64,000 bases of DNA from an uncultured Clostridia bacterium (GTDB taxonomy: Bacteria > Bacillota > Clostridia > Oscillospirales > Ruminococcaceae). The translations under genes and the position numbers were made by a program. The notes under the pieces are model-generated. The model was not told the origin of the DNA, searched no databases, and was given only the letters and a program-made list of their open reading frames with translations. Position 1 is the stretch's first letter; the number at the start of each line of letters is the position of its first letter. Where the stretch lies: positions 1-64,000 of the forward strand of contig CANRKB010000003.1 in assembly GCA_947631115.1 (NCBI GenBank). The letters are read 5' to 3'. Positions 1-64,000 of this stretch are shown piece by piece.

Positions 1-63
1 TAGCGGCTGATGTCGTTCAAAGTTATTAGCATCATATTTTTTTGAGAAAACTGTAACATATCA

Positions 64-101
64 TTGACAAACGTACAGTTTTGAACGTAAAAATTTGTCA
101 A
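64..101. promoter_or_regulatory. Inverted repeat upstream of the Ter-type operon
   Basis: TTGACAAA at 64-71 is mirrored by TTTGTCAA at 94-101, so an 8-bp perfect inverted repeat with a 22-base spacer ends just before the operon promoter. It could bind a regulator, but the sequence is AT-rich and chance is possible. The first 60 bases of the window hold no recognisable gene. Confidence 0.3.
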
Positions 102-106
102 AACTA

Positions 107-135
107 TTGACATAATCACCGTTTTGGGTTATAAT
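107..135 (+). promoter_or_regulatory. Sigma-A-type promoter of the vWA-TelA operon
   Basis: Perfect TTGACA at 107-112 and perfect TATAAT at 130-135 are separated by 17 bases. Transcription would start near 142 and give a leader of about 110 bases before the first gene. No regulator gene lies beside it inside the window. Confidence 0.75.
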
Positions 136-254
136 ATATTTGTATGCCGATATGGCGGCAGTGCGTAAATGTTTTAAGACGCTATTGCACAAACTGTTTA
201 GTTGTATAGCCGATCGCTTTATCTTACGGCAAGTTTTTTAACGGAGGAATTTCT

Positions 255-896
255 ATGTTGGATTATCTGAGAAGACTTCCCGTATATCTGCTGCTTGACT
301 GCAGCGGGTCTATGTCGGGCGAACCCATAGAAGCGGTAAAGCAGGGGATTAAAACGCTTTTGTCGGAGCTTAAAAGCGACCCGCAAGCCCTTGAAACAGC
401 TTATCTTTCTATAATAACCTTTGACAGCACGGCGAGGCAAATCTGCCCGCTGACGGAGCTTTTTTCCTTTAAAGAGCCGCAGATAAGCGTGGGCGGAGCT
501 ACGGCTTTGGGAGGCGCGCTTAAAGTGCTGGCGGAATGTATAAAAAACGAAGTGCGAGTTTCTACCAAAGAGCAAAAGGGCGACTGGAAACCGCTGGTAT
601 TTATCATGACGGACGGCGCGCCTACGGACGATATTGACGAGGGGATAAACGCGTTAAAGCAGGTTTCGGCGGGAAACATCATCGCCTGCGCGGCGGGCGC
701 GAACGCAAACACCGAGCCTTTGAGGAAAATTACGAACAACGTACTTATGATGAACAACCTCACAACCGGGGATATGGCGCAGTTTTTCGCGTGGGTATCG
801 AGCTCGGTAAAGCTTTCATCTAAGAGCGTTGACGCAAAACCCGGCGAGGCTGTTGTTCTTCCTCCGCCTCCGCAGGGATTTGTGATAGTGCCTTAA
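255..896 (+). CDS. TerY-like vWA domain protein
   Basis: This is a single von Willebrand factor A domain of 213 aa. The metal-ion-dependent adhesion site is visible as D15-S17-S19 in DCSGSMSG, followed by a TALGGAL segment and an MTDGAPTDD acidic loop near residue 117. The N terminus has no signal peptide, so it should be cytosolic. ACGGAGG lies nine bases before the ATG. It heads a tight operon with a PP2C phosphatase and a kinase-like gene, the TerY-phosphatase-kinase triad described for Ter systems. In those systems the vWA protein is thought to act as a metal-dependent adaptor. The domain call is secure; the cellular role is inferred from context. Confidence 0.85.
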   Translation: MLDYLRRLPVYLLLDCSGSMSGEPIEAVKQGIKTLLSELKSDPQALETAYLSIITFDSTARQICPLTELFSFKEPQISVGGATALGGALKVLAECIKNEVRVSTKEQKGDWKPLVFIMTDGAPTDDIDEGINALKQVSAGNIIACAAGANANTEPLRKITNNVLMMNNLTTGDMAQFFAWVSSSVKLSSKSVDAKPGEAVVLPPPPQGFVIVP

Positions 897-914
897 ACGC
901 TTCGGAGGTAGTTT

Positions 915-2198
915 ATGAACGAGTATTCCGAAACGAACGGCGAACAGCCCGAAAGCAATGAACAGTTGCCGAAAACAAGCGGAGAAAGCGAAAACAAAAC
1001 GGACGAAAACAAGCCTCTGTCGGACAGAGAAGTTATGGAGCATACCGCCAACATCTGGAAGTATACCGAGATAATTGACGACGGGACCGAAATGCACGGC
1101 GAGTTTCACGAAAAGTTTTCAAAGACCGCTTTTGGAAATATCATAGGCGCAAGAGTGCGCGGAAAAGCCCATAAGCACAACGGCACAAACTGCGACGATT
1201 ATTTTGAAACGGCTTTTACGAAGGACTTCGCGGCGGCTGTCGTTTGCGACGGAGCGGGCTCGCAGAGGCTTTCAAGGATCGGTTCGAGGGTAAGCGCAGA
1301 AAACGCGGCGGGTTATCTTAAAACCAAGCTTTCGGAGCTGTTTTCAAAAGACGCTTCTATAAAAGACAGGCTTTGCGCTGACATAAGTTCCGAGGAATTT
1401 ATGAGCGCTTGCGGAAGTATTGCTTTGCTTGTGCAAAATTCTGCGAAAGAAGCGCTCAAAGCGCAGAATGACGAGCTTTTAAGACTAGAAAACGACGAGA
1501 GCTATTTAAACGTTTTGGGAAGAAAGCCCGTTATCTCGGATATGTCGACGACGTTTCTTGCGGCGGTGGTTGTGCCGCTGGACGGCGGAAAAGGGCGGTT
1601 CACCGCTTGCGTTCAGATAGGCGACGGCTGTATCTGCGCGCTGGACACAAAAGAAAGCGGCGAACGCTCCGTAAAGCTTTTGGGCGAAGCGGACAGCGGA
1701 AAATTTTCGAGCGAAACGGTCTTTCTCTCGCAAAACACCGTAAGCGACGCGGCAATCGCTTCCAAAACGCGCGTCAGCAGAGGAAACTCGGATATTATAA
1801 TGCTTATGACGGACGGAGTTGCGGACGATTATTTCCCTGCCGCTACGATGATGCAAAGGCTGTATATCGACCTTTGTTTAAACGGTATTCTTCCTATGAG
1901 CGTCGGTGGAGAAACGCCGAAATCTCCCGCTCCGATAAGTTATCCCGCGGTTTCGGCAGAAAGGCAGAGCGTTGCGCTTCAATATGCGAAACAACTCGCA
2001 GAGGACAGTTCTCCCGAAAGCATGAAAGCGCTTTGGGAAAAGCGCGATATGCTGGGAGCGTATTCGCTGGAAGCCTATGGTGTAAGTCTCGGGGAAAAGC
2101 CCGAAGAACGCCTGAGAGTATGGCTTGACAACTACAACGAGCGCACGAGTTTTGACGACAGGACGCTTGTTATAATAGACTTTAAAGACTTCAATTAA
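915..2198 (+). CDS. PP2C-family serine/threonine protein phosphatase
   Basis: The protein has 427 aa and carries PP2C metal-binding motifs: VVCDGAGS around residue 112, LMTDGVADDYF around residue 300 and DDRTLVIID near the C terminus. The first 60 residues are Glu/Asn-rich and probably disordered. It starts 18 bases after the vWA gene, behind a GGAGG box, and is followed 14 bases later by the kinase-like gene. It is therefore expected to reverse the phosphorylation made by that kinase. Such phosphatases hydrolyse phospho-Ser/Thr using Mn2+ or Mg2+. No membrane segment is visible. The insert between the two motif blocks is longer than in minimal PP2C enzymes. The substrate is unknown. Confidence 0.85.
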   Translation: MNEYSETNGEQPESNEQLPKTSGESENKTDENKPLSDREVMEHTANIWKYTEIIDDGTEMHGEFHEKFSKTAFGNIIGARVRGKAHKHNGTNCDDYFETAFTKDFAAAVVCDGAGSQRLSRIGSRVSAENAAGYLKTKLSELFSKDASIKDRLCADISSEEFMSACGSIALLVQNSAKEALKAQNDELLRLENDESYLNVLGRKPVISDMSTTFLAAVVVPLDGGKGRFTACVQIGDGCICALDTKESGERSVKLLGEADSGKFSSETVFLSQNTVSDAAIASKTRVSRGNSDIIMLMTDGVADDYFPAATMMQRLYIDLCLNGILPMSVGGETPKSPAPISYPAVSAERQSVALQYAKQLAEDSSPESMKALWEKRDMLGAYSLEAYGVSLGEKPEERLRVWLDNYNERTSFDDRTLVIIDFKDFN

Positions 2199-2212
2199 GG
2201 ACGTGTAAATTT

Positions 2213-3697
2213 ATGCAGAGCGGCGAAGTTATCCGCGCCGTATTTGAAAACGGAGAATCGATTGAATTTGTATTTGACGCAAACGCTCCGCGCGGCGGAA
2301 TGAAACACACGTTTTTTACTCCCGACAAGAAATATGCGGTGCAGTTTTTCAACGACCCGAAAGACGCGGCAAATCCGCTCATTCAGGATCGCATAAGAAC
2401 GATAACGGGGATATACAATCCCACCGTATCCGAAGAAAACGGCGGCGCGGCGGGAAATACTGAAAAGACCGCGGCATATTTCAGACAGCGGTTCTGCTGG
2501 CCGGTGGGGATTCTGAAATATCCCGTTTTCGGCATTGTGTGTCCGACTTATCCGAAAAACTTTTTCTTCGGTGCGGACGCGTCCGCGGTGCTGAATTTAA
2601 AGGGCAAGGACAAGAAATCGAACTGGTTTACGGGGAAAAACAGAAAATACCTTGCTCCCGCGGAACGGGGAGATTTTCGGACAATGCTGGGCGCGGCGAT
2701 AAGTCTTTGCCGCTCGATAAGAAGACTCCATGTAGCGGGGCTTGCGCACTCGGATCTTTCCTGCAACAACGTCCTTATAGATCCGAAAACAGGCTCGGCG
2801 GTCGTTATTGATATAGACAGCCTTGTTGTTCCAAACAAATATGCTCCCGAAGTTGTGGGGACAAGAGGATATATAGCGCCCGAAGTCCTTTCGACAATAA
2901 TGCTTGATTTCAGAGATCCAAAGAGAAAACTGCCTTGCGTTCAGACGGATCTACATGCGCTGCCTGTGCTGATTTATGAATATCTGTTCTGCCGTCACCC
3001 GCTGATAGGTCCGAAGATCTACAGCAGCGCAAACGCAGAAGAAGATGATTTCCTTTGTCTGGGTCCCAAAGCGACATTTATCGAAGACCCGAAAGACACC
3101 TCGAACAGACCGCCCGATCTTAAGTTTACGATAAACTCTCTTTCGGACGGACTGGAAAGGCTGTTTTTAAAAGCGTTTTCGGACGGACTTCACGAGCCGT
3201 CGGAAAGACCGACTGCTATGGAATGGGAGCGCGAACTGCTCAGAGCATGGGATAAGCTGGTAAGCTGCGACAATCCCGCCTGCGAGCAAAAATGGTTTAT
3301 CTTAAGGGATAAGAACAGACCCGTCTGCCCTTTCTGCGGGAGAAGAAAAAACAAGGAAATAGTGCTTTTGGAGCTTAAAAGCGAAATGTACGGCAGAAAA
3401 GGCGTCTACCGCGACAAGAACGAGATAGCGGTTTTCGACAGGATGCCCGTCTACGACTGGCACATATTTTCAAACGTCAGAAACGATGAGAAAGCCGACA
3501 CGCAGATGAGAGCGTATATCGCTCTGCATAACGGGAAGTGGCTGTTGGTGAACAGCGGCGCGGAGGGAATGTTGTCGCCGAGCGGGAGGCTTGTTCCCAA
3601 AGGAAGCGCGTTTGAGCTTAAAGACGGCGATCTTTTCAGAATTTCGGCAAAAGAAAACGGGCTTTTATGTAAAGTGACCGTGTGCAATAAAAGTTAA
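2213..3697 (+). CDS. Protein kinase-like protein with zinc ribbon and FHA-like tail
   Basis: The protein has 494 aa. The catalytic loop is HSDLSCNNVLID around residue 179, with the catalytic Asp and metal-binding Asn present and Arg of HRD replaced by Ser. The DFG position reads DID near residue 200, and VGTRGYIAPE forms the activation-segment end. The strand that usually holds the VAIK lysine reads YAVQFF, so the ATP-anchoring Lys is not where it is expected. After the kinase fold comes a four-cysteine zinc ribbon (CDNPAC and CPFCG, about residues 356-378). A C-terminal region with LVNSGAEGMLSPSG resembles an FHA-type phosphopeptide-binding fold. The gene is third in the vWA-PP2C-kinase triad. 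Activity is probable but unproven given the altered motifs. Confidence 0.75.
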   Translation: MQSGEVIRAVFENGESIEFVFDANAPRGGMKHTFFTPDKKYAVQFFNDPKDAANPLIQDRIRTITGIYNPTVSEENGGAAGNTEKTAAYFRQRFCWPVGILKYPVFGIVCPTYPKNFFFGADASAVLNLKGKDKKSNWFTGKNRKYLAPAERGDFRTMLGAAISLCRSIRRLHVAGLAHSDLSCNNVLIDPKTGSAVVIDIDSLVVPNKYAPEVVGTRGYIAPEVLSTIMLDFRDPKRKLPCVQTDLHALPVLIYEYLFCRHPLIGPKIYSSANAEEDDFLCLGPKATFIEDPKDTSNRPPDLKFTINSLSDGLERLFLKAFSDGLHEPSERPTAMEWERELLRAWDKLVSCDNPACEQKWFILRDKNRPVCPFCGRRKNKEIVLLELKSEMYGRKGVYRDKNEIAVFDRMPVYDWHIFSNVRNDEKADTQMRAYIALHNGKWLLVNSGAEGMLSPSGRLVPKGSAFELKDGDLFRISAKENGLLCKVTVCNKS

Positions 3698-3747
3698 TCA
3701 GCGGCAATACCGCATTATATATCAAAACATCAGAGAAAGGAAAACCT

Positions 3748-6501
3748 ATGAAGAAATTTGGACTGACAGACGCCGAGGTCGCCGAAAGTAAGGCGAAATA
3801 CGGCGACAACTCTATGACCGAGCAAGCTCACGAGAGCTTCTGGGATAAGCTGAAAGACAATCTCGGCGACCCGATGATAAAAATTCTTATCGTCGCGCTG
3901 CTGATAAACGTTGTGTTGGCTGTTCTCGGAATAACGGGAGTTATAAAAGAGGGCGCGCCCGAATGGTACGAGCCGCTCGGAATTTTCATAGCGATATGCC
4001 TTGCGACGCTCGTTTCGACGTTCTCCGAATACAGAAATGAAAACGCATTCCAGAAGCTTCAAGAAGAGGCTTCGAGAATTATGGTAAAGACCTACAGAAA
4101 CGGCGTTATCGCGGAAGTTGCGATAAATGACATCGTAGTAGGCGACGCTATTTTGCTACAGTCGGGAGATAAAATTCCCGCGGACGGCATTATAATCGAC
4201 GGCGACATTAAAGTCGACCAGTCGGTGTTAAACGGCGAGAGCCGCGAGGCTAAGAAAAAGGCAATTCCCGACGGCTGGAAAGACACTGACGAGAACACTA
4301 ACTTCGACAACGAATACAAAGTATTTAGAGGCGCGGTCGTTTGCTCGGGAAACGCGGTTATGCAGGTAACCGTTGTCGGCGACAAGTCCGTTTACGGAAA
4401 GATAGCAAGCGAGCTTCAGACCGACGATGACAGAGAAACTCCTCTGAAATTAAAGCTCGGAAACCTCGCGAACGGCATCTCGAAGTTCGGCTATATAGGC
4501 GGTATAGCTATTGCAATAGCAATGCTGGCAAAGACAATTTTATTCGACACGAATTTTGACCCGTCGGCGTTTTTCTTTGCGGCGGACGGCGCGTTCCAGT
4601 GGATGGCGCTTGTTGAAGCGGTAATTCAGGCGGTTATGCTTGCTGTTATCATCATAGTTATGGCGGTACCCGAGGGACTTCCGCTTATGATAGCGATAGT
4701 TTCCGCACAGAATATGGGCAAGATGCTTAAAGACAACGTCCTTGTCCGCAAGGTAGCCGGAATTGAAACTGCGGGTTCGCTTAACATTCTCTTCTCCGAT
4801 AAAACGGGAACTATAACAAAAGGCAAACTCGAAGCGATAAACTTTATTGACGGCGCGGTAAATGAGCGCAAGACAATGAACGAAATAAACGGAAAGCTCA
4901 AAGAGCTTCTGTCGCTGTCTATCCACAAAAACACGCTCTCTATGATAAGCGGCGAGGGCAAAGACCGCAGAGTTCTCGGAGGAAACGCGACTGAGCGCGC
5001 TATCCTCGGCTACGGCATAGACAATATTTCAAACGCAAACGTAAAGGCAGTAAAGAACATTCCTTTTAACTCTACAAATAAGTACTCCGCTACGCAGGTA
5101 GAGGGCGAATACAACCTGACGCTGATAAAAGGCGCTCCCGAAAAGATACTCCAGAGATGCTCGCATTATTATGACGAAAACGGAAACAAGCAGCCGTTTG
5201 ATATGGCGAAGCTCAATGCGAAGATAGACGAGCTTGCAAACCGCGCGATACGCGTTTTAGCGCTTGCGACAAGCGAGGACGCTCTCGGCGAGGACGCGCT
5301 TCCCGACGGTAACAACTGGACGCTTATAGGGTGTCTGGGAATACGCGACGAGGTTCGTCCCGAATCCGTTACGGCAATCAAGGAAGTTAAGGGCGCGGGC
5401 GTTCAGGTCGTTATGATAACGGGCGACCGCCGCGAGACCGCCGTTGCTATTGCAAAAGAAGCGGGACTTATCGACGACGAAAAGACAAACCTTATGCTCA
5501 CCTCCGACGAGCTTTCAAAGATGTCCGACGACGAGATAAAGGCAAAGCTTAAGGACATTAGAGTTATCGCGCGTGCGCTTCCTACCGACAAGAGCCGTCT
5601 TGTAAGGCTCGCGCAGGAACTTGACCTCGTTGCGGGAATGACGGGCGACGGCGTAAACGACTCCCCTGCCCTCAAAAAAGCCGACGTCGGCTTTGCAATG
5701 GGCGGTGGAACGGAAGTTGCAAAAGAGGCTTCGGATATTGTAATCCTTGACGACAACTTCAACTCTATCGACCGTGCTATACTCTACGGACGCACGATCT
5801 TTAACTCAATCAGAAAGTTTATAGTATTCCAGCTTACGATAAACGTTGCGGCGGTTCTTATCTCGTTTATCTGCCCGCTTATAGGGCTTGCAAACCCGCT
5901 CGACGTTATTCAGATACTCTGGGTAAACCTGGTTATGGATACTTTGGCGGCGCTTGCATTCGGCGGAGAGCCTGCGCTCACACGCTTTATGCACGAAAAG
6001 CCCAAGCGCAGAACAGAACCGATCATCAGCAAGAACATGATGTCGGAAATTATCGTCGGCGCAGGCTGGACGTTCGCTTTATCGCTCGTTATGCTCATTC
6101 TCGGCAACTACTCGCCTTTCGGAAACGACACGAGCTATCTCGAAAACTGGGGCTTTATAAGAGAAGCAACAGGCGACGCGTTGAAGCTTGACGGCTCGCA
6201 CGCTATACTCCACACGGCATATTTCGCGTTCTTTATCTTCATCGCAGTATTCAACGCATTTAACGCGCGTACCGAAAAGATGAACCTCTTTGACAACATC
6301 GGCAAAAACAAGGGCTTCCTTACGGTATTCGGCATTATCGCGATTGTTCAGATAGTTATGACCTATGTCGGCGGAGATATTCTTAACGGCTGGGGACTGA
6401 ACGTTACGGAATGGCTGGTCGTTCTGGTACTCGGAATTTCGATAATTCCTATAGACCTTATCAGAAAGGCAATTGCGAACAGCGTTTCAAATAAAAATTA
6501 A
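3748..6501 (+). CDS. Calcium-transporting P-type ATPase, PMCA type
   Basis: This P2-type ATPase of 917 aa pumps cations, most likely Ca2+, out of the cell with ATP. The phosphorylation site DKTGT is at residue 351, the membrane motif VPEGLP at about 307, MITGDRRE at about 556, and the hinge MTGDGVNDSPAL at about 631. About ten hydrophobic segments flank these domains, and a cation-ATPase C-terminal domain is present. It lies 50 bases after the kinase-like gene, with AGAAAGG before the ATG, inside the Ter-type operon. Ca2+ ATPases are recurrent partners of Ter systems, whose TerD domains bind Ca2+. The length and motif set are normal for the family. Ion specificity is inferred from family likeness. 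Confidence 0.9.
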   Translation: MKKFGLTDAEVAESKAKYGDNSMTEQAHESFWDKLKDNLGDPMIKILIVALLINVVLAVLGITGVIKEGAPEWYEPLGIFIAICLATLVSTFSEYRNENAFQKLQEEASRIMVKTYRNGVIAEVAINDIVVGDAILLQSGDKIPADGIIIDGDIKVDQSVLNGESREAKKKAIPDGWKDTDENTNFDNEYKVFRGAVVCSGNAVMQVTVVGDKSVYGKIASELQTDDDRETPLKLKLGNLANGISKFGYIGGIAIAIAMLAKTILFDTNFDPSAFFFAADGAFQWMALVEAVIQAVMLAVIIIVMAVPEGLPLMIAIVSAQNMGKMLKDNVLVRKVAGIETAGSLNILFSDKTGTITKGKLEAINFIDGAVNERKTMNEINGKLKELLSLSIHKNTLSMISGEGKDRRVLGGNATERAILGYGIDNISNANVKAVKNIPFNSTNKYSATQVEGEYNLTLIKGAPEKILQRCSHYYDENGNKQPFDMAKLNAKIDELANRAIRVLALATSEDALGEDALPDGNNWTLIGCLGIRDEVRPESVTAIKEVKGAGVQVVMITGDRRETAVAIAKEAGLIDDEKTNLMLTSDELSKMSDDEIKAKLKDIRVIARALPTDKSRLVRLAQELDLVAGMTGDGVNDSPALKKADVGFAMGGGTEVAKEASDIVILDDNFNSIDRAILYGRTIFNSIRKFIVFQLTINVAAVLISFICPLIGLANPLDVIQILWVNLVMDTLAALAFGGEPALTRFMHEKPKRRTEPIISKNMMSEIIVGAGWTFALSLVMLILGNYSPFGNDTSYLENWGFIREATGDALKLDGSHAILHTAYFAFFIFIAVFNAFNARTEKMNLFDNIGKNKGFLTVFGIIAIVQIVMTYVGGDILNGWGLNVTEWLVVLVLGISIIPIDLIRKAIANSVSNKN

Positions 6502-6540
6502 AAGAACGTTTATTTAAAATAATTTTGCGGGGGATTTGCT

Positions 6541-7758
6541 TTGGCTGAAAATAACGATAAAATCGAAAGCTTGGAGCTAATAATAGCCAAAGCAAGCCCC
6601 GACAGCAAAATAACGCTTCCCAAAGGCGAATTTAAAGGACCTGTTACGATCTCAAAACCGCTGAGAATAATCGGCGAAAACACCACCGTCTGGACTGATA
6701 AAGCTCCCGCAGTTATCATAAAATCAACGGGAGTGAGCCTTAGCGCCATGCGTATCGAGGTTACGGAAGACAGTCCCGAAAACGCGGCTTTGTGTTCGAT
6801 TTTTCCGTGTGAAATAAACGACGTGGAAATAAACGGCTCTGTAAGCGGGTTTGGGAGCGAGGACGGCTTTTTCGGCGTTCCGAGGACAATTGAACTCGGG
6901 GAATTTCAAGCCGAAGAAGAAAACACTTTTTTGATGACGGTCGTTGTTCCCGAAAGAACGGAGATAAAGGCGGAAAACATTACGTTTGAGCCGAGCGTTC
7001 TTTCAAAGGGCAAAAACGAGCTTTTGATAAAAGTAGGCGGCATACCCCACGGAACATGTCTTTATGCCGAAGTCATATTCAAATCGAAGTTTATAAGGAA
7101 AGCATTTATTTGCGGGAAAGCGCTTTCCGGTGCGGAAAAAGCCGACCGCAAAAGGATAGATTGTGAAAACTCTAACGCGCCTGATATTATAAAAAGCGCA
7201 GAGCTTTCATTGCCGGTTGAAAATTCAACGCGCGAGGCGCTTATTCTCACACGGGGAATGAGAGTTCCGCTGGCGAAATATTCGGACATGAAATTTTCGG
7301 CTTTTTTCAGCTGCAAGGATATGCCCGACAATTTAGACGTCGACCCTTATGTTTTTCTTTTGGGGGAAAACGGAAAAGCGCTTTCGGATAAAAGCCTTAT
7401 ATTCTTCGGAAACGAGCGCTCCGAAAACGGAGAAGCTGTTTATTTCCCGAAAGACGGGCATGTTGAAATCGATCTGTCAAAAGCGGACTCGAAAATAAAA
7501 AAAGTTGTTCTGGTGTATTCCGTATACGCGGGGAACAACGCCAAGAACTTTTCAAAAGTCAGAGATCCGCGGGTAAGCCTATGGACGGATCGCGAACGGG
7601 TTTCGTTCGTTATGAACGATGTTCGCGAAGTTACGTCGGCTGTTGCGCTTGAATTTTACATCTACAAAGACGAATGGAAAATTTCCGCCGTCGGCGCGGG
7701 CTTTAAAGAGGGCATGGCGCGGTTTTGCAGGGAACTGGGAATACAAGTGGACGAGTAA
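6541..7758 (+). CDS. TerD-domain protein with N-terminal beta-helix-like region
   Basis: The start is TTG, eight bases after GGGGGA. Residues 15-95 read like the first coils of a right-handed beta-helix or pectate-lyase-like fold (KITLPKGEFKGPVTISKPL and repeated short hydrophobic strands). The middle has a second beta-rich region. Residues 235-405 form a TerD domain, recognised by NLDVDPYVFLLGENGK and LIFFGNERSENGEAV. TerD domains bind Ca2+ through acidic loops; here the usual GDDE loop is altered to FPKDGHVEIDL. Most TerD proteins are about 190 aa, so this 405-aa architecture is unusual. It lies between the Ca2+ pump and the YceG-like gene. The TerD call is firm; the beta-helix assignment is by pattern only. 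Confidence 0.75.
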   Translation: MAENNDKIESLELIIAKASPDSKITLPKGEFKGPVTISKPLRIIGENTTVWTDKAPAVIIKSTGVSLSAMRIEVTEDSPENAALCSIFPCEINDVEINGSVSGFGSEDGFFGVPRTIELGEFQAEEENTFLMTVVVPERTEIKAENITFEPSVLSKGKNELLIKVGGIPHGTCLYAEVIFKSKFIRKAFICGKALSGAEKADRKRIDCENSNAPDIIKSAELSLPVENSTREALILTRGMRVPLAKYSDMKFSAFFSCKDMPDNLDVDPYVFLLGENGKALSDKSLIFFGNERSENGEAVYFPKDGHVEIDLSKADSKIKKVVLVYSVYAGNNAKNFSKVRDPRVSLWTDRERVSFVMNDVREVTSAVALEFYIYKDEWKISAVGAGFKEGMARFCRELGIQVDE

Positions 7759-7797
7759 TCAAATTAACTTCTATTTATAAAAGGGTGGTCGTTTGAA

Positions 7798-9972
7798 ATG
7801 CAGGAATTTACGAGATATGTGGGATATGACGATCCCGACAGTTTCAGAGGTCTGCTTATCGAAAAATTCGTAGCTGTACAGAAAAACGGTCTGTTCTTTA
7901 AAGGAAAGCTTCCTTCAGCGTCGGTAGAGGAGATAACAAACGCTTCGGGCTATACTGCGGCAAGTTTCGATAATATCGACGACATAAAGAAAAGTCTGGA
8001 TATGTGGCTCCATGACGCGAATATTCCGTGCGACAGCGCGGATATTGCAGAAGTCATGACAAAGGCGGTAGCGGAATGCGGAGTAAACAAGAAAAACAAC
8101 TTCTTCGTTTTCTTGTGCTGGATAATAAAATATCTCGCAAGCCGACCGACAGAGCTTGTATATATTGGCGGGGCTACACAGAAAGAACTTTATTTCCTGC
8201 TTATGATGCAGGCGGCGGGAGTAAAGATAACGCTCGTAAGCTACGGGCTTGACAAGGACTATGTAAAGCTTTTGTTTAAAGACAGGATAACGGTAAAAAG
8301 CGGCAGGCTGAACGCTCCCATACAGATAGATTTCACGAAGATCGACCTTTCAAAAGAAGCTACTCTGGCAAGCATGAGAGCCGAAGGCGAGCGCGTAAGC
8401 GGTCTTGTAAAAAAGCTTTCCACCAGCGCGGCGGGTATGTTTGAAGACTTGATAACTACCCGACAAACGCGCGTTGTGAAAAACGGCGGCGTTTATACAG
8501 AGGACGGAGATATTCCCGTATACTGCGCGGCGCTTCTGGGATACGACAGCGAGGACGTTTATACGAATATGCTCGTTAAATTCAAGGAGAGCTTTTCGGG
8601 GCTTAAAAAGCAGCTTATCTTTATAGAAAAGCCGCTTACAAATCCCGATGCGGACGAGATAAAAGCCATAGGTTCGGTTACGAGAACAAGCACCGCGGGA
8701 ATGATAGACGAAATGGCCATGCAGATAAATCTTCAGGGCGACAAGAACAGGACCGCTCTGGCGAGAAAGGCTCTCAAAGATCTGCTTTCAAATCTGGGTA
8801 CGGCAAATCAGACGGTCGTTTTCAACTATGCGATGAAGTTGGTTACTTGGCTTTACAGATGCACACAGGCGAGAAAATATTCCGTGGCATACGAGGATAT
8901 ACCCGTTGTATTGTATTACGGCGACATATCGCAGTCCGAGGTCTATTTCCTGCTGTTTATGTCGATGTGCGGGTTTGACGTTGTATATATTTCGCCTAAC
9001 CTCAACAATCAGAAAACTGTCGTTGACAAAAACGTCGACGGGAGACTTCAGATATTCTCTCTTCCTCAGTCAAAAGAGAGCGGAGAATATCCAAAAAAAG
9101 CCGTAAAGATGAAAGTGTCCACCGTCGCATACAATGCCGAGCGCGACCTCGACACTATGCTTTATAACGGCGACACGGGAATATTCAGAAGCTTTCAATT
9201 TCCGAACAGTCAGAGCGTTACGCTCAAAACGACTTATGAGGAAATAGCAATTCTCTGGAAGCAAGAGGCGCGCTTCAGACCTGGATTTGCAACGGCGGGA
9301 AATCTTGTTTCGGTGCCGAATATTTTCGCAAAGATAAGCGGCGTTCAGGACGGCGACACGGGAAAATACTGGGACGGAGTCAGAGATAAACTTACTCCCG
9401 AAACGATACTCATAATAAAACAACCCAATAAAACCGAAACGAGCGCGACGGATCTTTCCGTGTACAGACAGTTTTACAGAAACGGAGAAATTGACGCGGA
9501 AAAGCTCAAGAGCAGTATGCTCAATAAATACAGCTACCTTCCCGACAGAATACAGGATATGCTGTTCTACAAGCTCCAGGAAACGTGTTCGAGCAGATTT
9601 CTGAAACTAGAGGGCGACGAGCTTATGTGCTCGGTTTTGCACTACGGAATGAATTTAAGTCGGGAATTTTTGCAGATGGTACAGCAGTTTGACTTTACGA
9701 AAAAGATCCCGAAGCTTATTTACATTGACGCAATAGAAGATACGTTCACGCTCGAAGAATGTATACAAACAGTTTTGTGCAGCCTGATAGGATTTGACGT
9801 ATTGATATATACGCCGTCGGGCTATAAAAACCTCGAAACCTATGTAAGCAGCGACGCTTTCGAGGAGCATATAATGAACCAGTTTTTGTACAAAACGGAG
9901 ATTCCGAAATTTAAGATACCCTCCGAGGATAAGAACAGCGGTTTTTTCGGAAAGCTGTTCGGAAAACACTAA
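7798..9972 (+). CDS. YceG-like protein of the toxic-anion-resistance operon
   Basis: The 724-aa protein has an internal duplication. VYIGGATQKELYFLLMMQ near residue 120 matches VLYYGDISQSEVYFLLFM near residue 370, and a third, weaker unit (LIYIDAIEDTFTLEECIQT) occurs near residue 640. This is the layout of B. subtilis YceG, encoded between TerC- and TelA-type genes in the yceCDEFGH operon, and the same TelA neighbour follows here 19 bases later. The molecular function of YceG is unknown. In the Ter literature such proteins are proposed to handle a nucleotide-like or glycosyl substrate. No signal peptide or membrane segment is visible. Family assignment rests on the repeat pattern, the length and the neighbour. 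Confidence 0.7.
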   Translation: MQEFTRYVGYDDPDSFRGLLIEKFVAVQKNGLFFKGKLPSASVEEITNASGYTAASFDNIDDIKKSLDMWLHDANIPCDSADIAEVMTKAVAECGVNKKNNFFVFLCWIIKYLASRPTELVYIGGATQKELYFLLMMQAAGVKITLVSYGLDKDYVKLLFKDRITVKSGRLNAPIQIDFTKIDLSKEATLASMRAEGERVSGLVKKLSTSAAGMFEDLITTRQTRVVKNGGVYTEDGDIPVYCAALLGYDSEDVYTNMLVKFKESFSGLKKQLIFIEKPLTNPDADEIKAIGSVTRTSTAGMIDEMAMQINLQGDKNRTALARKALKDLLSNLGTANQTVVFNYAMKLVTWLYRCTQARKYSVAYEDIPVVLYYGDISQSEVYFLLFMSMCGFDVVYISPNLNNQKTVVDKNVDGRLQIFSLPQSKESGEYPKKAVKMKVSTVAYNAERDLDTMLYNGDTGIFRSFQFPNSQSVTLKTTYEEIAILWKQEARFRPGFATAGNLVSVPNIFAKISGVQDGDTGKYWDGVRDKLTPETILIIKQPNKTETSATDLSVYRQFYRNGEIDAEKLKSSMLNKYSYLPDRIQDMLFYKLQETCSSRFLKLEGDELMCSVLHYGMNLSREFLQMVQQFDFTKKIPKLIYIDAIEDTFTLEECIQTVLCSLIGFDVLIYTPSGYKNLETYVSSDAFEEHIMNQFLYKTEIPKFKIPSEDKNSGFFGKLFGKH

Positions 9973-9991
9973 ACCGAAAGGATAAAACATT

Positions 9992-11161
9992 ATGGGACTT
10001 CAATTTACCCCCTCCTCAGCACAACCGCAGGCTCAGCCGACCGAGATAACCGCTACGGGAACGGTCGTTACCGCGCCCGCAGACGCAGATCTTGACGCAA
10101 AGATCGAAGAAGCAAAGAACTTCAATATCGTAGTAAAAACCGATGAGATCAAACAGCAGCTTGCTTCAAGCGATGAGATCGACAAACTCGTTTCGACTAT
10201 CAACGTAAATGACAGCCAGACTATTGTTAAGTTCGGAGCAGAAGCCGCAGACGAGATCTCAAAAGCTTCCGACCAGGTTTTAAACTCCATGAGCATTGAC
10301 CAGATAAACGACACGGGTACAATGCTTAAAAACCTTGCGGCGATTATGGATCAGTTCGACATAAAGGAAATTCAGGACGAGAAGCCCGGTTTCTTCGGAA
10401 GCCTCAAGAAAAAGATCGAAAAGATTCTGAACAAATACGACACCATGGGCAAGGAAATAGACAAGATCTATGTTCAGCTCAAGCAGTATGAAAACGAAAT
10501 CGAGCAGGCAAACCATAAGCTCGACTCTATGTACGACGCGAACATCGGATATTATCAGCAGCTCGTAAAGTATATCATGGCGGGCGAACAGGGCGTTAAA
10601 GAACTGGATACGTTTATCGAGGAATATAAGAAGAAAGTTGAAGCTGCTCCGGACGACGGAACTATCCGCATGGATCTTTCAAATTTACAGCAGATGCGTG
10701 AAATTCTCGACCAGAGGGTTATGGATCTGAAGATAGCGGAAAACGTTGCGCTCCAGACAGTGCCTATGCTGAAGACAATGGAATATTCAAACTTAAATCT
10801 TGTACGCAAGATAAACTCAGCATTTATCATCACCATGCCCGTGTTCAAGCAGGCTCTCGCTCAGGCTATCATGCTCAAGCGCCAGAAGATCCAGGCTGAA
10901 AGCCTTGCGGCTCTTGACGAAAAGACGAACGAGATGCTCATAAAGAACGCTCAGAACACTGTTGAGCAGTCTAAGATGGTTGCGTCTATGTCGGCTACTT
11001 CTTCCATTAAGGTTGAAACTCTCCAGCAGACATGGCAGACCATTGTAACGGGTATAGACGAGGTTCAGGCTATCCAGGATCAGGCTCGCGAAAAGCGTAA
11101 GGCTGACGCTGTTGCCCTTGAACAGATAAAGGCTGATTACAAGAGCAAGATGAAGGCTTAA
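9992..11161 (+). CDS. TelA/YceH family toxic anion resistance protein
   Basis: The 389-aa protein is almost entirely helical and coiled-coil. TelA-family landmarks are GFFGSLKKKIEKILNKYD near residue 130, a long amphipathic helix to residue 240, and a second coiled coil in the last 120 residues. TelA proteins are linked to tellurite and cell-envelope stress resistance, and B. subtilis YceH is the closest well-known relative. The first 35 residues are Pro/Ala/Thr-rich and probably disordered. It is the last gene of the operon, 19 bases after the YceG-like gene, and is followed 33 bases later by a clear terminator. It probably works at the membrane with the TerD protein; this is inference from family and context. 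Confidence 0.88.
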   Translation: MGLQFTPSSAQPQAQPTEITATGTVVTAPADADLDAKIEEAKNFNIVVKTDEIKQQLASSDEIDKLVSTINVNDSQTIVKFGAEAADEISKASDQVLNSMSIDQINDTGTMLKNLAAIMDQFDIKEIQDEKPGFFGSLKKKIEKILNKYDTMGKEIDKIYVQLKQYENEIEQANHKLDSMYDANIGYYQQLVKYIMAGEQGVKELDTFIEEYKKKVEAAPDDGTIRMDLSNLQQMREILDQRVMDLKIAENVALQTVPMLKTMEYSNLNLVRKINSAFIITMPVFKQALAQAIMLKRQKIQAESLAALDEKTNEMLIKNAQNTVEQSKMVASMSATSSIKVETLQQTWQTIVTGIDEVQAIQDQAREKRKADAVALEQIKADYKSKMKA

Positions 11162-11193
11162 ATTCTTTTAAAGTTGTAAACAAACTGTAATAA

Positions 11194-11239
11194 AAACCGC
11201 TTTGTAGGGAGCTTCCCGAACAAGGCGGTTTCTTTTTTG
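11194..11239 (+). terminator. Terminator of the Ter-type operon
   Basis: AACCGCTTTGT pairs with ACAAGGCGGTT with one G-U pair, and the loop itself contains a small GGGA/TCCC stem. TCTTTTTT follows. It sits 33 bases after the TelA stop codon. Confidence 0.85.
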
Positions 11240-11446
11240 TTTAACATATCGGGCGACTTCGGCATAAAATATCTTGCGTGGGTCAAAGCAAAACCAGTTT
11301 TGTACGACCGACGCAGGGTAAAAAAACACGGCCGCGCCGATGGTGGCAGAGCTTGTGCAATGCCCGCGAATAGCCAAAGGCTTTCAACGGCTGTTTAAAA
11401 TACCCAAATGGCGGGGATACGGTATACCGTTTATAGGGTAAAGTAT

Positions 11447-11619
11447 TCAGTAATTGCCGGACTTAACGGACTGTATACCGTCACCTGCCGACAAGGAGAG
11501 CGAGGGGATCCCGATAGGGGTTCCCTCGTGATCTTTTACAAGTGAGCGCAAATAAATACCGCCCTCTGTATCGTCAACTACAAAGGGCGGCAAGCCGTGT
11601 TTTTGGCAAATTACTGCCT
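11447..11619 (-). other. Unassigned stretch: startless reading frame and strong hairpin
   Basis: This is part of a 663-base spacer. On the minus strand an open frame of about 56 codons without an ATG ends at TGA 11447-11449. Its translation includes DDTEGGIYLRSLVKDHEG and looks protein-like. The same bases contain a 12-bp hairpin (CGAGGGGATCCC at 11501-11512, loop GATA, GGGGTTCCCTCG at 11517-11528). Either a gene remnant or a structured RNA could explain this. In 11240-11446 I recognise nothing beyond short palindromes such as ACGGTATACCGT. Confidence 0.25.
11559..11590 (-). terminator. Hairpin downstream of the 43-aa gene
   Basis: CCGCCCTCTGTA at 11559-11570 pairs with TACAAAGGGCGG at 11579-11590 (12 bp, one G-U). 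Read on the minus strand it is followed by TATTTATTT, a weak U-tract, and it lies 21 bases past the small gene's stop. Confidence 0.5.
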
Positions 11620-11742
11620 AATATAAATGCCTTGCTCTTCGATATAATCTTCAAGCTCCTGTTTCATATCGCGAATTTTTTCCTCGTCTTTTGTGACTTG
11701 GTCGTTCGTTTTCTGTTCGGTGTTTTTCTCTTTATCGTCCAT
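11611..11742 (-). CDS. Small acidic/charged protein, 43 aa, function unknown
   Basis: The ATG at 11742 is preceded by GGAGGTGAA at good distance, and the frame runs 43 codons to TAA. The peptide begins MDDKEKNTEQ, is rich in Asp, Glu, Lys and Gln, and should form a soluble helix (EEKIRDMKQELEDYIEEQG). It has no Cys and no membrane segment. It lies 83 bases downstream of ppk1 on the same strand, and a hairpin follows. I recognise no family. The ribosome-binding site and codon-like composition argue for a real gene; its short length is the main doubt. Confidence 0.55.
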   Translation of the reverse strand: MDDKEKNTEQKTNDQVTKDEEKIRDMKQELEDYIEEQGIYIRQ

Positions 11743-11824
11743 TACAGCGTTCACCTCCAAAAAAGCTCCCTATAACAAGCGTGCGGCAAACCGTCTGCGC
11801 GCTTTTTTCTCGAAAAATCAGCCG

Positions 11825-13957
11825 TTATCTCGGTCTTTTTACTTTTCTTATCTTAACTCTTATCGCGCCTGTATCGGACCTTTCGGCTGCATTGTTTGCA
11901 ATATTCGCGTTTTGTTCTTTTATGCTGTTTGCAGCGTTATAAGCCTGCTCGTAAAAATAGATCTGAGAGTTAAGAGCGGGCGCGCCGTTTTGCTGTACGC
12001 GGCGATATTGTCCGTCGGACATAAGCTCGCGGGCTTTTACGTTGTCTTTCATACAAATGCTGAAAATATCGCAGACCCTGTCCGCAAGCCCTTTGTCCAG
12101 AACAGGCGCGGCGACTTCTACCCTGCGCTCGGTGTTTCTCGTCATAAAGTCCGCGCTCGAAATATAAACCCTGCGGCGCTCGTCTTTTCCGAAAATGTAG
12201 ATTCGGCTATGCTCGAGGAAACGCCCAACAATAGATATAACGCGGATATTCTCGGTTTCTCCGGGAACTCCGGGAATAAGACAGCATATCCCCCTCACTA
12301 CAAGCTCTATCTTTACTCCCGCGCGTGACGCCTCGGCGAGCTTTTCGATAAGATCCTTGTCCGTGAGCGAATTTATCTTTATCGCAATATAGCCGTCCGA
12401 GCCGTAGGTTATCTCGTTGTCGATAAGCTCGACAATGCGGCTTTTCAGTCCTTTCGGTGCGACAAGCAGCTTGTTTGTGCTTTCAACGGTGCTTTCCTCC
12501 GTAAGAGCGTTAAACACCACGGAAGCGTCAGCGCCTATCTCCTTGTTCGCGGTCATGAGCGTAAGGTCGGTGTAGAGCTTTGAAGTTCTTTCGTTGTAAT
12601 TTCCAGTGCCGACCTGGGTGATGTAGCTTACGTCCGTTCCGTCGCGAAGCGTTATAAGAAGTAGCTTTGAATGAACTTTCAGCTCTTCCAGCCCGTAAAT
12701 AACGTTTACTCCCGCGTCTTCAAGCTGTTTTGACCAACCGATGTTGTTTTCCTCGTCAAACCTTGCTCTGAGTTCCACAAGCGCCAAGACGTCCTTTCCG
12801 TTTTCCGCGGCTTTGTTCAGGGCGTTTATTATCTTGCTGTCGCGCGCAACGCGATAGAGGGTTATCTTTATTGACGATACATTCGGATTTTCCGCCGCCT
12901 CGTCGAGCAGTCTTATAAACTGATTTATGTTTTCATAAGGGTAATTGAGCAGAATGTCCTTGTGCTGTATCTGCTCAATAAGCGAAACGTTTCGCGATAT
13001 GGAAGACGGCTGCTGGGGAGTGAGCGGTTCAAAGAACAGGCTCTTTTCCTTTTCAAGCCGCTTTTCAAGCAGGCTCATAAAGTTTAGCGAAAGCGGGGAG
13101 CGCTGTTTAAAAACAAACGAATGTTTTACGTCAAGCACCTTTTCGAGAAGCTCGACGCTCTCGCTGTCGGGATTTCCCCAGAACTCAATGCGGACGGGCT
13201 GGAGCTTTTTGCGCTTTTTTATGAGCTTTGACATAATGTCCCTGAAATCCACATCATGATCGAAAAGCGCCTCGTCTATGGAAATATCGGCGTTTCTCGT
13301 AACTCTGAAAATGCAGCGCGACTCGATGATAAAGTTTGAAAACACCTGTTTTGCGCAGTGGCTTATTATCTCCTCAATAAGCAGGAATTTCCCGCTTTTT
13401 GGGAGGAATACCGCTTTCGGAAGATTTTCGGGTACGGGCAGTATGCCGAATGTACAGCGCGTTTCCGCTTTTTTTCTTATCTTGCAGCCGACATAAACTT
13501 CTCCGTTTTTGAAAAACGGAACGGGATGTTTCTTGTCCACAAGTCCCGTAAACAACAACGGCAGCACCTCGCGCATGAAATACGCCTTGAAAAAGGCTTC
13601 GTCCTGAGGAGTGAGGCTGTTTGACGAAAGATGCTCTATACCGTATTCCGAAAGCCCTTTCATTATTTTTTCATAGGCTTTGTCTTTCGGAGAAATAAGC
13701 TTTCTTACGCTCGAAGCTATTTCCGAAAGCTGTTCTTTCGCGGTCATATTCGTTTTATTGTCGCGGTCTTTCGGGTCGTAATTCATCTTGTCGAAAAGAC
13801 TTCCGACCCTTATCATAAAGAACTCGTCAAGATTTGAGCAAAAAATGCTCACAAATCTGAGGCGCTCAAAAAGCGGCGTGTTCTCGTCAAAAGCTTCTTC
13901 TAGCACCCGTTCGTTAAATTTTAGCCACGAAAGCTCACGGTTGTCATAAAAGCTCAT
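11825..13957 (-). CDS. ppk1: Polyphosphate kinase 1
   Basis: The 710-aa enzyme reversibly polymerises ATP gamma-phosphate into polyphosphate. It shows the four-domain PPK1 layout. The N-terminal domain begins with ELSWLKFNERVLEEA, and the two phospholipase-D-like catalytic domains follow. VHSKLLLI near residue 428 carries the histidine that is autophosphorylated, followed by VGTGNYNERTS. EHSRIYIFG near 584 carries the second conserved histidine. The last 30 residues are a basic, low-complexity tail ending KIRKVKRPR. It follows prfB by 17 bases and is probably cotranscribed with it. Length is normal (about 690-720 aa). Confidence 0.95.
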   Translation of the reverse strand: MSFYDNRELSWLKFNERVLEEAFDENTPLFERLRFVSIFCSNLDEFFMIRVGSLFDKMNYDPKDRDNKTNMTAKEQLSEIASSVRKLISPKDKAYEKIMKGLSEYGIEHLSSNSLTPQDEAFFKAYFMREVLPLLFTGLVDKKHPVPFFKNGEVYVGCKIRKKAETRCTFGILPVPENLPKAVFLPKSGKFLLIEEIISHCAKQVFSNFIIESRCIFRVTRNADISIDEALFDHDVDFRDIMSKLIKKRKKLQPVRIEFWGNPDSESVELLEKVLDVKHSFVFKQRSPLSLNFMSLLEKRLEKEKSLFFEPLTPQQPSSISRNVSLIEQIQHKDILLNYPYENINQFIRLLDEAAENPNVSSIKITLYRVARDSKIINALNKAAENGKDVLALVELRARFDEENNIGWSKQLEDAGVNVIYGLEELKVHSKLLLITLRDGTDVSYITQVGTGNYNERTSKLYTDLTLMTANKEIGADASVVFNALTEESTVESTNKLLVAPKGLKSRIVELIDNEITYGSDGYIAIKINSLTDKDLIEKLAEASRAGVKIELVVRGICCLIPGVPGETENIRVISIVGRFLEHSRIYIFGKDERRRVYISSADFMTRNTERRVEVAAPVLDKGLADRVCDIFSICMKDNVKARELMSDGQYRRVQQNGAPALNSQIYFYEQAYNAANSIKEQNANIANNAAERSDTGAIRVKIRKVKRPR

Positions 13958-13974
13958 TTTGATCCCTCCGATAA

Positions 13975-15081
13975 TTATTTCTGACTTTGCATTTTGAGAT
14001 ACGCGTTTATAAATCCGTCAAGATCCCCGTCCATAACGGCGTTTATATTTCCGCTCTCGAAATTTGTGCGGTGATCTTTGGCGAGAGTATACGGCATAAA
14101 TACATAAGAGCGTATCTGGCTTCCCCATTCGATCTTTAATTGTTCGCCCTTTATGTCGCTTATCTTTTCAAGGTGTTCCTGTTCTTTTATCTGAATGAGC
14201 TTACTCATCAGCATTTTCATTGCGAAATCGCGGTTCTGCACCTGCGAGCGCTGGGTCTGGCAGGCTGTAACAATGCCCGTAGGTTTGTGGATAAGTCTGA
14301 CTGCAGAGCTTGTTTTGTTGATATGCTGACCGCCCGCGCCGCTTGAACGGTAAACTTCCATTATAAGATCTTCGGGGCGTATCTCTACAGAAATGTCCTT
14401 TTCGATTTCGGGCATAACTTCGACGGAAGCGAAGCTCGTATGTCTTCTTCCCGCCGCGTCAAACGGCGACACTCTGACAAGCCTATGAACGCCGTGTTCG
14501 CTCTTTAAAAAGCCGTATGCATTAAAGCCCTCTATATGAATAGAAGCACTTTTTATTCCCGCTTCGTCTCCGTCGAGAATATCGAGTATCTCTGTTTTAA
14601 AACCGTGGGAATCCGACCATTTCGTATACATTCTCACAAGCATTGACACCCAGTCTTGCGCTTCTGTTCCGCCTGCGCCCGCATGGAATGAAAGAATTGC
14701 GTTTGAGCTGTCGTATTCGCCTGTGAGGAGCGTTGAGAGCTTTTGTTCTTCGAGAGAAGTCTTTACTTTTTGCGCAAGCTCCTTTACCTCGCCCAACATA
14801 CTCTCGTCATTTTCTTCTTCCGCAAGTTCGATCATCGTAAGAACATCGTCGCGGTTTGAACAAAGCTTATTGTATTCCTCGATCGTCTGCTTATAATGCC
14901 CGATCTGCTGTAGAATAGCGCTCGATTTTTCAGCGTCGTCCCAGAAGTTCGGCTCCGTTGTTTTCATCTCAAGCTCGTCGAGCTTTATCTTCACCGCGTC
15001 AAGATTTAAAGCGGAGCGAAGATCTTCCAGCTCGGGCTTTAAATTTTCCATTTCAAGGCGCGTTTCATCATATTGTATCAT
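13975..15081 (-). CDS. prfB: Peptide chain release factor 2
   Basis: RF2 recognises UGA and UAA and triggers peptide release. The anticodon-like RVSPF motif (SPF of RF2, not PxT of RF1) is near residue 203, and the catalytic GAGGQHINKTSSAVR loop is near 249. The N-terminal coiled coil is normal. At 368 aa the frame is continuous. In many bacteria an in-frame UGA after about codon 25 forces a +1 shift at CTTTGAC. Here the equivalent position reads CTT GAC in frame, so this autoregulatory frameshift is absent. ppk1 follows on the same strand, and a strong promoter lies about 150 bases upstream. Confidence 0.95.
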   Translation of the reverse strand: MIQYDETRLEMENLKPELEDLRSALNLDAVKIKLDELEMKTTEPNFWDDAEKSSAILQQIGHYKQTIEEYNKLCSNRDDVLTMIELAEEENDESMLGEVKELAQKVKTSLEEQKLSTLLTGEYDSSNAILSFHAGAGGTEAQDWVSMLVRMYTKWSDSHGFKTEILDILDGDEAGIKSASIHIEGFNAYGFLKSEHGVHRLVRVSPFDAAGRRHTSFASVEVMPEIEKDISVEIRPEDLIMEVYRSSGAGGQHINKTSSAVRLIHKPTGIVTACQTQRSQVQNRDFAMKMLMSKLIQIKEQEHLEKISDIKGEQLKIEWGSQIRSYVFMPYTLAKDHRTNFESGNINAVMDGDLDGFINAYLKMQSQK

Positions 15082-15240
15082 AAAAATTATTCCTTTCGTT
15101 ACTTTAGGTTTCTGTTTTCAATTTAAAATAAATGCAAGCCCGTCAGTAACGCTTATCATCAGAAAAAATGTGCATGGGTTATCTGCCTTTCTTTTTTGCA
15201 AGGTTCCGTTATTAAGAACAATGCGCCGTTTCTCTGAATT

Positions 15241-15269
15241 ATTATACATCATTTGTCATCAAATGTCAA
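15241..15269 (-). promoter_or_regulatory. Promoter of prfB-ppk1
   Basis: Read on the minus strand, TTGACA (15264-15269) and TATAAT (15241-15246) are both perfect with a 17-base spacer. The leader to prfB is about 150 bases, long for a housekeeping gene. Confidence 0.75.
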
Positions 15270-15299
15270 GCGCTGAAAATTGTCCGCCTGTTATAACGC

Positions 15300-17057
15300 T
15301 TAAATCGGCTCTGTCGCTTTTCTCAGCCACTCTTTTTCTTCTTCGTCCATAAGCGGAGAGAGCTTTTCAAAAACGAGCGCGTGATAATCGTTCAGAGTTT
15401 CAATTTGCCGAGAAGTAAGATACTTCTTTTCAATTCCCTCGCGGTCGAAAGGAACAAGCGTAAGCGGCGAAAAATTTAAAAATCCCGTTTTTTTGTCCGT
15501 TTCGCACAACAGCAGACTCTCGTGCCTTATCCCGAACTTTCCCTCGACATAAAGCCCCGGCTCGTCGGAGGTTATCATTCCCTCTTTAAGCGGCGCGTCG
15601 TCTTCCGCGCGGCAGCTTATGCGCTGCGGTCCTTCGTGAACGTTCAACAAAAAACCTACTCCGTGACCCGTGCCGTGGTTAAAGTCAAAACCGTTTTGCC
15701 AGAGCGGTTCGCGAGCGGCATAATCAAGGGTGCTTCCCCGCGTGCCTTTGGGGAACTTTGCGATAAGGAGATTTAAATGCCCCGCAAGCACGAGCGTAAA
15801 GGCGCGTTTTTCTTCTTCGGAAATTTCTCCGAGAACAAAAGTTCGGGTTATGTCCGTTGTGCCGTCGAGATAATGCCCGCCCGTATCTGAAAGCAACATT
15901 CCGCGCGGCTTTATATCCGCGTTTGTTTCTTCCGTCGCGGAATAATGCACTATAGCTCCGTGTTCTCCGTATGCCATTATCGGCGCGAAACTCTGACCGA
16001 GATAATTCTCTCCGAGCTTTCTAAGCTCTTCGAGCTTTTCCGCAGCGGAAATTTCGGTCACATTTTCAAAGCCTACGGATGACTTCAGCCATTTCATAAA
16101 GCGCGTTACGGCAAGTCCGTCGCGGATATGAGCGTTCTTTTCGCAAAGTATCTCCACTCCGTCCTTTACCGCTTTCATAAGCTCTATGGGACTCGGCTTT
16201 TTTATGACGGACTTTTTAGATGAAACAAGCCTGAAATTCGCGGTGTTTTCATCGAACCAGACGGTTTTGTCATATGCTGATAATTCACTGTAGATGTCGT
16301 TGTAATCAAGAATTTCGATATTGTCGGCTTTAAGTTTTGCAATTATCTCGTCGCCGAATATCGTTTTATTCGCAAACAGCTTTGTGGGAGAGTTGTCCGT
16401 AAATATCATCATAAAAGCCAGAAACAGCGGACAGTATTCTATGTCCCCGCCTCGCAGATTTAAGGTCCAAGCTATCTCGTCAAGCGCGGAAACGACAAGG
16501 CAGTCTGCTTCTTTCTCTTTCATTTTCCCGCGGATAAGAGCTATCTTTTCCGCTCTTGTCCTGCCGCAATTGTTTTCGGGCAGCATAAAAACAGGTTCTG
16601 CCGAAAGCGGCGGGCTGTCTTTCCACACAAGCTCTCCGAAATCAATATCGGAAAGAAACGATATGTATTTCTTATTGAGGGTTTTTTGAAGCCTGTTTGC
16701 AAATGCGCACGAAACCGTTCTTCCGTCAAAACCCAGAACGGAATTATCGGGCATTTCATTCTTCAGAAAATCTTCTACAGTAGGCGTTTCGCTTTCTCCC
16801 ATTTTCATAAGGGAAATGCCGCTGCCAGAAAGCTCGCGTTCAGCCTGCAAAAAATAGCGCCCGTCAGTCCAGAGAGCCGCCTTGTCGAGCGTTACGACAA
16901 GCGTTCCCGCAGAACCCGTAAAGCCGCTCAGATACTCGCGGAGCTTGAAATATTCTCCGATGTATTCCGAGCCGTGAAAGTCGCTCGTAGGGATAACAGC
17001 CGCGTATATTCCCCTGCTTCTCATAACTTCCCGAAGCGCTTCAATTTCTTTTTTCAT
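15300..17057 (-). CDS. pepP: Xaa-Pro aminopeptidase (aminopeptidase P), long form
   Basis: This three-domain M24 metallopeptidase of 585 aa removes N-terminal residues that precede proline. It has two creatinase-like N-terminal domains and a C-terminal pita-bread catalytic domain. Metal ligands are visible in DTGGHYLDGTTDITRTF, NHGTGHGVGF, LNVHEGPQ, SDEPGLY and RHESLL. An upstream in-frame ATG exists at 17075, but AAGGAG lies eight bases before the ATG at 17057, so I chose that start. It overlaps the end of the pullulanase gene by 17 bases and is the last gene of the yifB-malQ-ttcA-pulA-pepP run. It is likely cytosolic. Confidence 0.92.
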   Translation of the reverse strand: MKKEIEALREVMRSRGIYAAVIPTSDFHGSEYIGEYFKLREYLSGFTGSAGTLVVTLDKAALWTDGRYFLQAERELSGSGISLMKMGESETPTVEDFLKNEMPDNSVLGFDGRTVSCAFANRLQKTLNKKYISFLSDIDFGELVWKDSPPLSAEPVFMLPENNCGRTRAEKIALIRGKMKEKEADCLVVSALDEIAWTLNLRGGDIEYCPLFLAFMMIFTDNSPTKLFANKTIFGDEIIAKLKADNIEILDYNDIYSELSAYDKTVWFDENTANFRLVSSKKSVIKKPSPIELMKAVKDGVEILCEKNAHIRDGLAVTRFMKWLKSSVGFENVTEISAAEKLEELRKLGENYLGQSFAPIMAYGEHGAIVHYSATEETNADIKPRGMLLSDTGGHYLDGTTDITRTFVLGEISEEEKRAFTLVLAGHLNLLIAKFPKGTRGSTLDYAAREPLWQNGFDFNHGTGHGVGFLLNVHEGPQRISCRAEDDAPLKEGMITSDEPGLYVEGKFGIRHESLLLCETDKKTGFLNFSPLTLVPFDREGIEKKYLTSRQIETLNDYHALVFEKLSPLMDEEEKEWLRKATEPI

Positions 17058-18822
17058 GGGTTGTACTCCTTGCAATAAGAACGCCGTGTTTCCCGCAGGT
17101 AAGCCTTTTTCTCAAATACAGCGGGCTGTCCGAAGCGGAATTTTCATCAGCGTAAATTTCATATTCATAGTTTTTATCAATTACAAGTTTTTTGTCGGTA
17201 GGGTTTATTATCACCATAAACTTTTCGTTTTCCATGATAATACAGCCGTTCGTTTCGGAAAATGTCACGCCGTCCAATTCATTTAAAAACCGCTTTCTGA
17301 AAGCCAAAAGCCCTCGGTAATACTCGCAGAGAGCGCGGTTTTCGGTGATCATATCCCACTTTACGGAGTTTACGCTGTCGGGGAGGTCATAGCTGTTTGA
17401 GCTGCCGTTTTTAGTACGGAGAAACTCCTGACCCGCGTGCAGAAATAAAATGCCTTTTGATAGCGCCAAAAGCGCGGCGGCTGTTTTTTCGAGAGGCATT
17501 ATTTTTCGTTTGTCATGTGTTTTAAGCGCAATGCATAGCCTGTCGAAAAGCGTGTGATCATCGTGACATTCGGCGTAATTTATACTCTGCGAAATACTGC
17601 AAACTCCGCGCTTTCCCGAAACGGCTTTTTTTATCGGCTCAAAGCGTCCCGTGTTCCCACACAAAAACCCCTTGTCATTTACGTCAAAGACATTCCCGCG
17701 AAGCGCGTCGCGAAAGCTGTCGCCGAAAAAAGCAATTCCCGAAAGCCTGTCTGCGTTTTTAAGTACCGCGCGGCGGTTTTCCGAAAGCGCGCTCTCCCCG
17801 CCTGTCCAGCCCTCTCCGTAAATGAGAATATCGGGGTTTATTTCCTTTAGCTTTTTTCGGATAAGCCTCATTGTTTCAATATCCAGAAGCCCCATAAGGT
17901 CAAAGCGAAAACCGTCCAGATGATATTCTACTGCAAGAAATGTAATGCTGTCAATAATAAACTTCCGCGCCATTTTCCTTTCGCTCGCAAACTCGTTTCC
18001 GCAGCCCGAGCCGTTTGAAAATCCGTTCTCTCCCCTGAAAAAATACCCGGGCATCTGCCGTTCAAAAACAGACTTTCCCGCGTCAAAAACGTGATTATAA
18101 ACAACGTCAGCTATAACTCCCATTCCCGCGTTATGAACAGCCATAACAAGTTTTCTTAGTTCAACAACTGCGTTATCAACGGCATAATATCCGCACGGAG
18201 CGTTATAAAAACGCGGGTTATAACCCCAGTTATAGGCTTTACCGTCGCTGTCAAAATCGAAAACGGGCATGAGCTGAATATGCGTTACGCCGAGGGTTTT
18301 TATATATTCAAGCCCGCAGACGCCGCCATAGCTGTTCTTTACATTCTCTTCGCAAAACGCAAGGAATTTTCCGCGGTTTGAAAAGCCCGCGCTTTCGTCC
18401 ATAGAAAAATCGCGGACGGAAAGCTCGTAGATTATCGGGTCTTTAATTGATACGGGCTTGTCGTTTTCCCAACCGAGCGGCGTGTTTTTGTCCATATCCG
18501 TTATGATACCGCGCGTTCCGTCTTTGTTTATAAGATATGAATAGCTGTCTGCAAACTCTCTTTCCTTGCCGTTTTGAATAACCGAAAAGTCATACTCTTT
18601 TCCCGAAAGGTCTCCTTTTACTTCAAGCTCGAAAACGCTTTTGTTACGTTTCATACGGGCTTTAAAAATACGCTTGTTGTCCGCGTTGTAAAGCCTTAAA
18701 AAAGCCTTTTCGGCAAAAGGCTGCCAAAATCTGAAAAGCGTTTTATTCGGAGAATAAATTGCTCCCAATTTGCCGCGAAAGCCGCTCTTTTCAATTTTTT
18801 TAAGCTCACTTTTTGTCATCAT
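17041..18822 (-). CDS. pulA: Type I pullulanase (GH13 alpha-1,6-glucosidase)
   Basis: The protein has about 593 aa and lacks a signal peptide, so it should debranch glycogen or imported maltodextrin in the cytosol. The N-terminal region resembles a CBM48-type domain. The hallmark YNWGYNP motif of type I pullulanases is near residue 200. The GH13 catalytic residues lie in DGFRFDLMG (nucleophile), YGEGWTG (acid/base) and AECHDDHTLFDRL (stabiliser). The start is one of two adjacent ATGs at 18822/18819, overlapping the end of the TtcA-like gene by 17 bases; a further in-frame ATG at 18837 is possible. With MalQ two genes upstream it forms a maltodextrin/glycogen breakdown pair. Confidence 0.9.
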   Translation of the reverse strand: MMTKSELKKIEKSGFRGKLGAIYSPNKTLFRFWQPFAEKAFLRLYNADNKRIFKARMKRNKSVFELEVKGDLSGKEYDFSVIQNGKEREFADSYSYLINKDGTRGIITDMDKNTPLGWENDKPVSIKDPIIYELSVRDFSMDESAGFSNRGKFLAFCEENVKNSYGGVCGLEYIKTLGVTHIQLMPVFDFDSDGKAYNWGYNPRFYNAPCGYYAVDNAVVELRKLVMAVHNAGMGVIADVVYNHVFDAGKSVFERQMPGYFFRGENGFSNGSGCGNEFASERKMARKFIIDSITFLAVEYHLDGFRFDLMGLLDIETMRLIRKKLKEINPDILIYGEGWTGGESALSENRRAVLKNADRLSGIAFFGDSFRDALRGNVFDVNDKGFLCGNTGRFEPIKKAVSGKRGVCSISQSINYAECHDDHTLFDRLCIALKTHDKRKIMPLEKTAAALLALSKGILFLHAGQEFLRTKNGSSNSYDLPDSVNSVKWDMITENRALCEYYRGLLAFRKRFLNELDGVTFSETNGCIIMENEKFMVIINPTDKKLVIDKNYEYEIYADENSASDSPLYLRKRLTCGKHGVLIARSTTHEKRN

Positions 18823-19618
18823 CTTCAAACCTGTCAAGAAAGCTGTGTACCCCGTCGCTGTCCTTGTATGAGATTATCCTGTCAAGGCGGACGTTATGCA
18901 CGCTTCGGAAAATATTCATCGCTACCTGCGGATTTTCCTCGCAAAGCTCTGCGATAAGCCGCTTTACCGCCGCACGCTCCGAGCCGTTTTCGCGGTCCTT
19001 AAGAGCGCAGTCGCAGCCCGCTCTTTCTATTTTGCACCTGTCCGCCCACTCGATTATGTCCTTTTCCCGAACAAAATACAACGGGCGGATAAGCTCCATT
19101 CCCTCAAAATTCTGAGCCTTTACGCGCGGGAGCATTGTCTGAGCCTGCCCACCATAGAGCATACCCATAAGTATGCTTTCTATTGCGTCGTCGAAATGAT
19201 GACCGAGAGCGATCTTGTCGCAGCCTAGCTCCTTCGCTTTTTTGTACAATAAACCCCTGCGCATTTTTGAACAAAGAAAGCAGGGGTTTTTCTCCTTTTC
19301 CACAAGCCTGAAAACATCGGTTTTAAATACCGTAAGGTCAATACCGAGGCGCTCTGCGTTTGATCTTATAACGCTAAGCGTCCTCTCGGAAAAGCCCGCG
19401 TCCATTGTGAGATATTTTACGGATATGGGCGTTTTCCCATATAGCTCGTATCTGCGAAAGAGCGCCGCCAGCAGAAGCGAATCCTTCCCTCCCGAAACGC
19501 AGACGCATATCCTGTCGCCGCTTTTAAACAGCCTGTATTCTTCTATTGCCTTATAAAACGGCTTTGTAATGCCGTGGGCGAAATCTTTGCTGAGGCTGTC
19601 GAGAATTATGTCTTTCAT
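18806..19618 (-). CDS. ttcA: TtcA-like tRNA 2-thiolation ATPase
   Basis: This N-type ATP pyrophosphatase of about 270 aa has SGGKDS as residues 42-47, followed by CFLCSKMRRGLL and GHHFDDAIESILM. The spacing matches the TtcA/Ncs6 group, which adenylates a tRNA base before sulfur insertion. One CxxC is clear (CFLC). A later CDC replaces the second CxxC of typical TtcA, so target base and Fe-S use are uncertain. A longer frame upstream lacks sense; the ATG at 19618 overlaps the malQ stop as ATGA, which fixes the start by translational coupling. The location among glycogen genes is probably incidental operon sharing. Confidence 0.82.
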   Translation of the reverse strand: MKDIILDSLSKDFAHGITKPFYKAIEEYRLFKSGDRICVCVSGGKDSLLLAALFRRYELYGKTPISVKYLTMDAGFSERTLSVIRSNAERLGIDLTVFKTDVFRLVEKEKNPCFLCSKMRRGLLYKKAKELGCDKIALGHHFDDAIESILMGMLYGGQAQTMLPRVKAQNFEGMELIRPLYFVREKDIIEWADRCKIERAGCDCALKDRENGSERAAVKRLIAELCEENPQVAMNIFRSVHNVRLDRIISYKDSDGVHSFLDRFEDDDKK

Positions 19619-21093
19619 AGGCGCATATATATCTCGGCAAATTCTTTGAGCATTTTGGCGTGTTTGTTTTTCAGTGCGTTTTTGCCTATTCTCCAGCTCC
19701 AGTTTCCGCCGAGAGTAGACGGAACATTCATTCTTCCCTTTTTGCCGAGTCCTAAAATGTCCTGCGCGGGAATTATCGCAAGGTTTGCGGGAGAAGCGTA
19801 TGCCGCGCGGATAGCGCATTTATTGAGCTTCATTGAAAACAGCTTTCCCAAATACTTTCTGCACATCGCCTTTGTTTTAAGATCCGCTTCGGAATACCAC
19901 TGCGCGAATGTCGCGTTGTCGTGCGTTCCCGTATAACAAACGCAGTTCTTCGGATAATTGTGCGGGAGATGATCATTGTCGGAATTTTCGGGATTAAACC
20001 CGAACTGAAGCACTCTCATTCCCGGAAAACCGCTTTCGGCAAGAAGCTGTTTTACGCTGTCGAAAATATCTCCGAGATCTTCGGCGATTATATCCGCGTT
20101 TGGAACTTCCTTTGCGATAACGTTAAACAAATTCATGCCGGGACCTTTTTCCCAGCTTCCGTGCTCCGCCGTTTTTTCTCCGAACGGAATTGCATAATAA
20201 GTGTCGAAAGCGCGGAAATGATCGATCCTGAGCATATCGAAAAGCTCGGCGGATCTCTTAACGCGCGCCACCCACCACGCATAATCATTCATCTTCATAG
20301 CCGCCCAATCGTAGAGCGGATTTCCCCAGAGCTGACCCGTCTTTGAAAAATAATCGGGCGGTACTCCCGCAACACGCCTCGGATTAAGTCTTTCGTCAAG
20401 CTCGAAAAGATTAGGCTGAGCCCAGACATCAGAGCTGTCGGGGGAAACGTAGATCGGTATGTCGCCGATTATCTTAATGCCCTTTTGCGAACAGGTGTTA
20501 TGAAACCGCGTCCACTGACGGAAAAAGATATACTGGCAGAACTTGTGATAACGAATCTCTTCCGAAAGATCTTCGGAATACCTTTTTACAGCGTCCGCGC
20601 GGCGGAATTTTATATCGTCGTCCCACTGCGTCCAGGGTCTGCCGCCGAACTTGCTTTTTACCGCCATAAACAGCGCGTAATCATCGAGCCAGCTTTTCTG
20701 TTCAAGCGCAAAACCCGTAAACCCGACGTCGTCCGTGAAATTTGAGAGAGCCTTATGCAAAAGCTCAGAACGAGTTTTCGACACCTTTCCGTAGTCGACC
20801 GCAAGAGGATCCGCGCCATAATCGGCGTTCTCACATTCCGTTTTCGACAGAAGCCCCTGCTCGCAAAGCTCGTCAAGGTCTATCAAAAGCGGATTTCCCG
20901 CGAACGATGAGAACGGCTGATAGGGCGAATCCCCGTATCCCGTAGGTCCTATAGGAAGCACCTGCCAGTAGGTCTGACCCGCGCTTTTGAGCCAGTCCGC
21001 AAATTTCTCGGCTTCTTCTCCGAGAGTTCCTATTCCGTATTTTGACGGAAGCGAAGTTATGTGCATAAGAACTCCGCAGCTTCTGTTATCCAT
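19615..21093 (-). CDS. malQ: 4-alpha-glucanotransferase
   Basis: This 492-aa GH77 amylomaltase moves alpha-1,4-glucan segments between maltodextrins and releases glucose. It begins with SCGVLMHITSLPSKYGIGTLG, typical of the family. YWQVLPIGPTGYGDSPYQ, the nucleophile region LRIDHFRAF, the acid/base region IIAEDLG and YTGTHDNAT are all visible. Length is normal. It lies 40 bases downstream of yifB, and its stop overlaps the TtcA-like start. It acts with the pullulanase in cytosolic glycogen or maltodextrin use. Confidence 0.95.
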   Translation of the reverse strand: MDNRSCGVLMHITSLPSKYGIGTLGEEAEKFADWLKSAGQTYWQVLPIGPTGYGDSPYQPFSSFAGNPLLIDLDELCEQGLLSKTECENADYGADPLAVDYGKVSKTRSELLHKALSNFTDDVGFTGFALEQKSWLDDYALFMAVKSKFGGRPWTQWDDDIKFRRADAVKRYSEDLSEEIRYHKFCQYIFFRQWTRFHNTCSQKGIKIIGDIPIYVSPDSSDVWAQPNLFELDERLNPRRVAGVPPDYFSKTGQLWGNPLYDWAAMKMNDYAWWVARVKRSAELFDMLRIDHFRAFDTYYAIPFGEKTAEHGSWEKGPGMNLFNVIAKEVPNADIIAEDLGDIFDSVKQLLAESGFPGMRVLQFGFNPENSDNDHLPHNYPKNCVCYTGTHDNATFAQWYSEADLKTKAMCRKYLGKLFSMKLNKCAIRAAYASPANLAIIPAQDILGLGKKGRMNVPSTLGGNWSWRIGKNALKNKHAKMLKEFAEIYMRL

Positions 21094-21133
21094 AAGAACA
21101 CCCCTTTAAAATGCATTTACCGCAACTGTAAGT

Positions 21134-22660
21134 TCATCTGTTCCAGTACTTTCTGTCAAGACTCCTAAAGCCTATCGCTTGTGAAATGCAGGCTCTGTCT
21201 ATATCTTTCAGTCCCGCAAGATCCGCACAGGTTCTCGCGACCTTTAATATTCTATCATAAGCGCGGGCTGAAAGTCCGAGCCTGTCAAACGCCGCTTTGA
21301 GCATATCGCTTGCGTCCGGAGTCAATCGGCAGACCTCGCCGATTATATCTGATGTTATGCGGCTGTTTGACTTTATATTCGTGCCTTTAAAGCGCTGTGC
21401 CTGTATATCGCGGGCGCGCTGTACCCTCTCGGCTATCTCGGCGGAAGTTTCCTGCGCTTTTCTTTCCGAAAGGTCATCATACTCGACGGGCTTTACTTCG
21501 ATTTGTATATCAATCCTGTCGAGAACGGGTTGTGAAATTTTATTTAAGTACATTGTGACCATTTTTTCGGAGCAGGTGCATTTTTTCTTCGGATTTCCGA
21601 AATTGCCGCAAGGACAAGGGTTCATTGCCGCGACAAGCATAACGTCGCACGGATAGCTCACCGAACCGCTGGCTCTCGAAATCACTATCTCGCAGTTTTC
21701 AAGAGGCTGTCTTAAAGTTTCAAGCGTTCTCCTGTCAAACTCGGGCAGCTCGTCCAAAAACAAAACTCCGTTATGCGCGAGCGATATTTCGCCGGGTCGC
21801 GGAACAGTGCCTCCTCCTACTAATCCCGCGCCGCTTATGGTATGGCTTACGGGACGGAACGGACGGTTTGTAACGAGCGGATCTTTCGGGTCTATTATGC
21901 CCGCTATGGAATGTATCTGCGTCGTTTCAATGCTTTCCGCGAAAGTTATCTTCGGGAGAATGGACGGAATACGTTTTGCGAGCATGGACTTTCCCGAGCC
22001 GGGAGGACCGAGCATAAGGATATTATGCGAGCCTGCGGCGGCAACTTCAATGGCTTTCTTTGCCGCTGTCTGACCCATAACGTCGGCGAAATCCTCGCGG
22101 TATATAAGCTTTTCCGCGCTGGGTATGTAGCGGGGCTCGGGAGTAAGTCCCGTTCCCGTCCGCAAAAAATCGACTATCTGCGTTATATGTTCAACGCCGT
22201 ATACCTGTATACCGTCCGCAACGGAAGCTTCTTTTGCGTTTGACTTCGGAAGGAACAACCGCTTTATGCCGTTTTGAGAAGCGGTCAAAGCCATACTCAG
22301 AGCGCCGTTTATATGGGCTATTCTTCCGTCAAGCGACAGCTCCCCTATAAACGCCGCGTCGGAAAGGTCGCAGTCTACAACCCCTCCCAAAGCCATTAAA
22401 GCTATAGTTATGGGCAGGTCGAACATCGAACCTATTTTTTTTACGCTTGCGGGAGCTAAATTTACAGTAACGCGCCCGTTTAAAAGCTTCAGATTGAGCT
22501 GTCCCAACACCGCGCGTATCCTCGCTTTACTTTCCTGCACGGCAATATCGGGAAGCCCCACGACGTCGAAAATGGGCTGTCCCGGAGAGATACTCGCTTC
22601 TACGTCTACCGCAAACGCATTGAGTCCGAAAAGACCTACGCTGTTTATTTTACTGAACAT
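21134..22660 (-). CDS. comM: YifB/ComM family Mg-chelatase-like ATPase
   Basis: The 508-aa protein has the usual three parts: an N-terminal Lon-protease-like fold (SPGQPIFDVVGLPDIAVQES), a central AAA+ ATPase with Walker A GPPGSGKSML and Walker B VLFLDELPEF, and a C-terminal Mg-chelatase domain ending LSARAYDRILKVARTCADL. A CPCGNFG...CTC zinc-binding insert is also present. ComM is a hexameric helicase that drives branch migration during DNA uptake. The family is universal in Firmicutes even without competence. An earlier ATG exists, but GAGG lies correctly before the ATG at 22660. It is the first gene of a five-gene operon. Confidence 0.9.
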   Translation of the reverse strand: MFSKINSVGLFGLNAFAVDVEASISPGQPIFDVVGLPDIAVQESKARIRAVLGQLNLKLLNGRVTVNLAPASVKKIGSMFDLPITIALMALGGVVDCDLSDAAFIGELSLDGRIAHINGALSMALTASQNGIKRLFLPKSNAKEASVADGIQVYGVEHITQIVDFLRTGTGLTPEPRYIPSAEKLIYREDFADVMGQTAAKKAIEVAAAGSHNILMLGPPGSGKSMLAKRIPSILPKITFAESIETTQIHSIAGIIDPKDPLVTNRPFRPVSHTISGAGLVGGGTVPRPGEISLAHNGVLFLDELPEFDRRTLETLRQPLENCEIVISRASGSVSYPCDVMLVAAMNPCPCGNFGNPKKKCTCSEKMVTMYLNKISQPVLDRIDIQIEVKPVEYDDLSERKAQETSAEIAERVQRARDIQAQRFKGTNIKSNSRITSDIIGEVCRLTPDASDMLKAAFDRLGLSARAYDRILKVARTCADLAGLKDIDRACISQAIGFRSLDRKYWNR

Positions 22661-22701
22661 GACCGAACCTCGCAATTGTTTTTTTAGAACGCCTTTAATA
22701 T

Positions 22702-22730
22702 ATTTTAACATAATTGTAAATAAATTGCAA
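22702..22730 (-). promoter_or_regulatory. Promoter of yifB-malQ-ttcA-pulA-pepP
   Basis: On the minus strand, TTGCAA (22725-22730) and TAAAAT (22702-22707) are 17 bases apart, some 40 bases before the yifB ATG. Confidence 0.6.
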
Positions 22731-22781
22731 CGGTTATAATTATTTTTTGCGAAATTTTATCGGCATATTGTGTTTTTGTTA

Positions 22782-22810
22782 TTGAAAAATTTTTTTATTT
22801 GTGATATAAT
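22782..22810 (+). promoter_or_regulatory. Promoter of rlmB
   Basis: TTGAAA (22782-22787) and a perfect TATAAT (22805-22810) have a 17-base spacer. It diverges from the yifB promoter. Confidence 0.7.
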
Positions 22811-22851
22811 AGATAATGTATTGTTATGGCTTGCTTAATTTGAGGAAAAAA

Positions 22852-23586
22852 ATGGAAAATAATTCTGAAAATCAGATCATCTTCGGACGAAACGCCGTAG
22901 CCGAAGCGCTTCGCTCCGATAAAGAGATCAACACGGTCTATATACAAAAAGACCTTAAGATCGAGGGAATAGCCGCTCTTGCAAAAGAACGCGGCGCCGT
23001 GGTAAAAATAGTCGGCGCGGAAAAGATAGCGTCCCTTTCGGGAACGCAGAAAAACGGCGGCGTTTGCGCGGAATTGAGCGCGGCGGAATATGCAAATCTA
23101 TCGGATATTCTCGAAGTATCAAAAATTAAAGGAAAGCCTCCGTTTATAGTTATCGCGGATGAAATTGAAGACCCTCATAATCTCGGAGCAATTATCCGAA
23201 CGGCTGAGGCTGCGGGGGCAGACGGCGTTATTATCCCGAAAAGGCGAAGCGCAGGACTTAACGCGACGGTGTTCAAAACCTCTGCGGGCGCGGCGGCATG
23301 GATAAAGGTCGCAAGGGTCACAAACCTTGTGGAAACAATAAAGGCGCTTAAGAAAAACAATATATGGGTATACGGTATGGAAGCCGACGGAGAGCCTTAT
23401 GAAAAAACGGATTTTTCGGGAGGCGCGGCAATTGTCGTAGGCTCCGAAGGCTCGGGACTTTCAAGGCTTGTGAGAGAAAACTGCGACAGGATCGTGTCGC
23501 TTCCGATGAACGGAAAAGTTAATTCTCTCAACGCCTCGGTTTCGGCGGGTATACTTATGTACGAAATAATCAAATACAGGAAATAA
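22852..23586 (+). CDS. rlmB: SpoU-family 23S rRNA 2'-O-methyltransferase (RlmB type)
   Basis: This 244-aa enzyme methylates a ribose on 23S rRNA with S-adenosylmethionine. It starts with an L30e-like substrate-binding domain (IIFGRNAVAEAL). The SpoU knot follows: motif 1 around DEIEDPHNLGAIIRTAEA, motif 2 IVVGSEGSGLSRLV, and motif 3 SLNASVSAGILMYE. GAGG lies before the ATG at 22852; an in-frame ATG 36 bases upstream has no such signal. The RlmB assignment, G2251 in E. coli numbering, is the usual one for this architecture. The next gene starts 20 bases later. Confidence 0.88.
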   Translation: MENNSENQIIFGRNAVAEALRSDKEINTVYIQKDLKIEGIAALAKERGAVVKIVGAEKIASLSGTQKNGGVCAELSAAEYANLSDILEVSKIKGKPPFIVIADEIEDPHNLGAIIRTAEAAGADGVIIPKRRSAGLNATVFKTSAGAAAWIKVARVTNLVETIKALKKNNIWVYGMEADGEPYEKTDFSGGAAIVVGSEGSGLSRLVRENCDRIVSLPMNGKVNSLNASVSAGILMYEIIKYRK

Positions 23587-23606
23587 CTCAAAGGGAAGTG
23601 TATTTT

Positions 23607-26369
23607 ATGGCAGAAAAGAATTATGACATCGATAAAATTCTGAAAGAAGTTGACAATCTGCGGCTTGACGAGCCTGATGAAAATTCGGACGGCGACAAAA
23701 AAAGCCTTGCGGGATCGCAGAAAAAATCGGGAAATAAGGCTGATAAAAAGCCCGATCTCAGCGTTACGCAGGTCATAAACCAATATTCCGACAAGAAAAA
23801 GGGCGCCGCCGCAAAGCAGTCCGATATGCGTTCAAAAGCGACAGAACCCGAGAACGAAAAAAGAAAACGTCTTTTTGACGACGACCTTGGCGGAAAGAAA
23901 AAAGCGGACGACAAGATATTTCTTGACGACAGCACAAAAGCTTTAAGCGAAGAACCAAAGCCGTCAAGCGACGAATTTGTTTTCCATACAAAAGAAGATC
24001 TCGTTACTACGGACGACATGAAAAAGCGCAAGCAGCAGCGCATAGACGAAATAAACGAGGCGCTTCTGAAAGCCGACATTGAAGCGCAAAGCGACGACGA
24101 TATGCTGGATCTTATGAATCCTGCCGAAAAGCGGGAGAAAGTTGCGGATATGCTGAGGTCGGACGATGAAAAAAGCGCCACTCTCTCCGTTTCGGAAAAA
24201 GATCTCAAAAACGCCGCAAAAGAAGAATATGTTATAGAATATAAGCCGCATATAAAAGAAACCGACACTCCCGACGAAATATTGGGTGCTTCGGCTAAAC
24301 AGCAGTCTAACCGCGGTGAAATGCATATAGGCGAGTCCATAACCGACGCGCTTGATAAAAAGATCGCCGTTGAAAGCGAGCAGGAACGCGCTTCGGATAT
24401 AAGCGGCGAGGAACAAACCTCGGACGTTTCGGAAGACAGCGCGGATGTTGAGAAAATGCGTGAGGCGAACGAACTTGCGCAAAAGCGCAAGCGCAAAATA
24501 GCCAACTTTATCCTCGAAGACCCGAGCGAGGAAGAAGATGAATTTAAACCGACAAACAATGTTTCCGAAGAAATAAGCGAGGAAGAAGAGGACGACGAGC
24601 CTATCGACCTCGATGATGAAAACGTTATACGCGAACGTCTTAACCGCTCGTCAAAGGGACTGTTCTGGCGTCTTGTCATAACGGGCGTTCTGTTTTTGGC
24701 TACGCTCTTTATAAACATAGTGAACACCGCGAACGTTCAGGACTTGGGAGTGCTGGGAGGAGTTATAAGCCTGCGCTATGCGACGGAAAACTATCTGTAC
24801 TGTATGCTGACTATCGGCGTTTTGTCGTTCGGTTCGTGTTCTTCGGTCATTGCAAACGGCTTTTCAAAGCTCTTTAAAAAGCGCCCCGACGGCGATACGC
24901 TTTGCGCTATAGCGCATACGGCGACTATAGTTGCGATGATACCGTATCTTTTCAGGATTGACTATACTCAGCTTTCAAGGTCGCACGTTTACCTTGCGGT
25001 ATCATTGGCGTTGCTTTGCTTCAACACCGTATCAAAACTTATAATGGTAAAGACGGCTCAGAAGAATTTTGAATTTGTTTCGGCTGACGAGGCTAAATAT
25101 TTCGCGGACTTTTGCGAAAAAGGCAGCGCCGAACAGCTTGCGAAAGGCGCAGTAGCGGGCGTTCCGATAACTGCTTCCGTAAGAAAAACCGAAATGCTCA
25201 AAGATTTCATCGTTTCAACATACTGCGAAGACGCTTCGGATAAGGTCGCGGGAAAAGCGTCGATCGTTACCCTTATAGCGGCTTTGATAGCGGCGATCAT
25301 CGCGTTTTTCACAAACGGCGACGAGGCGATGAACAACCTTTCCTGGAGCTTTACGGTGCTTTCGGCGGTGTGCTGTCTGGGAGCGTCGTTATCATGCTCT
25401 ATGACTGTCACGGTACCGCTTTTGCTTGCTTCAATAAAGGGAAAAAAGGACAAATTCGCAATACTCGGCTATAATGCCGTAGAAAATTTCAGCGAGACGA
25501 ATTCGGTGCTTGTAGAAGCTTCCGACCTCTTTACTCCATCAAGCGTGGTTATAAACAACATTTGCGGCTATGACAAACCGTCGACCCGCGGCGAGGGAAA
25601 AGTAAACATAGACGAAGCAATTATCCTCGGCGCAAGTCTGGCTTTAGCCTCGGGCAGTATACTTTCGGACGCGCTGTTCAATATGCTCGACTATAAGAAA
25701 GAGCTTTTAAAGCCCGTAAGCGGCACGGTCTATGAAAACAACCTCGGAGTTATGGGCTGGATAGACAGAAGAAGAATTCTTCTCGGAACGCGCGAACACA
25801 TGATAGCCCACGAAATATCCGTTCCGAGCGTAAAGAAAGAGTCGGCCGCAAACACCAAAAACGACAATGTAATTTATCTTGCCGTCGGAGGAGAAGTCTG
25901 CCTGCTTTTCTTCGTATCGGTAAAAGCCGACGAGGGCATAAAGGAAAAGGTAAACAGACTTTCGGATGAGGGCGTTACCCTTCTTGTAAGGACTGTCGAC
26001 GGAATGATAACCGCTCCTTTTGTGGAAAACATATTCGGACTCTACGAGGGTTCGGTAAAGGTAATACCGTTCGACTGTCACGAGGTATTCAACAACTGCA
26101 CGAAATTTGTATCCAGCGGAAGCGCGGCGCTTTCCACGGACGGAACGTTCTCCTCTTTCGCGGAGAGTATATCGTCGGCAAAATCGCTGCGTTCCAAAAT
26201 TTCAATAAGTTCCGTTATACAGGTCGTAACGGCGGGACTCGGCATACTGCTTGCGGTAATATTTATGTTCGCAAAGAAATATGATATGTTCGACGGGCTT
26301 TGGATACTTATCTACGGAGTGATAAGCGCGGCTATAACCATAGGCGTTCCGTTTATAAAACGGTTATGA
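23607..26369 (+). CDS. Membrane protein resembling a P-type ATPase without its phosphorylation site
   Basis: The 920-aa protein has two halves. Residues 1-340 are hydrophilic, highly charged and low-complexity, rich in Asp, Glu, Lys and Ser. From residue 345 on come hydrophobic segments in P-type ATPase order: two or more pairs, a large loop, then a final pair at the C terminus (GLGILLAVIFMFAKKYDMF). In the loop, RRRILLGTREHMIAHEI resembles the nucleotide-domain VGN-type strand of P1 pumps, and VGGEVCLLFFVSVKADEGI resembles the strand before the phosphorylation-domain hinge. The place of DKTGT reads EASDLFTPSS, and TGD is replaced by RTVDG. It should therefore be unable to form the phospho-enzyme. 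Function is unknown. Its stop overlaps the tadA start as ATGA. Confidence 0.55.
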   Translation: MAEKNYDIDKILKEVDNLRLDEPDENSDGDKKSLAGSQKKSGNKADKKPDLSVTQVINQYSDKKKGAAAKQSDMRSKATEPENEKRKRLFDDDLGGKKKADDKIFLDDSTKALSEEPKPSSDEFVFHTKEDLVTTDDMKKRKQQRIDEINEALLKADIEAQSDDDMLDLMNPAEKREKVADMLRSDDEKSATLSVSEKDLKNAAKEEYVIEYKPHIKETDTPDEILGASAKQQSNRGEMHIGESITDALDKKIAVESEQERASDISGEEQTSDVSEDSADVEKMREANELAQKRKRKIANFILEDPSEEEDEFKPTNNVSEEISEEEEDDEPIDLDDENVIRERLNRSSKGLFWRLVITGVLFLATLFINIVNTANVQDLGVLGGVISLRYATENYLYCMLTIGVLSFGSCSSVIANGFSKLFKKRPDGDTLCAIAHTATIVAMIPYLFRIDYTQLSRSHVYLAVSLALLCFNTVSKLIMVKTAQKNFEFVSADEAKYFADFCEKGSAEQLAKGAVAGVPITASVRKTEMLKDFIVSTYCEDASDKVAGKASIVTLIAALIAAIIAFFTNGDEAMNNLSWSFTVLSAVCCLGASLSCSMTVTVPLLLASIKGKKDKFAILGYNAVENFSETNSVLVEASDLFTPSSVVINNICGYDKPSTRGEGKVNIDEAIILGASLALASGSILSDALFNMLDYKKELLKPVSGTVYENNLGVMGWIDRRRILLGTREHMIAHEISVPSVKKESAANTKNDNVIYLAVGGEVCLLFFVSVKADEGIKEKVNRLSDEGVTLLVRTVDGMITAPFVENIFGLYEGSVKVIPFDCHEVFNNCTKFVSSGSAALSTDGTFSSFAESISSAKSLRSKISISSVIQVVTAGLGILLAVIFMFAKKYDMFDGLWILIYGVISAAITIGVPFIKRL

Positions 26370-26824
26370 TACTGACTGACGAAGAATATATGGAAAAGGC
26401 TCTTGCGCTGGCAAAAAAAGCTTTTGAACTGGGAGAGATACCCGTCGGCGCAATAGTCGTAAACAAAGACGGAGAAATTATCGCCGAAGCCTATAACGAG
26501 CGCGAAACGCTTATTTCTCCCACTGCTCACGCGGAGATACTGGCAATTGAGCGCGCCGCGAAAGTTCTTAAAAGCAGAAGGCTTTCGGACTGTACTCTTT
26601 ATGTTACGCTCGAACCGTGTCCGATGTGCGCGGGAGCGGTCATAAACGCCTGTATGAAGCGCCTTGTTTACGGGGCGTTTGACGAAAAGAACGGCGCTTG
26701 CGCTTCGGTAGCCGCGTTGTTTGACGAGAAATTTACGCACATTCCGCGCGTAAGAAGCAGAGTTCTTGAAGAAAAATGCGGGAAAATACTTTCGGATTTT
26801 TTCGGGGAATTGCGCGGGCAATAG
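26366..26824 (+). CDS. tadA: tRNA-specific adenosine deaminase
   Basis: TadA converts A34 of tRNA-Arg(ACG) to inosine at the wobble position. The 152-aa protein has the zinc/catalytic motif HAE (H55, E57) and PCPMC (C85, C88), and GEIPVGAIVV before them. The length is typical. The ATG at 26366 overlaps the previous stop codon as ATGA, so translation is probably coupled to the membrane protein upstream. A longer frame starting at 26300 is not supported. Confidence 0.95.
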   Translation: MILTDEEYMEKALALAKKAFELGEIPVGAIVVNKDGEIIAEAYNERETLISPTAHAEILAIERAAKVLKSRRLSDCTLYVTLEPCPMCAGAVINACMKRLVYGAFDEKNGACASVAALFDEKFTHIPRVRSRVLEEKCGKILSDFFGELRGQ

Positions 26825-26891
26825 AAAACAGGTCATTCGGAAAGACGCGCGTTTTTCCGATAATCTATAACGGATCGGGGAAAACATCGGA

Positions 26892-28340
26892 ATGAGAGAA
26901 AAGCCTAATTCACAAAACAGATACCGTACTCTCGCGGGTAATATAATCATATTGGGCATAGGTCAGTTCAGCTCCAAGCTTCTTGTGTATGTAATGCTGA
27001 AGTTCTACACAAGTATGCTCGGGACGGCGGGCTATGGCGATATGACAAACCTCATAAACGCGGGTGCGCTGCTCATATCGGTTTTCTCGCTGTCAATTGC
27101 AGAGGGCGTATTGCGCTTCGGTCTTGAAAAAAACAACAACGGCGGTATGGTATTTTCTATCGGGATAAACGTTGCGGTATGCGGGTGCGTTGTATTTGCT
27201 GCGTTCGTGCCGCTGGTAGGGCTTATACCGATGCTTAAAGGCTATGAGTGGATGCTGTTCATCTACGTTCTGGCGGGCGCTGTCAAAGAAGTATGCGGCA
27301 TATATGTAAGAGCAAGAGTTTCCGTAAAGCTGTTTGCGGTAGACGGCATACTGACTACGGTTTCGATGATAGTGTTCAACCTCGTTCTGCTCGGAATTTT
27401 CGGACTGGGAATAAACGGTTATATCTGGTCGGTAGTTCTGAGCAACCTGGCTTCGGTTATTTTTCTAAACATAACGGCAAAGCTCTACAAGCGCTACAGA
27501 CCAATAGGAAACGACAAAACGCTTTATGTTTCCATGCTCCGATACAGCATACCGCTTATGCCGACGACGATAATGTGGTGGATCATAAATATGTCCGACG
27601 GCTTTATGGTCACTTCTTTTATCGGAAGCGACGCAAACGGTATTTACGGGTTTGCCTATAAATTTCCGAACCTTGCGGCTGTCGTGGTGGGTATTTTCGC
27701 GCAGGCATGGCATATGTCCGCCATAACCGAAAGAAACTCGCGCACCGTTTCAAACTTCTACTCGAATATTTTCAGCATGATGCAGACGGTGGTGTTTATC
27801 GCCTGTGCGGGGATAATGCTTATTTTAAGACCTGTCATTATGCCGTTTTTCGGAACGGAAGAATTTGCGCCTGCATATTTTTATGTTCCTACACTATTGG
27901 GCGCGGTTATTTTCCAGTGCTTCAACAACTTTCTGTCAAGCATATACGAGGCTTCGAGAAAAACTACCCATGCGCTCATTTCTTCGGCGATCGGCGCGGG
28001 AGCTAATATAATCCTAAACCTTCTGCTCATTCCCGCTATGGGCATAATAGGCGCGGCTGTTGCGACGTTTGCGAGCTATCTTATAGTATTTATCTACAGG
28101 GTCATTGATACGAAGAAGTTACTTTATATGACGATATACTGGCTTAAAGTCATTGTAAATATCTTGCTTCTTACAGGCATGGCTTGCTCGATAATGTTTT
28201 TAGAGTTCGGTTTGCTGCAGAATCTGATAAACGCGATAGTTTTCATTATTATAGCCGCGCTGAACTTCAAGACCTGTATTCAGGCGGTAAAACTTGTAGT
28301 AAACAAGAAAAAGGAAAAGAATGATGAAACAGTTTCTTGA
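26892..28340 (+). CDS. Polysaccharide/lipid-linked oligosaccharide flippase (MOP superfamily)
   Basis: The 482-aa protein has about 14 hydrophobic segments. It begins NIIILGIGQFSSKLLVYVML and contains YSIPLMPTTIMWWIINMSDGF, features of Wzx-like polysaccharide exporters. Such proteins flip undecaprenyl-linked oligosaccharides across the membrane. No glycosyltransferase genes lie next to it, so its substrate is open; a role in cell-wall precursor or spore-coat export is equally possible. Its last 20 bases overlap the start of rimM. Confidence 0.82.
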   Translation: MREKPNSQNRYRTLAGNIIILGIGQFSSKLLVYVMLKFYTSMLGTAGYGDMTNLINAGALLISVFSLSIAEGVLRFGLEKNNNGGMVFSIGINVAVCGCVVFAAFVPLVGLIPMLKGYEWMLFIYVLAGAVKEVCGIYVRARVSVKLFAVDGILTTVSMIVFNLVLLGIFGLGINGYIWSVVLSNLASVIFLNITAKLYKRYRPIGNDKTLYVSMLRYSIPLMPTTIMWWIINMSDGFMVTSFIGSDANGIYGFAYKFPNLAAVVVGIFAQAWHMSAITERNSRTVSNFYSNIFSMMQTVVFIACAGIMLILRPVIMPFFGTEEFAPAYFYVPTLLGAVIFQCFNNFLSSIYEASRKTTHALISSAIGAGANIILNLLLIPAMGIIGAAVATFASYLIVFIYRVIDTKKLLYMTIYWLKVIVNILLLTGMACSIMFLEFGLLQNLINAIVFIIIAALNFKTCIQAVKLVVNKKKEKNDETVS

Positions 28341-28833
28341 AATTGCAAAAATAGTTTCTACACACGGTATTCACGGAGAAGTCAGGTGTCAGTATTACTG
28401 CGACGCTCCCGAAATTCTCTGCGAGTTTGAAACGCTTTATCTGAACAAAGGAAAAACGCCCGTAAAGATAACGCGCGCTTATGTTCACAAAAATGTGGTA
28501 ATAATAAAAATTGACGGCGTTGATACCATAGAAGAAGCTCAAAAATATATCGGGAAAATGCTCTATATGGACAGAAACGACGTGGAGCTTCCCGAGGACG
28601 TTTATTTCATTCAAGATATTATAGGGCTTACGGTAAAAAATGCCGAGACGGGCGAGGTCTACGGGAAAATATCGGACGTATATCAGAACGGCGCGACGGA
28701 CGTTTATTCTATAAAAAAAGGAAACGGACGCGAACTTATGTTTCCGTATATAGACGACGTTGTGAAAAAAATTGACATTGAGGCGGGAGAAATGCTGATA
28801 ATACCGCTTGAGGGGCTTTTTGATGAGGATTGA
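28321..28833 (+). CDS. rimM: 16S rRNA processing/maturation factor
   Basis: RimM binds ribosomal protein S19 and assists 30S head maturation. The 170-aa protein has the N-terminal beta-barrel (FLEIAKIVSTHGIHGEVRC) and the PRC-barrel C-terminal domain (MFPYIDDVVKKIDIEAGEM). The two ATGs at 28321 and 28324 are both possible; AAGGAAAAG lies before them. It overlaps the flippase end by 20 bases and the trmD start by 11 bases, so rimM-trmD are translationally coupled, the usual Firmicutes order. Confidence 0.93.
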   Translation: MMKQFLEIAKIVSTHGIHGEVRCQYYCDAPEILCEFETLYLNKGKTPVKITRAYVHKNVVIIKIDGVDTIEEAQKYIGKMLYMDRNDVELPEDVYFIQDIIGLTVKNAETGEVYGKISDVYQNGATDVYSIKKGNGRELMFPYIDDVVKKIDIEAGEMLIIPLEGLFDED

Positions 28834-29785
28834 TATAGCGACGCTTTTTCCCGAAATGTGCGAAAGGGTGTTCGGCGAGAGCATTGTCGGGCGCGGCATA
28901 AAAAACGGGTATCTCGAAGTTTATGCGCACAATATCCGAGATTACACGAACGACAAGCACAAAAACGTTGACGACAAGCCCTTTGGCGGCGGCACGGGAA
29001 TGGTCATGCAGGCTCAGCCAATTTACGACTGCGTAAAAGCGATTGCGGCGCTCCACAAGACACCTCCCCGCGTTATTTATCTATCGCCGCAGGGAAAAAC
29101 ATTAACGCAGGCTAAAATATGCGAGCTTGCAAAAGAAAGCGGACTTATACTTCTTTGCGGGCATTATGAGGGAATAGACGAGAGAGTTATAGAAGAACTA
29201 AACGCCGAGGAAATTTCAATAGGCGATTATGTGCTGACGGGAGGAGAATTGCCCGCGCTGGTGCTTACCGACGCAATTGCGCGGTTACAGCCGGGGGTCC
29301 TTCCCAACGAGGACGCTTACAGCATAGAGAGTCACTATGACGGGCTTCTTGAATATCCCCAATATTCGCGTCCCGAGGTATGGAATGAACGGAAAGTCCC
29401 CGAAATATTGCTTTCGGGAGATCATAAACAGGTCGTTGAATGGCAGAGGAAAATGTCGCTTGAAAATACCGAAAAAAAGCGCCCCGACTTATACGAGGCG
29501 TATATCAAAAAAGCTCTTGAGAGTTTTATTAGCGATATGAAAGCGGCATGCGAAATTTCGAACGGCATAACGTTTTCAAGCGTTTCCCTGACTGACGAAA
29601 TGTTAAAGCAGGTAAAGCGCGGAAAACTCAGAACGCTCGATATTGACAAGGAAAAGGGAGAATACGTTATTCTTACGGACGAGCAGGGCTTGCCGAAATT
29701 TACGATAATCATAACCGAAAAGCTTTTGGACGGAGTAAAATTCAGGCTTGTATACAAACCGAAAAAGGAAGAAACAAATGACTAA
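28823..29785 (+). CDS. trmD: tRNA (guanine37-N1)-methyltransferase with C-terminal extension
   Basis: TrmD methylates G37 next to the anticodon and prevents frameshifting. The knot motifs are clear: RIDIATLFPEMCE at the N terminus, DDKPFGGGTGMVM, YLSPQGKTL, LLCGHYEGIDER, and the SIGDYVLTGGELPALVL SAM-binding loop. Conserved EVWNERKVPEILLSGDH follows. Typical TrmD is 230-250 aa; this one has 320 aa because about 80 residues follow residue 240 (ending KFRLVYKPKKEETND). The extension is beta-rich and I do not recognise it. The ATG at 28823 overlaps rimM, and the gene overlaps era by 8 bases. Confidence 0.93.
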   Translation: MRIDIATLFPEMCERVFGESIVGRGIKNGYLEVYAHNIRDYTNDKHKNVDDKPFGGGTGMVMQAQPIYDCVKAIAALHKTPPRVIYLSPQGKTLTQAKICELAKESGLILLCGHYEGIDERVIEELNAEEISIGDYVLTGGELPALVLTDAIARLQPGVLPNEDAYSIESHYDGLLEYPQYSRPEVWNERKVPEILLSGDHKQVVEWQRKMSLENTEKKRPDLYEAYIKKALESFISDMKAACEISNGITFSSVSLTDEMLKQVKRGKLRTLDIDKEKGEYVILTDEQGLPKFTIIITEKLLDGVKFRLVYKPKKEETND

Positions 29786-30680
29786 AAACGTTTTTATAGC
29801 TATAACGGGCAGACCGAACGCGGGAAAAAGTTCGCTTACAAATCTGCTTGTGGGAGAAAAAATTTCCATTGTAAGCGAAAAGCCGCAGACAACGCGAAAC
29901 CGCATAAACGGCGTTCTTACAAAGGACGACACGCAGTTTGTGTTTATTGATACTCCGGGATTTTTAAAGCCGCGGACAAAGCTTGCCGAACATATGGTAA
30001 AAGCCGTCAGGACAAGCGTAGATGATGTTGACGTTGCAATTCTTATGGCGGACGCCACTAAAAAACTTTCCGCGATAGAACAAGAACTCGCGCGGTCGTT
30101 TGCTTCTCATAATACAAAGGTTATACTTCTTTTAAACAAGATTGACCTTGTAAAATCAAAAGAGGAGCTTCTGCCGCTTCTCGACGAATACAGCAAGCTC
30201 TACAACTTTGAGGATATTATACCGATAAGCGTTAAAAAGCGGATAAACACCGAGCTTATTATGCCCCTGCTCGAAAAATACGCAGTTGAGGGAGAGCATT
30301 TCTTCCCCGACGACATCGCCACGGACCGCACGGAAAGGTTTTTATGCAGCGAACTTATACGCGAAAAGCTCCTTTGGACAATGCAGCAGGAGATCCCCCA
30401 CGGAACGGCTGTAGAGATAGAGAGCTTTTCCTCCCGCACAAATAAAAACAACGCCGAGGTCATAGATGTCGGCGCGGTAATAATATGCGAAAAACAGTCC
30501 CACAAGGGAATGATAATCGGAAAAGGCGGAGAGCGTCTTAAACAGATAGGCTCTCTCGCAAGAAAAGATATTGAAGAAATGCTTGACGCTAAAGTTAATC
30601 TTCAGATCTTTGTAAAAGTAAAGGAAAACTGGCGCGACAACGAGCGCTTTATAACCGACAACAAGATAGCCGACGACTAA
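29778..30680 (+). CDS. era: GTPase Era
   Basis: Era is an essential GTPase that binds the 3' end of 16S rRNA. The 300-aa protein shows G1 GRPNAGKSS (residues 11-19), G3 DTPGF, G4 NKIDL and the C-terminal KH domain with GMIIGKGGERLKQIG. The ATG at 29778 lies inside the last codons of trmD. An in-frame ATG 30 bases earlier would be deeper in trmD and lacks support. The stop codon shares bases with the stop of the convergent regulator gene. Confidence 0.95.
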   Translation: MTKNVFIAITGRPNAGKSSLTNLLVGEKISIVSEKPQTTRNRINGVLTKDDTQFVFIDTPGFLKPRTKLAEHMVKAVRTSVDDVDVAILMADATKKLSAIEQELARSFASHNTKVILLLNKIDLVKSKEELLPLLDEYSKLYNFEDIIPISVKKRINTELIMPLLEKYAVEGEHFFPDDIATDRTERFLCSELIREKLLWTMQQEIPHGTAVEIESFSSRTNKNNAEVIDVGAVIICEKQSHKGMIIGKGGERLKQIGSLARKDIEEMLDAKVNLQIFVKVKENWRDNERFITDNKIADD

Positions 30681-31333
30681 AGCTTTTTTAGCTCCTTTTC
30701 GACGTTTGTAACAACCGAAAACAGCGCGGTGCTTTGCTTCGGATATTCGCGCTCTATACGTGAGTTTGTTATCTTTTCATCGGCTGTTCCCTCTTTTTCG
30801 GCAGTCTTTGCGGCAACGTCCTCAAGGCTCAGCTCTGCAAGCGTTATTCCCGAAAGGCTCTCACGCGGAACGGAAAACAGGTTTTCGTCGTTTTCCCCGC
30901 CAGCGCTGTAAACCATTCTGAACGCGCGGTAGACCGCCGTCAGCATATAGTTTCCGACCGACCTTGCGAGCTTTTGGTTATTGGTTTTTATAAGCAGCGA
31001 GAACACGACCTCCAATGCGTTTGTAACCAGCTTTTTCCTTAGGGTAATGCCCGAAGAATTTATGTTGGCGCTTTCATTTACCGCGCTTTCCTCAAGCTCG
31101 GTTTCCCTAACGACCGCGCCGTTTCGCGAATTTGTCCTTCCAAGCAGATAATCCGTCGAAACATTATAGAAATCCGCTGCCTGTATCAGGAAATCCAGAC
31201 CACATTCGCGCTTACCGTTTTCATAATGCGACAAAAGCGCCTGGGCAACGCCCAGTTGGTCCGCGGCTTCTTTTTGTCTTAGTCCGCGTTCTTTTCTAAG
31301 CAGCTTTAAAATTCTCGGAAAATCTTTATTCAT
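30677..31333 (-). CDS. XRE-family helix-turn-helix regulator
   Basis: The 218-aa protein has an N-terminal Cro/CI-type HTH (residues 6-60; RQKEAADQLGVAQALLSHYENGKREC) ending in the common STDYLLGRT. Residues 95-175 form a helical domain (LVTNALEVVFSLLIKTNNQK), probably for dimerisation or ligand sensing. The tail is charged. GGAGAG lies before the ATG at 31333; an upstream in-frame ATG lacks a site. It is divergent from the histidine phosphatase gene, which is the obvious candidate target besides itself. Ligand unknown. Confidence 0.85.
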   Translation of the reverse strand: MNKDFPRILKLLRKERGLRQKEAADQLGVAQALLSHYENGKRECGLDFLIQAADFYNVSTDYLLGRTNSRNGAVVRETELEESAVNESANINSSGITLRKKLVTNALEVVFSLLIKTNNQKLARSVGNYMLTAVYRAFRMVYSAGGENDENLFSVPRESLSGITLAELSLEDVAAKTAEKEGTADEKITNSRIEREYPKQSTALFSVVTNVEKELKKL

Positions 31334-31480
31334 CTTTTTATCTCTCCAAATTTCCCACATAATATTCACAAAGTATATTATATTACATTTGGACATAGAA
31401 GTAAAGCGGCATATTTACCAAAATTTCGACATTAGCATAGGATATAATTCCTAATTATACAATATATAGGAGCATAAAAA

Positions 31481-32110
31481 ATGAGAAACTACTATCTATA
31501 CCTTATCCGTCACGGTATCACTCAGGGAAATCTCGACGGGAAATACATCGGGCAAACCGATCTTTCGCTATGTCCGGAGGGGAAAAAAATGATCGAATAT
31601 TTCTGCGCCTGCGAGCTTTATCCCGAAGTTGAAAAGGTATATTCCTCGCCGCTGGCAAGGTGCCTTGAAACCGCCGAGATAATTTACCCCGACCAAAAAC
31701 TTATGATAATAGACGAGCTTTGCGAGATGAATTTCGGGGATTTTGAGGGAAAGACCTCCGAACAGCTCGCCGACCTGCGCGAATACAAGGACTGGCTTAA
31801 AGGCGGGGTGGATTCCGCGCCGCCGAACGGAGAGAAATACAGCGAGTTTATGCTTCGCTGTATAAGCGGTCTTGACAGCGTTTTCAGTGATATGATGAAG
31901 AACGACCTGCAATACGGCGCGGTGGTCACTCATGCGGGAGTTATCACAAATCTTCTTTGCGGCTACGGACTTCCGAAAGGAAAGCCCGCGGACTATATGT
32001 GCGCGCCGGGAGAGGGCTTTGAAATATCGCTCACGCCGTTTTTATGGCAGAAAGGTCCTACGTTTGAAATAACGAATAAGCTGACATTAACGGGAAATAT
32101 AAACCCGTAA
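31481..32110 (+). CDS. Histidine phosphatase family protein
   Basis: This 209-aa member of the phosphoglycerate-mutase-like superfamily has the catalytic LIRHGITQGN with the phospho-accepting His at residue 10. YSSPLARCLETAEI, EMNFGDFEG and the second catalytic His in VVTHAGVI are also present. Related proteins dephosphorylate alpha-ribazole phosphate, fructose-2,6-bisphosphate or small metabolites; the substrate cannot be told here because no cobalamin genes are adjacent. ATAGGAG precedes the ATG. A structured RNA candidate and a terminator follow the gene. Confidence 0.88.
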   Translation: MRNYYLYLIRHGITQGNLDGKYIGQTDLSLCPEGKKMIEYFCACELYPEVEKVYSSPLARCLETAEIIYPDQKLMIIDELCEMNFGDFEGKTSEQLADLREYKDWLKGGVDSAPPNGEKYSEFMLRCISGLDSVFSDMMKNDLQYGAVVTHAGVITNLLCGYGLPKGKPADYMCAPGEGFEISLTPFLWQKGPTFEITNKLTLTGNINP

Positions 32111-32143
32111 AACTATTGCTTCGGCTTGTATAAAAAGTCAAAT

Positions 32144-32252
32144 TTCAGACTGTAGAGAAAGCCCCGGATACTAGGAAGCGTGTCTGCAGCTAGGCTTTGT
32201 GCCTGCCGCAGTCGCGCTGACGACGTAGATTGGGCTTTATATACAGTCTGAA
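32144..32252 (+). ncRNA. Nested-hairpin RNA candidate
   Basis: An 11-bp perfect outer stem (TTCAGACTGTA at 32144, TACAGTCTGAA at 32242-32252) encloses a second pairing of GAAAGCCC with GGGCTTTA. A third stem (GCGTGTCTGC with GCAGTCGCGC, one mismatch) and a short AGGC/GCCT tip lie inside. No ORF with a start signal crosses it. The arrangement, about 110 bases ending directly in a terminator, suggests a structured transcript or a 3'-UTR RNA of the histidine phosphatase mRNA. I match it to no known family. The strand is chosen from the terminator. Confidence 0.45.
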
Positions 32253-32287
32253 GCCCCGTGTGCATTTGCATACGGGGCTTTTGTTTT
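32251..32287 (+). terminator. Terminator after the RNA candidate
   Basis: AAGCCCCGTGTGC pairs with GCATACGGGGCTT (one G-U), then TTGTTTTC. The first arm overlaps the last bases of the outer stem of the preceding RNA, so the two structures compete for a few bases. Confidence 0.8.
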
Positions 32288-32288
32288 C

Positions 32289-34355
32289 TCAAAAATTGAA
32301 AATGACCGAGCAAAAATTTATAAGAAAGCACAATACGCAGCCTATTATAAGAGGTATCACAAATCCAAGAGCGACCCATTTCCAACCGCCCGTTTCTTTT
32401 TTTATCGTAAGGAGCGTTGTTGAACACGGGAAATGAAACAGCGTGAATACTATAACGCACGCAGCCGTTATCACCGTCCAGCCGTTCGCGGAAAAAATCC
32501 CGAAAAGCTGTTCCGTTGAGATCTCAGATATAACGCCGCTCTGCTCGTAGATCATTACTATAAGCGGGATAACAATTTCGTTTGCGGGAATACCGAGCAA
32601 AAACGCCGTTATTATAGCGCCGTCCATTCCCAGAAGCTTTCCGAAAGGCTCGAAAAAGTTTGTGATGTAAGAGAGCAACGTTCCGCCGCCTATGCTCACG
32701 TTTGCCAGGAGCCATATGACCGCGCCCGCAGGAGCGGCAATTGCCGCGGCTCTGCCGAGTACGAATACCGTTCTGTCAAGGCACGAACGTATAAGTATCT
32801 TTGTAATCTGCGGTTTTCTGAAAGGAGGAAGCTCCAGAGTAAACGAGGAGGGTTCTCCGCGAAGCAGCGTTTTTGCGAGAATTTTAGACGCGGCAAAAGT
32901 CATGAAAATCCCGAGCAGAATTGTAAAAGTGAATATCAGAGCTGACAAAAGGCTTGATAAAAGGCTTTTGTTTTGAGCGCCGTTTACGAAAAACGCCGAG
33001 ATGAGCGCCAATATCATCGGGAAACGTCCGTTGCATGGGACGAGCGAATTTGTGAGTATGGCGATAAGGCGCTCGCGGCGGCTGTCTATTATTCTCGCGC
33101 CAGTGACTCCCGCGGCATTACAGCCAAAGCCCATGCACATACAAAGCGCTTGTTTCCCGCAGGCGCTGCATTTATGAAACGGCTTGTCGAGATTATACGC
33201 TATGCGCGGAAGATAACCGAGGTCTTCGAGCAAAGTGAACATCGGAAAAAATATCGCCATAGGCGGGAGCATTACGGATACCACCCACGCAAGCACTTTG
33301 TACGCTCCGTTAACTATTATTCCCGAAAGCCATTTTGGAGCGTTAAGCGCCGCGAAAAGCTCGCCGAGCCTGTCGCCGAGAAAGAACAGCGCCTTTCCGA
33401 GATATTCCGACGGATAATTCGCGCCGACTATGGTTATCCAGAAAACCAGAACAAGCAGAAGAATCATTATAGGAAATCCGAGCGCTCTGCTTGTAAGTAT
33501 CCTGTCGAGCTTAGATATTTCGCGCTCGGGCATTTTTACGGCGTCCTTGCAAATGTCGCTTGCGTTCTGAAAAATGCAGCCGACTATTTTGTCCTGCAGA
33601 ACATCCTCGTTTATGCCGTCCTTTAAAAGGCGCGCTTTCGACTGTTCAACCGCCCGACAGACGTCGGCGTTTTTTAAAATATCGCCGTTTATATCGGCTT
33701 TAAGCGTTCCGTCGACAAGCCTTAACGCCGTCCATTTTGCGGGAACTCCGAACGACAAGCCCTGCTGTTCAATTGCCTTTGCGGTAATATCGGCGGCTTC
33801 TTCTATGGGCTTTATGTAATCAAGCTTTCGGACATTTTTTGGAGCGGGAGAAGAACAAAGCTCGTCGAGCCTGTCTGTAAGCAGTTTAAGCGTTCGCTTT
33901 TTATGCGCGGTTATCCCCACGACGGGAACTCCCAACCGCTTTTCGAGAAGCTCTATATCTATTTTTATTCCCGCACGCTTTGCCTCGTCCAGCATATTTA
34001 TGCACACAAGCGTTTTCGGGCATATCTCCGTTATCTGTAAAACAAGATTAAGCCCGCGCTCAAGGCAAGTCGCGTCGCATACAACTACCGCCGCGTCCGC
34101 GCCGCCAAAGCATATATAATCACGCGCAGCTTCTTCTTCGGCGGAATGTGCAATAAGCGAATAAGTGCCGGGAATATCCACAAGTTTATATCTGAAAGCC
34201 TCGGTCTTAAAATAACCGCTCGCTGTTTCAACGGTCTTTCCCGCCCAGTTTCCCGTGTGCTGGTGTAAACCCGTGAGGGCGTTAAAGACCGTGCTTTTGC
34301 CGACATTCGGATTTCCCGCGAGAGCAACGGTCTTGTCAAAAGAACTGTTGTTCAA
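32289..34355 (-). CDS. feoB: Ferrous iron transport protein B
   Basis: FeoB imports Fe2+ and couples this to a cytosolic GTPase. The 688-aa protein starts with the G domain (GNPNVGKST, residues 14-22; DIPGTYSL; NMLDEAKR), then a helical spacer, then about eight to ten membrane segments with two Gate regions (MCMGFGCNAAGVTGARI and the later GIPANEIVIPLIVM). The start is TTG preceded by AGGGGGTGG. It lies 13 bases downstream of feoA. It is slightly longer than the shortest clostridial FeoBs and complete. No Fur box was identified with confidence. Confidence 0.95.
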   Translation of the reverse strand: MNNSSFDKTVALAGNPNVGKSTVFNALTGLHQHTGNWAGKTVETASGYFKTEAFRYKLVDIPGTYSLIAHSAEEEAARDYICFGGADAAVVVCDATCLERGLNLVLQITEICPKTLVCINMLDEAKRAGIKIDIELLEKRLGVPVVGITAHKKRTLKLLTDRLDELCSSPAPKNVRKLDYIKPIEEAADITAKAIEQQGLSFGVPAKWTALRLVDGTLKADINGDILKNADVCRAVEQSKARLLKDGINEDVLQDKIVGCIFQNASDICKDAVKMPEREISKLDRILTSRALGFPIMILLLVLVFWITIVGANYPSEYLGKALFFLGDRLGELFAALNAPKWLSGIIVNGAYKVLAWVVSVMLPPMAIFFPMFTLLEDLGYLPRIAYNLDKPFHKCSACGKQALCMCMGFGCNAAGVTGARIIDSRRERLIAILTNSLVPCNGRFPMILALISAFFVNGAQNKSLLSSLLSALIFTFTILLGIFMTFAASKILAKTLLRGEPSSFTLELPPFRKPQITKILIRSCLDRTVFVLGRAAAIAAPAGAVIWLLANVSIGGGTLLSYITNFFEPFGKLLGMDGAIITAFLLGIPANEIVIPLIVMIYEQSGVISEISTEQLFGIFSANGWTVITAACVIVFTLFHFPCSTTLLTIKKETGGWKWVALGFVIPLIIGCVLCFLINFCSVIFNF

Positions 34356-34368
34356 TTTATACCACCCC

Positions 34369-34602
34369 CTAAATTTCCGTTACGATTATTCCGCCGCTGT
34401 CGCAGTTTCTTATCGCTATGACCGCGCCGCAGATGATATACGCGCTCGGGTCGCCGAGGGGACTTCTGCCTATGCACTTTACGACCGCTCCCTCTACTAC
34501 CCCTATATCCGAAAGCCGCCGCCTTAGCGCTCCGTGCGACATCAGCTTTTTTACTACGGCGCTCTTCCCTACTTTTAGACAACTGAGCGGAATTTCCAAC
34601 AT
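34369..34602 (-). CDS. feoA: Ferrous iron transport protein A
   Basis: FeoA is a small SH3-like cytosolic partner of FeoB. The 77-aa protein contains GALRRRLSDIGVVEGAVVKC and ends IAIRNCDSGGIIVTEI, both typical. The ATG at 34602 has AAGGGTGAT before it, while a GTG 18 bases upstream has none, so I use the ATG. It is the first gene of feoA-feoB. Confidence 0.92.
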   Translation of the reverse strand: MLEIPLSCLKVGKSAVVKKLMSHGALRRRLSDIGVVEGAVVKCIGRSPLGDPSAYIICGAVIAIRNCDSGGIIVTEI

Positions 34603-34710
34603 AAGATCACCCTTTTTCACTGTTAGTATTACATAATATGCTTTATGAAAAATTAAGTGAGGGAAGTTTAAACAGTTATATCAATAATTGATTTTTTGAA
34701 AGTTAAAAAC

Positions 34711-34738
34711 AAAAATCCTGCAAATTTTCGGGATTTTT
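34711..34738. terminator. AT-rich hairpin between feoA and glnN
   Basis: AAAAATCC pairs perfectly with GGATTTTT across a 12-base loop, giving a short hairpin with A- and T-tracts on both sides. It may insulate the divergent promoters. In the rest of 34603-34848 I see only AT-rich sequence. Confidence 0.35.
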
Positions 34739-34848
34739 AGAAATAATTTGCCTTATTAAGAATTTTTCGAAAATTTTAAATTCATAATTTTTGTGAAAAA
34801 GTGACAATAAAAAAATCATATGTTATCTTTATTTGTTTGAAATTGCTG

Positions 34849-34877
34849 TAGACAAACGAAAGCAAATGAGTTATAAT
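34849..34877 (+). promoter_or_regulatory. Promoter of glnN
   Basis: TAGACA (34849-34854) and a perfect TATAAT (34872-34877) are 17 bases apart, about 100 bases before the glnN start. Confidence 0.65.
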
Positions 34878-34897
34878 AATACCGTAAGAAAGAAACG

Positions 34898-34942
34898 ACG
34901 GCGTTTCGAGAGCGGACTATCCGCGTCTTGGCGCCGTTTTTT
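34898..34942 (+). promoter_or_regulatory. Terminator-like hairpin in the glnN leader
   Basis: ACGGCG (34898-34903) pairs with CGCCGT (34932-34937), with an inner GCGGA/TCCGC stem, followed directly by TTTTTT. This intrinsic-terminator shape sits between promoter and start codon, so glnN expression is probably controlled by antitermination. An ANTAR-type or other nitrogen-responsive antiterminator is a reasonable guess, but the diagnostic hexaloops were not identified. Confidence 0.55.
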
Positions 34943-34977
34943 CGTATTTAAAAGTAATTATCAGGAGGAACGGGACT

Positions 34978-37068
34978 ATGGAAAATTTTAATGTTGTAGA
35001 GCAATTCGGCATTGATGTGTTCAATGAAGAAACAATGCGCCAGCGCCTGCCGAAAAATGTTTTCAAGACGCTGAAGAAAACAATTGCAGAGGGAAAAGAG
35101 CTTGACAGCTCAATTGCGGACATTGTCGCAAACGCCATGAAAGACTGGGCTATAGAAAAAGGCGCTACGCACTATACTCACTGGTTCCAACCTATGACGG
35201 GAATTACCGCCGAAAAACACGACAGCTTTATCTCGCCCACAAACGAGGGTACTGTTATAATGGAGTTTTCGGGCAAAGAGCTTATAAAAGGCGAGCCCGA
35301 CGCTTCGAGCTTCCCCTCGGGCGGTATAAGAGCGACGTTTGAAGCGCGCGGTTATACGGCTTGGGATCCGACTTCTTATGCGTTTGTAAAAGGCGGCTCG
35401 CTTTACATTCCGACCGCGTTTTATTCATATTCGGGTGAAGCGCTCGACAAGAAAACTCCTCTGCTGCGCTCGATGGACGTTGTTTCGGACGCGGCGCTGA
35501 GAATACTTAAACTTTTCGGAAATACCACCACAAAGCGCGTTGTCGCTACAGTCGGCGCCGAGCAGGAATATTTCCTTATTGACAAAAAGAATTACGACAA
35601 GCGCAAGGACCTTATTTTCACGGGCAGAACGCTTTTCGGCGCTCCCGCTCCAAAGGGTCAGGAGCTTGACGATCACTATTTCGGAGTTATCAAAGACCGC
35701 GTTGCGGACTATATGAAAGATCTCGACGAGCGTCTCTGGAAGCTCGGTATTACATCTAAGACCAAGCACAACGAGGTTGCTCCCGCGCAGCATGAAAACG
35801 CGCCCATATTCGCTCCCGCAAACCTTGCGACGGACCAGAACCAGCTCACTATGGAGCTTATGAAAAAGGTCGCTCTCGAACACGGGCTTGTGTGTCTGCT
35901 TCATGAAAAGCCTTTTGCGGGCATAAACGGTTCGGGCAAACACGACAACTGGAGTTTGTCTACGGACGACGGTCAGAACCTGCTCGATCCCGGAAATTCG
36001 CCCATGGAAAACGCTCAGTTTTTGACGTTCCTTGCGGCTATTATAAAGGCAGTTGACGAATATTCCGACCTTCTGAGAATGTCGGTTGCTTCTCCCGGAA
36101 ACGACCATAGACTTGGCGCAAACGAAGCGCCCCCCGCTATCATCTCGATATTCCTCGGCGAAGAGCTTCAGGGCGTTGTAGACGCGCTTGTTGAGGGCAA
36201 GGAATACACCTCTAACGGAAAGCAGATGTTCAATGTCGGCGTTTCGTCGCTCCCTGACTTCCCGAAAGACAGCACGGACAGAAACAGAACTTCTCCGTTT
36301 GCGTTTACGGGCAACAAGTTCGAGTTCAGAATGGTTGGTTCTAACCTTAATATTGCAGGTCCCAACACTATCCTCAATACTATCGTTGCAAACTCTCTGA
36401 CGGAATTTGCAGACGAGCTTGAGGGTGCGGAGAATTTCAATGAGGCTCTTCACGACCTGCTTGTAAAGACAATAAGCGAACACAAGAGAGTTATCTTCAA
36501 CGGAAACGGCTATGGAAACGAATGGCCTGTAGAAGCTGAAAAGCGCGGACTGCCCAACCTCAAGTCAACGGTAGACGCAGTAGCCTGCGTAACCGCTCCG
36601 AAGAACATAGCTTTGTTCAAGAAGTTCGGCGTTTACAGCGAAGTCGAGCTTTATTCAAGACAGGAGATACTTTTCGAGAACTACTCGAAAGTAATAAACA
36701 TCGAGGCTCTTACAGCAGCCGATATGGCAAAGACGGAGATTCTTCCCGCAGTAATGAAATTTGCGAAAGACGTCTGCGACATTGCCGCAAGCAAGAAGGC
36801 TATGGGTCTTGAACCTACGGTTGAAACAGAGATGGCAAAGAAGGTAAACGACCTTACCGCGGCGCTCTCCGAAAAGGCTTATGCGCTTTCGGACGCGGTC
36901 GTAAAAGCGCAGGCTGTCGAGGGCGAAGAAGCGAAAGCGCGCTGCTATCATGACGAGGTATTCAGCACCATGCAGTCGCTAAGAGCCGTAGCAGACGAGC
37001 TTGAAACAATTGTCGGCGAGGAATACTGGCCTTATCCGACATACGACGAGCTTTTGTTCAACGTTTAA
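34978..37068 (+). CDS. glnN: Type III glutamine synthetase
   Basis: GSIII makes glutamine from glutamate, ammonia and ATP. At 696 aa it is far longer than GSI (about 470 aa), and the family markers are clear: [66 protein letters not shown] and GSGKHDNWS. The N-terminal and C-terminal helical regions specific to GSIII are present. AGGAGG lies nine bases before the ATG. GSIII is common in Bacteroidetes and ruminococci. Expression appears to be gated by the leader hairpin. Confidence 0.96.
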
Positions 37069-37087
37069 ACAGATCGCAGATCACACC

Positions 37088-37120
37088 AGGAGGGCAGTGA
37101 TTTCTGCTCCTCCTCTTTCT
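37088..37120 (+). terminator. Terminator of glnN
   Basis: AGGAGGGCAG pairs with CTGCTCCTCCT (one bulged base), followed by CTTTCTTCT, 20 bases after the glnN stop. Confidence 0.65.
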
Positions 37121-37157
37121 TCTGTGGTCTGAAAATAATCCCGCTCCCTTTTCATTT

Positions 37158-37187
37158 GGGCTGTCCTTTCGGGCAGCCCTCTTTCTG
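37158..37187 (+). terminator. Second terminator before the thiN promoter
   Basis: GGGCTGTCC pairs with GGGCAGCCC (one G-U) around a TTTC loop and is followed by TCTTTCTG. It ends two bases before a strong promoter. Confidence 0.65.
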
Positions 37188-37189
37188 TA

Positions 37190-37218
37190 TTGACAATCCG
37201 CGCGGATTGTGGTACAAT
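37190..37218 (+). promoter_or_regulatory. Promoter with an 18-bp perfect palindrome in its spacer
   Basis: TTGACA (37190-37195) and TACAAT (37213-37218) are 17 bases apart. ACAATCCGCGCGGATTGT at 37193-37210 is a perfect 18-base palindrome lying between and partly over the two boxes. A dimeric repressor bound there would block RNA polymerase. The only plus-strand genes downstream are thiN, yfcE and the TraB-like gene, 390 bases away. Confidence 0.65.
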
Positions 37219-37220
37219 AT

Positions 37221-37256
37221 AGGAAAAGTTTTAAGGAGTGAACAACTTTTCCTTTT
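37221..37256 (+). other. Hairpin at the transcription start with a ribosome-binding-site-like loop
   Basis: AGGAAAAGTT pairs perfectly with AACTTTTCCT over a 13-base loop, then TTT. The loop carries AAGGAGTGAAC, and AAGGAGTGAACAA is repeated exactly at 37592-37604 as the thiN ribosome-binding site. The duplication brackets about 350 bases of non-coding, repeat-like DNA (37246-37591), which looks like an insertion between promoter and gene. Confidence 0.45.
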
Positions 37257-37452
37257 AAATTCTAGCCTCCAGCCTCTTTCTCTGAAAATCAAATAGCTTT
37301 ATCTCTAAAACAACCCTTGATTTCTTACTTCTTACATCTTACTTCTTACCTCTAGAAGGGAAACTCTTGTTTTCCCCGCACCCCAGGTTCAATGCCGCAG
37401 GCATTTAACCTGATGCGCTTTGGCTTGCGCCGTTTCGCGGCTTACGCCGCGA

Positions 37453-37494
37453 CCAAAGGGAAAAAATTTTTTGAAAATAATTTTTTCCCTTTGG
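37453..37494. repeat. Long AT-rich palindrome of a dispersed repeat
   Basis: CCAAAGGGAAAAAATT pairs perfectly with AATTTTTTCCCTTTGG over a 10-base loop. The tail that follows (GGAATCCCTTTTCAAAAAAC) resembles the tail after the hairpin at 52984. The surrounding 37260-37590 also has CTTACTTCTTAC-type short repeats and the small stem CGCGGCTTACGCCGCG, with no ORF. Confidence 0.55.
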
Positions 37495-37605
37495 AATCCC
37501 TTTTCAAAAAACTTTCGTGCGCCGCCCGATTGGTGGTTTGAACGGAAAGTCTCTTCGCCGCTCGTAACAGTTTCTAGCCTCTAGCTTCTAAAAGGAGTGA
37601 ACAAT

Positions 37606-38217
37606 TTGAACGCCGACTGTACTATAATCTGCGGCGCGCCTTGCGGTGCGCTTGAAAAAGATCTTATAAGCGGCTTCGTTATCGCCGCAGACAAGGGTCT
37701 TGATTATGCTCTTAATGCAAGTATCGTCCCCGACTTATGCGTTGGCGATTTTGACAGCGCAAAGTGCGATGTTCCCGAAAATCTCGACTGCATAAGAGCT
37801 GTCCCCGAAAAGGACGACACCGACGCTATCCTCGCCGCAAATATCGCGGTTGAACGCGGATTTAAAAGACTGCGTTTTCTTTGCGCCTTGGGCGGTCGGC
37901 TCGGGCATACGCTCGCAAGTATCCAAATGCTTTACAATCTCAAAAAACGCGGCATTGACGCGGAAATGTACGGCGAACACGAGCGCGTCGAGCTGATATT
38001 GAATGAAACAAAAAAAATCAAGCGGTTTAACGGCTACCTCTCGGTTTTCGCATATGAAAATACCGCCGAAATAACCGAGCGCGGCGTTAAATACCAAACT
38101 CAAGACCGCGTTTTCACAAGCGACTATCCGCTCGGCGTAAGCAATGAAATCACCGAAGAGTTTGCCGAGATAACCGTTAAAGGCTGCGCGATAATTGTTG
38201 AAGAATACGGAGAATAA
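37606..38217 (+). CDS. thiN: Thiamine pyrophosphokinase
   Basis: The enzyme converts thiamine plus ATP to thiamine diphosphate. The 203-aa protein has the family motifs VAADKGLDY-like FVIAADKGLDYAL, CVGDFDSAKC, the acidic substrate motif EKDDTDAILA and LGGRLGHTLAS. I place the start at TTG 37606 because AAAGGAG lies seven bases before it; a GTG nine bases upstream overlaps that site. yfcE follows three bases after the stop. The operator-bearing promoter at 37190 is the likely driver unless a closer one exists that I did not see. Confidence 0.9.
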   Translation: MNADCTIICGAPCGALEKDLISGFVIAADKGLDYALNASIVPDLCVGDFDSAKCDVPENLDCIRAVPEKDDTDAILAANIAVERGFKRLRFLCALGGRLGHTLASIQMLYNLKKRGIDAEMYGEHERVELILNETKKIKRFNGYLSVFAYENTAEITERGVKYQTQDRVFTSDYPLGVSNEITEEFAEITVKGCAIIVEEYGE

Positions 38218-38220
38218 ACC

Positions 38221-38766
38221 ATGAAATTTATGATAGCGTCCGACATTCACGGTTCGGCATATTGGTGCGAAAAAATGCTGAAAGCATACGAAATCGAAAA
38301 GGCGGACAGGCTTTTACTGCTCGGAGACTTGCTCTATCACGGACCGAGAAACGACCTGCCGGAAGAATACGCCCCGAAGCTTGTAATTGAAATGCTGAAC
38401 GGCTTAAAAAACGAAATCCTCTGCGTAAGAGGAAACTGCGAGGCGGAAGTTGACCAGATGGTGCTTAAATTCCCCGTGCTTGCGGAATACGCGCTGATAA
38501 GCGCGGAAAGAGCGGAGATATTTATGACCCACGGGCATAATTATAACGAGGAGAACCTGCCGCCGCTTAAACCCAAAGACATATTGCTTTGCGGACACAC
38601 GCACATTCCCGCCTGCAATATTCACGAAAATTATGTTTATATGAATCCCGGCTCGGTGTCGCTGCCGAAAAACGGCAGCGCAAACGGCTATATGACGCTT
38701 GAAAGCGGTAAGTTCTTATGGAAGAATTTTGACGGAGAAGTGATAAACAGCTATGAAATGCGGTAA
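38221..38766 (+). CDS. yfcE: YfcE/MJ0936-family metallophosphodiesterase
   Basis: This 181-aa calcineurin-like phosphoesterase has the five metal motifs in order: ASDIHGSAYW, LLLGDLLYHG, CVRGNCEAE, FMTHGHNYN and CGHTHIPAC. YfcE-type enzymes hydrolyse phosphodiester model substrates with Mn2+; the natural substrate is unsettled. It lies three bases after thiN and overlaps the TraB-like gene by 14 bases. Confidence 0.9.
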   Translation: MKFMIASDIHGSAYWCEKMLKAYEIEKADRLLLLGDLLYHGPRNDLPEEYAPKLVIEMLNGLKNEILCVRGNCEAEVDQMVLKFPVLAEYALISAERAEIFMTHGHNYNEENLPPLKPKDILLCGHTHIPACNIHENYVYMNPGSVSLPKNGSANGYMTLESGKFLWKNFDGEVINSYEMR

Positions 38767-39661
38767 GATGATAAAAAAAATCGCGCTTGTTACAGCGGCG
38801 ATCTTTTGTATTTTTACGCTTGGCGGGTGCGAGGACTTTACCGAACAAAGCGAAACAGTATCGCCGCCGTTTTTTACAGTTCGTGATGAAAACACAGGCG
38901 GCGTTGTTTATATGCTCGGTACAATGCACGTTGCCGAAAACGGCGTTCGATACCCCGAAGAAATTTATAAAGCGATTGACGAATGTGAAACGGTAGCTGT
39001 TGAAGTCGACCTTATCGCCCTTGACAAAAACCAAGACGCAGTTAATGAAGCAATGACGCTTCTTGAATGTAAAACGGGAACGACAGCCGATATTTTGGGA
39101 GAGGACTATGAAAAAATAAAAGCGTTCTTTATTGAAAAAGGGCTTTATAATGCGGCTTATGACAGGTATCTACCGACGGTCTGGAGTTCTATGCTGTCAA
39201 ACAAAATTGCCTTTGACTGCGGATATTATGCCGAAAACGGAACAGACCGCGCGGTCATTGAGTACGCGATGAAGAAAAACAAGAACATCTTCGAGTTTGA
39301 AAGCGTTTATGAGCAATATAAAATGAACTCCGAGGAAAGCTCCTCGCTGCAGACGTTCGTTCTTAAAGACGCGGCTGAAACCGACTATGAAGATCAGCTT
39401 TCGGCAATGCGCGAGCTGTACGAGGCATGGAGCGAGGGAGATATTTCCGCGCTCGAAAAAATGCTCGAAAGCGACAGTATCCCCCAAGAATTAAGCGACG
39501 ACTACGCCGACTATTATGCGGCAATGTACACAGACCGCCAGGAGAAAATAGCAAAGCAAATATCCGAATGGCTCGAAAACGGCGAAAAGGTTTTTGTTGC
39601 GGTAGGCGCAATGCATTTCGCCGCAACGCCCGATATACTTGATTTTTTAGGGGAAGGGTGA
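38753..39661 (+). CDS. TraB/GumN-family lipoprotein
   Basis: The 302-aa protein has a signal peptide and lipobox FTLGGC (Cys 26), so it is anchored outside the membrane. The TraB/GumN domain follows: YMLGTMHVAENGVRYP with the conserved GxxH, an AVEVDL acidic strand, and a C-terminal VFVAVGAMHFAATPDIL. Members are suspected metallopeptidases or haem-binding proteins, and in Enterococcus TraB limits pheromone peptides. Start: ATG 38753 overlaps yfcE; the ATG at 38768 is an equal alternative. Length is normal. Confidence 0.85.
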   Translation: MKCGKMIKKIALVTAAIFCIFTLGGCEDFTEQSETVSPPFFTVRDENTGGVVYMLGTMHVAENGVRYPEEIYKAIDECETVAVEVDLIALDKNQDAVNEAMTLLECKTGTTADILGEDYEKIKAFFIEKGLYNAAYDRYLPTVWSSMLSNKIAFDCGYYAENGTDRAVIEYAMKKNKNIFEFESVYEQYKMNSEESSSLQTFVLKDAAETDYEDQLSAMRELYEAWSEGDISALEKMLESDSIPQELSDDYADYYAAMYTDRQEKIAKQISEWLENGEKVFVAVGAMHFAATPDILDFLGEG

Positions 39662-39680
39662 CTGTTTTCAGCTTTGAGCT

Positions 39681-40961
39681 TTATTTAAATGTAATATTGC
39701 ATGCAGGCAGTTTGGTTTTTAAATTGTCAATTGATTCTTGAGGAACAGGATTTTGAGACAATTCAAGTGTTTTCAGAGAAACGGCTTTTTCAAGCGGACT
39801 CGGGTCGGTGATTTTATTTGCGCCCGCTAATAAATAAGAAAGTTTTTCAAGTTCGGATACGGGCGAAATGTCAGACACAAGACAATTGTTTATATCGAGA
39901 TAACCAAGCTCCGAAAAACCGACAAGCGGCGAAAGGTCGGCTATCTGATTTGAGCTTAACTGAAGCTCCGTTATTTTTGTAAGGTTTTCAAGCGGCTTTA
40001 TGTCGCTTATTTTATTTGAGCTTAAATCTAAATACGAAAGCTCGGAAAGCTCCGAAAGCGGAGTTATATCGCTTATATCATTATAGCTGAGGCTAAGCTC
40101 CGAAAGATTTTTGAGATTTGACAGGGGCGAGATGTCGGTTATGTTGTTAATGTAAATATCGAGAACTTCAAGCTCAGACAGTCCCGACAAAGGCGAGATG
40201 TCTGTTATTCCATTTGAATTTGCATGCAGCACACCAAGTTTTGAAAGCCCCGATAAAGGCGCAAGATTAGCTATATTATTCCCGCTGAAAGTTAGGTATA
40301 AAAGCTCTGAAAGCCCCGCTACGGGAGAAATGTCCTCAATGCCGTTTGAATCCATATCAAGCACTTCAAGGCTTTTAAGTGCTGAAAGCGGGGAGATATC
40401 GGTTATCAGGTTCATCTCAATGTCAAGCTCTAAAAGAGCTGAAAGCCCCGAAAGCGGAGTTAGGTCGCTTATCCCGTTATAACCGAGGTCAAGATATTCG
40501 AGCGCTTTAAGGTCTTTAAGGGGCGAAATATCGGTTATCATATTTTCGCCTATGTCAAGGGTACTAAGCTTAGTAAGCTTTGAAAGCGGACTTATGTCGG
40601 TTATATCATTTCCCGAAAGGGTAAGGTTGCTAAGCCTGCCAAGCTCTGCAAGGGGCGTTAAGTCGTTCACTTCGCACCTGTACAAAGTAAGCGACTGCAG
40701 ATTTTCAAGCTTTCCGATGTTTTCAATATCTGCCGCCGAAAGCTGTTCGCCGTATAAATAAAGCTCGGTCGTGTATTCAATATCGTACTCCTCCCCGCAT
40801 ATTTCCGTTACGGGCAGAGGATTTCCGAAAGGGTCGGTAATTACGCTTCCCGAAAAGCTTGAAAAACTTTCGGGCGAAGTTTTATTGTCGCAGCCCGAAA
40901 CAAGAATTGCGACGACCGAGAGCGCCGCTATAAATTTAATTGAAGTTCTTTTTTCGTTCAT
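39681..40961 (-). CDS. Leucine-rich repeat lipoprotein
   Basis: The 426-aa protein has a signal peptide with lipobox ILVSGC (Cys 24) and then about 14 tandem 22-residue leucine-rich repeats of the internalin type. Their consensus is L..L..L.L..N.I.DISPL. The repeats are very regular from residue 85 to the end, which also makes the DNA repetitive (for example TATATCGGTTAT blocks). Such surface LRR proteins bind proteins or carbohydrates. No LPXTG or dockerin is present. Only a weak ribosome-binding site (AGAG) precedes the ATG. It is a monocistronic gene facing the TraB-like gene. Confidence 0.88.
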   Translation of the reverse strand: MNEKRTSIKFIAALSVVAILVSGCDNKTSPESFSSFSGSVITDPFGNPLPVTEICGEEYDIEYTTELYLYGEQLSAADIENIGKLENLQSLTLYRCEVNDLTPLAELGRLSNLTLSGNDITDISPLSKLTKLSTLDIGENMITDISPLKDLKALEYLDLGYNGISDLTPLSGLSALLELDIEMNLITDISPLSALKSLEVLDMDSNGIEDISPVAGLSELLYLTFSGNNIANLAPLSGLSKLGVLHANSNGITDISPLSGLSELEVLDIYINNITDISPLSNLKNLSELSLSYNDISDITPLSELSELSYLDLSSNKISDIKPLENLTKITELQLSSNQIADLSPLVGFSELGYLDINNCLVSDISPVSELEKLSYLLAGANKITDPSPLEKAVSLKTLELSQNPVPQESIDNLKTKLPACNITFK

Positions 40962-41024
40962 TTTTACTCTAATTCACTTTTCCGATTTTTAGCGCTTATT
41001 CTGTTCAAGAAATGACACAAAATT

Positions 41025-42314
41025 TCAATGCCCGGCAGCTAAATTTTCTATATTCACAATTCTTGTATAACGGCTCATAGGGTATTCTCCGTCATGCGCT
41101 TCGCCGCTGAAATACTCGGACATATTCCCCGCGGAGGTTATTCTTGTAACGCCGCAGCGGGAAAGTATATCGCAGAGTTCATTCCGCTTTTCGGGAGAAC
41201 ATATAAGCCCTGCGGTCTGAAGGTATCCCTTGCTTTTCCTGAGTTCTTTTAGAATTTTGTCCTTCGGGAGCCGCTTTACCAGCACTCCGCACATCATCGG
41301 CGAAAGCTCAAGCTCGCTGTCCAAGCGTATGATAAGACGGCAGCCCTTTCCGCGAAATTCACTTTGCGCTTTGTTTCCGATAATATCTTCGAGCAGTTCC
41401 GTACAGCTTATCAGAGAGCCATACGCCCTCTCGCCCAAAATGGGACTTTTATGACGTTCGACAGCTTTTTCGAGCAAAGGAAGAAACTCTTTGCAAAAGC
41501 TTTTGAGTTCATTTTCATCTTCGGCGTCAAGAAATATCGTCTGGCATGAGCTGCACAAAAGCTGTCTTGTTTTGGCAATATGTTCCGCAAGCGCAGAAAG
41601 CTCGCCTGTTTTGTCGGTATATCCGGAAATATAACAAAACCCCAGCTTCTGACCCCATTCTATAAGCTTTGCGCCCGTAGGAGCAAGCGTTCTGACAGCG
41701 CTTATCGCCGGGTCTCCTCCCCACACGGATATACCGTCCGCAAGCTGCGCCATTTTCTGCATTGCGCGGATATCCGAAGAAGGAGTGTCAAATACATAAA
41801 CGAAATCCGAAAGCTCCGGCTCTAACTCTATTAGCCTTGAGATTAATTTAAGCGACAAGCCGTTGTCCGCGCTCGGAAGCTTTAATATATTTACGTTTCC
41901 CGAAAGCAGCCCCTCCGCAAGAGAAAACGCGGGAAGTCCGTCCATATTCCCCGCGGCTATGTGGAAAATAACGCCGAGCGGCATTCTCTTTGAGCTTATT
42001 TTTGAAAGTCCTTCGGGCGGTTCAGGAGCTTCTGTACTTTTGAGTTCGATATTCAGCTTATATTCAAGGTTTTCCCTCGCCAGCATTTTCGCGCACAAAA
42101 ACTTTATCCGTTCGGGCTGTTCTATCTTTATCTCGTCAAGCTCTTTGTCATATTTTCCCGAAGCGATTTCTTCTCCGAGCTTTGAAACAGCGCTTATCAC
42201 CGTTTGCGGCAAGAGCGTTTTCATAGACAGAACGCGGTCTAAGTCATCGCTCAGCCTATCGAGCAGAGCGTCCTGTAAAGAGCTTTCGTAAATTTTTCCC
42301 GCATATAATATCAT
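41025..42314 (-). CDS. LuxC-like acyl-CoA reductase
   Basis: The 429-aa protein is an aldehyde-dehydrogenase-fold enzyme of the LuxC family, which reduces activated fatty acids or acyl thioesters to aldehydes with NAD(P)H. KRMPLGVIFHIAAGNMDGLP is the Rossmann entry. The catalytic Cys region is TRQLLCSSCQTIFLD, where LCSSC contains the expected nucleophile. It follows the LuxE-like gene by 14 bases, so the pair could form an ATP-dependent fatty-acid reductase as in bioluminescent bacteria. There are no luxAB or luxD genes here. The substrate is unknown. Confidence 0.85.
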   Translation of the reverse strand: MILYAGKIYESSLQDALLDRLSDDLDRVLSMKTLLPQTVISAVSKLGEEIASGKYDKELDEIKIEQPERIKFLCAKMLARENLEYKLNIELKSTEAPEPPEGLSKISSKRMPLGVIFHIAAGNMDGLPAFSLAEGLLSGNVNILKLPSADNGLSLKLISRLIELEPELSDFVYVFDTPSSDIRAMQKMAQLADGISVWGGDPAISAVRTLAPTGAKLIEWGQKLGFCYISGYTDKTGELSALAEHIAKTRQLLCSSCQTIFLDAEDENELKSFCKEFLPLLEKAVERHKSPILGERAYGSLISCTELLEDIIGNKAQSEFRGKGCRLIIRLDSELELSPMMCGVLVKRLPKDKILKELRKSKGYLQTAGLICSPEKRNELCDILSRCGVTRITSAGNMSEYFSGEAHDGEYPMSRYTRIVNIENLAAGH

Positions 42315-42328
42315 AATTTCCTCTTTGT

Positions 42329-43432
42329 TTACAATTTTTCCAAAAGCTGAGCTGCGCCCGCCGCGCAGGTCTTTATGTCGCTCGGAGCTATCCGTCCGAT
42401 TATTTCAAGATACGGCGAGCTTATCCCGCATCTGCACTCTTTTCCGCTGTGCATAACGCCGAGATCATCGGTCATTACCGACAAGAGCGGCGTTGCCTTA
42501 ACCATAGGAGTAATGAGATTTACAAGCCCTACTTTCCCGAAAGGAAGAGGCTTTAAGGTGTCCACATCGCGTATTATTACCCTCGAATAGGCGGGGATAT
42601 GAAAATGATGTTCGGGACAGTCGCAGTAAAGAACGGGGTGTTCTACCGCGCCGAAAAACTCTATAATGTTTTTATCACTGACACCGAGAACCTTTTTTGA
42701 AAGGCTGTAGAACGACTGCTTGTCGCTCTGCTCGGCGTAAAACTGCTTCCAGCCGCCTCCGAGCATTATCTTTGAATTTTCAGGGAGCTTAACTCTTATC
42801 CCCCGCTCGTCCATGAGCTTCATCAGAAAATATGTATAAGACGGAAAGCCCATAAATCTTACGGGAAACGCCGATCTTCCGAGCCTTTGCACAAGCGATA
42901 TTATCCCGTCAAAATCAGGCTCGTACTTATTGTTCTTGTATTTGAGGATATAATTTCTGCTTAAAGCGGGAGTAAAAAGCGTTGCGCCGAACGCTGTCTT
43001 TGTAACTGCCGCGCGGTTCGATATGCTCGGCTTATAACCCATTATGATATAGTGACACGGAGCATGCGAAATAAGCCCTCTCAGAGCCGCGATCTTTACC
43101 GACATTTTAAGCGCGTTTGCAAGAGCCTCCGCGTCAAAATTTATTTCACTTTTATTTCCGCCGCTCGTGCCGAAAGAAGTCGCGGTATATATCCCCTTTG
43201 AGGAACTTATTTTGTTTCTCTTGAAAAACAGTGTCGGCAATATCGGTAGTTTTGAAATATCGCGGATATTTCTCAAATCATGAACGCCGATCCCGAAATA
43301 TTCCGCGATACTTCTGTATTCGCCGCAGTTCTCCAGCTGATACGAAAAATTCTCTCTGACCGCTCGGAGAAAAATTTCATCCGAGCGGTCGCCATACGGT
43401 CTGAGAGAAAAAAGTCTGTTTATATAGTTCAT
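42329..43432 (-). CDS. LuxE-like acyl-protein synthetase
   Basis: This 367-aa member of the ANL adenylating superfamily, LuxE branch, has a phosphate-loop-like TSFGTSGGNKSEI near residue 107, and IIMGYKPS, GGGWKQFY and FFGAVEHPVLYCDCPEHH further on. LuxE activates a carboxylic acid with ATP and hands the acyl group to LuxC. A Cys-rich short stretch near the C terminus (GKECRCG) is notable. The ATG is one base after the proS stop, so the genes are coupled. Its use outside bioluminescence is not established; aldehyde synthesis for lipid or polyketide-like products is one possibility. Confidence 0.83.
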   Translation of the reverse strand: MNYINRLFSLRPYGDRSDEIFLRAVRENFSYQLENCGEYRSIAEYFGIGVHDLRNIRDISKLPILPTLFFKRNKISSSKGIYTATSFGTSGGNKSEINFDAEALANALKMSVKIAALRGLISHAPCHYIIMGYKPSISNRAAVTKTAFGATLFTPALSRNYILKYKNNKYEPDFDGIISLVQRLGRSAFPVRFMGFPSYTYFLMKLMDERGIRVKLPENSKIMLGGGWKQFYAEQSDKQSFYSLSKKVLGVSDKNIIEFFGAVEHPVLYCDCPEHHFHIPAYSRVIIRDVDTLKPLPFGKVGLVNLITPMVKATPLLSVMTDDLGVMHSGKECRCGISSPYLEIIGRIAPSDIKTCAAGAAQLLEKL

Positions 43433-43433
43433 A

Positions 43434-45152
43434 TTATTTCATCATTTCCTCAATAAGCTCTTTCAGGCGGCTTACGGCAGTTTCGGGAGCTAACTTTTCC
43501 GAGATCGACTTGTCGCGCGAAGAAAGCTCGTAAACGCCCTCGTCAAGATTTCTGGGACTTACGACAACTCTCAGCGGCACTCCGAGCAGGTCTGCGTCCG
43601 AGAACATAACTCCCGCTCTTACGTTTCTGTCGTCGTAGATAACTTCTACTCCCGCGCTTTGCAGGTCGCTGTAGAGCTTGTCGGCGGCTGTCCTTACGCG
43701 CTCATCGTCCGACCTTACCGCGCAGAGATGCACCTGCCAGGGCGCTATAGCCATAGGCCAGATAGGTCCGTATTCGTCGTGAGAGCTTTCCGCGACAGAA
43801 GCGGCAAGCCTGCCCACGCCTATTCCGTAGCAGCCCATTATGGGAGTTTGCTCGTTTCCGTCCTTATCGAGATAGGTCATTTTCATGGATTTTGTGTACT
43901 TTGTGCCGAGCTGGAAGATATTTCCGACCTCAATTCCGCGAGAGATGTTTATGGTCTTTTTGCCGCATTCGGGGCAAATACCGCCGTCCGCTATCTTCGC
44001 GAAATCGTGATATTCGGCATTAGGAACATCGCGCTTCATATCAAGACCCGTGAGGTGATACTCGTTCTTATTCGCGCCGCAGGAAAGGTTGTTCGCGTTT
44101 TCAAGCGACGAATCGTAAAGCACGGTGTATTCGCCGTTTACCTTTAAGTTTACGGGTCCTATATATCCCGCGCAAAGTCCGCATTCGTCCGTAATTACGG
44201 CGGGGTGAATATCACAGCCGAGGAAATTCGTGACCTTTGTTTCGTTTATTTCAAGCTCGCCGCGAATAAAGATAACGATATAGCTGTCGTCGGAATTTTT
44301 CTGATATACGACCGCCTTGCAGCTCTTGTTAAGCGGCATTTTCAAAAACTCGCAGATGTCCTCTATTGTATGAATTTCGGGAGTATAAACCTCTTTAAGC
44401 TCCTCGGAAGTTTCATCGCGAAGGTCTTCTACAATAGACTTTGCCGCCTCGACATTCGCTCTATAGCCGCATTCTTTGCAGATAGCTATGCTGTCCTCTC
44501 CCACGGGCGTCAGAAGCATAAATTCATGCGATACGCTTCCGCCCATCATACCGCTGTCGGACTTTACGGAGATGACATTTTTCGCTCCGCAGCGCTCGTA
44601 TATGCGCTCATAAGCCTTGTGAACGCGCGCATAATACTCCTCTAAGTCCTCCTGCGAGGTGTGGAAAGAATAAGCGTCTTTCATTGTAAACTCGCGCACT
44701 CTGATAAGACCGCCGCGCGGACGCGCCTCGTCGCGGAATTTTGTTTGTATCTGGTAGATCATAAACGGATATTTGGAGTAGGAATTTGCGTACTCTCTCA
44801 CGAGCTGAACGGCGGCTTCTTCGTGGGTCATACCTAAAACCATAGGCTGTTTGTTTCTGTCGGTAAAGCGCAGAAGCTCGCTTCCTATGCTCGTATATCT
44901 GCCTGTTTCCTGCCAGAGAGCCGCGGGCATAACTACAGGGAACATAACTTCCTGTCCGTCTACGGCGTCCATTTCCTCGCGGATAATGCGCTCTATCTTG
45001 CTCGTTATTCTCTTCAGCGGAGGAAAGCTAGAATATATACCGTTTGCGACATATTTTATGTACCCTCCTCTCACCATAAGCGCGTGGCTGTCTATCTGAC
45101 AGTCGGAGGGGCGTTCTTTAAACCTGTCGCCTATCATCTTATCAAGTTTCAT
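43434..45152 (-). CDS. proS: Prolyl-tRNA synthetase, bacterial (long) type
   Basis: The 572-aa class II synthetase has motif 1 VDGQEVMFPVVMPAALW, motif 2 FRDEARPRGGLIRVREFTMKD, the inserted editing domain (about residues 230-390) and motif 3 GCYGIGVGR, then the anticodon-binding domain. The INS domain makes this the bacterial form that deacylates Ala-tRNA(Pro). GGAGAT lies before the ATG. It sits between a TIM-barrel epimerase and the LuxE/LuxC pair. Confidence 0.96.
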   Translation of the reverse strand: MKLDKMIGDRFKERPSDCQIDSHALMVRGGYIKYVANGIYSSFPPLKRITSKIERIIREEMDAVDGQEVMFPVVMPAALWQETGRYTSIGSELLRFTDRNKQPMVLGMTHEEAAVQLVREYANSYSKYPFMIYQIQTKFRDEARPRGGLIRVREFTMKDAYSFHTSQEDLEEYYARVHKAYERIYERCGAKNVISVKSDSGMMGGSVSHEFMLLTPVGEDSIAICKECGYRANVEAAKSIVEDLRDETSEELKEVYTPEIHTIEDICEFLKMPLNKSCKAVVYQKNSDDSYIVIFIRGELEINETKVTNFLGCDIHPAVITDECGLCAGYIGPVNLKVNGEYTVLYDSSLENANNLSCGANKNEYHLTGLDMKRDVPNAEYHDFAKIADGGICPECGKKTINISRGIEVGNIFQLGTKYTKSMKMTYLDKDGNEQTPIMGCYGIGVGRLAASVAESSHDEYGPIWPMAIAPWQVHLCAVRSDDERVRTAADKLYSDLQSAGVEVIYDDRNVRAGVMFSDADLLGVPLRVVVSPRNLDEGVYELSSRDKSISEKLAPETAVSRLKELIEEMMK

Positions 45153-45155
45153 TTT

Positions 45156-45965
45156 TTATCTCCTTTTTATTTTATTTTTTTCAACCATTTCGGCAATTTC
45201 ACATAACCTGTCCGCAGAAGTTTTAAGCTCGGAAAAATCACCGTAATTTCTCCTGTAAAGCTCAACTATAAGGTTTCCGTCAAAGCCGTTTGCAACAAGC
45301 TCTTTTAAAAGTCCTTGAAAATCATATTTCCCCGCCCCTATTGCTAAACAATCGCGCTCGCCGTCTGCGTCGCTCATGTGGCAGTGAACTATATTTTCTC
45401 CCAGCGCTTTTACATACTCGGCGGGTTCTTCACGGCTTCTGCGGGCTTGTTTTAAATCGAGGACAAACTTCGCCTTTTCGCCAAGTTCTCTTTTCATCAT
45501 CTTTAAAAACTCTAATCTTCCGCTAAGGCAATAGCTGACGTTTTCCTGCGCTACCGTAACGCCGTATTCTTTCCCTGCGTCGGACAGCATTTCAAACTGC
45601 TTTATATAATGGCTTTCGGTGCATTTAGAGCTTGATATTGCGCCATGAAGCACGAATATTTTCGCTCCGAGCTTTTTCATGCTTTCAAAAAAGCCCCTGT
45701 AAAGCGTCATCATCTCGTCTATGCGCCTGTCATAATCGGAAAACAAAAACACGCTTTCCATAGGAGAAGAGAACGGGTGGAAAGACGTTATGCAAACGCC
45801 GTATTCTTCCTGCATTTCGTTTATAAGCGAAACGCACGGTTCTTGCCCCTCGCAGGTGCTGTTTGCAAAAACCTCTATGGTTTTTACGCCCATTTCGCAA
45901 AGTGTTCTGAAAGCGTCCTCAATATGCAGCGGATAGAGCGACGCGGTCGAAACACCGATCTTCAT
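45156..45965 (-). CDS. Sugar phosphate isomerase/epimerase (AP endonuclease family 2 fold)
   Basis: The 269-aa TIM barrel starts MKIGVSTASLYPLHIEDAF and has metal-ligand segments VAQENVSYCL, FVLDLKQAR and IVHCHMSDADG. Members epimerise or isomerise sugars and inositols; the exact substrate cannot be read from sequence. GAGGTG precedes the ATG at 45965, which is preferred over a GTG nine bases earlier. It is the first gene of the operon with proS, LuxE and LuxC, and a consensus promoter lies just upstream. Confidence 0.8.
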   Translation of the reverse strand: MKIGVSTASLYPLHIEDAFRTLCEMGVKTIEVFANSTCEGQEPCVSLINEMQEEYGVCITSFHPFSSPMESVFLFSDYDRRIDEMMTLYRGFFESMKKLGAKIFVLHGAISSSKCTESHYIKQFEMLSDAGKEYGVTVAQENVSYCLSGRLEFLKMMKRELGEKAKFVLDLKQARRSREEPAEYVKALGENIVHCHMSDADGERDCLAIGAGKYDFQGLLKELVANGFDGNLIVELYRRNYGDFSELKTSADRLCEIAEMVEKNKIKRR

Positions 45966-45991
45966 AAATTTCACCTCACATAACTCTTTTT

Positions 45992-46020
45992 ATTATACCA
46001 CTATTTCTTATAAATTTCAA
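45992..46020 (-). promoter_or_regulatory. Promoter of the epimerase-proS-luxE-luxC operon
   Basis: On the minus strand, TTGAAA (46015-46020) and a perfect TATAAT (45992-45997) are 17 bases apart, 27 bases before the epimerase ATG. Confidence 0.7.
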
Positions 46021-46086
46021 TAGAATATTTTATTAAATTATGATTACAATATGAACAATGTTATTTCCGAAAAGGAGCTTTATTAT

Positions 46087-46764
46087 ATGGCGATCGTACT
46101 TATAAGAGCGGTAGTTCTCTATATCGTTATAACATTTTCTCTCAGACTTATGGGTAAAAGACAGCTCGGAGAGCTTCAGCCCTCCGAGCTTGTGGTTACA
46201 ATTCTTATCTCAAACATTGCGGCTATTCCCGTTGAGGACATAAGCGTTCCCATGATAATGGGGATCGTGCCTATTCTGACGCTTGTGTGTCTTGATGTGG
46301 TGATGTCGGGAGTTATGCTGAAATCCGCGAAGATAAGAAAACTTATGATTGGAAGTCCGCGAATAATCATAAGCGAGGGGAAAATCCTCCAGAAAGAAAT
46401 GAAACGGCTTCGCTATTCGGTAGACGACCTTACGGAAGCTATGCGAAATCAGCAGATTTTCGACATAAGCGAGATACAGTATGCGATAGTTGAAACAAAC
46501 GGAAAGATAAACTTTCTTCTGAAAAAAGACTATCAGCCTGCCGAAAAACAAGACGTAACAGCGGGCGGCTCGACAAACGATCCCCCGTCGGTCATAATAC
46601 GCGACGGTATACGCGACCGCGACCAGCTTAAAATTATAGCTCTCGGAGAAGACTGGCTCACAAAAATACTGAGGGAAAACAAGATAAGCGAAAGCCGTAT
46701 ATTTCTTATGACCGCCGACAAAAACGGGAACTACGACATTGTTGAAAAGGAGAAAGACAAATGA
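46087..46764 (+). CDS. DUF421 (YetF-type) membrane protein
   Basis: The 225-aa protein has three N-terminal membrane segments and then a cytosolic YetF-type domain. SLRLMGKRQLGELQPSELVV is the DUF421 signature, and MTADKNGNYDIVEKE is the usual end. AAGGAG lies before the ATG at 46087; an upstream ATG at 46051 lacks a site. Related B. subtilis YetF-like proteins are tied to spore or membrane functions, but no activity is known. The stop overlaps the DUF4363 start as ATGA, a pairing often seen in sporulating Firmicutes. Confidence 0.88.
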   Translation: MAIVLIRAVVLYIVITFSLRLMGKRQLGELQPSELVVTILISNIAAIPVEDISVPMIMGIVPILTLVCLDVVMSGVMLKSAKIRKLMIGSPRIIISEGKILQKEMKRLRYSVDDLTEAMRNQQIFDISEIQYAIVETNGKINFLLKKDYQPAEKQDVTAGGSTNDPPSVIIRDGIRDRDQLKIIALGEDWLTKILRENKISESRIFLMTADKNGNYDIVEKEKDK

Positions 46765-47138
46765 AGCGCATTGTATTAAGCTCTGTTATTTTAGCGGTTA
46801 TGTTCGTAGGTTGTTTTTATTCGGTAAAGGTAACGTGCGATTTTACCGACGAGCTGATAAACCAAATCCACGAAATTGAAGACAACTATGAAAAAGGCAA
46901 CAACGAGCGCGCCGAAAGCGGCGCCGAAAAGCTGAAAGAAGAATGGGAAAAATTCGTCGACCGCTCTATACTGATAAACGACCTCGGTCACGCCGTTGAA
47001 ATAACCTCGTCTATTGCCGAAATACAATCATTTGCCGAAGACAAAGACGACGAAATTTACGCCTCCTGCGACCGAGCAAAAGCGCAGATTGATATGTTCA
47101 GGGATATGCAGGTGCCGTCTGTCTGGAAGATCTTATAG
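46761..47138 (+). CDS. DUF4363 family protein
   Basis: The 125-aa protein has an N-terminal membrane helix (residues 5-22, IVLSSVILAVMFVGCFYSV) and an extracytoplasmic helical domain with DFTDELINQIHEIEDNYEKG. DUF4363 proteins frequently follow DUF421 genes and are of unknown function. The start overlaps the preceding stop as ATGA. Its 3' end overlaps by six bases the end of the convergent GH18 gene fragment. Confidence 0.85.
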   Translation: MKRIVLSSVILAVMFVGCFYSVKVTCDFTDELINQIHEIEDNYEKGNNERAESGAEKLKEEWEKFVDRSILINDLGHAVEITSSIAEIQSFAEDKDDEIYASCDRAKAQIDMFRDMQVPSVWKIL

Positions 47139-47572
47139 CTTTGCGACTTCAAACGCATTAAGCGCAATAAGCCTGTTCGGAACATAACAGCGGTTTATTG
47201 TCCACCAGCTTGCTCCCGCAAGATCGAACTCATCTACAAGTCCGAGCTTTGCGGTTATGCTGCGAGGGTCGTCAAACCAGATCACTTTTCTTACGCCGTT
47301 GTTGGTATAATAAAAATACGGGGTCTGCGTTTTTTCGTCATAAAGTATCTCGGCGTTATTTGCTATGGCTATTTCCGTAGCCTCGGTAAAGCCTATGCTT
47401 CTTGCGGCTGTACCGCGCATATAAGGAAGCGTCCATTCATAGCCGTAATTCGGCATTCCCATTATTATTTTCTGCGAGGGTATCTCGCTTACGGCATAGC
47501 TTAACACTTTTCTTACTTCTTCTATCGGCTGGACGGACATAGGCGCGCTGTAGGTATAGCCCCATTCATACG
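47133..47572 (-). pseudogene. yaaH: 3' part of the interrupted yaaH-type GH18 gene
   Basis: These are the last 143 codons of a LysM-GH18 cortex-lytic N-acetylglucosaminidase. They begin WGYTYSAPMSVQPIEEVRKV and carry the end of the TIM barrel, including MGMPNYGYEWTLPY and the conserved GASWWTINR. A local ATG at 47600 gives an ORF, but it starts in element DNA and lacks a ribosome-binding site, so this piece is not expected to be made alone. It continues the frame that stops at 51548. The two pieces are separated by the recombinase element and joined in frame if that element is deleted. Confidence 0.9.
47564..47572. other. Attachment-core repeat, recombinase-proximal end
   Basis: ATTCATACG is repeated exactly at 51550-51558. 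Read on the minus strand, the next nine bases after the core match in six positions (GGGGCTATAC versus AGGGATAAAC), so the similarity extends into the gene side. This is the expected crossover region of a serine recombinase. Confidence 0.75.
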
Positions 47573-47646
47573 ACTCAACACTATCAGGCTTTCTCAACAA
47601 CCTGATATTTGACTATCAAAACTGTTTGAAATTTGATATTGACTTT

Positions 47647-49215
47647 TTACTTATTCTTTTCCGGCAGTCGCAAATACACTCCGAGGGTAAAGCTGTCGGG
47701 AGCCTTTCTGCGGTTTTCTTCGGCGTTCTTGTCATAAACTATTCGCGCAAAAACGGCTTTCAGCAGTCTATTCTTCCCTTCTATGTCAATATCGCCGTAT
47801 ATCTCTGTCAGGCGTCCTGCGGCAGCAACGGGCTTGCTTTCCGAAAGCTTGTTCATATTTTGAAGTTCCTGGCTTTGCAAGGCTGTTTTTTCTTCAAGCT
47901 CCGATATGCGTTCGCCTACTTCTTTAAGACGTTCTTTAAATGTTTTTTCATCATATATTCCCCGCTCGAAATAGTCGTATATGTTTTCACGCTGTAAGCG
48001 GTATTCGTATATTTTCTGCTTCGTTTCTAAGATCGTATCTTCAATTTCGCTGTTCAGACCAGTATTCTCCGAGGCTGTTTTTTGTATCAAATATCCGCCC
48101 AAACAGACGTTCAGTATTTCAAGCAGCCGTTTTTCCACAAGCTCAAACGGCGAGGAAACGCATTTACAGCCCGCGGTATTGCAGGCAATATACTTTCTTT
48201 TCCCTCCCGCCTCCGAACGATAGGTCATCAATCGTCCGCATTTCGCGCAGTATAAAATCCCCGCCAAAGGATTTCTAAGAGCAGTTTTGTATTTTACGGG
48301 CGCATGACTGTTTTGCGAGATAAGCTCCTGAGCCTTGTAGAAAATATCCGTAGACACTATCGGCTCGTGAAGTCCGTTTGAAATAACAGCGTCTTTTGCC
48401 GTCCGGCGCGTTTTCTTTTTCACTCCGTCGGGGGAAATTTTCTTTTTTACTTTTCTGTATCCGTATCTTATCTTCCCGATATACACGGGATTTTTAAGAA
48501 TGTTCCTTATACCGTATGACGTCCAGCTTTCGCTTTTTCCCTGCGGGGAGATACATAGCTCGTTTAAGCGCTTTGCAACAGCTTTAAACCCGAGGCGCTT
48601 TCTAATGCCGTTAATTTCCGTTCCGTATACATACCACTCGAAAACGGCGCGGACTATTCTCGCCTGTTCTTCTATTATTTCAAGCGAAAATCCTTTCTCG
48701 TTTTCGAGCTTCACTTTTTTATAACCAAACGGCGCTATGCTCCCCAAAAACTTTCCCTCTTTTGCAGATGCCTCGCGTCCCCGTACAAGGCGGCGGTTTG
48801 TCGCGGTAAATTCGCGGCGCGCCATAAACAATCCGAACTCAAAATATTCTTCGTCAAACTCGTTTGTCGGGTCGTAAGTTTTTATCGGGGTGATTATCTT
48901 TGTTCCCGTGGCTTTGAACATCTGCGCTACAAGACCCTGATCCATTGTATCGCCTCTCGCAAGCCTCTCTATCTCCGTTACAAGCACGCCGTCCCACACT
49001 CCCGCGCCTACCTCGGACAAAAGCTTTTGCATCTTGGGACGGGCTGAAACGGTTTCACCCGAAACTATTTCCTCATAAACCGCGCCTATTGTTATGTTCA
49101 TCTTTTGCGCAAGCTCCAGCAAAGCGGTCTTATGCCGCAATAGCGTTTCTCCCTCGCCGTGAGCTTCGGCTTCAATATCGGCGCGGGATTTTCTAAGGTA
49201 TATTGCACATAACAT
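47647..49215 (-). CDS. Large serine recombinase (site-specific integrase/excisionase)
   Basis: The 522-aa protein has the N-terminal resolvase domain (YLRKSRAD with catalytic Ser10; EIERLARGD; EYFEFGLFMARREF), the recombinase domain (GSIAPFGYKKV; KNPVYIGKIRYG), a zinc ribbon (CAKCGRLM and CNTAGC) and a coiled-coil C terminus. It cuts att sites with a phosphoserine link and is integrase-like in length. GAGGTG precedes the ATG at 49215; a GTG six bases upstream is not needed. It ends 74 bases from the attachment core. It almost certainly moved this element and could remove it again. Confidence 0.95.
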   Translation of the reverse strand: MLCAIYLRKSRADIEAEAHGEGETLLRHKTALLELAQKMNITIGAVYEEIVSGETVSARPKMQKLLSEVGAGVWDGVLVTEIERLARGDTMDQGLVAQMFKATGTKIITPIKTYDPTNEFDEEYFEFGLFMARREFTATNRRLVRGREASAKEGKFLGSIAPFGYKKVKLENEKGFSLEIIEEQARIVRAVFEWYVYGTEINGIRKRLGFKAVAKRLNELCISPQGKSESWTSYGIRNILKNPVYIGKIRYGYRKVKKKISPDGVKKKTRRTAKDAVISNGLHEPIVSTDIFYKAQELISQNSHAPVKYKTALRNPLAGILYCAKCGRLMTYRSEAGGKRKYIACNTAGCKCVSSPFELVEKRLLEILNVCLGGYLIQKTASENTGLNSEIEDTILETKQKIYEYRLQRENIYDYFERGIYDEKTFKERLKEVGERISELEEKTALQSQELQNMNKLSESKPVAAAGRLTEIYGDIDIEGKNRLLKAVFARIVYDKNAEENRRKAPDSFTLGVYLRLPEKNK

Positions 49216-49325
49216 AATCACACCTCGTTTTAAGATAGTGTTAAATTATATTCTGCATACTGCTTGTAAAAGCACTGCCGCCGTGCCCTAAAACGGGCGC
49301 GGCGGCAGTTTTATTTTCAAAAACA

Positions 49326-50216
49326 TTACGGTTTGCATATCTTGCAGGGGCTGTATCCTTGGGCTATTGCGCTTTCGCGGCTGTCGCAAGTGCCGTAATT
49401 TTCGGGCTTTATCTTCTTTGCCGAACTGCAGTCGGGACGGTGGAACTTCTTTGTGGAAGTGTTAAGAACGTATGTAACTAAAGTCGGGTCTTCCTCGGGA
49501 ACACTGTTCTCGCTCGGAACAGGAGATCTGTCAGGTACTTCTGAAGATACTTGCGGCTCGGGCGGACTCGGGGTTTCCAATGAACTTTCGGGAGCCTGCG
49601 AACTCGCGGGAGCAGAAGAACTTATCTCTTCAGAAGAACTTTCAACCGTTGAAGGACTTTCAACCGTTGAAGAACTGCTGCTTGTTTCATCTTCGGGCGG
49701 CTCAGATGAAGAACTCGACTGTTCGGACTCGCTTTGCTGAGAACTAAATTCGCTTTGGGAAGCAATTTCGTTCTTCGCGGGGAGGGTAACGGAAGATTTA
49801 TGATCAACTGCAATGACCGAGCAATTTTTCAGGGTAACAATTCCCGACGCAAAGGAATCGAGTTCTCCCTTTATTATAACAATGTCGTTTACGCTCACGC
49901 CGTCAAGGTCGTCAAGACCTCCGAATATACAAACCACTCTGTCTTTTTCGTTTTGACTGCCAAGCAAATCTCCGATATTAAAAACAATGCTGTTGGAAAG
50001 AAGCTCGTCCTCTTGTATTACGCCGAATACGGTAAAGATTTCGCCGCTGTCGCGGAGACTTCCGTCCTGAAACAAGCCGTAAAAGTCGTAAAGATTATAA
50101 ATGTTTTCGTCTGTAACGCTTCCGTTTTGCGGCGTATACTTGGGAGTTGAACCGTCTCCACACCCGCAGAGCAGTACAACACAAAGCAAAACCGAGAAGA
50201 ACATCTTCCACTTCAT
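49326..50216 (-). CDS. Serine-rich lipoprotein with Ada-type cysteine domain
   Basis: The 296-aa protein is secreted and lipid-anchored (VVLLCGC lipobox). Residues 40-140 look OB-like (FTVFGVIQ, VCIFGGLDD, VIIKGELDSF). A linker of about 80 residues is made of Ser, Glu and Pro repeats. The last 45 residues form the small domain TKKFHRPDCSSAKKIKPEN...GYSPCKICKP, which has Cys-x(n)-CxxC spacing like Ada-type metal-binding domains found in secreted nucleases and hypothetical Firmicutes proteins. It is the second gene of the element, with the same orientation as the recombinase. Function is unknown; it may be cargo. Confidence 0.75.
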   Translation of the reverse strand: MKWKMFFSVLLCVVLLCGCGDGSTPKYTPQNGSVTDENIYNLYDFYGLFQDGSLRDSGEIFTVFGVIQEDELLSNSIVFNIGDLLGSQNEKDRVVCIFGGLDDLDGVSVNDIVIIKGELDSFASGIVTLKNCSVIAVDHKSSVTLPAKNEIASQSEFSSQQSESEQSSSSSEPPEDETSSSSSTVESPSTVESSSEEISSSAPASSQAPESSLETPSPPEPQVSSEVPDRSPVPSENSVPEEDPTLVTYVLNTSTKKFHRPDCSSAKKIKPENYGTCDSRESAIAQGYSPCKICKP

Positions 50217-50305
50217 TTATGCTATTCTCCTTTAATAATTGTTTTACGAATAATTACAGGTAAATTTCAGAGCTTATGCGAATAAAATAAACCGAGGTGA
50301 TATAA

Positions 50306-50512
50306 ATGCCGCGTACAACTCCGAAAGAAATAATTGAAACAGCTCCGAATATCATAAGGCACATATATGACGAAAACGGCAGAGAAACAGGTTTTATTGC
50401 CGATAATTTCGCCGTTTGCACCGACGAGGAGACAGAGGATATACTAAAGCAAATAGGAAAGCTATGGGGAAACTCCTGCACGGATAATGGTGAAAAAGAT
50501 GAGGAGGTTTAA
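50306..50512 (+). CDS. Small protein of unknown function, 68 aa
   Basis: GAGGTGA lies seven bases before the ATG and the frame runs 68 codons. The peptide starts MPRTTPKEIIETAPNIIRH and is acidic at its end (GEKDEEV). It is the only gene of the element on the plus strand. It has no membrane segment. Serine integrases need a small directionality factor for excision; those are varied and cannot be recognised by sequence, so this is a candidate by position and size only. Confidence 0.55.
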   Translation: MPRTTPKEIIETAPNIIRHIYDENGRETGFIADNFAVCTDEETEDILKQIGKLWGNSCTDNGEKDEEV

Positions 50513-50523
50513 AACATTCGCTT

Positions 50524-51414
50524 TTATTCAAATGAAACAAGCTCCGCTGTTAAAGTACCGCCCGGACCTAACTTATATTTATATTTTAAATCCTTTACTT
50601 TTATTTTTAATTTTGCGGATTCTCCTCTTTCAACTACCCCCGAAAAGTCATCAGCCATTTCTTCATAATTTCCGAGCCTTATTTCCGCATAGTCTCCGAG
50701 AAATGCTAATTTAGATTTTTCATCTGTCCACCAGGTTCCTACAAAGTCAAATTCGCCAATAGGAACAGGAAAATTAGTTGATTTAGCAGAATCCACAAAG
50801 AATATAATTTCGTCCTGATAACTGCCATAAACATCCTCGGGAACACGGTATACTATACCCTCAAGCGTAAGCTCTCCCTCAAATTCTATGTTAGATTGGC
50901 TAAAGCCGCCGTGATAAAGATAAATATCCGCGCTTTTTACGGTAAGACCGTTTTCGAGCTTATCACCCGCTTTTACTTTGAAAAAACCGTCGGCTTCTTG
51001 CGACCAATCAAAGTCAACGCTGAAGTGCATCGTATCCCAATTTATAAGATCGGGGTCATCAATTGTATTATAGAAAATCGGCTTTGTATAACGGATATAT
51101 GAATGTTCAAACTTATACATATCATCTTCCGTAAGCTCCCCGTCAGTAATATTCAGAACTTCACCGTTTGGCGCTTTAAAAGAATTCTCATCCGGTTCTT
51201 CGGGCGGGTTTTCCGCAGGAGAACTGCTTTCATCAGCTGAAGAACTTTCCGTTTCAGAAGAACTCTCTGATGTTGAAGAACTATTGTCGGAAACGGAAGA
51301 GCTTGAAGAACTTTCAACGGAGCCGGTGTTCATGTCAGAGCTGTTTTCCTTGGTCGTGTCGCAGGCGGAAAGTAAAAGTGCGCTGAGTAAAGAAATTGCA
51401 ATAATTTTTTTCAT
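50524..51414 (-). CDS. Serine-rich lipoprotein of unknown function
   Basis: The 296-aa protein begins MKKIIAISLLSALLLSAC, a signal peptide with lipobox. A linker of about 60 residues of Ser/Glu/Asp repeats is followed by a beta-rich domain of about 210 residues (FEHSYIRYTKPIFYN; FDWSQEADGFFKVKAGDKL; YRVPEDVYGSYQDEI). I recognise no family. AAGGAG precedes the ATG at 51414. It is the gene nearest the second junction, with its own promoter and a palindrome over the start site. The Ser-rich linker resembles the other lipoprotein of the element, so the two may be paralogues in style. Confidence 0.7.
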   Translation of the reverse strand: MKKIIAISLLSALLLSACDTTKENSSDMNTGSVESSSSSSVSDNSSSTSESSSETESSSADESSSPAENPPEEPDENSFKAPNGEVLNITDGELTEDDMYKFEHSYIRYTKPIFYNTIDDPDLINWDTMHFSVDFDWSQEADGFFKVKAGDKLENGLTVKSADIYLYHGGFSQSNIEFEGELTLEGIVYRVPEDVYGSYQDEIIFFVDSAKSTNFPVPIGEFDFVGTWWTDEKSKLAFLGDYAEIRLGNYEEMADDFSGVVERGESAKLKIKVKDLKYKYKLGPGGTLTAELVSFE

Positions 51415-51441
51415 AGTGTAACACTCCTTATTCAATTTTTT

Positions 51442-51456
51442 AGGACAGTTTGTCCT
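51442..51456 (-). promoter_or_regulatory. Palindrome over the lipoprotein transcription start
   Basis: AGGACAGTTTGTCCT is a perfect 6-3-6 palindrome at the expected start of transcription, just after the -10 box. It is a good operator candidate; the regulator is not in the window as far as I can tell. Confidence 0.4.
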
Positions 51457-51463
51457 TATCCAA

Positions 51464-51492
51464 ATTATAGCACAATGCTCTTAAAATGTCTA
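51464..51492 (-). promoter_or_regulatory. Promoter of the second lipoprotein gene
   Basis: On the minus strand, TAGACA (51487-51492) and TATAAT (51464-51469) are 17 bases apart, inside the element. Confidence 0.65.
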
Positions 51493-51547
51493 TAAGTTTT
51501 ACAAAAATGTAAAGAATTTTTATGCTCTTTTTTTATCATGTTTATCC

Positions 51548-52390
51548 CTATTCATACGTCATGATCACCACATAGTCGGCATATTGTCCCTGGACGGGAT
51601 AATCGTGAGATTCGTAGAGTATACCGGGCTGGTCGGCGCGGTATTTGGGCGCTACGGCGGTTATAAGCACATAATTTCCTCTATGAAGTCTGTCGGAAAG
51701 CTCGCCGAGAAACTCGTTGTATACCTCCTTATCCTCGGGCGCAATGTATTCCATATCGAGATTAACTCCGTAATATCCCTTTCTGTCAAGCTCGTACATT
51801 ATAGAATCTATAAGCCTGCGCGTTGAAGAGCTGTCCGAAAGTATCTGCGAAAGCACTTCCGTAGAAAATGTTCCGTCATAAATATTCGTGACTACCATAA
51901 GCGGCATGACCGCGCTTCTCACGGCGCTGTAAATAAGTTCTTCATCGGGCGGCGAAATAAGCTCTCCGCTGGGCGTTACGGAATATGAAAACGGGCTTAA
52001 AAACGTAAGAAACGGCACCGCGCAATTAAGCGCTGTTTCGGTTATGTTGGAATAAGCGTATCCGTTTGTAACGGCGGGTCTTCTTATAACATTGCTTGAA
52101 ACGGGGATATTAACCGTTTCTCCTATTCTCAGAGCTATGGGATTTATATCGGGGTTTGCGTTTAAAAGTTCTTCAAGAGGTACGTTAAACTCCTGCGCTA
52201 TAGAATAAAGCGTCTGGTTTTCCTGTACTCTGTATCTCATTATATCCGACATAATAACAAGGCTTTGACCTACGGCAAGCCCGCTGTTAATGCGCAAATT
52301 GTTGTCCGCCGCTATCCTGCCCGCAGGAATGGCAAACATCTGCGCCAGACCGCTCAAAGTATCTCCGCTTTTTACAGTGTAAATATACAT
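51548..52390 (-). CDS. yaaH: 5' part of interrupted yaaH: LysM-LysM-GH18 cortex hydrolase
   Basis: The 280-aa piece starts MYIYTVKSGDTLSGLAQMF (LysM 1), has a second LysM (YRVQENQTLYSIAQEFNVP) and then the start of a GH18 TIM barrel with the catalytic acid in GVNLDMEY and VVIMTYE at the end. YaaH/SleL-type enzymes bind peptidoglycan through LysM and cut spore cortex. GGAGGTG precedes the ATG. The frame stops at TAG formed by element DNA. As it stands the barrel lacks its last three beta-strands, so the truncated protein should not be a normal hydrolase. Fusion across the element gives a full-length enzyme. The amidase gene lies 16 bases upstream. Confidence 0.9.
   Translation of the reverse strand: MYIYTVKSGDTLSGLAQMFAIPAGRIAADNNLRINSGLAVGQSLVIMSDIMRYRVQENQTLYSIAQEFNVPLEELLNANPDINPIALRIGETVNIPVSSNVIRRPAVTNGYAYSNITETALNCAVPFLTFLSPFSYSVTPSGELISPPDEELIYSAVRSAVMPLMVVTNIYDGTFSTEVLSQILSDSSSTRRLIDSIMYELDRKGYYGVNLDMEYIAPEDKEVYNEFLGELSDRLHRGNYVLITAVAPKYRADQPGILYESHDYPVQGQYADYVVIMTYE
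51550..51558. other. Attachment-core repeat, lipoprotein-side end
   Basis: This is the second copy of ATTCATACG; see the first copy at 47564-47572. Here the bases after the core on the minus strand create the TAG stop. Confidence 0.75.
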
Positions 52391-52406
52391 AAACAGCACC
52401 TCCAAA

Positions 52407-52922
52407 TTAGTTGTCAACGGAAATTTCTTTTCTTGCTCCTATTATGTGTATAGGGAAAATATCCGCATAATTATAAGTGGACAGTCTTCTGTTGCGCGAA
52501 TCGTCCGTATGCGCGCAGACAAAAATGTTCTGAGGTATTTTCGGATATAAGACCGACGACACAATTACCGTATGATAAAATCTTCCCTGAGAGTTTATAA
52601 GCTGTATTATATCGCCGCGCTGTATTTCGGACAGCGTGCTTTCTTCGCCGTAAACTCCCGTACCCCTGTTTGAAAGCAGAAATTCTCGGAGAAAGTTTAC
52701 TCCCGTCCAGGCGGGCGCTCTGTCGTCTGAGTTTATATAATACCAGCCGTTTTCCTGTGAATAATTCATCACCCCGCAGCCCGCATACAAACACTGTGAA
52801 ATATAATTTGTACAATCCCCGCCTATGTCCGAAAAATCATAAAACCGCGGGTTTCTCGCAAACGCCCAGTTCAGCGCATAGATTACCGCGGCTCGTCGGT
52901 CGTAAACCGTTTCTATAAGCAT
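52407..52922 (-). CDS. Amidase_6-type putative amidase
   Basis: The 171-aa protein belongs to the NlpC/P60-like putative amidase family (amidase domain). YDRRAAVIYALNWAFARNP and GGDCTNYISQCLYAG contain the probable catalytic Cys, and RGDIIQL and YHTVIVSS hold the following conserved residues. No signal peptide is present, as in other sporulation-related members. GAGGTG lies before the ATG at 52922, which I prefer to an earlier GTG. The GH18 gene follows 16 bases later, so both act on peptidoglycan from one transcript. Confidence 0.8.
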   Translation of the reverse strand: MLIETVYDRRAAVIYALNWAFARNPRFYDFSDIGGDCTNYISQCLYAGCGVMNYSQENGWYYINSDDRAPAWTGVNFLREFLLSNRGTGVYGEESTLSEIQRGDIIQLINSQGRFYHTVIVSSVLYPKIPQNIFVCAHTDDSRNRRLSTYNYADIFPIHIIGARKEISVDN

Positions 52923-52983
52923 AAAAATCACCTCTTACCCCAAACTATGCAGGAGGAAGGAGAAAGGTGACTGTGAAACTGCG

Positions 52984-53015
52984 AGGGGGAAAACTTTTGA
53001 AAAAGTTTTCCCCTT
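52984..53015. repeat. Palindromic repeat with poly-A/T arms
   Basis: GGGGAAAACTTTT pairs with AAAAGTTTTCCCC nearly without loop, and the tail TTGACCCCTTTTAAAAACT mirrors the tail after the palindrome at 37453. It lies between the amidase gene and a hypothetical gene. The rest of 52923-53156 has no ORF with a start signal. Confidence 0.55.
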
Positions 53016-53156
53016 GACCCCTTTTAAAAACTTTTATTTAACTTGCTGTAAAGGAAAACATTCCCGCTTTCCGACAGAGCCGCAAGACGCGGTATAAGAG
53101 CAATTGTCAATTAAAATAGCTAACGGCGGAAATAGTTTGCAATAAAAAGTAATGTT

Positions 53157-53975
53157 TTACTTATTCATCGGGAACTTGTCCTCATTTATCCATGCCCATT
53201 GAACATTTTGGCGCTTGCCCGGCTTTCTGCCCTTTTCGAGGAAGTAGGAAAGCGCTGTCATATATTGCTCAACGTCCGTACAGACCATGTACGCGGGATA
53301 TTCTCCCTCAAAGAATTTTACGGGCTTTCGCGCCTTTGTGCCGTTTCGCCAGCTTGCATAGCCGCCTTCCTGCGAGGTGTGTGCATCATAGCTTATACGA
53401 CAGCATCCCTCTCCGAAATTGAACCACATCTCTTCGCCGTTGGTGTGTTGAATGGTAAGGACGTTCAGAGTACCGTTTAAGAACACCTCTCGGAAATGCA
53501 AAAGTAGTTCTTTAACGCCGTCAGCCGAGAAATCATACATCTCGCGCTTTACGCCGCCATCGCGCGCTTTTTCCGTTACCCATATTGGTTCTTCGGGGAG
53601 CGCTTTTACTGCCGTAAATTTGCTTGTGTCAATGTGGAGCTTGCGTTTCGGAGTAACTTCAAAAAAGTAAATAAACAGGTTCGGGTATTTTTCCGACAGG
53701 AAATCGCTCTCGCCGTCGCTTTGCATATTGTAAAGCGAAATCACCTCTTTTTTGCATTTCAGAGCGTTTTCTTTCGGTATATCCCAGCACATGAGGTCTT
53801 TTTTGCACCCGTATATCTCCTCTTTCGTAAAGCCGTGAGCTGAAAGGCTTTGTACAACATTTGCCGTCACTCCCGCATACCACTTCATTTCTCCGTCAAA
53901 ATACCTTCCGTATTTTATCTGTCCAAGTATCGTTTCAACAGTGTTTTCGCTGTAATTTCCGCGTCGCCAGATCAT
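53157..53975 (-). CDS. Hypothetical protein, 272 aa
   Basis: The frame starts MIWRRGNYSENTVETILGQI and ends NEDKFPMNK. It is soluble, rich in aromatic residues and Lys, with EVTPKRKLHIDTSKF and LTIQHTNGEEMWFNFGEG in the middle. I see no signal peptide, membrane helix or known catalytic motif. It is not in a tight operon: the nearest genes are 234 and 174 bases away. Upstream are small stems (CGCTTTAATGAGCG and AAATGTC/GACATTT). The codon pattern fits its neighbours. I recognise no family. Confidence 0.65.
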   Translation of the reverse strand: MIWRRGNYSENTVETILGQIKYGRYFDGEMKWYAGVTANVVQSLSAHGFTKEEIYGCKKDLMCWDIPKENALKCKKEVISLYNMQSDGESDFLSEKYPNLFIYFFEVTPKRKLHIDTSKFTAVKALPEEPIWVTEKARDGGVKREMYDFSADGVKELLLHFREVFLNGTLNVLTIQHTNGEEMWFNFGEGCCRISYDAHTSQEGGYASWRNGTKARKPVKFFEGEYPAYMVCTDVEQYMTALSYFLEKGRKPGKRQNVQWAWINEDKFPMNK

Positions 53976-54092
53976 TTTAATCCCTCGCTTTAATGAGCGA
54001 AATGTCTTAACTCCGACATTTCCGAGTTCAAATTTTTTTCACATAATTACATTATCCGCTTGAATTAAATTTTATCGAGCGAAAAACGTGAT

Positions 54093-54120
54093 TTGGGGAA
54101 AAACAAAAGTTTTCCCCCAA
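54093..54120. repeat. Hairpin downstream of fsa, similar to the dispersed palindromes
   Basis: TTGGGGAAAAAC pairs with GTTTTCCCCCAA with one mismatch over an AAAA loop. It can end fsa transcription, although no strong U-tract follows on that strand. It resembles the repeats at 37453 and 52984. Confidence 0.45.
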
Positions 54121-54149
54121 AAACCAAAAGTTTCACTCTTAAAGAGAAT

Positions 54150-54797
54150 TTACTTCGCCGTAAACCCTTCCCAGTCTTTCAAAAAGCGCTCAATGCCATT
54201 GTCGGTGAGAGGGTGTTTAAGCATTTGCAGAAGTACTTTCATGGGAACAGTCGCAATATCGCAGCCCATTCGAGCCGCTTGTGTAACGTGAATGGGATTG
54301 CGGATAGAAGCCGCGATTATCTCGGTTTCAATTCCGCAGGCGTTGAAAATATCAACAATCTCTTCTATAAGGCTCATGCCCTCCATGCCGATGTCGTCAA
54401 GCCTGCCCAAAAACGGACTTACGAAAGTTGCGCCCGCTCTTGCCGCAAGAAGCGCCTGCGCCGCAGAAAATACCAGCGTTACGTTGGTCTTAATGCCGAG
54501 GGCGGTGAGCTGTTTGCAGGCCTTAAGTCCCTCCTCGCACATCGGGAGCTTTATAACGATATTCTTGTTTATCGCCGCAAGAGGCTTTGCTTCTTCGACC
54601 ATTTTGTCGGCTTCGAGTGAAATGACTTCCGCTGAAATAGGTCCGTCAACAATTGACGCTATCTCAGTCACGACTTCTTTGAAATCCCTGCCCTCTTTTG
54701 CGATTAGAGAGGGGTTTGTGGTGACGCCGCAGATAATTCCCATATCGTTTGCGCGTCTAATTTCATCAACATTAGCGGTATCAATAAATAACTTCAT
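54150..54797 (-). CDS. fsa: Transaldolase-like fructose-6-phosphate aldolase
   Basis: This 215-aa small transaldolase-family enzyme begins [20 protein letters not shown]. The Schiff-base lysine lies in [15 protein letters not shown], with [11 protein letters not shown] and [11 protein letters not shown] further on. This short form either cleaves fructose-6-phosphate to dihydroxyacetone and glyceraldehyde-3-phosphate or acts as a transaldolase; sequence alone does not decide. It is third after ilvA and ridA. Confidence 0.9.
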
Positions 54798-54817
54798 AAA
54801 TTTTCTCCTGTCATTTT

Positions 54818-55189
54818 TTAAACTTCGGCTATAACTTCAACTTCGCAGAGTGCGCCTTTCGGTATCTGCAAGCCGCCAACGCACGAGCGTGCGGGCTTTT
54901 CGGTGAAATATTCTGCGTAAACGGCATTGAATGCCGCAAAGTCGTTTATGTCCTTCAAGTAGCAGTTTGTCTTTACGACCTTTTCGAGCGATGAGCCTGC
55001 CGCAGTGAGAACAGCCTTCAGGTTCTCGCAAACCTGCTTTGCCTGCGATTCAATACCGCCCTCAACAAGGTTTCCCGTCTTTGGGTCAATGGGAATCTGC
55101 CCCGAAGTGTAAACAAGGTTGCCCGTGACCTTAGCCTGAACATAAGGCCCGATTGCCGCAGGGGCGTTTTCGGTGTGAATGGTTTTCAT
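54818..55189 (-). CDS. ridA: RidA-family enamine/imine deaminase
   Basis: RidA hydrolyses reactive 2-aminoacrylate and related enamine/imine intermediates before they damage PLP enzymes. The 123-aa trimeric protein shows [20 protein letters not shown], the catalytic Arg in [21 protein letters not shown] and the ending EVIAEV. AAGGAGG precedes the ATG. It directly follows ilvA, whose threonine and serine dehydration generates its substrate, so the operon is functionally coherent. Confidence 0.95.
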
Positions 55190-55229
55190 ATAAGTCCTCC
55201 TTAAATTAGTTTTATATAAATTTCAGCCT

Positions 55230-56435
55230 TTACTTTATGTAATCCACCAGCTTATAGCCCGCATTGATAAGCGCGTTTCTTATCTCCTCGTAATGCTCGG
55301 AGTTGCGCGTTTCAAGCTGAATACGCAGAAAACAGCCGTTGATGTCGGGATTTTCGTCAGCGCGCTCGTGACGTACAGCCGTAACGTTTCCGCCATGCTC
55401 GGCGATTATTTCGGAAACTCCGAGGAGCTGTCCGGGCTTGTCCACAAGCTCAATATTAAGCGTACCAGAGCGTCCGCTCTTTACAAGACCTCTGCGGATA
55501 ACGCGGTTTAATATTGTAACGTCTATATTACCGCCCGAAACCACGCAGACGACTTTCTTGCCCTTAACGGGAACTTTATTGAACATAACCGCCGCCACTG
55601 AAACAGCTCCCGCGCCCTCGGCGATAAGTTTCTGCTGCTCGATAAGCGCCAAAATCGCTCCCGAAATTTCGTCCTCGGTGACTGTCACTATTTCGTCAAC
55701 ATACTTTTGACATAGGTCAAAAGTGTTCTTTCCCGGCTCTTTTACGGCGATTCCGTCCGCAAGCGTCGCAACGCTGTCGAGGCGCTCGATCTTCTTGTCG
55801 TTAATTGAATTAAACATTGAGGGCGCGCCTGCCGCCTGAACTCCGTAAACTTTAATCTTCGGGTTCAACTGTTTAATTGCAAACGCAACTCCCGAAATAA
55901 GACCGCCGCCGCCGATAGGAACAACTACCGCGTCAACGTCCGGCATATCGTCGAGTATTTCAAGACCTATAGTACCCTGCCCCGCTATAACGTTCTCATC
56001 ATCAAACGGGTGAATGAAAGTATAACCCTTTTCATCGCGCAGGTTCAGCGCCTTGTTGTAAGCGTCGTCGTAAACTCCCGGAACAAGGCAGACCTCCGCG
56101 CCGTAGCCTTTTGTAGCCTCGACCTTTGAAATAGGCGCGCCGTCGGGCAGGCAGATGAGCGATTTAATTCCCGCCTTAGTAGCCGCCAACGCAACGCCCT
56201 GCGCATGGTTGCCCGCAGAACAAGCTATAACGCCCTTTGCGCGTTCTTCGGGGGTGAGCTGAGAAATTTTGTAATAAGCTCCGCGAACCTTAAACGAACC
56301 CGTAACCTGAAGATTTTCGGGCTTTAAATAAACCTCTGCTTCGGGGTTTATTTTCGGGGAATTTATAAGGTCGGTGTGGCGGATAACTTCCTTTAAGACG
56401 TGGGAAGCCTTGTATATGCTGTCAAGTGTGAGCAT
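55230..56435 (-). CDS. ilvA: Threonine ammonia-lyase
   Basis: This PLP enzyme of 401 aa converts threonine to 2-oxobutanoate and ammonia. The PLP lysine is in GSFKVRGAYYKI, followed by CSAGNHAQGVALAA, the glycine loop VVPIGGGGLISG and a C-terminal ACT-like domain (LNIELVDKPGQLLGVSEI). It is close to the short catabolic/TdcB-like form with one ACT domain. AGGAGAGG lies before the ATG at 56435; an earlier ATG at 56471 has no site. A perfect promoter lies upstream, and ridA and fsa follow. Confidence 0.95.
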   Translation of the reverse strand: MLTLDSIYKASHVLKEVIRHTDLINSPKINPEAEVYLKPENLQVTGSFKVRGAYYKISQLTPEERAKGVIACSAGNHAQGVALAATKAGIKSLICLPDGAPISKVEATKGYGAEVCLVPGVYDDAYNKALNLRDEKGYTFIHPFDDENVIAGQGTIGLEILDDMPDVDAVVVPIGGGGLISGVAFAIKQLNPKIKVYGVQAAGAPSMFNSINDKKIERLDSVATLADGIAVKEPGKNTFDLCQKYVDEIVTVTEDEISGAILALIEQQKLIAEGAGAVSVAAVMFNKVPVKGKKVVCVVSGGNIDVTILNRVIRRGLVKSGRSGTLNIELVDKPGQLLGVSEIIAEHGGNVTAVRHERADENPDINGCFLRIQLETRNSEHYEEIRNALINAGYKLVDYIK

Positions 56436-56476
56436 TTTTTCAATTCCTCTCCTAAAATAATTTATTACCAAATTTC

Positions 56477-56505
56477 ATTATACAACGATTGTTTGATTTT
56501 GTCAA
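56477..56505 (-). promoter_or_regulatory. Promoter of ilvA-ridA-fsa
   Basis: On the minus strand, perfect TTGACA (56500-56505) and TATAAT (56477-56482) are 17 bases apart, just after the CPBP terminator. Confidence 0.8.
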
Positions 56506-56515
56506 GCACTAAAAA

Positions 56516-56544
56516 ATATCCGCTGTCATTAAAACAGCGGATAT
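56516..56544 (-). terminator. Terminator of the mreB-CPBP operon
   Basis: ATATCCGCTGT pairs perfectly with ACAGCGGATAT over a 7-base loop, followed on the minus strand by TTTTTT. It lies 17 bases after the CPBP stop. An opposite T-run is also present. Confidence 0.8.
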
Positions 56545-56561
56545 AAAACTTTTTTTATTTC

Positions 56562-57557
56562 TTACGCTTTGTTGCTTTTATTTTCTTTGAGCTTTATCGA
56601 CGCAAACAACGCCGCTATGCACAAAACTACGACTATCGTTGTGGCAATGCTGCCTTCAAGTCCGAACGCTCCTCCACTTATAAACGAGCTTGCGTCAGTC
56701 TGGTTAGCGGAAAAGACAGAAGGCACCTCACCCATTCCGCTGACAGAAAGTCCGTAAAAATTGCCCTGGGTGAAATTCCAGACGGAATGGAACGCTCCCG
56801 CTATCCAGATGTTGTTGAAACGGATCATTAAAAGCGCCGAGAACACTCCGTACAGAAAAAGGTTTATAAACGCAAGTATCGAAATTCCGGGATTTGAGAG
56901 ATGCAAGACCGCAAACACAAGCGAACTTACTAAAACTCCCACCGTCAGCGAATATCTTCTGCTTATGCTCGACATCAGATACCCGCGGCAGAAAACCTCC
57001 TCGCCCATTCCTTGAATAAGATAACCGAAGAAAAACAAAACGACTATACCTATCTTTGAAGCGCTGTTCATATCCGGCGAAACACCGTTAAGCTCTGTTC
57101 CGCCCATAAGCATGGATAGGAAAAATATCGCCGAAAAAACAGCCAACCCGCAGACTAAGCCTATAAGATACTGCGGCACGGCGCCCTTTTTCACAAAACC
57201 CATTGAGCTTGCTTTGCGCTTTTCAAACATCTTACAGTAAACTATAGGGCAAATTATCAGGAATACGTTTGAATACAGCATCGGTACAAGCACCCACAAC
57301 GACGACGTCATTGCTTTCATTACCGCGTTGTACATTTCGATAATGTCTTCGGGCGGGTTTATAAACAAGTCTCTAAGCGCAGGGTCATTAAAAAACCCGA
57401 ACACTATACCCACGCTCTGGATTATCCCCATAAGCGTTTGAGCCGCAACAAAAACAACTATCGCTATACCCACCTCTGCGAAAATATTACGACTCTTTTC
57501 GCCGAGGTCTTTCATATAAGACGGTTTTTGAATTAACACTTTACGTTCTCCGTTCAT
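56562..57557 (-). CDS. CPBP-family intramembrane metalloprotease
   Basis: The 331-aa protein has eight or so membrane segments. Its catalytic residues are GEEVFCRGYL (EExxxR), FAVLHLSNPG and GAFHSVWNFTQGNF. CPBP proteins (type II CAAX-prenyl endopeptidase and bacteriocin-processing or self-immunity homologues) cleave membrane peptides; no bacteriocin gene is adjacent. The start overlaps the mreB stop as TAATG, so the two genes are translationally coupled. Confidence 0.88.
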   Translation of the reverse strand: MNGERKVLIQKPSYMKDLGEKSRNIFAEVGIAIVVFVAAQTLMGIIQSVGIVFGFFNDPALRDLFINPPEDIIEMYNAVMKAMTSSLWVLVPMLYSNVFLIICPIVYCKMFEKRKASSMGFVKKGAVPQYLIGLVCGLAVFSAIFFLSMLMGGTELNGVSPDMNSASKIGIVVLFFFGYLIQGMGEEVFCRGYLMSSISRRYSLTVGVLVSSLVFAVLHLSNPGISILAFINLFLYGVFSALLMIRFNNIWIAGAFHSVWNFTQGNFYGLSVSGMGEVPSVFSANQTDASSFISGGAFGLEGSIATTIVVVLCIAALFASIKLKENKSNKA

Positions 57558-58573
57558 TACTTAAAGCTGTAAAGCTGTACCTGTTCAAAACCGTCAAGAA
57601 GTTCGTTCGACATTGTAAACGCAATATCAACGCCGCGAGCCACACATTCTATCGGATTTTCCGCGACAAAGCACGGCGCGCCGACATTCTCGCTTATAAG
57701 CTCGGGAAGTCCTCCTAAAAGCGCTCCTCCGCCTGTCAGCAATATCCCGTTTGAAAGTATATCTCCGACAAGCTCGGGCGGCGTGCTTTCAAGGACAAGC
57801 TTTACCTGCTCGACAATTTCCATTGAGTTTTCATGGAGCGCCTCGTAGATGTCCGTATCCGTTATCTCAACGCTTTCAGGAAGCCCTTTCAAAAGGTGTC
57901 TTCCGCGTATCGTCATTTTCTTTGTGCCGGTGGGATTATAAACATTCGCAAGCTCGAACTTTACCTTTTCGGCGGTTTTCTCGCCTATGAGCATTTTATA
58001 TTTCTGCGTAATATGACGTACTATCGCCGCGTCAAATTTATTTCCCGCCATTTTCACCGAGCGCGACTGAACGATACCGTTAAAAGAAACTATAGCAACG
58101 TCCGACGTTCCGCCGCCTATATCGACGACCATTGTGCCGTTCGGCTTTGATATGTCAACGCCCGCTCCTATAAGCGCCGCAATAGGTTCTTCTATCAAGA
58201 ACACCTTTCTTGCACCCGCGGAAAGCGCCGCCTCAACGACCGCCCTGCGCTCTACATCGGTAACCGAACTCGGAACGCACAAAACGATCCTCGGCTTTAC
58301 CATAAAGCCGCCGTTTACCATATTTATAAACTCTTTGATCATAGCCTGCGTCATGTCGTTGTCGGAAATAACGCCGTCTTTGAGAGGTCTTACCGCAACG
58401 ATATATTCGGGCGTTCTGCCTATCATTTTATACGCTTCTTTGCCGACAGCCACGACCGCTTTCTTTTTGCGATCGTATGCAACGACCGATGGTTCGTTCA
58501 GAACGATTCCCTTTCCCGCGATAGTTATGATTATATTAGCCGTACCGAGGTCTATTCCTATATCAAGTGACAT
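57557..58573 (-). CDS. mreB: MreB/Mbl-family actin-like rod-shape protein
   Basis: The 338-aa actin-like ATPase has phosphate-1 GIDLGTANIIIT (residues 6-17), phosphate-2 VVDIGGGTSDVAI and adenosine-loop LTGGGALLGGL. It forms membrane-bound filaments that direct lateral cell-wall synthesis. Which paralogue it is (MreB, Mbl or MreBH) cannot be told, as mreC and mreD are not present. It is coupled to the CPBP gene. Confidence 0.9.
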   Translation of the reverse strand: MSLDIGIDLGTANIIITIAGKGIVLNEPSVVAYDRKKKAVVAVGKEAYKMIGRTPEYIVAVRPLKDGVISDNDMTQAMIKEFINMVNGGFMVKPRIVLCVPSSVTDVERRAVVEAALSAGARKVFLIEEPIAALIGAGVDISKPNGTMVVDIGGGTSDVAIVSFNGIVQSRSVKMAGNKFDAAIVRHITQKYKMLIGEKTAEKVKFELANVYNPTGTKKMTIRGRHLLKGLPESVEITDTDIYEALHENSMEIVEQVKLVLESTPPELVGDILSNGILLTGGGALLGGLPELISENVGAPCFVAENPIECVARGVDIAFTMSNELLDGFEQVQLYSFK

Positions 58574-58651
58574 TTTTCATTCTCCCAACTTTTGTCTTTA
58601 TTATACTCCGTTTTACTTTCCTCATTCGTCCGTTCTTTAAAACAGATAAAT

Positions 58652-58688
58652 CCGCTCCGCAGGCGCTTTCTGTTTCGCTGCGGAGCGG
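58652..58688 (-). terminator. Terminator downstream of the GGDEF gene
   Basis: CCGCTCCGCAG pairs perfectly with CTGCGGAGCGG over a 15-base loop, 20 bases after the diguanylate cyclase stop. The T-rich stretch that follows on the minus strand is weak. Confidence 0.65.
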
Positions 58689-58707
58689 CGCATTATACTT
58701 TTGCCGA

Positions 58708-60711
58708 TCAATATCCCTCAGGGTCTTTATACTCGTCGTTTTCGCTGTCCTCGGGAACGTAAACGTGGTAGTTGTTCTTTCCGTTTTTCTTTACGAAATA
58801 CATCGCCGTATCGGAGAACGAGATAAGCTCGTTTACGTCTGTCGAATGGTCGGGGCAGTATGTAATTCCTATTGATACCTTTATGTTTATCAGTATGTCG
58901 TTTGTCGAGGTATAGCCCATATAAAGCTCGTCGATCACGTCCATAGCGATCTGCTCAACATTTGCGATGTCGTCCTGATTTGTCATGCAAATTACAAACT
59001 CATCGCCGCCGAAGCGTCCTGCAAAGCCGCCTCTGCCGTCCACTCTCTTCTTTATCGTGTCAGCGACAAACTTTATAACCTCGTCGCCTATCGAATGTCC
59101 GTAACGGTCGTTTATAAACTTAAAGTCGTCGACGTCGAGGAACAGAACCGCGATCTTCTTCGGACCTCTGCGGTCAAGCTCGGTGTTGAGCATTGTCGTA
59201 AACGTGCTTCTGTTGTAGAGCTGCGACAGGAAGTCGAACGACGCACGCTCGGAGAGCTGAAGCTCGAGTTTCTTCTCGTTGTTTATATCGGTCATAACGC
59301 CGATAACTCTCAGAAGCTCGCCTGTACGGTCGGTAACGCAGTTCGCTCGGAACGATACCCAGACCTTGTCGCCGCTCTTGGACTTGATATAATACTGCGC
59401 GCTGTAGCCTTTCTGGCCTTTAAGCATTGCGCTTATGTCGCGCTTATACTTATCCGCGTCTTCGGGCGACATAAGTCCGTCGATAAAGCGTCCGTTTGAA
59501 AGCGTAGCGCCCTCTGTTTTAAGATCGAATTTCGCAAGAGCGTTATCGGAAATGTACATTCTTTCCTTGCGGAAATCCCACTCAAAAAGCATATTGTCCG
59601 AAAGCTTTGAAATCGTCTTATATCGGTCGCTGTTTATCTCAACTTCATCAAGGAACTCGTTGAATGAACTCTGGATACTGCCAAGCTCGCTCTTGCTGTT
59701 CTTAACGTCAAAACGCATGGCGGTAAGACCGTCTTCGGGGTCTATGCTGTTCATTGTCTTTATCATTTCGTTCATGCTGTTTACGACTTTTTCTATAAGG
59801 AAAACGCCGAGCAAGCAAAGAGCAACAACCAGCACCACAAGAACGATTATTGATATGACAGACGACATCGACATTCCGACTGAGCCGTTCATAAGACCGA
59901 TCCAGCGCCAATTCGTTACATTCGGGACAATGCCGCAGATATATGTATAACTTCCCGCAGTACCCTTATGAATATTTTCGGTAATATCCGAAGAAGTAAG
60001 ATTTACATCAGAAGCGTTAAAGAATGTTGTAAGCTCGTTTGACAGAGCCTTGTCAAGCTGCGCCGAAGTCATAACCGCGCCGTTTCCGTTGTAGTTTACG
60101 GTGTTGCCCTCGCTGTCGATAAGTACAAGGTGAGCCGCGCCGCCGTCGGTATATGTACCCGCAAGCGCCGTCGCTATAAGACCCGTAGACGGAGAAATGA
60201 CGATACAAACATAACCCTCCGTCTGTTCGTCAGAAACGATCTTATGAGAAACAAAGAACGCGTCCGAGCTTTCATATTTGTCAAAATGCAAAAGCGTAGA
60301 TACCGCAGGCATATCGTTTGCCTTGAAATGTTCAAACGTACTGCCCGAAATGCCGCTTACTGCGGAGCTTACTACATTTCCGCTTTCATCGAGCAACAAA
60401 ACGTCGATAACGCCAGCGTCGCTCTCGGCAAAGTTCTTTACGGTATTATCCGCTCCCGTGCCGCCGTTCATTACAGCGTCGACAACAACATTGAGCTTCG
60501 CAAGAGCCGCCGCGTCGGAACTGTACTTTGAAAACAAAGTTCCCAGCGAACTTGCCTTTGCATATGAACCGTTCTGAAATTCGCTTTCTCTTACACTGCT
60601 GTTAAATCCGATAGCCGAAACTGCTCCGACCGCGCCTATAATAATGGCGGGGACAATTGCAAATACTATCAGTGCAATAATAAGAGAATACTTCATCGTG
60701 TTCTTTTTCAT
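58708..60711 (-). CDS. Membrane sensor diguanylate cyclase (Cache-PAS-GGDEF)
   Basis: The 667-aa protein has a first membrane helix at residues 10-33, an extracytoplasmic sensor of about 250 residues (Cache-like, LTTFFNASDVNL), and a second helix near 285-308 (VISIIVLVVLVVALCLLGVFL). A PAS domain follows (FEWDFRKERMYISDNAL; YYIKSKSGDKVWVSFRANC). The catalytic domain has RFGGDEF near 567-573. The intact GGDEF implies c-di-GMP synthesis; no EAL domain is fused. The signal is unknown. A 150-base structured leader precedes it. Confidence 0.9.
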   Translation of the reverse strand: MKKNTMKYSLIIALIVFAIVPAIIIGAVGAVSAIGFNSSVRESEFQNGSYAKASSLGTLFSKYSSDAAALAKLNVVVDAVMNGGTGADNTVKNFAESDAGVIDVLLLDESGNVVSSAVSGISGSTFEHFKANDMPAVSTLLHFDKYESSDAFFVSHKIVSDEQTEGYVCIVISPSTGLIATALAGTYTDGGAAHLVLIDSEGNTVNYNGNGAVMTSAQLDKALSNELTTFFNASDVNLTSSDITENIHKGTAGSYTYICGIVPNVTNWRWIGLMNGSVGMSMSSVISIIVLVVLVVALCLLGVFLIEKVVNSMNEMIKTMNSIDPEDGLTAMRFDVKNSKSELGSIQSSFNEFLDEVEINSDRYKTISKLSDNMLFEWDFRKERMYISDNALAKFDLKTEGATLSNGRFIDGLMSPEDADKYKRDISAMLKGQKGYSAQYYIKSKSGDKVWVSFRANCVTDRTGELLRVIGVMTDINNEKKLELQLSERASFDFLSQLYNRSTFTTMLNTELDRRGPKKIAVLFLDVDDFKFINDRYGHSIGDEVIKFVADTIKKRVDGRGGFAGRFGGDEFVICMTNQDDIANVEQIAMDVIDELYMGYTSTNDILINIKVSIGITYCPDHSTDVNELISFSDTAMYFVKKNGKNNYHVYVPEDSENDEYKDPEGY

Positions 60712-60862
60712 CGTTATTCCCCCTGATGATAAAAATATTGAAAATGAACATATACAACCATCGCCGAAGCGAACCCGTAAGAGCCTGTATGCCGCTAGGA
60801 CAAATGCTTTTTGCCCGGCGGTCGGTCTTTCGGGATCCTCTCATTTTCAACACATAATAATC
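60712..60862 (-). promoter_or_regulatory. Structured 5' leader of the diguanylate cyclase gene
   Basis: The leader contains a stem-loop at 60792-60821 (minus strand CCGC, GGGCAAA/TTTGTCC, GCGG) and further GC-rich, partly self-complementary bases up to the gene. It looks like a riboswitch or other control RNA. I compared it with the c-di-GMP-I consensus from memory (GGGCAAACC, ACGCAAAGC) and it does not fit. No known class was identified. Confidence 0.35.
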
Positions 60863-60869
60863 CTTTTAT

Positions 60870-60898
60870 ATTATACAATATTGATTAAAATAAATCAA
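60870..60898 (-). promoter_or_regulatory. Promoter of the diguanylate cyclase gene
   Basis: On the minus strand, TTGATT (60893-60898) and TATAAT (60870-60875) are 17 bases apart. TTGATTTATTTTAATCAA, a perfect 6-6-6 palindrome (60881-60898), covers the -35 box and could be an operator. Confidence 0.6.
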
Positions 60899-60958
60899 GT
60901 GATATTATAAATTTTATAAACATTATACAGTTTTTCTAAAACTTTTTTGGTGATTTTT

Positions 60959-61813
60959 TTAACCCGTTCTTGAGAACAATTTTTGCATATCCTCGGGAAA
61001 CGGGCTTTCAAGAGAAACCGTTTCACCCGAAAACGGTTTTTTAAAGCTTATCCTGCCGCAATGCAGAGCCTGACGCTTTATCATTGTCCTGTCTCCCCCG
61101 TACAATTCGTCGCCGAGCAAAGGATAACCGATATGCGAAAAATGTACGCGAATCTGGTGCGTTCTTCCCGTTTCGAGTTTTATTTCAAGAAGCGTAAGTC
61201 CGTTTTTGCAAAGCACGGGTCTGAAATGCGTTACGGCGCGCTCTCCGTCGGCGCGGACGCAGCGCGTTATAATGCTGTCGGAAACGCGAGCTATGGGATA
61301 GTCGAGCGTTCCGGGCTGCTCTATATTTCCCTTTATCACCGCATAATACGTCTTATCAAAGCTCTTCGGCAATATAGGCGCGGAAAGAAAATTCTTCGCG
61401 CAAAGGCAAAGCCCCGTTGTGTCCTTGTCCAAACGGTTTACTGCGCGGAAAACGCAGTCGGGATATTTTACCGCGAAATAATTTCCGAGCGTGTCGGAAT
61501 AATGCCCCGCAGACGGGTGTACCGCAAGCCCCGCAGGCTTGTCGAAAACTACCGCGTCCTCGTCGTCGTAAACTATCGGCGCAAAAAGGCTGTAATTCGG
61601 CTCGAACCCGCACTTTTCTTCGGGAGTTCTGACTGTTATGCTTTCTCCCTCGCATACTTTGTCAATTGTCCGCAGAATCCCGCCGTTTCGGATAATTCCC
61701 CCGTTATGCTTTAAGGTCATAACAGAGCGCCCCGAAATGCCGCGCTTTCCGAGAAAGGCTTTTGCCGAAAGCCCGTCCTCGTCTTTTCCGACCTTAAAAA
61801 CTACCTTTCTCAT
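60959..61813 (-). CDS. RluA-family RNA pseudouridine synthase
   Basis: The 284-aa protein has an N-terminal S4-like RNA-binding domain (SAKAFLGKRGISGRSVMTLK) and the catalytic domain: VFDKPAGLAVHPS, the active-site Asp in RAVNRLDKDTTGL, and LLEIKLETGRTHQIRVHFS. It isomerises uridine in rRNA or tRNA; the target (RluD-like or others) is not decidable. It starts one base after the DHHW gene stop. Confidence 0.92.
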   Translation of the reverse strand: MRKVVFKVGKDEDGLSAKAFLGKRGISGRSVMTLKHNGGIIRNGGILRTIDKVCEGESITVRTPEEKCGFEPNYSLFAPIVYDDEDAVVFDKPAGLAVHPSAGHYSDTLGNYFAVKYPDCVFRAVNRLDKDTTGLCLCAKNFLSAPILPKSFDKTYYAVIKGNIEQPGTLDYPIARVSDSIITRCVRADGERAVTHFRPVLCKNGLTLLEIKLETGRTHQIRVHFSHIGYPLLGDELYGGDRTMIKRQALHCGRISFKKPFSGETVSLESPFPEDMQKLFSRTG

Positions 61814-61814
61814 A

Positions 61815-63026
61815 TCAGCTTGTCAGAGCGAGCTTTTTGAGATAGCTCTCGTCGCAGAACGTTATGGCGTTATATACAAACAATATCTGGTCGTACTCGC
61901 GGATATTTACAAAACGGTTAAGATCGGTGTTTACATAGCGCAGATCTACCATAGTTATCTTCTTATAATGCTTTGAAAGGAACGGAACGAGCGAATGAGC
62001 GTAGCTGTCCTTTATTATAAGAAGCTCTTTGTCGTTGTCGACGTCCGTTTCAATTGTAACAACCGGAACATTGCTCCCCGTAAAAGAAGAATACTTGTCC
62101 TTTACTTTGAGATGATCCCTTACATAGAGCGAATCAAGGATCTCTACGTCGTCGCCGTCTATCCTCGTCATCTTTACGCTCGGTTCTCCGCTCGCAAGAT
62201 AATAATACTCGATGCTGTCGGGGGTTATGCTTTCGTCGAGGGTTTTTGAATAGAGCGTTCCGCGGAAGGAATTGCTCGCGGTTTCAACGTTGAACTTTTC
62301 AAGACCTATCGCGTTAAAGCCGAGCTGCTTTGCGGACGCGCTGTATGCATAATAAGCGCCGAGACTCGTCCAATGGTGGTCCGTGCGATAATAGATATAC
62401 TCGTCCGATCTGCCCGAAAGATAACTTAAAGCGTCGATCACATTTACGTTTGTAAGTTTTTGCGAACATTCGTCAATAAACGCTTTTTCATTTGTAACGC
62501 CCGAATACGGCGGTATTACCGATTTGTATATTTCCTGCGCCGTAGGAGCAAGCATAAAGAACATGGGAATATCCGCATATTTTGCGGCAAAATCATTTAC
62601 CGCGTTTATGGAGTTTTCAACTTCTTTTTTATCATAATCGCGGAAGCTTTCTATCATCATATTGTCTCTTACATAAACGCCGTTTATTTCCTCTTTGCCC
62701 ATCAGCTTTGAAAACCTGTTTGAAGCTTTTACCCAAAGCTCTCGCCCTGCGAGATGATCGGCGAAATATGTTTCAAAATCGTCCATAAAACTCGCGTCCT
62801 CGCGCTCTATAAGATAATCCCACTTAAACGAGTTTATGACGTCTTCAAGGTTTTCGGCGTTATTTAGCTTCGTCTGATTTACAAGGCTCGGGAATTTTGC
62901 AAGAGTGCGGTTTTCGTTTTCGCTTCTGTCGGCTTTCGGGAGCAATACGGTGGTTATCGGCACGACGAGCAGTATTATCGCGAACAGCGCAATCATCAGC
63001 TTGTCGGGAGTCATTTTAAATTTCAT
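61815..63026 (-). CDS. DHHW-motif acetylation accessory protein (AlgX/AlgJ-like)
   Basis: The 403-aa protein has an N-terminal membrane anchor (LMIALFAIILLVVPITTV) and the DHHW motif in YYRTDHHWTSLGAYY near residue 219. The SGNH-type serine is in LLIIKDSYAHSLVPFL. Partners of MBOAT acyltransferases with this architecture transfer acyl groups to surface polysaccharide. The MBOAT gene lies 11 bases upstream and RluA one base downstream, so the two enzymes probably acetylate an envelope glycan. Confidence 0.88.
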   Translation of the reverse strand: MKFKMTPDKLMIALFAIILLVVPITTVLLPKADRSENENRTLAKFPSLVNQTKLNNAENLEDVINSFKWDYLIEREDASFMDDFETYFADHLAGRELWVKASNRFSKLMGKEEINGVYVRDNMMIESFRDYDKKEVENSINAVNDFAAKYADIPMFFMLAPTAQEIYKSVIPPYSGVTNEKAFIDECSQKLTNVNVIDALSYLSGRSDEYIYYRTDHHWTSLGAYYAYSASAKQLGFNAIGLEKFNVETASNSFRGTLYSKTLDESITPDSIEYYYLASGEPSVKMTRIDGDDVEILDSLYVRDHLKVKDKYSSFTGSNVPVVTIETDVDNDKELLIIKDSYAHSLVPFLSKHYKKITMVDLRYVNTDLNRFVNIREYDQILFVYNAITFCDESYLKKLALTS

Positions 63027-63037
63027 GCCTTGCCTCC

Positions 63038-64000
63038 TTAAAAGTTGAAGTAAAGGAAAGGATTATAGGTCGAAGTCGTTATAAACGCGACGCTCGCAAG
63101 CATTACCGCCGTCTGAATAACGGGATAGCCGTACATAACCCATTTCGGAGCGCTTTGTTTTATCTTTTCAGCAATATTTTTCAGCATATCCGTACAGCCT
63201 ACTATGCACAAAGCAAAAACTATTCCGTAGTTTACAAAAGCGTTTACCGCCCTGTCGTCTATGAAAGTTCCGTTCGCTCCGAACATTGCTCCCAAATATC
63301 CGAATACCTGACCGAACATATCGCCGAGATCGGTCGTTCCTTTTGCCGCTCCGTCAAACAATATCCAGCCGAACACCACCAGAATGAACGTATAAAGCCA
63401 GCTTAAAAACGGCGGAAGTTTTTCCAGCCATTTTCCGAGAAACAACTTTTCCAGAACGATAAGTATTCCGAAATAAAGTCCCCAGAGCATAAAGTTCCAC
63501 GAAGCGCCGTGCCATATTCCCGTAATCAGCCACGTTATAAGCAGGTTTACTGCCATCCGTGCTTTTCCTTTTCGGTTGCCGCCCAAAGGAATATAGACAT
63601 AGCTTCTGAACCATGTGCCGAGCGTTATGTGCCAGCGCCTCCAAAACTCGGTTATGCTCTTTGACATATAAGGGTAATTGAAGTTTTCGGGGAAGTGAAA
63701 GCCCATCATTTTTCCGAGCCCTATCGCCATATCCGAATATCCCGAAAAATCAAAGTATATCTGAAACGTAAACGCCAATATTCCCAGCCACGCCGTTCCC
63801 GCAGAAAGCGTCGAATAATCTAAAGCTTTTATTTCCGTCCAGAGCGCGCCGATGTTGTTGGCGATAAGGACTTTTTTCCCGAGTCCCGTGATAAAGCGGG
63901 AAATGCCGCTTCCTACCATTTTTTCATCTACCGTGCGCTCGTCTATCTCGTTGCAGATGTCGCCGTATCTGACGATAGGTCCCGCGACTATCTGCGGGAA
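63038..64000 (-). CDS. MBOAT-family O-acyltransferase (AlgI-like), cut by the window end
   Basis: The 5' end lies outside the window; the visible 320 codons begin FPQIVAGPIVRYGD, a typical mid-protein AlgI motif, so at least 100 residues are missing. Many membrane segments follow. FNYPYMSKSITEFWRRWHITL and the catalytic His in TGIWHGASWNFMLWG are present. The protein moves acetyl groups across the membrane for the DHHW partner. An internal ATG at 63919 should not be taken as the start. Confidence 0.92.
   Translation of the reverse strand, partial: FPQIVAGPIVRYGDICNEIDERTVDEKMVGSGISRFITGLGKKVLIANNIGALWTEIKALDYSTLSAGTAWLGILAFTFQIYFDFSGYSDMAIGLGKMMGFHFPENFNYPYMSKSITEFWRRWHITLGTWFRSYVYIPLGGNRKGKARMAVNLLITWLITGIWHGASWNFMLWGLYFGILIVLEKLFLGKWLEKLPPFLSWLYTFILVVFGWILFDGAAKGTTDLGDMFGQVFGYLGAMFGANGTFIDDRAVNAFVNYGIVFALCIVGCTDMLKNIAEKIKQSAPKWVMYGYPVIQTAVMLASVAFITTSTYNPFLYFNF

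Follow-up and report, generated by a model that had tools for sequence, protein, structure and literature searches.

A serine recombinase element splits a yaaH/sleL-type gene in an uncultured Ruminococcaceae bacterium and is probably excised to restore it

A 3,986-bp element with its own large serine recombinase splits a predicted spore-cortex-lytic enzyme gene of the yaaH/sleL type, and it is probably excised in the mother cell by this recombinase together with a predicted 68-aa helper, allowing the whole predicted enzyme to be made. The element lies in a 64,000-nt stretch (the window) of contig CANRKB010000003.1 (GCA_947631115.1) from an uncultured Clostridia bacterium of the Ruminococcaceae, and is best read as a skin-type gene-intervening element. 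In the proposed mechanism, the element would have entered a site inside the codons of the MTYEWGY motif, splitting the gene; in the sporulating mother cell, the recombinase and the helper would cut the element out, which would restore the reading frame. From the sequence we infer three things: excision takes place, the 68-aa protein controls its direction, and its timing is coupled to sporulation. Cortex hydrolysis would then depend on programmed excision.

RESULTS

The element interrupts the GH18 domain of a predicted cortex-lytic enzyme

The features of the element and its surroundings are listed in Table 1.

Table 1. Features of the split gene, the element, and the adjacent host gene (positions in the window)
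Feature	Position	Strand	Remarks
C half of yaaH/sleL-type gene	47133..47564	-	Opens with WGYTYS; carries the rest of GH18
Attachment repeat, C-half end of element	47554..47572	-	Inferred central dinucleotide GA at 47567-47566
Large serine recombinase, 522 aa	47647..49215	-	3' end faces the C-half junction
Lipoprotein-like protein with C-terminal Ada_Zn_binding domain	49326..50216	-	Element gene
68-aa protein, candidate recombination directionality factor	50306..50512	+	Role inferred
Lipoprotein-like protein without Pfam match	50524..51414	-	Element gene
Attachment repeat, N-half end of element	51540..51558	-	Inferred central dinucleotide GA at 51553-51552
N half of yaaH/sleL-type gene	51548..52390	-	Two LysM domains and first part of GH18; ends MTYE-TAG
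Amidase_6 protein	52407..52922	-	Host neighbor upstream of the N half, outside the element; context

The LysM–LysM–GH18 gene is split inside the codons of the conserved MTYEWGY motif (MTYE|WGY), and the two halves match complementary portions of the GH18 Pfam model (positions 79–181 of 317 for the N half and 211–315 of 317 for the C half). An earlier note on this DNA had made two claims: a YaaH-type gene is interrupted by an element, and removal of 3,986 bp gives a protein of 423 aa. Both claims were borne out: GH18 is cut between the halves, and joining these across the 9-nt core shared by the two junctions yielded an open frame of 423 aa. Two PDB entries, 4S3J ("Cortical-lytic enzyme"; E 3.6e-82) and 4S3K ("Spore germination protein YaaH"; E 1.7e-81), aligned with the joined protein from end to end and across the junction, and its domain order, a pair of LysM domains at the N terminus and then GH18, was colinear with that of the solved SleL/YaaH. 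The spore role of the predicted enzyme is drawn from this homology.

The two halves might instead work as separate polypeptides, one binding through its LysM domains and the other made up of the C-terminal piece, a view that a TTG-start ORF at 47600-47133 in the window would suit. However, the cut falls within the GH18 domain (Pfam 181|211), 22 relatives hold one full-length gene, and the element sequence preceding the C half differs among element groups, so that we regard this explanation as very improbable.

The attachment sites are symmetric at the predicted crossover points

At the junctions, for which the earlier note had reported a common sequence, lies a 19-nt direct repeat with 84% identity between the copies, which are spaced 3,986 bp apart and share the exact 9-nt core ATTCATACG. 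Although a 9-nt match alone could be due to chance, a chance repeat was ruled out because the break recurs at the same motif in 15 other genomes having both halves and because attP symmetry is maximal at the crossover points. The inferred attP sites in the group had inverted arms about the central dinucleotide and were symmetric exactly at these points: the symmetry sums at the two predicted centers were 72/120 and 79/120, as against at most 45 and 43, respectively, at 16 other offsets. The attP arms of the window were the least symmetric of the 16 (12/25), and the C-side arm had diverged from that in close relatives; in a 15-nt symmetry test, the window's own center was still the best of 21 offsets. 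The crossover points of the two recombinase clades found at this gene are 12 bp apart, and the clade matched the crossover point in 15/15 yaaH recombinases. A search of IMG/VR with one pattern for the free attP of the complete prophage in genome G022 returned no match.

The element encodes an intact recombinase and a candidate excision factor

Resolvase, Recombinase, and Zn-ribbon domains were identified in the recombinase, and its frame contains no internal stop, in agreement with the earlier description of a full-length serine recombinase. It was assigned to the PHROG family phrog_95 (integrase) and matched the SPbeta integrase YokA with an E value of 1.5e-52. Judged from its frame, domains, and matches, it is an intact large serine recombinase of the phage integrase type.

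The 68-aa protein is the best candidate for the excision factor. Its gene was found in all eight clade-A elements, the protein occurs at 61 of 80 related viral loci, and reduced 4-kb elements retain this gene along with the recombinase. No NCBIfam, PHROG, or Pfam family was assigned to the window protein, and Pfam searches with 22 members of its family gave scattered weak matches only (best E 0.0065, one member each). Foldseek gave a best E value of 1.5. A PDB sequence match to a repeat-like protein (E 0.002) was dismissed as not credible.

The same site is recurrently occupied in relatives

The earlier note had proposed comparison with relatives for an intact yaaH allele. Among 43 genomes of the genus, the gene was unsplit in 24, split in 17, and uninformative in 2, which leaves the proposal standing; a further 15 genomes outside the genus were also split at this site, and the split is seen in several families of one order. 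The joined frame was open, at 422–425 aa, in 15 of 16 pairs of halves (including that of genome G003, which was examined separately), the exception being G001, in which the C half is frameshifted. Element size ranged from 4 kb to prophages of 45–55 kb, the elements in G022 and G005 being complete prophages. As judged from these genomes, the yaaH site is a recurrent hot-spot for two recombinase clades and for whole prophages, and the window element appears to be the reduced form of a lineage whose representatives in relatives are complete temperate phages.

These observations also bear on a different explanation, in which the site is an ordinary temperate-phage attachment hot-spot in a dispensable gene that is lost where occupied, without developmental excision. 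The two complete prophages, the phage-type integrase, and the frameshift in G001 are in line with it, as are the 13 switches between split and unsplit states on the YaaH tree and the promoter searches described below. On the other hand, the open joined frame in all pairs but one speaks against loss of the gene, as do the near lack of amino acid changes in the C half in the four species sharing the insertion and the retention by reduced elements of the recombinase and the small protein under selection. We consider this explanation unlikely.

Both gene halves are conserved despite the insertion

In two genome pairs, the C half, which is separated from its own start, had 43 synonymous changes and a single nonsynonymous one; among the four insertion-sharing species, each pair differed by 0–1 nonsynonymous and 18–28 synonymous changes. 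Both yaaH halves are under purifying selection, which is strong on the separated C half. Since both are strongly conserved, the gene is likely reassembled at spore formation by removal of the element. The earlier claim that precise removal restores the gene thus gains strong support from the unsplit alleles, the symmetric attachment sites, the intact recombinase, and the purifying selection on the C half.

Selection on yaaH could also operate in those members of the populations whose gene is uninterrupted. The element would in that case be a population polymorphism that comes and goes by spontaneous excision, re-integration, or transfer, with no link to sporulation. The many independent insertions are compatible with this, and split G003 lies near intact G028 on the YaaH tree, their flanks meeting within 7 nt. 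In contrast, all four close species sampled carried one and the same element at an identical position and in an identical orientation, and it has diverged to a degree comparable to or greater than the host, which suggests long residence. The recombinase dS was 0.29–0.45 and, in 5 of 6 pairs, exceeded the values for the N and C halves of yaaH alike; its dN/dS was 0.11–0.18. Such a polymorphism seems to us slightly less probable even than the dispensable-gene explanation, and developmental excision remains the preferred reading.

Sporulation genes and promoter searches

The genome encodes Spo0A and SpoIVA. Its sigK-like gene is itself divided, the two pieces being permuted and having no visible shared core, which makes the late mother-cell program uncertain. 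Searches with three simple sigma-E/K-like patterns found no shared promoter upstream of the 68-aa protein gene (8 elements), the recombinase gene (4), or the amidase–yaaH genes (4), with single matches only, in G033 and G031. When the regions upstream of the four amidase genes were aligned, a TGCATA box was common to all of them. Developmental excision is favored by the presence of Spo0A and SpoIVA, whereas the promoter results, the state of the sigK-like gene, the frameshift in G001, the IMG/VR result, and the weak attP arms of the window weigh against it.

DISCUSSION

Excision during sporulation has been described for elements in sigK, spsM, spoVFB, gerE, and yabG (PMC10747680, PMC5595907, PMC5025042). 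The closest likeness is to skin in sigK of B. subtilis and C. difficile (skinCd), where an element-borne serine recombinase likewise splits a spore gene and excision would restore the frame. skinCd is reported to have the recombinase CD1231 and the directionality factor CD1234, this small helper being needed (PMC5025042). The present case differs from skin in its yaaH/sleL-type target, in elements as small as 4 kb, and in two recombinase clades, each with its own crossover point in the gene; excision here is predicted from sequence comparison. SPbeta in spsM (SprA = YokA, SprB = YotN), reported to be excised in sporulation (PMC4191935), resembles our case in that the recombinase is about 30% identical to SprA (PDB 9dxh) and complete phages occupy the yaaH site in relatives, whereas its target gene is different and the candidate helper has no detectable similarity to SprB. 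The elements gin in gerE (Bacillus cereus), vfbin in spoVFB, and yin in yabG are also gene-intervening elements in spore genes, and gin is reported to have a 9-bp shared core and an inverted repeat (PMC5595907, PMC10747680). These elements have other targets, and reports of each come from few strains; the yaaH site, by contrast, is interrupted both within and beyond the genus.

Recombinases related to that of the window also interrupt genes of three other kinds: asparagine-synthase, cotJC, and sigK-like. Searches of open-licence literature found no account in which excision during sporulation restores yaaH/sleL, an asparagine synthase gene, or cotJC, which is no proof of absence. In the available text of the relevant sources, a cotJC-like gene adjoins prophage phi027 in C. 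difficile and is not named as an excision target (PMC11222575), and a survey of large serine recombinases has the word "sporulation" once, within a reference (PMC10083194). It is plausible, although somewhat less likely than not, that one phage-integrase family in gut Clostridia has specialized in mother-cell spore genes (yaaH at two sites, asparagine synthase, cotJC, and sigK), and that several phages or their remnants are cut out as one combined developmental program, switched by a shared family of ~60-aa excision factors that includes the 68-aa protein of the window. For one group of serine integrases, this protein family thereby supplies candidate excision factors. Repeated entry of a cortex-hydrolase gene by two clades, in several families, would suggest that genes serving the doomed mother cell alone offer phages a general safe harbor, and the yaaH site offers many natural replicates of the step from a complete phage to a 4-kb element.

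A recombinase-bearing element splits a restorable yaaH/sleL-type gene

The earlier note had proposed that a 3,986-bp recombinase-bearing element splits a yaaH/sleL-type gene and that its removal would restore a 423-aa frame, and the analysis bore this out. A 19-nt direct repeat (exact core ATTCATACG; spacing 3,986 bp) bounds both halves, and joining them yielded a 423-aa protein that was colinear over its full length with PDB entries 4S3J ("Cortical-lytic enzyme") and 4S3K ("Spore germination protein YaaH"). The source genome (G000; 2.06 Mb, 60 contigs, 96% complete) carries the sporulation genes for Spo0A and SpoIVA, the latter being present in 41 of the 43 genomes of the genus.

Features of the split gene, its element, and additional loci (G, genome compared; C after the colon, contig; L, locus; locations without a genome are window positions)
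Feature	Location	Strand	Detail
N half	52390-51548	-	280 aa; two LysM domains and first part of GH18; TAG directly after MTYE
C half	47564-47133	-	remainder of GH18 protein; begins WGYTYS
Large serine recombinase			522 aa
Two lipoprotein-like genes			
68-aa protein gene	50306-50512	+	on the opposite strand
Second short YaaH copy	G033:C21, L082 1941-2069		last 43 residues of YaaH
sigK-like gene, two pieces	G000:C2 120816-121169, 167735-168106	-	L206, L207
Resolvase-type recombinase genes	G000:C6 72347-76000 (L116 4348-8001)		three in succession

The break recurs among relatives and marks a repeatedly entered site

Using the joined protein as the query, we searched the 43 genomes of the genus. 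Uninterrupted alleles, the check proposed for the original claim, were present: the gene was unsplit at the junction in 24 genomes (22 full-length; G025 and G040 were counted from a partial match at a contig edge that spans the junction), split in 17, and uninformative in G006 (54 residues) and G029 (no match). In 16 split genomes, separate matches to both halves ended and started near residue 281, and G030 yielded the C half alone, broken at the identical place. The gap between the halves was about 4 kb in four genomes (G000, G031, G035, G041), 4.5 kb in G020, 45.5 kb in G005, and 55 kb in G022; in the remaining split genomes they lay on separate contigs. Outside the genus, search matches revealed both halves with the same break in 7 of the 42 family-sample genomes that matched and in 9 of 114 from an order sample (G414 may be a contig break), together 15 genomes from up to five families, with G104 common to both samples and genomes with a single half left out of the counts.

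The 55-kb element of G022 encodes terminase, portal, head protease, major head, tail sheath, tape measure, and baseplate proteins, and the 45.6-kb element of G005 encodes primase, terminase, portal, major head, and tape measure proteins. Retained in the window's lineage are the recombinase, the 68-aa gene, and the two lipoprotein-like genes. A second short copy of the YaaH C terminus lies about 0.4 kb past the C half in G033.

The 16 junction pairs sorted into two groups by their in-frame shared sequence. In group A (G000, G031, G035, G041, G022, G033, G032, and G001), it narrowed to GA(A/G)T, from the MTYE glutamate codon onward; in group B (G020, G005, G014, G039, G003, G023, G010, and G015), it narrowed to the bases AC in the WGYTY threonine codon, which were all that G003 shared in frame at this site. 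The arms of a serine-recombinase attP are expected to be symmetric about the central dinucleotide. We assumed GA (group A) and AC (group B), 12 bp apart, as the centers, the symmetry seen in G022 and G041 having helped in choosing GA. With 15-nt arms, group A had a summed symmetry of 72/120 at its center and never more than 45 at 16 other offsets; the corresponding values for group B were 79/120 at the center and 43 at most elsewhere. The arms matched at 22 of 25 positions in G022 and were weakest in the window (12/25), whose C-side arm is unlike that of three close relatives. Open joined frames of 422-425 aa were obtained in 14 of the 16 pairs; G003 joined at the AC codon also yields 423 aa, and the C half of G001 is frameshifted. 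The split G003 flanks aligned to the intact gene of G028, its YaaH-tree neighbor, meeting within 7 nt.

Among 24 recombinase matches in the 43 genomes (E ≤ 1e-60), 15 lay at split yaaH, seven at a split asparagine-synthase gene, and one at split cotJC; the last, a fragment (G023:C257), fell outside site assignment. At each of the 15 split yaaH genes, the recombinase gene had its 3′ end toward the junction, which was the one at the C half in ten cases and the one at the N half in five. In G030, no recombinase of this kind was found in the 4.4 kb beside the C half, up to the contig end. Phylogenetic analysis of the 23 full recombinases put group A (8), group B (7), and the seven asparagine-synthase recombinases each on one side of a branch, with support of 100/99, 100/99, and 92/94, respectively. 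Across a phylogeny of 38 YaaH proteins, the state (intact, A, or B) changed 13 times, and well-supported branches required at least five changes for A and at least seven for B, a change being a gain or a loss. Judged from these phylogenies, the yaaH site is one that such elements have entered many times.

Selection acts on both halves of the split gene

The element has the same position and orientation in G000, G031, G035, and G041. With the 12 codons nearest the junction omitted from each half, each pair of these genomes differed by 0-1 nonsynonymous versus 18-28 synonymous changes in the C half and by 2-6 versus 31-42 in the N half. The pairs G000-G041 and G031-G035, which have just one very short branch in common on the protein tree, together showed 1 nonsynonymous versus 43 synonymous changes in the C half (P about 2e-16, assuming a neutral nonsynonymous share of 0.6). 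Recombinase dS was 0.29-0.45 versus 0.19-0.43 for yaaH, exceeding both halves in five of six pairs; dN/dS was 0.11-0.18 for the recombinase and 0.18-0.31, from few changes, for the 68-aa gene. Therefore, the C half, severed from its own start codon, has been kept nearly unchanged as element and hosts diverged side by side. Regular rebuilding of the whole gene would most simply explain this conservation, although selection in uninterrupted cells within the same populations may also account for it.

The nearest known systems in the published accounts consulted are skin (sigK), SPbeta (spsM), vfbin (spoVFB), gin (gerE), and yin (yabG). By sequence, the yaaH element would work like these; their defining experimental feature is timed excision. 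The recurrence at yaaH is broader than the single loci those accounts describe. We file it as a candidate member of the known gene-intervening elements; our search of open-licence papers found no description of yaaH/sleL as a gene restored by excision in sporulation.

A candidate excision factor

Every one of the eight group-A elements encodes the 68-aa protein, as does one asparagine-synthase element. An iterated profile, partly trained on its own IMG/VR matches, detected it in 61 of 80 IMG/VR loci with a related recombinase (57 at E < 1e-9; 80 retained out of 115 found, some being near copies). All 61 viral genes lay on the strand opposite the recombinase, and 60 were upstream of it, at a median of 2.0 kb. 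No such protein was found in 35 intact-yaaH loci (0.23 Mb versus 0.88 Mb covered, some genomes repeated). Six of the eight group-B elements (G014, G039, G020, G015, G010, and G005) have their own small protein, distantly related to the 68-aa protein (hhalign probability 91%); little sequence was covered in the other two. The 68-aa protein resembled no family found in our searches and was unlike SprB of SPbeta. AlphaFold models it as beta-beta-alpha (pLDDT 76, pTM 0.34), and a structure search with this model gave no match. From its conservation, company, and place, we infer that the 68-aa protein directs excision.

Related recombinases adjoin other split genes

Where 150 nt or more lay past the recombinase (54 IMG/VR loci, several of them near duplicates), the adjoining remnants were yaaH (8), cotJC-like manganese catalase (8; L118, L132, L136, L151, L156, L167, L174, and L180), asparagine synthase (one), and a sigma-70 region-2 gene (one), which we read as a putative sigK; 36 loci fell outside the assigned targets. 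Within the genus, cotJC is split in G021 (L104, G021:C1), with halves 58 kb apart. Manganese catalases were counted as phage genes in 196 genomes in a gut virome study (PMC8008677); these might in part be host remnants of split cotJC.

Seven genomes of the genus have an asparagine-synthase gene split near profile position 130, at VALSGECADE/IFGGYPW, with a related recombinase abutting the break (L097-L103; G003, G012, G011, G004, G027, G020, and G010). Six other genomes have a second break place near Pfam position 223, and the gene of G003 may be broken at both. B. subtilis asnO, a possible orthologue, is controlled by sigma-E, SpoIIID, and sigma-K (PMC517825).

In the window genome, the two pieces of the sigK-like gene lie 46.6 kb from each other in permuted order, with the C piece 5′ of the N piece, an arrangement also present in G031, G035, and G038; no shared core was found at the breaks. 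Separate sigK-type C-terminal halves number at least four in G009 (C7, C19) and at least seven in G019 (C13, C41, C5). Three successive resolvase-type recombinase genes occur on contig C6 of the window genome.
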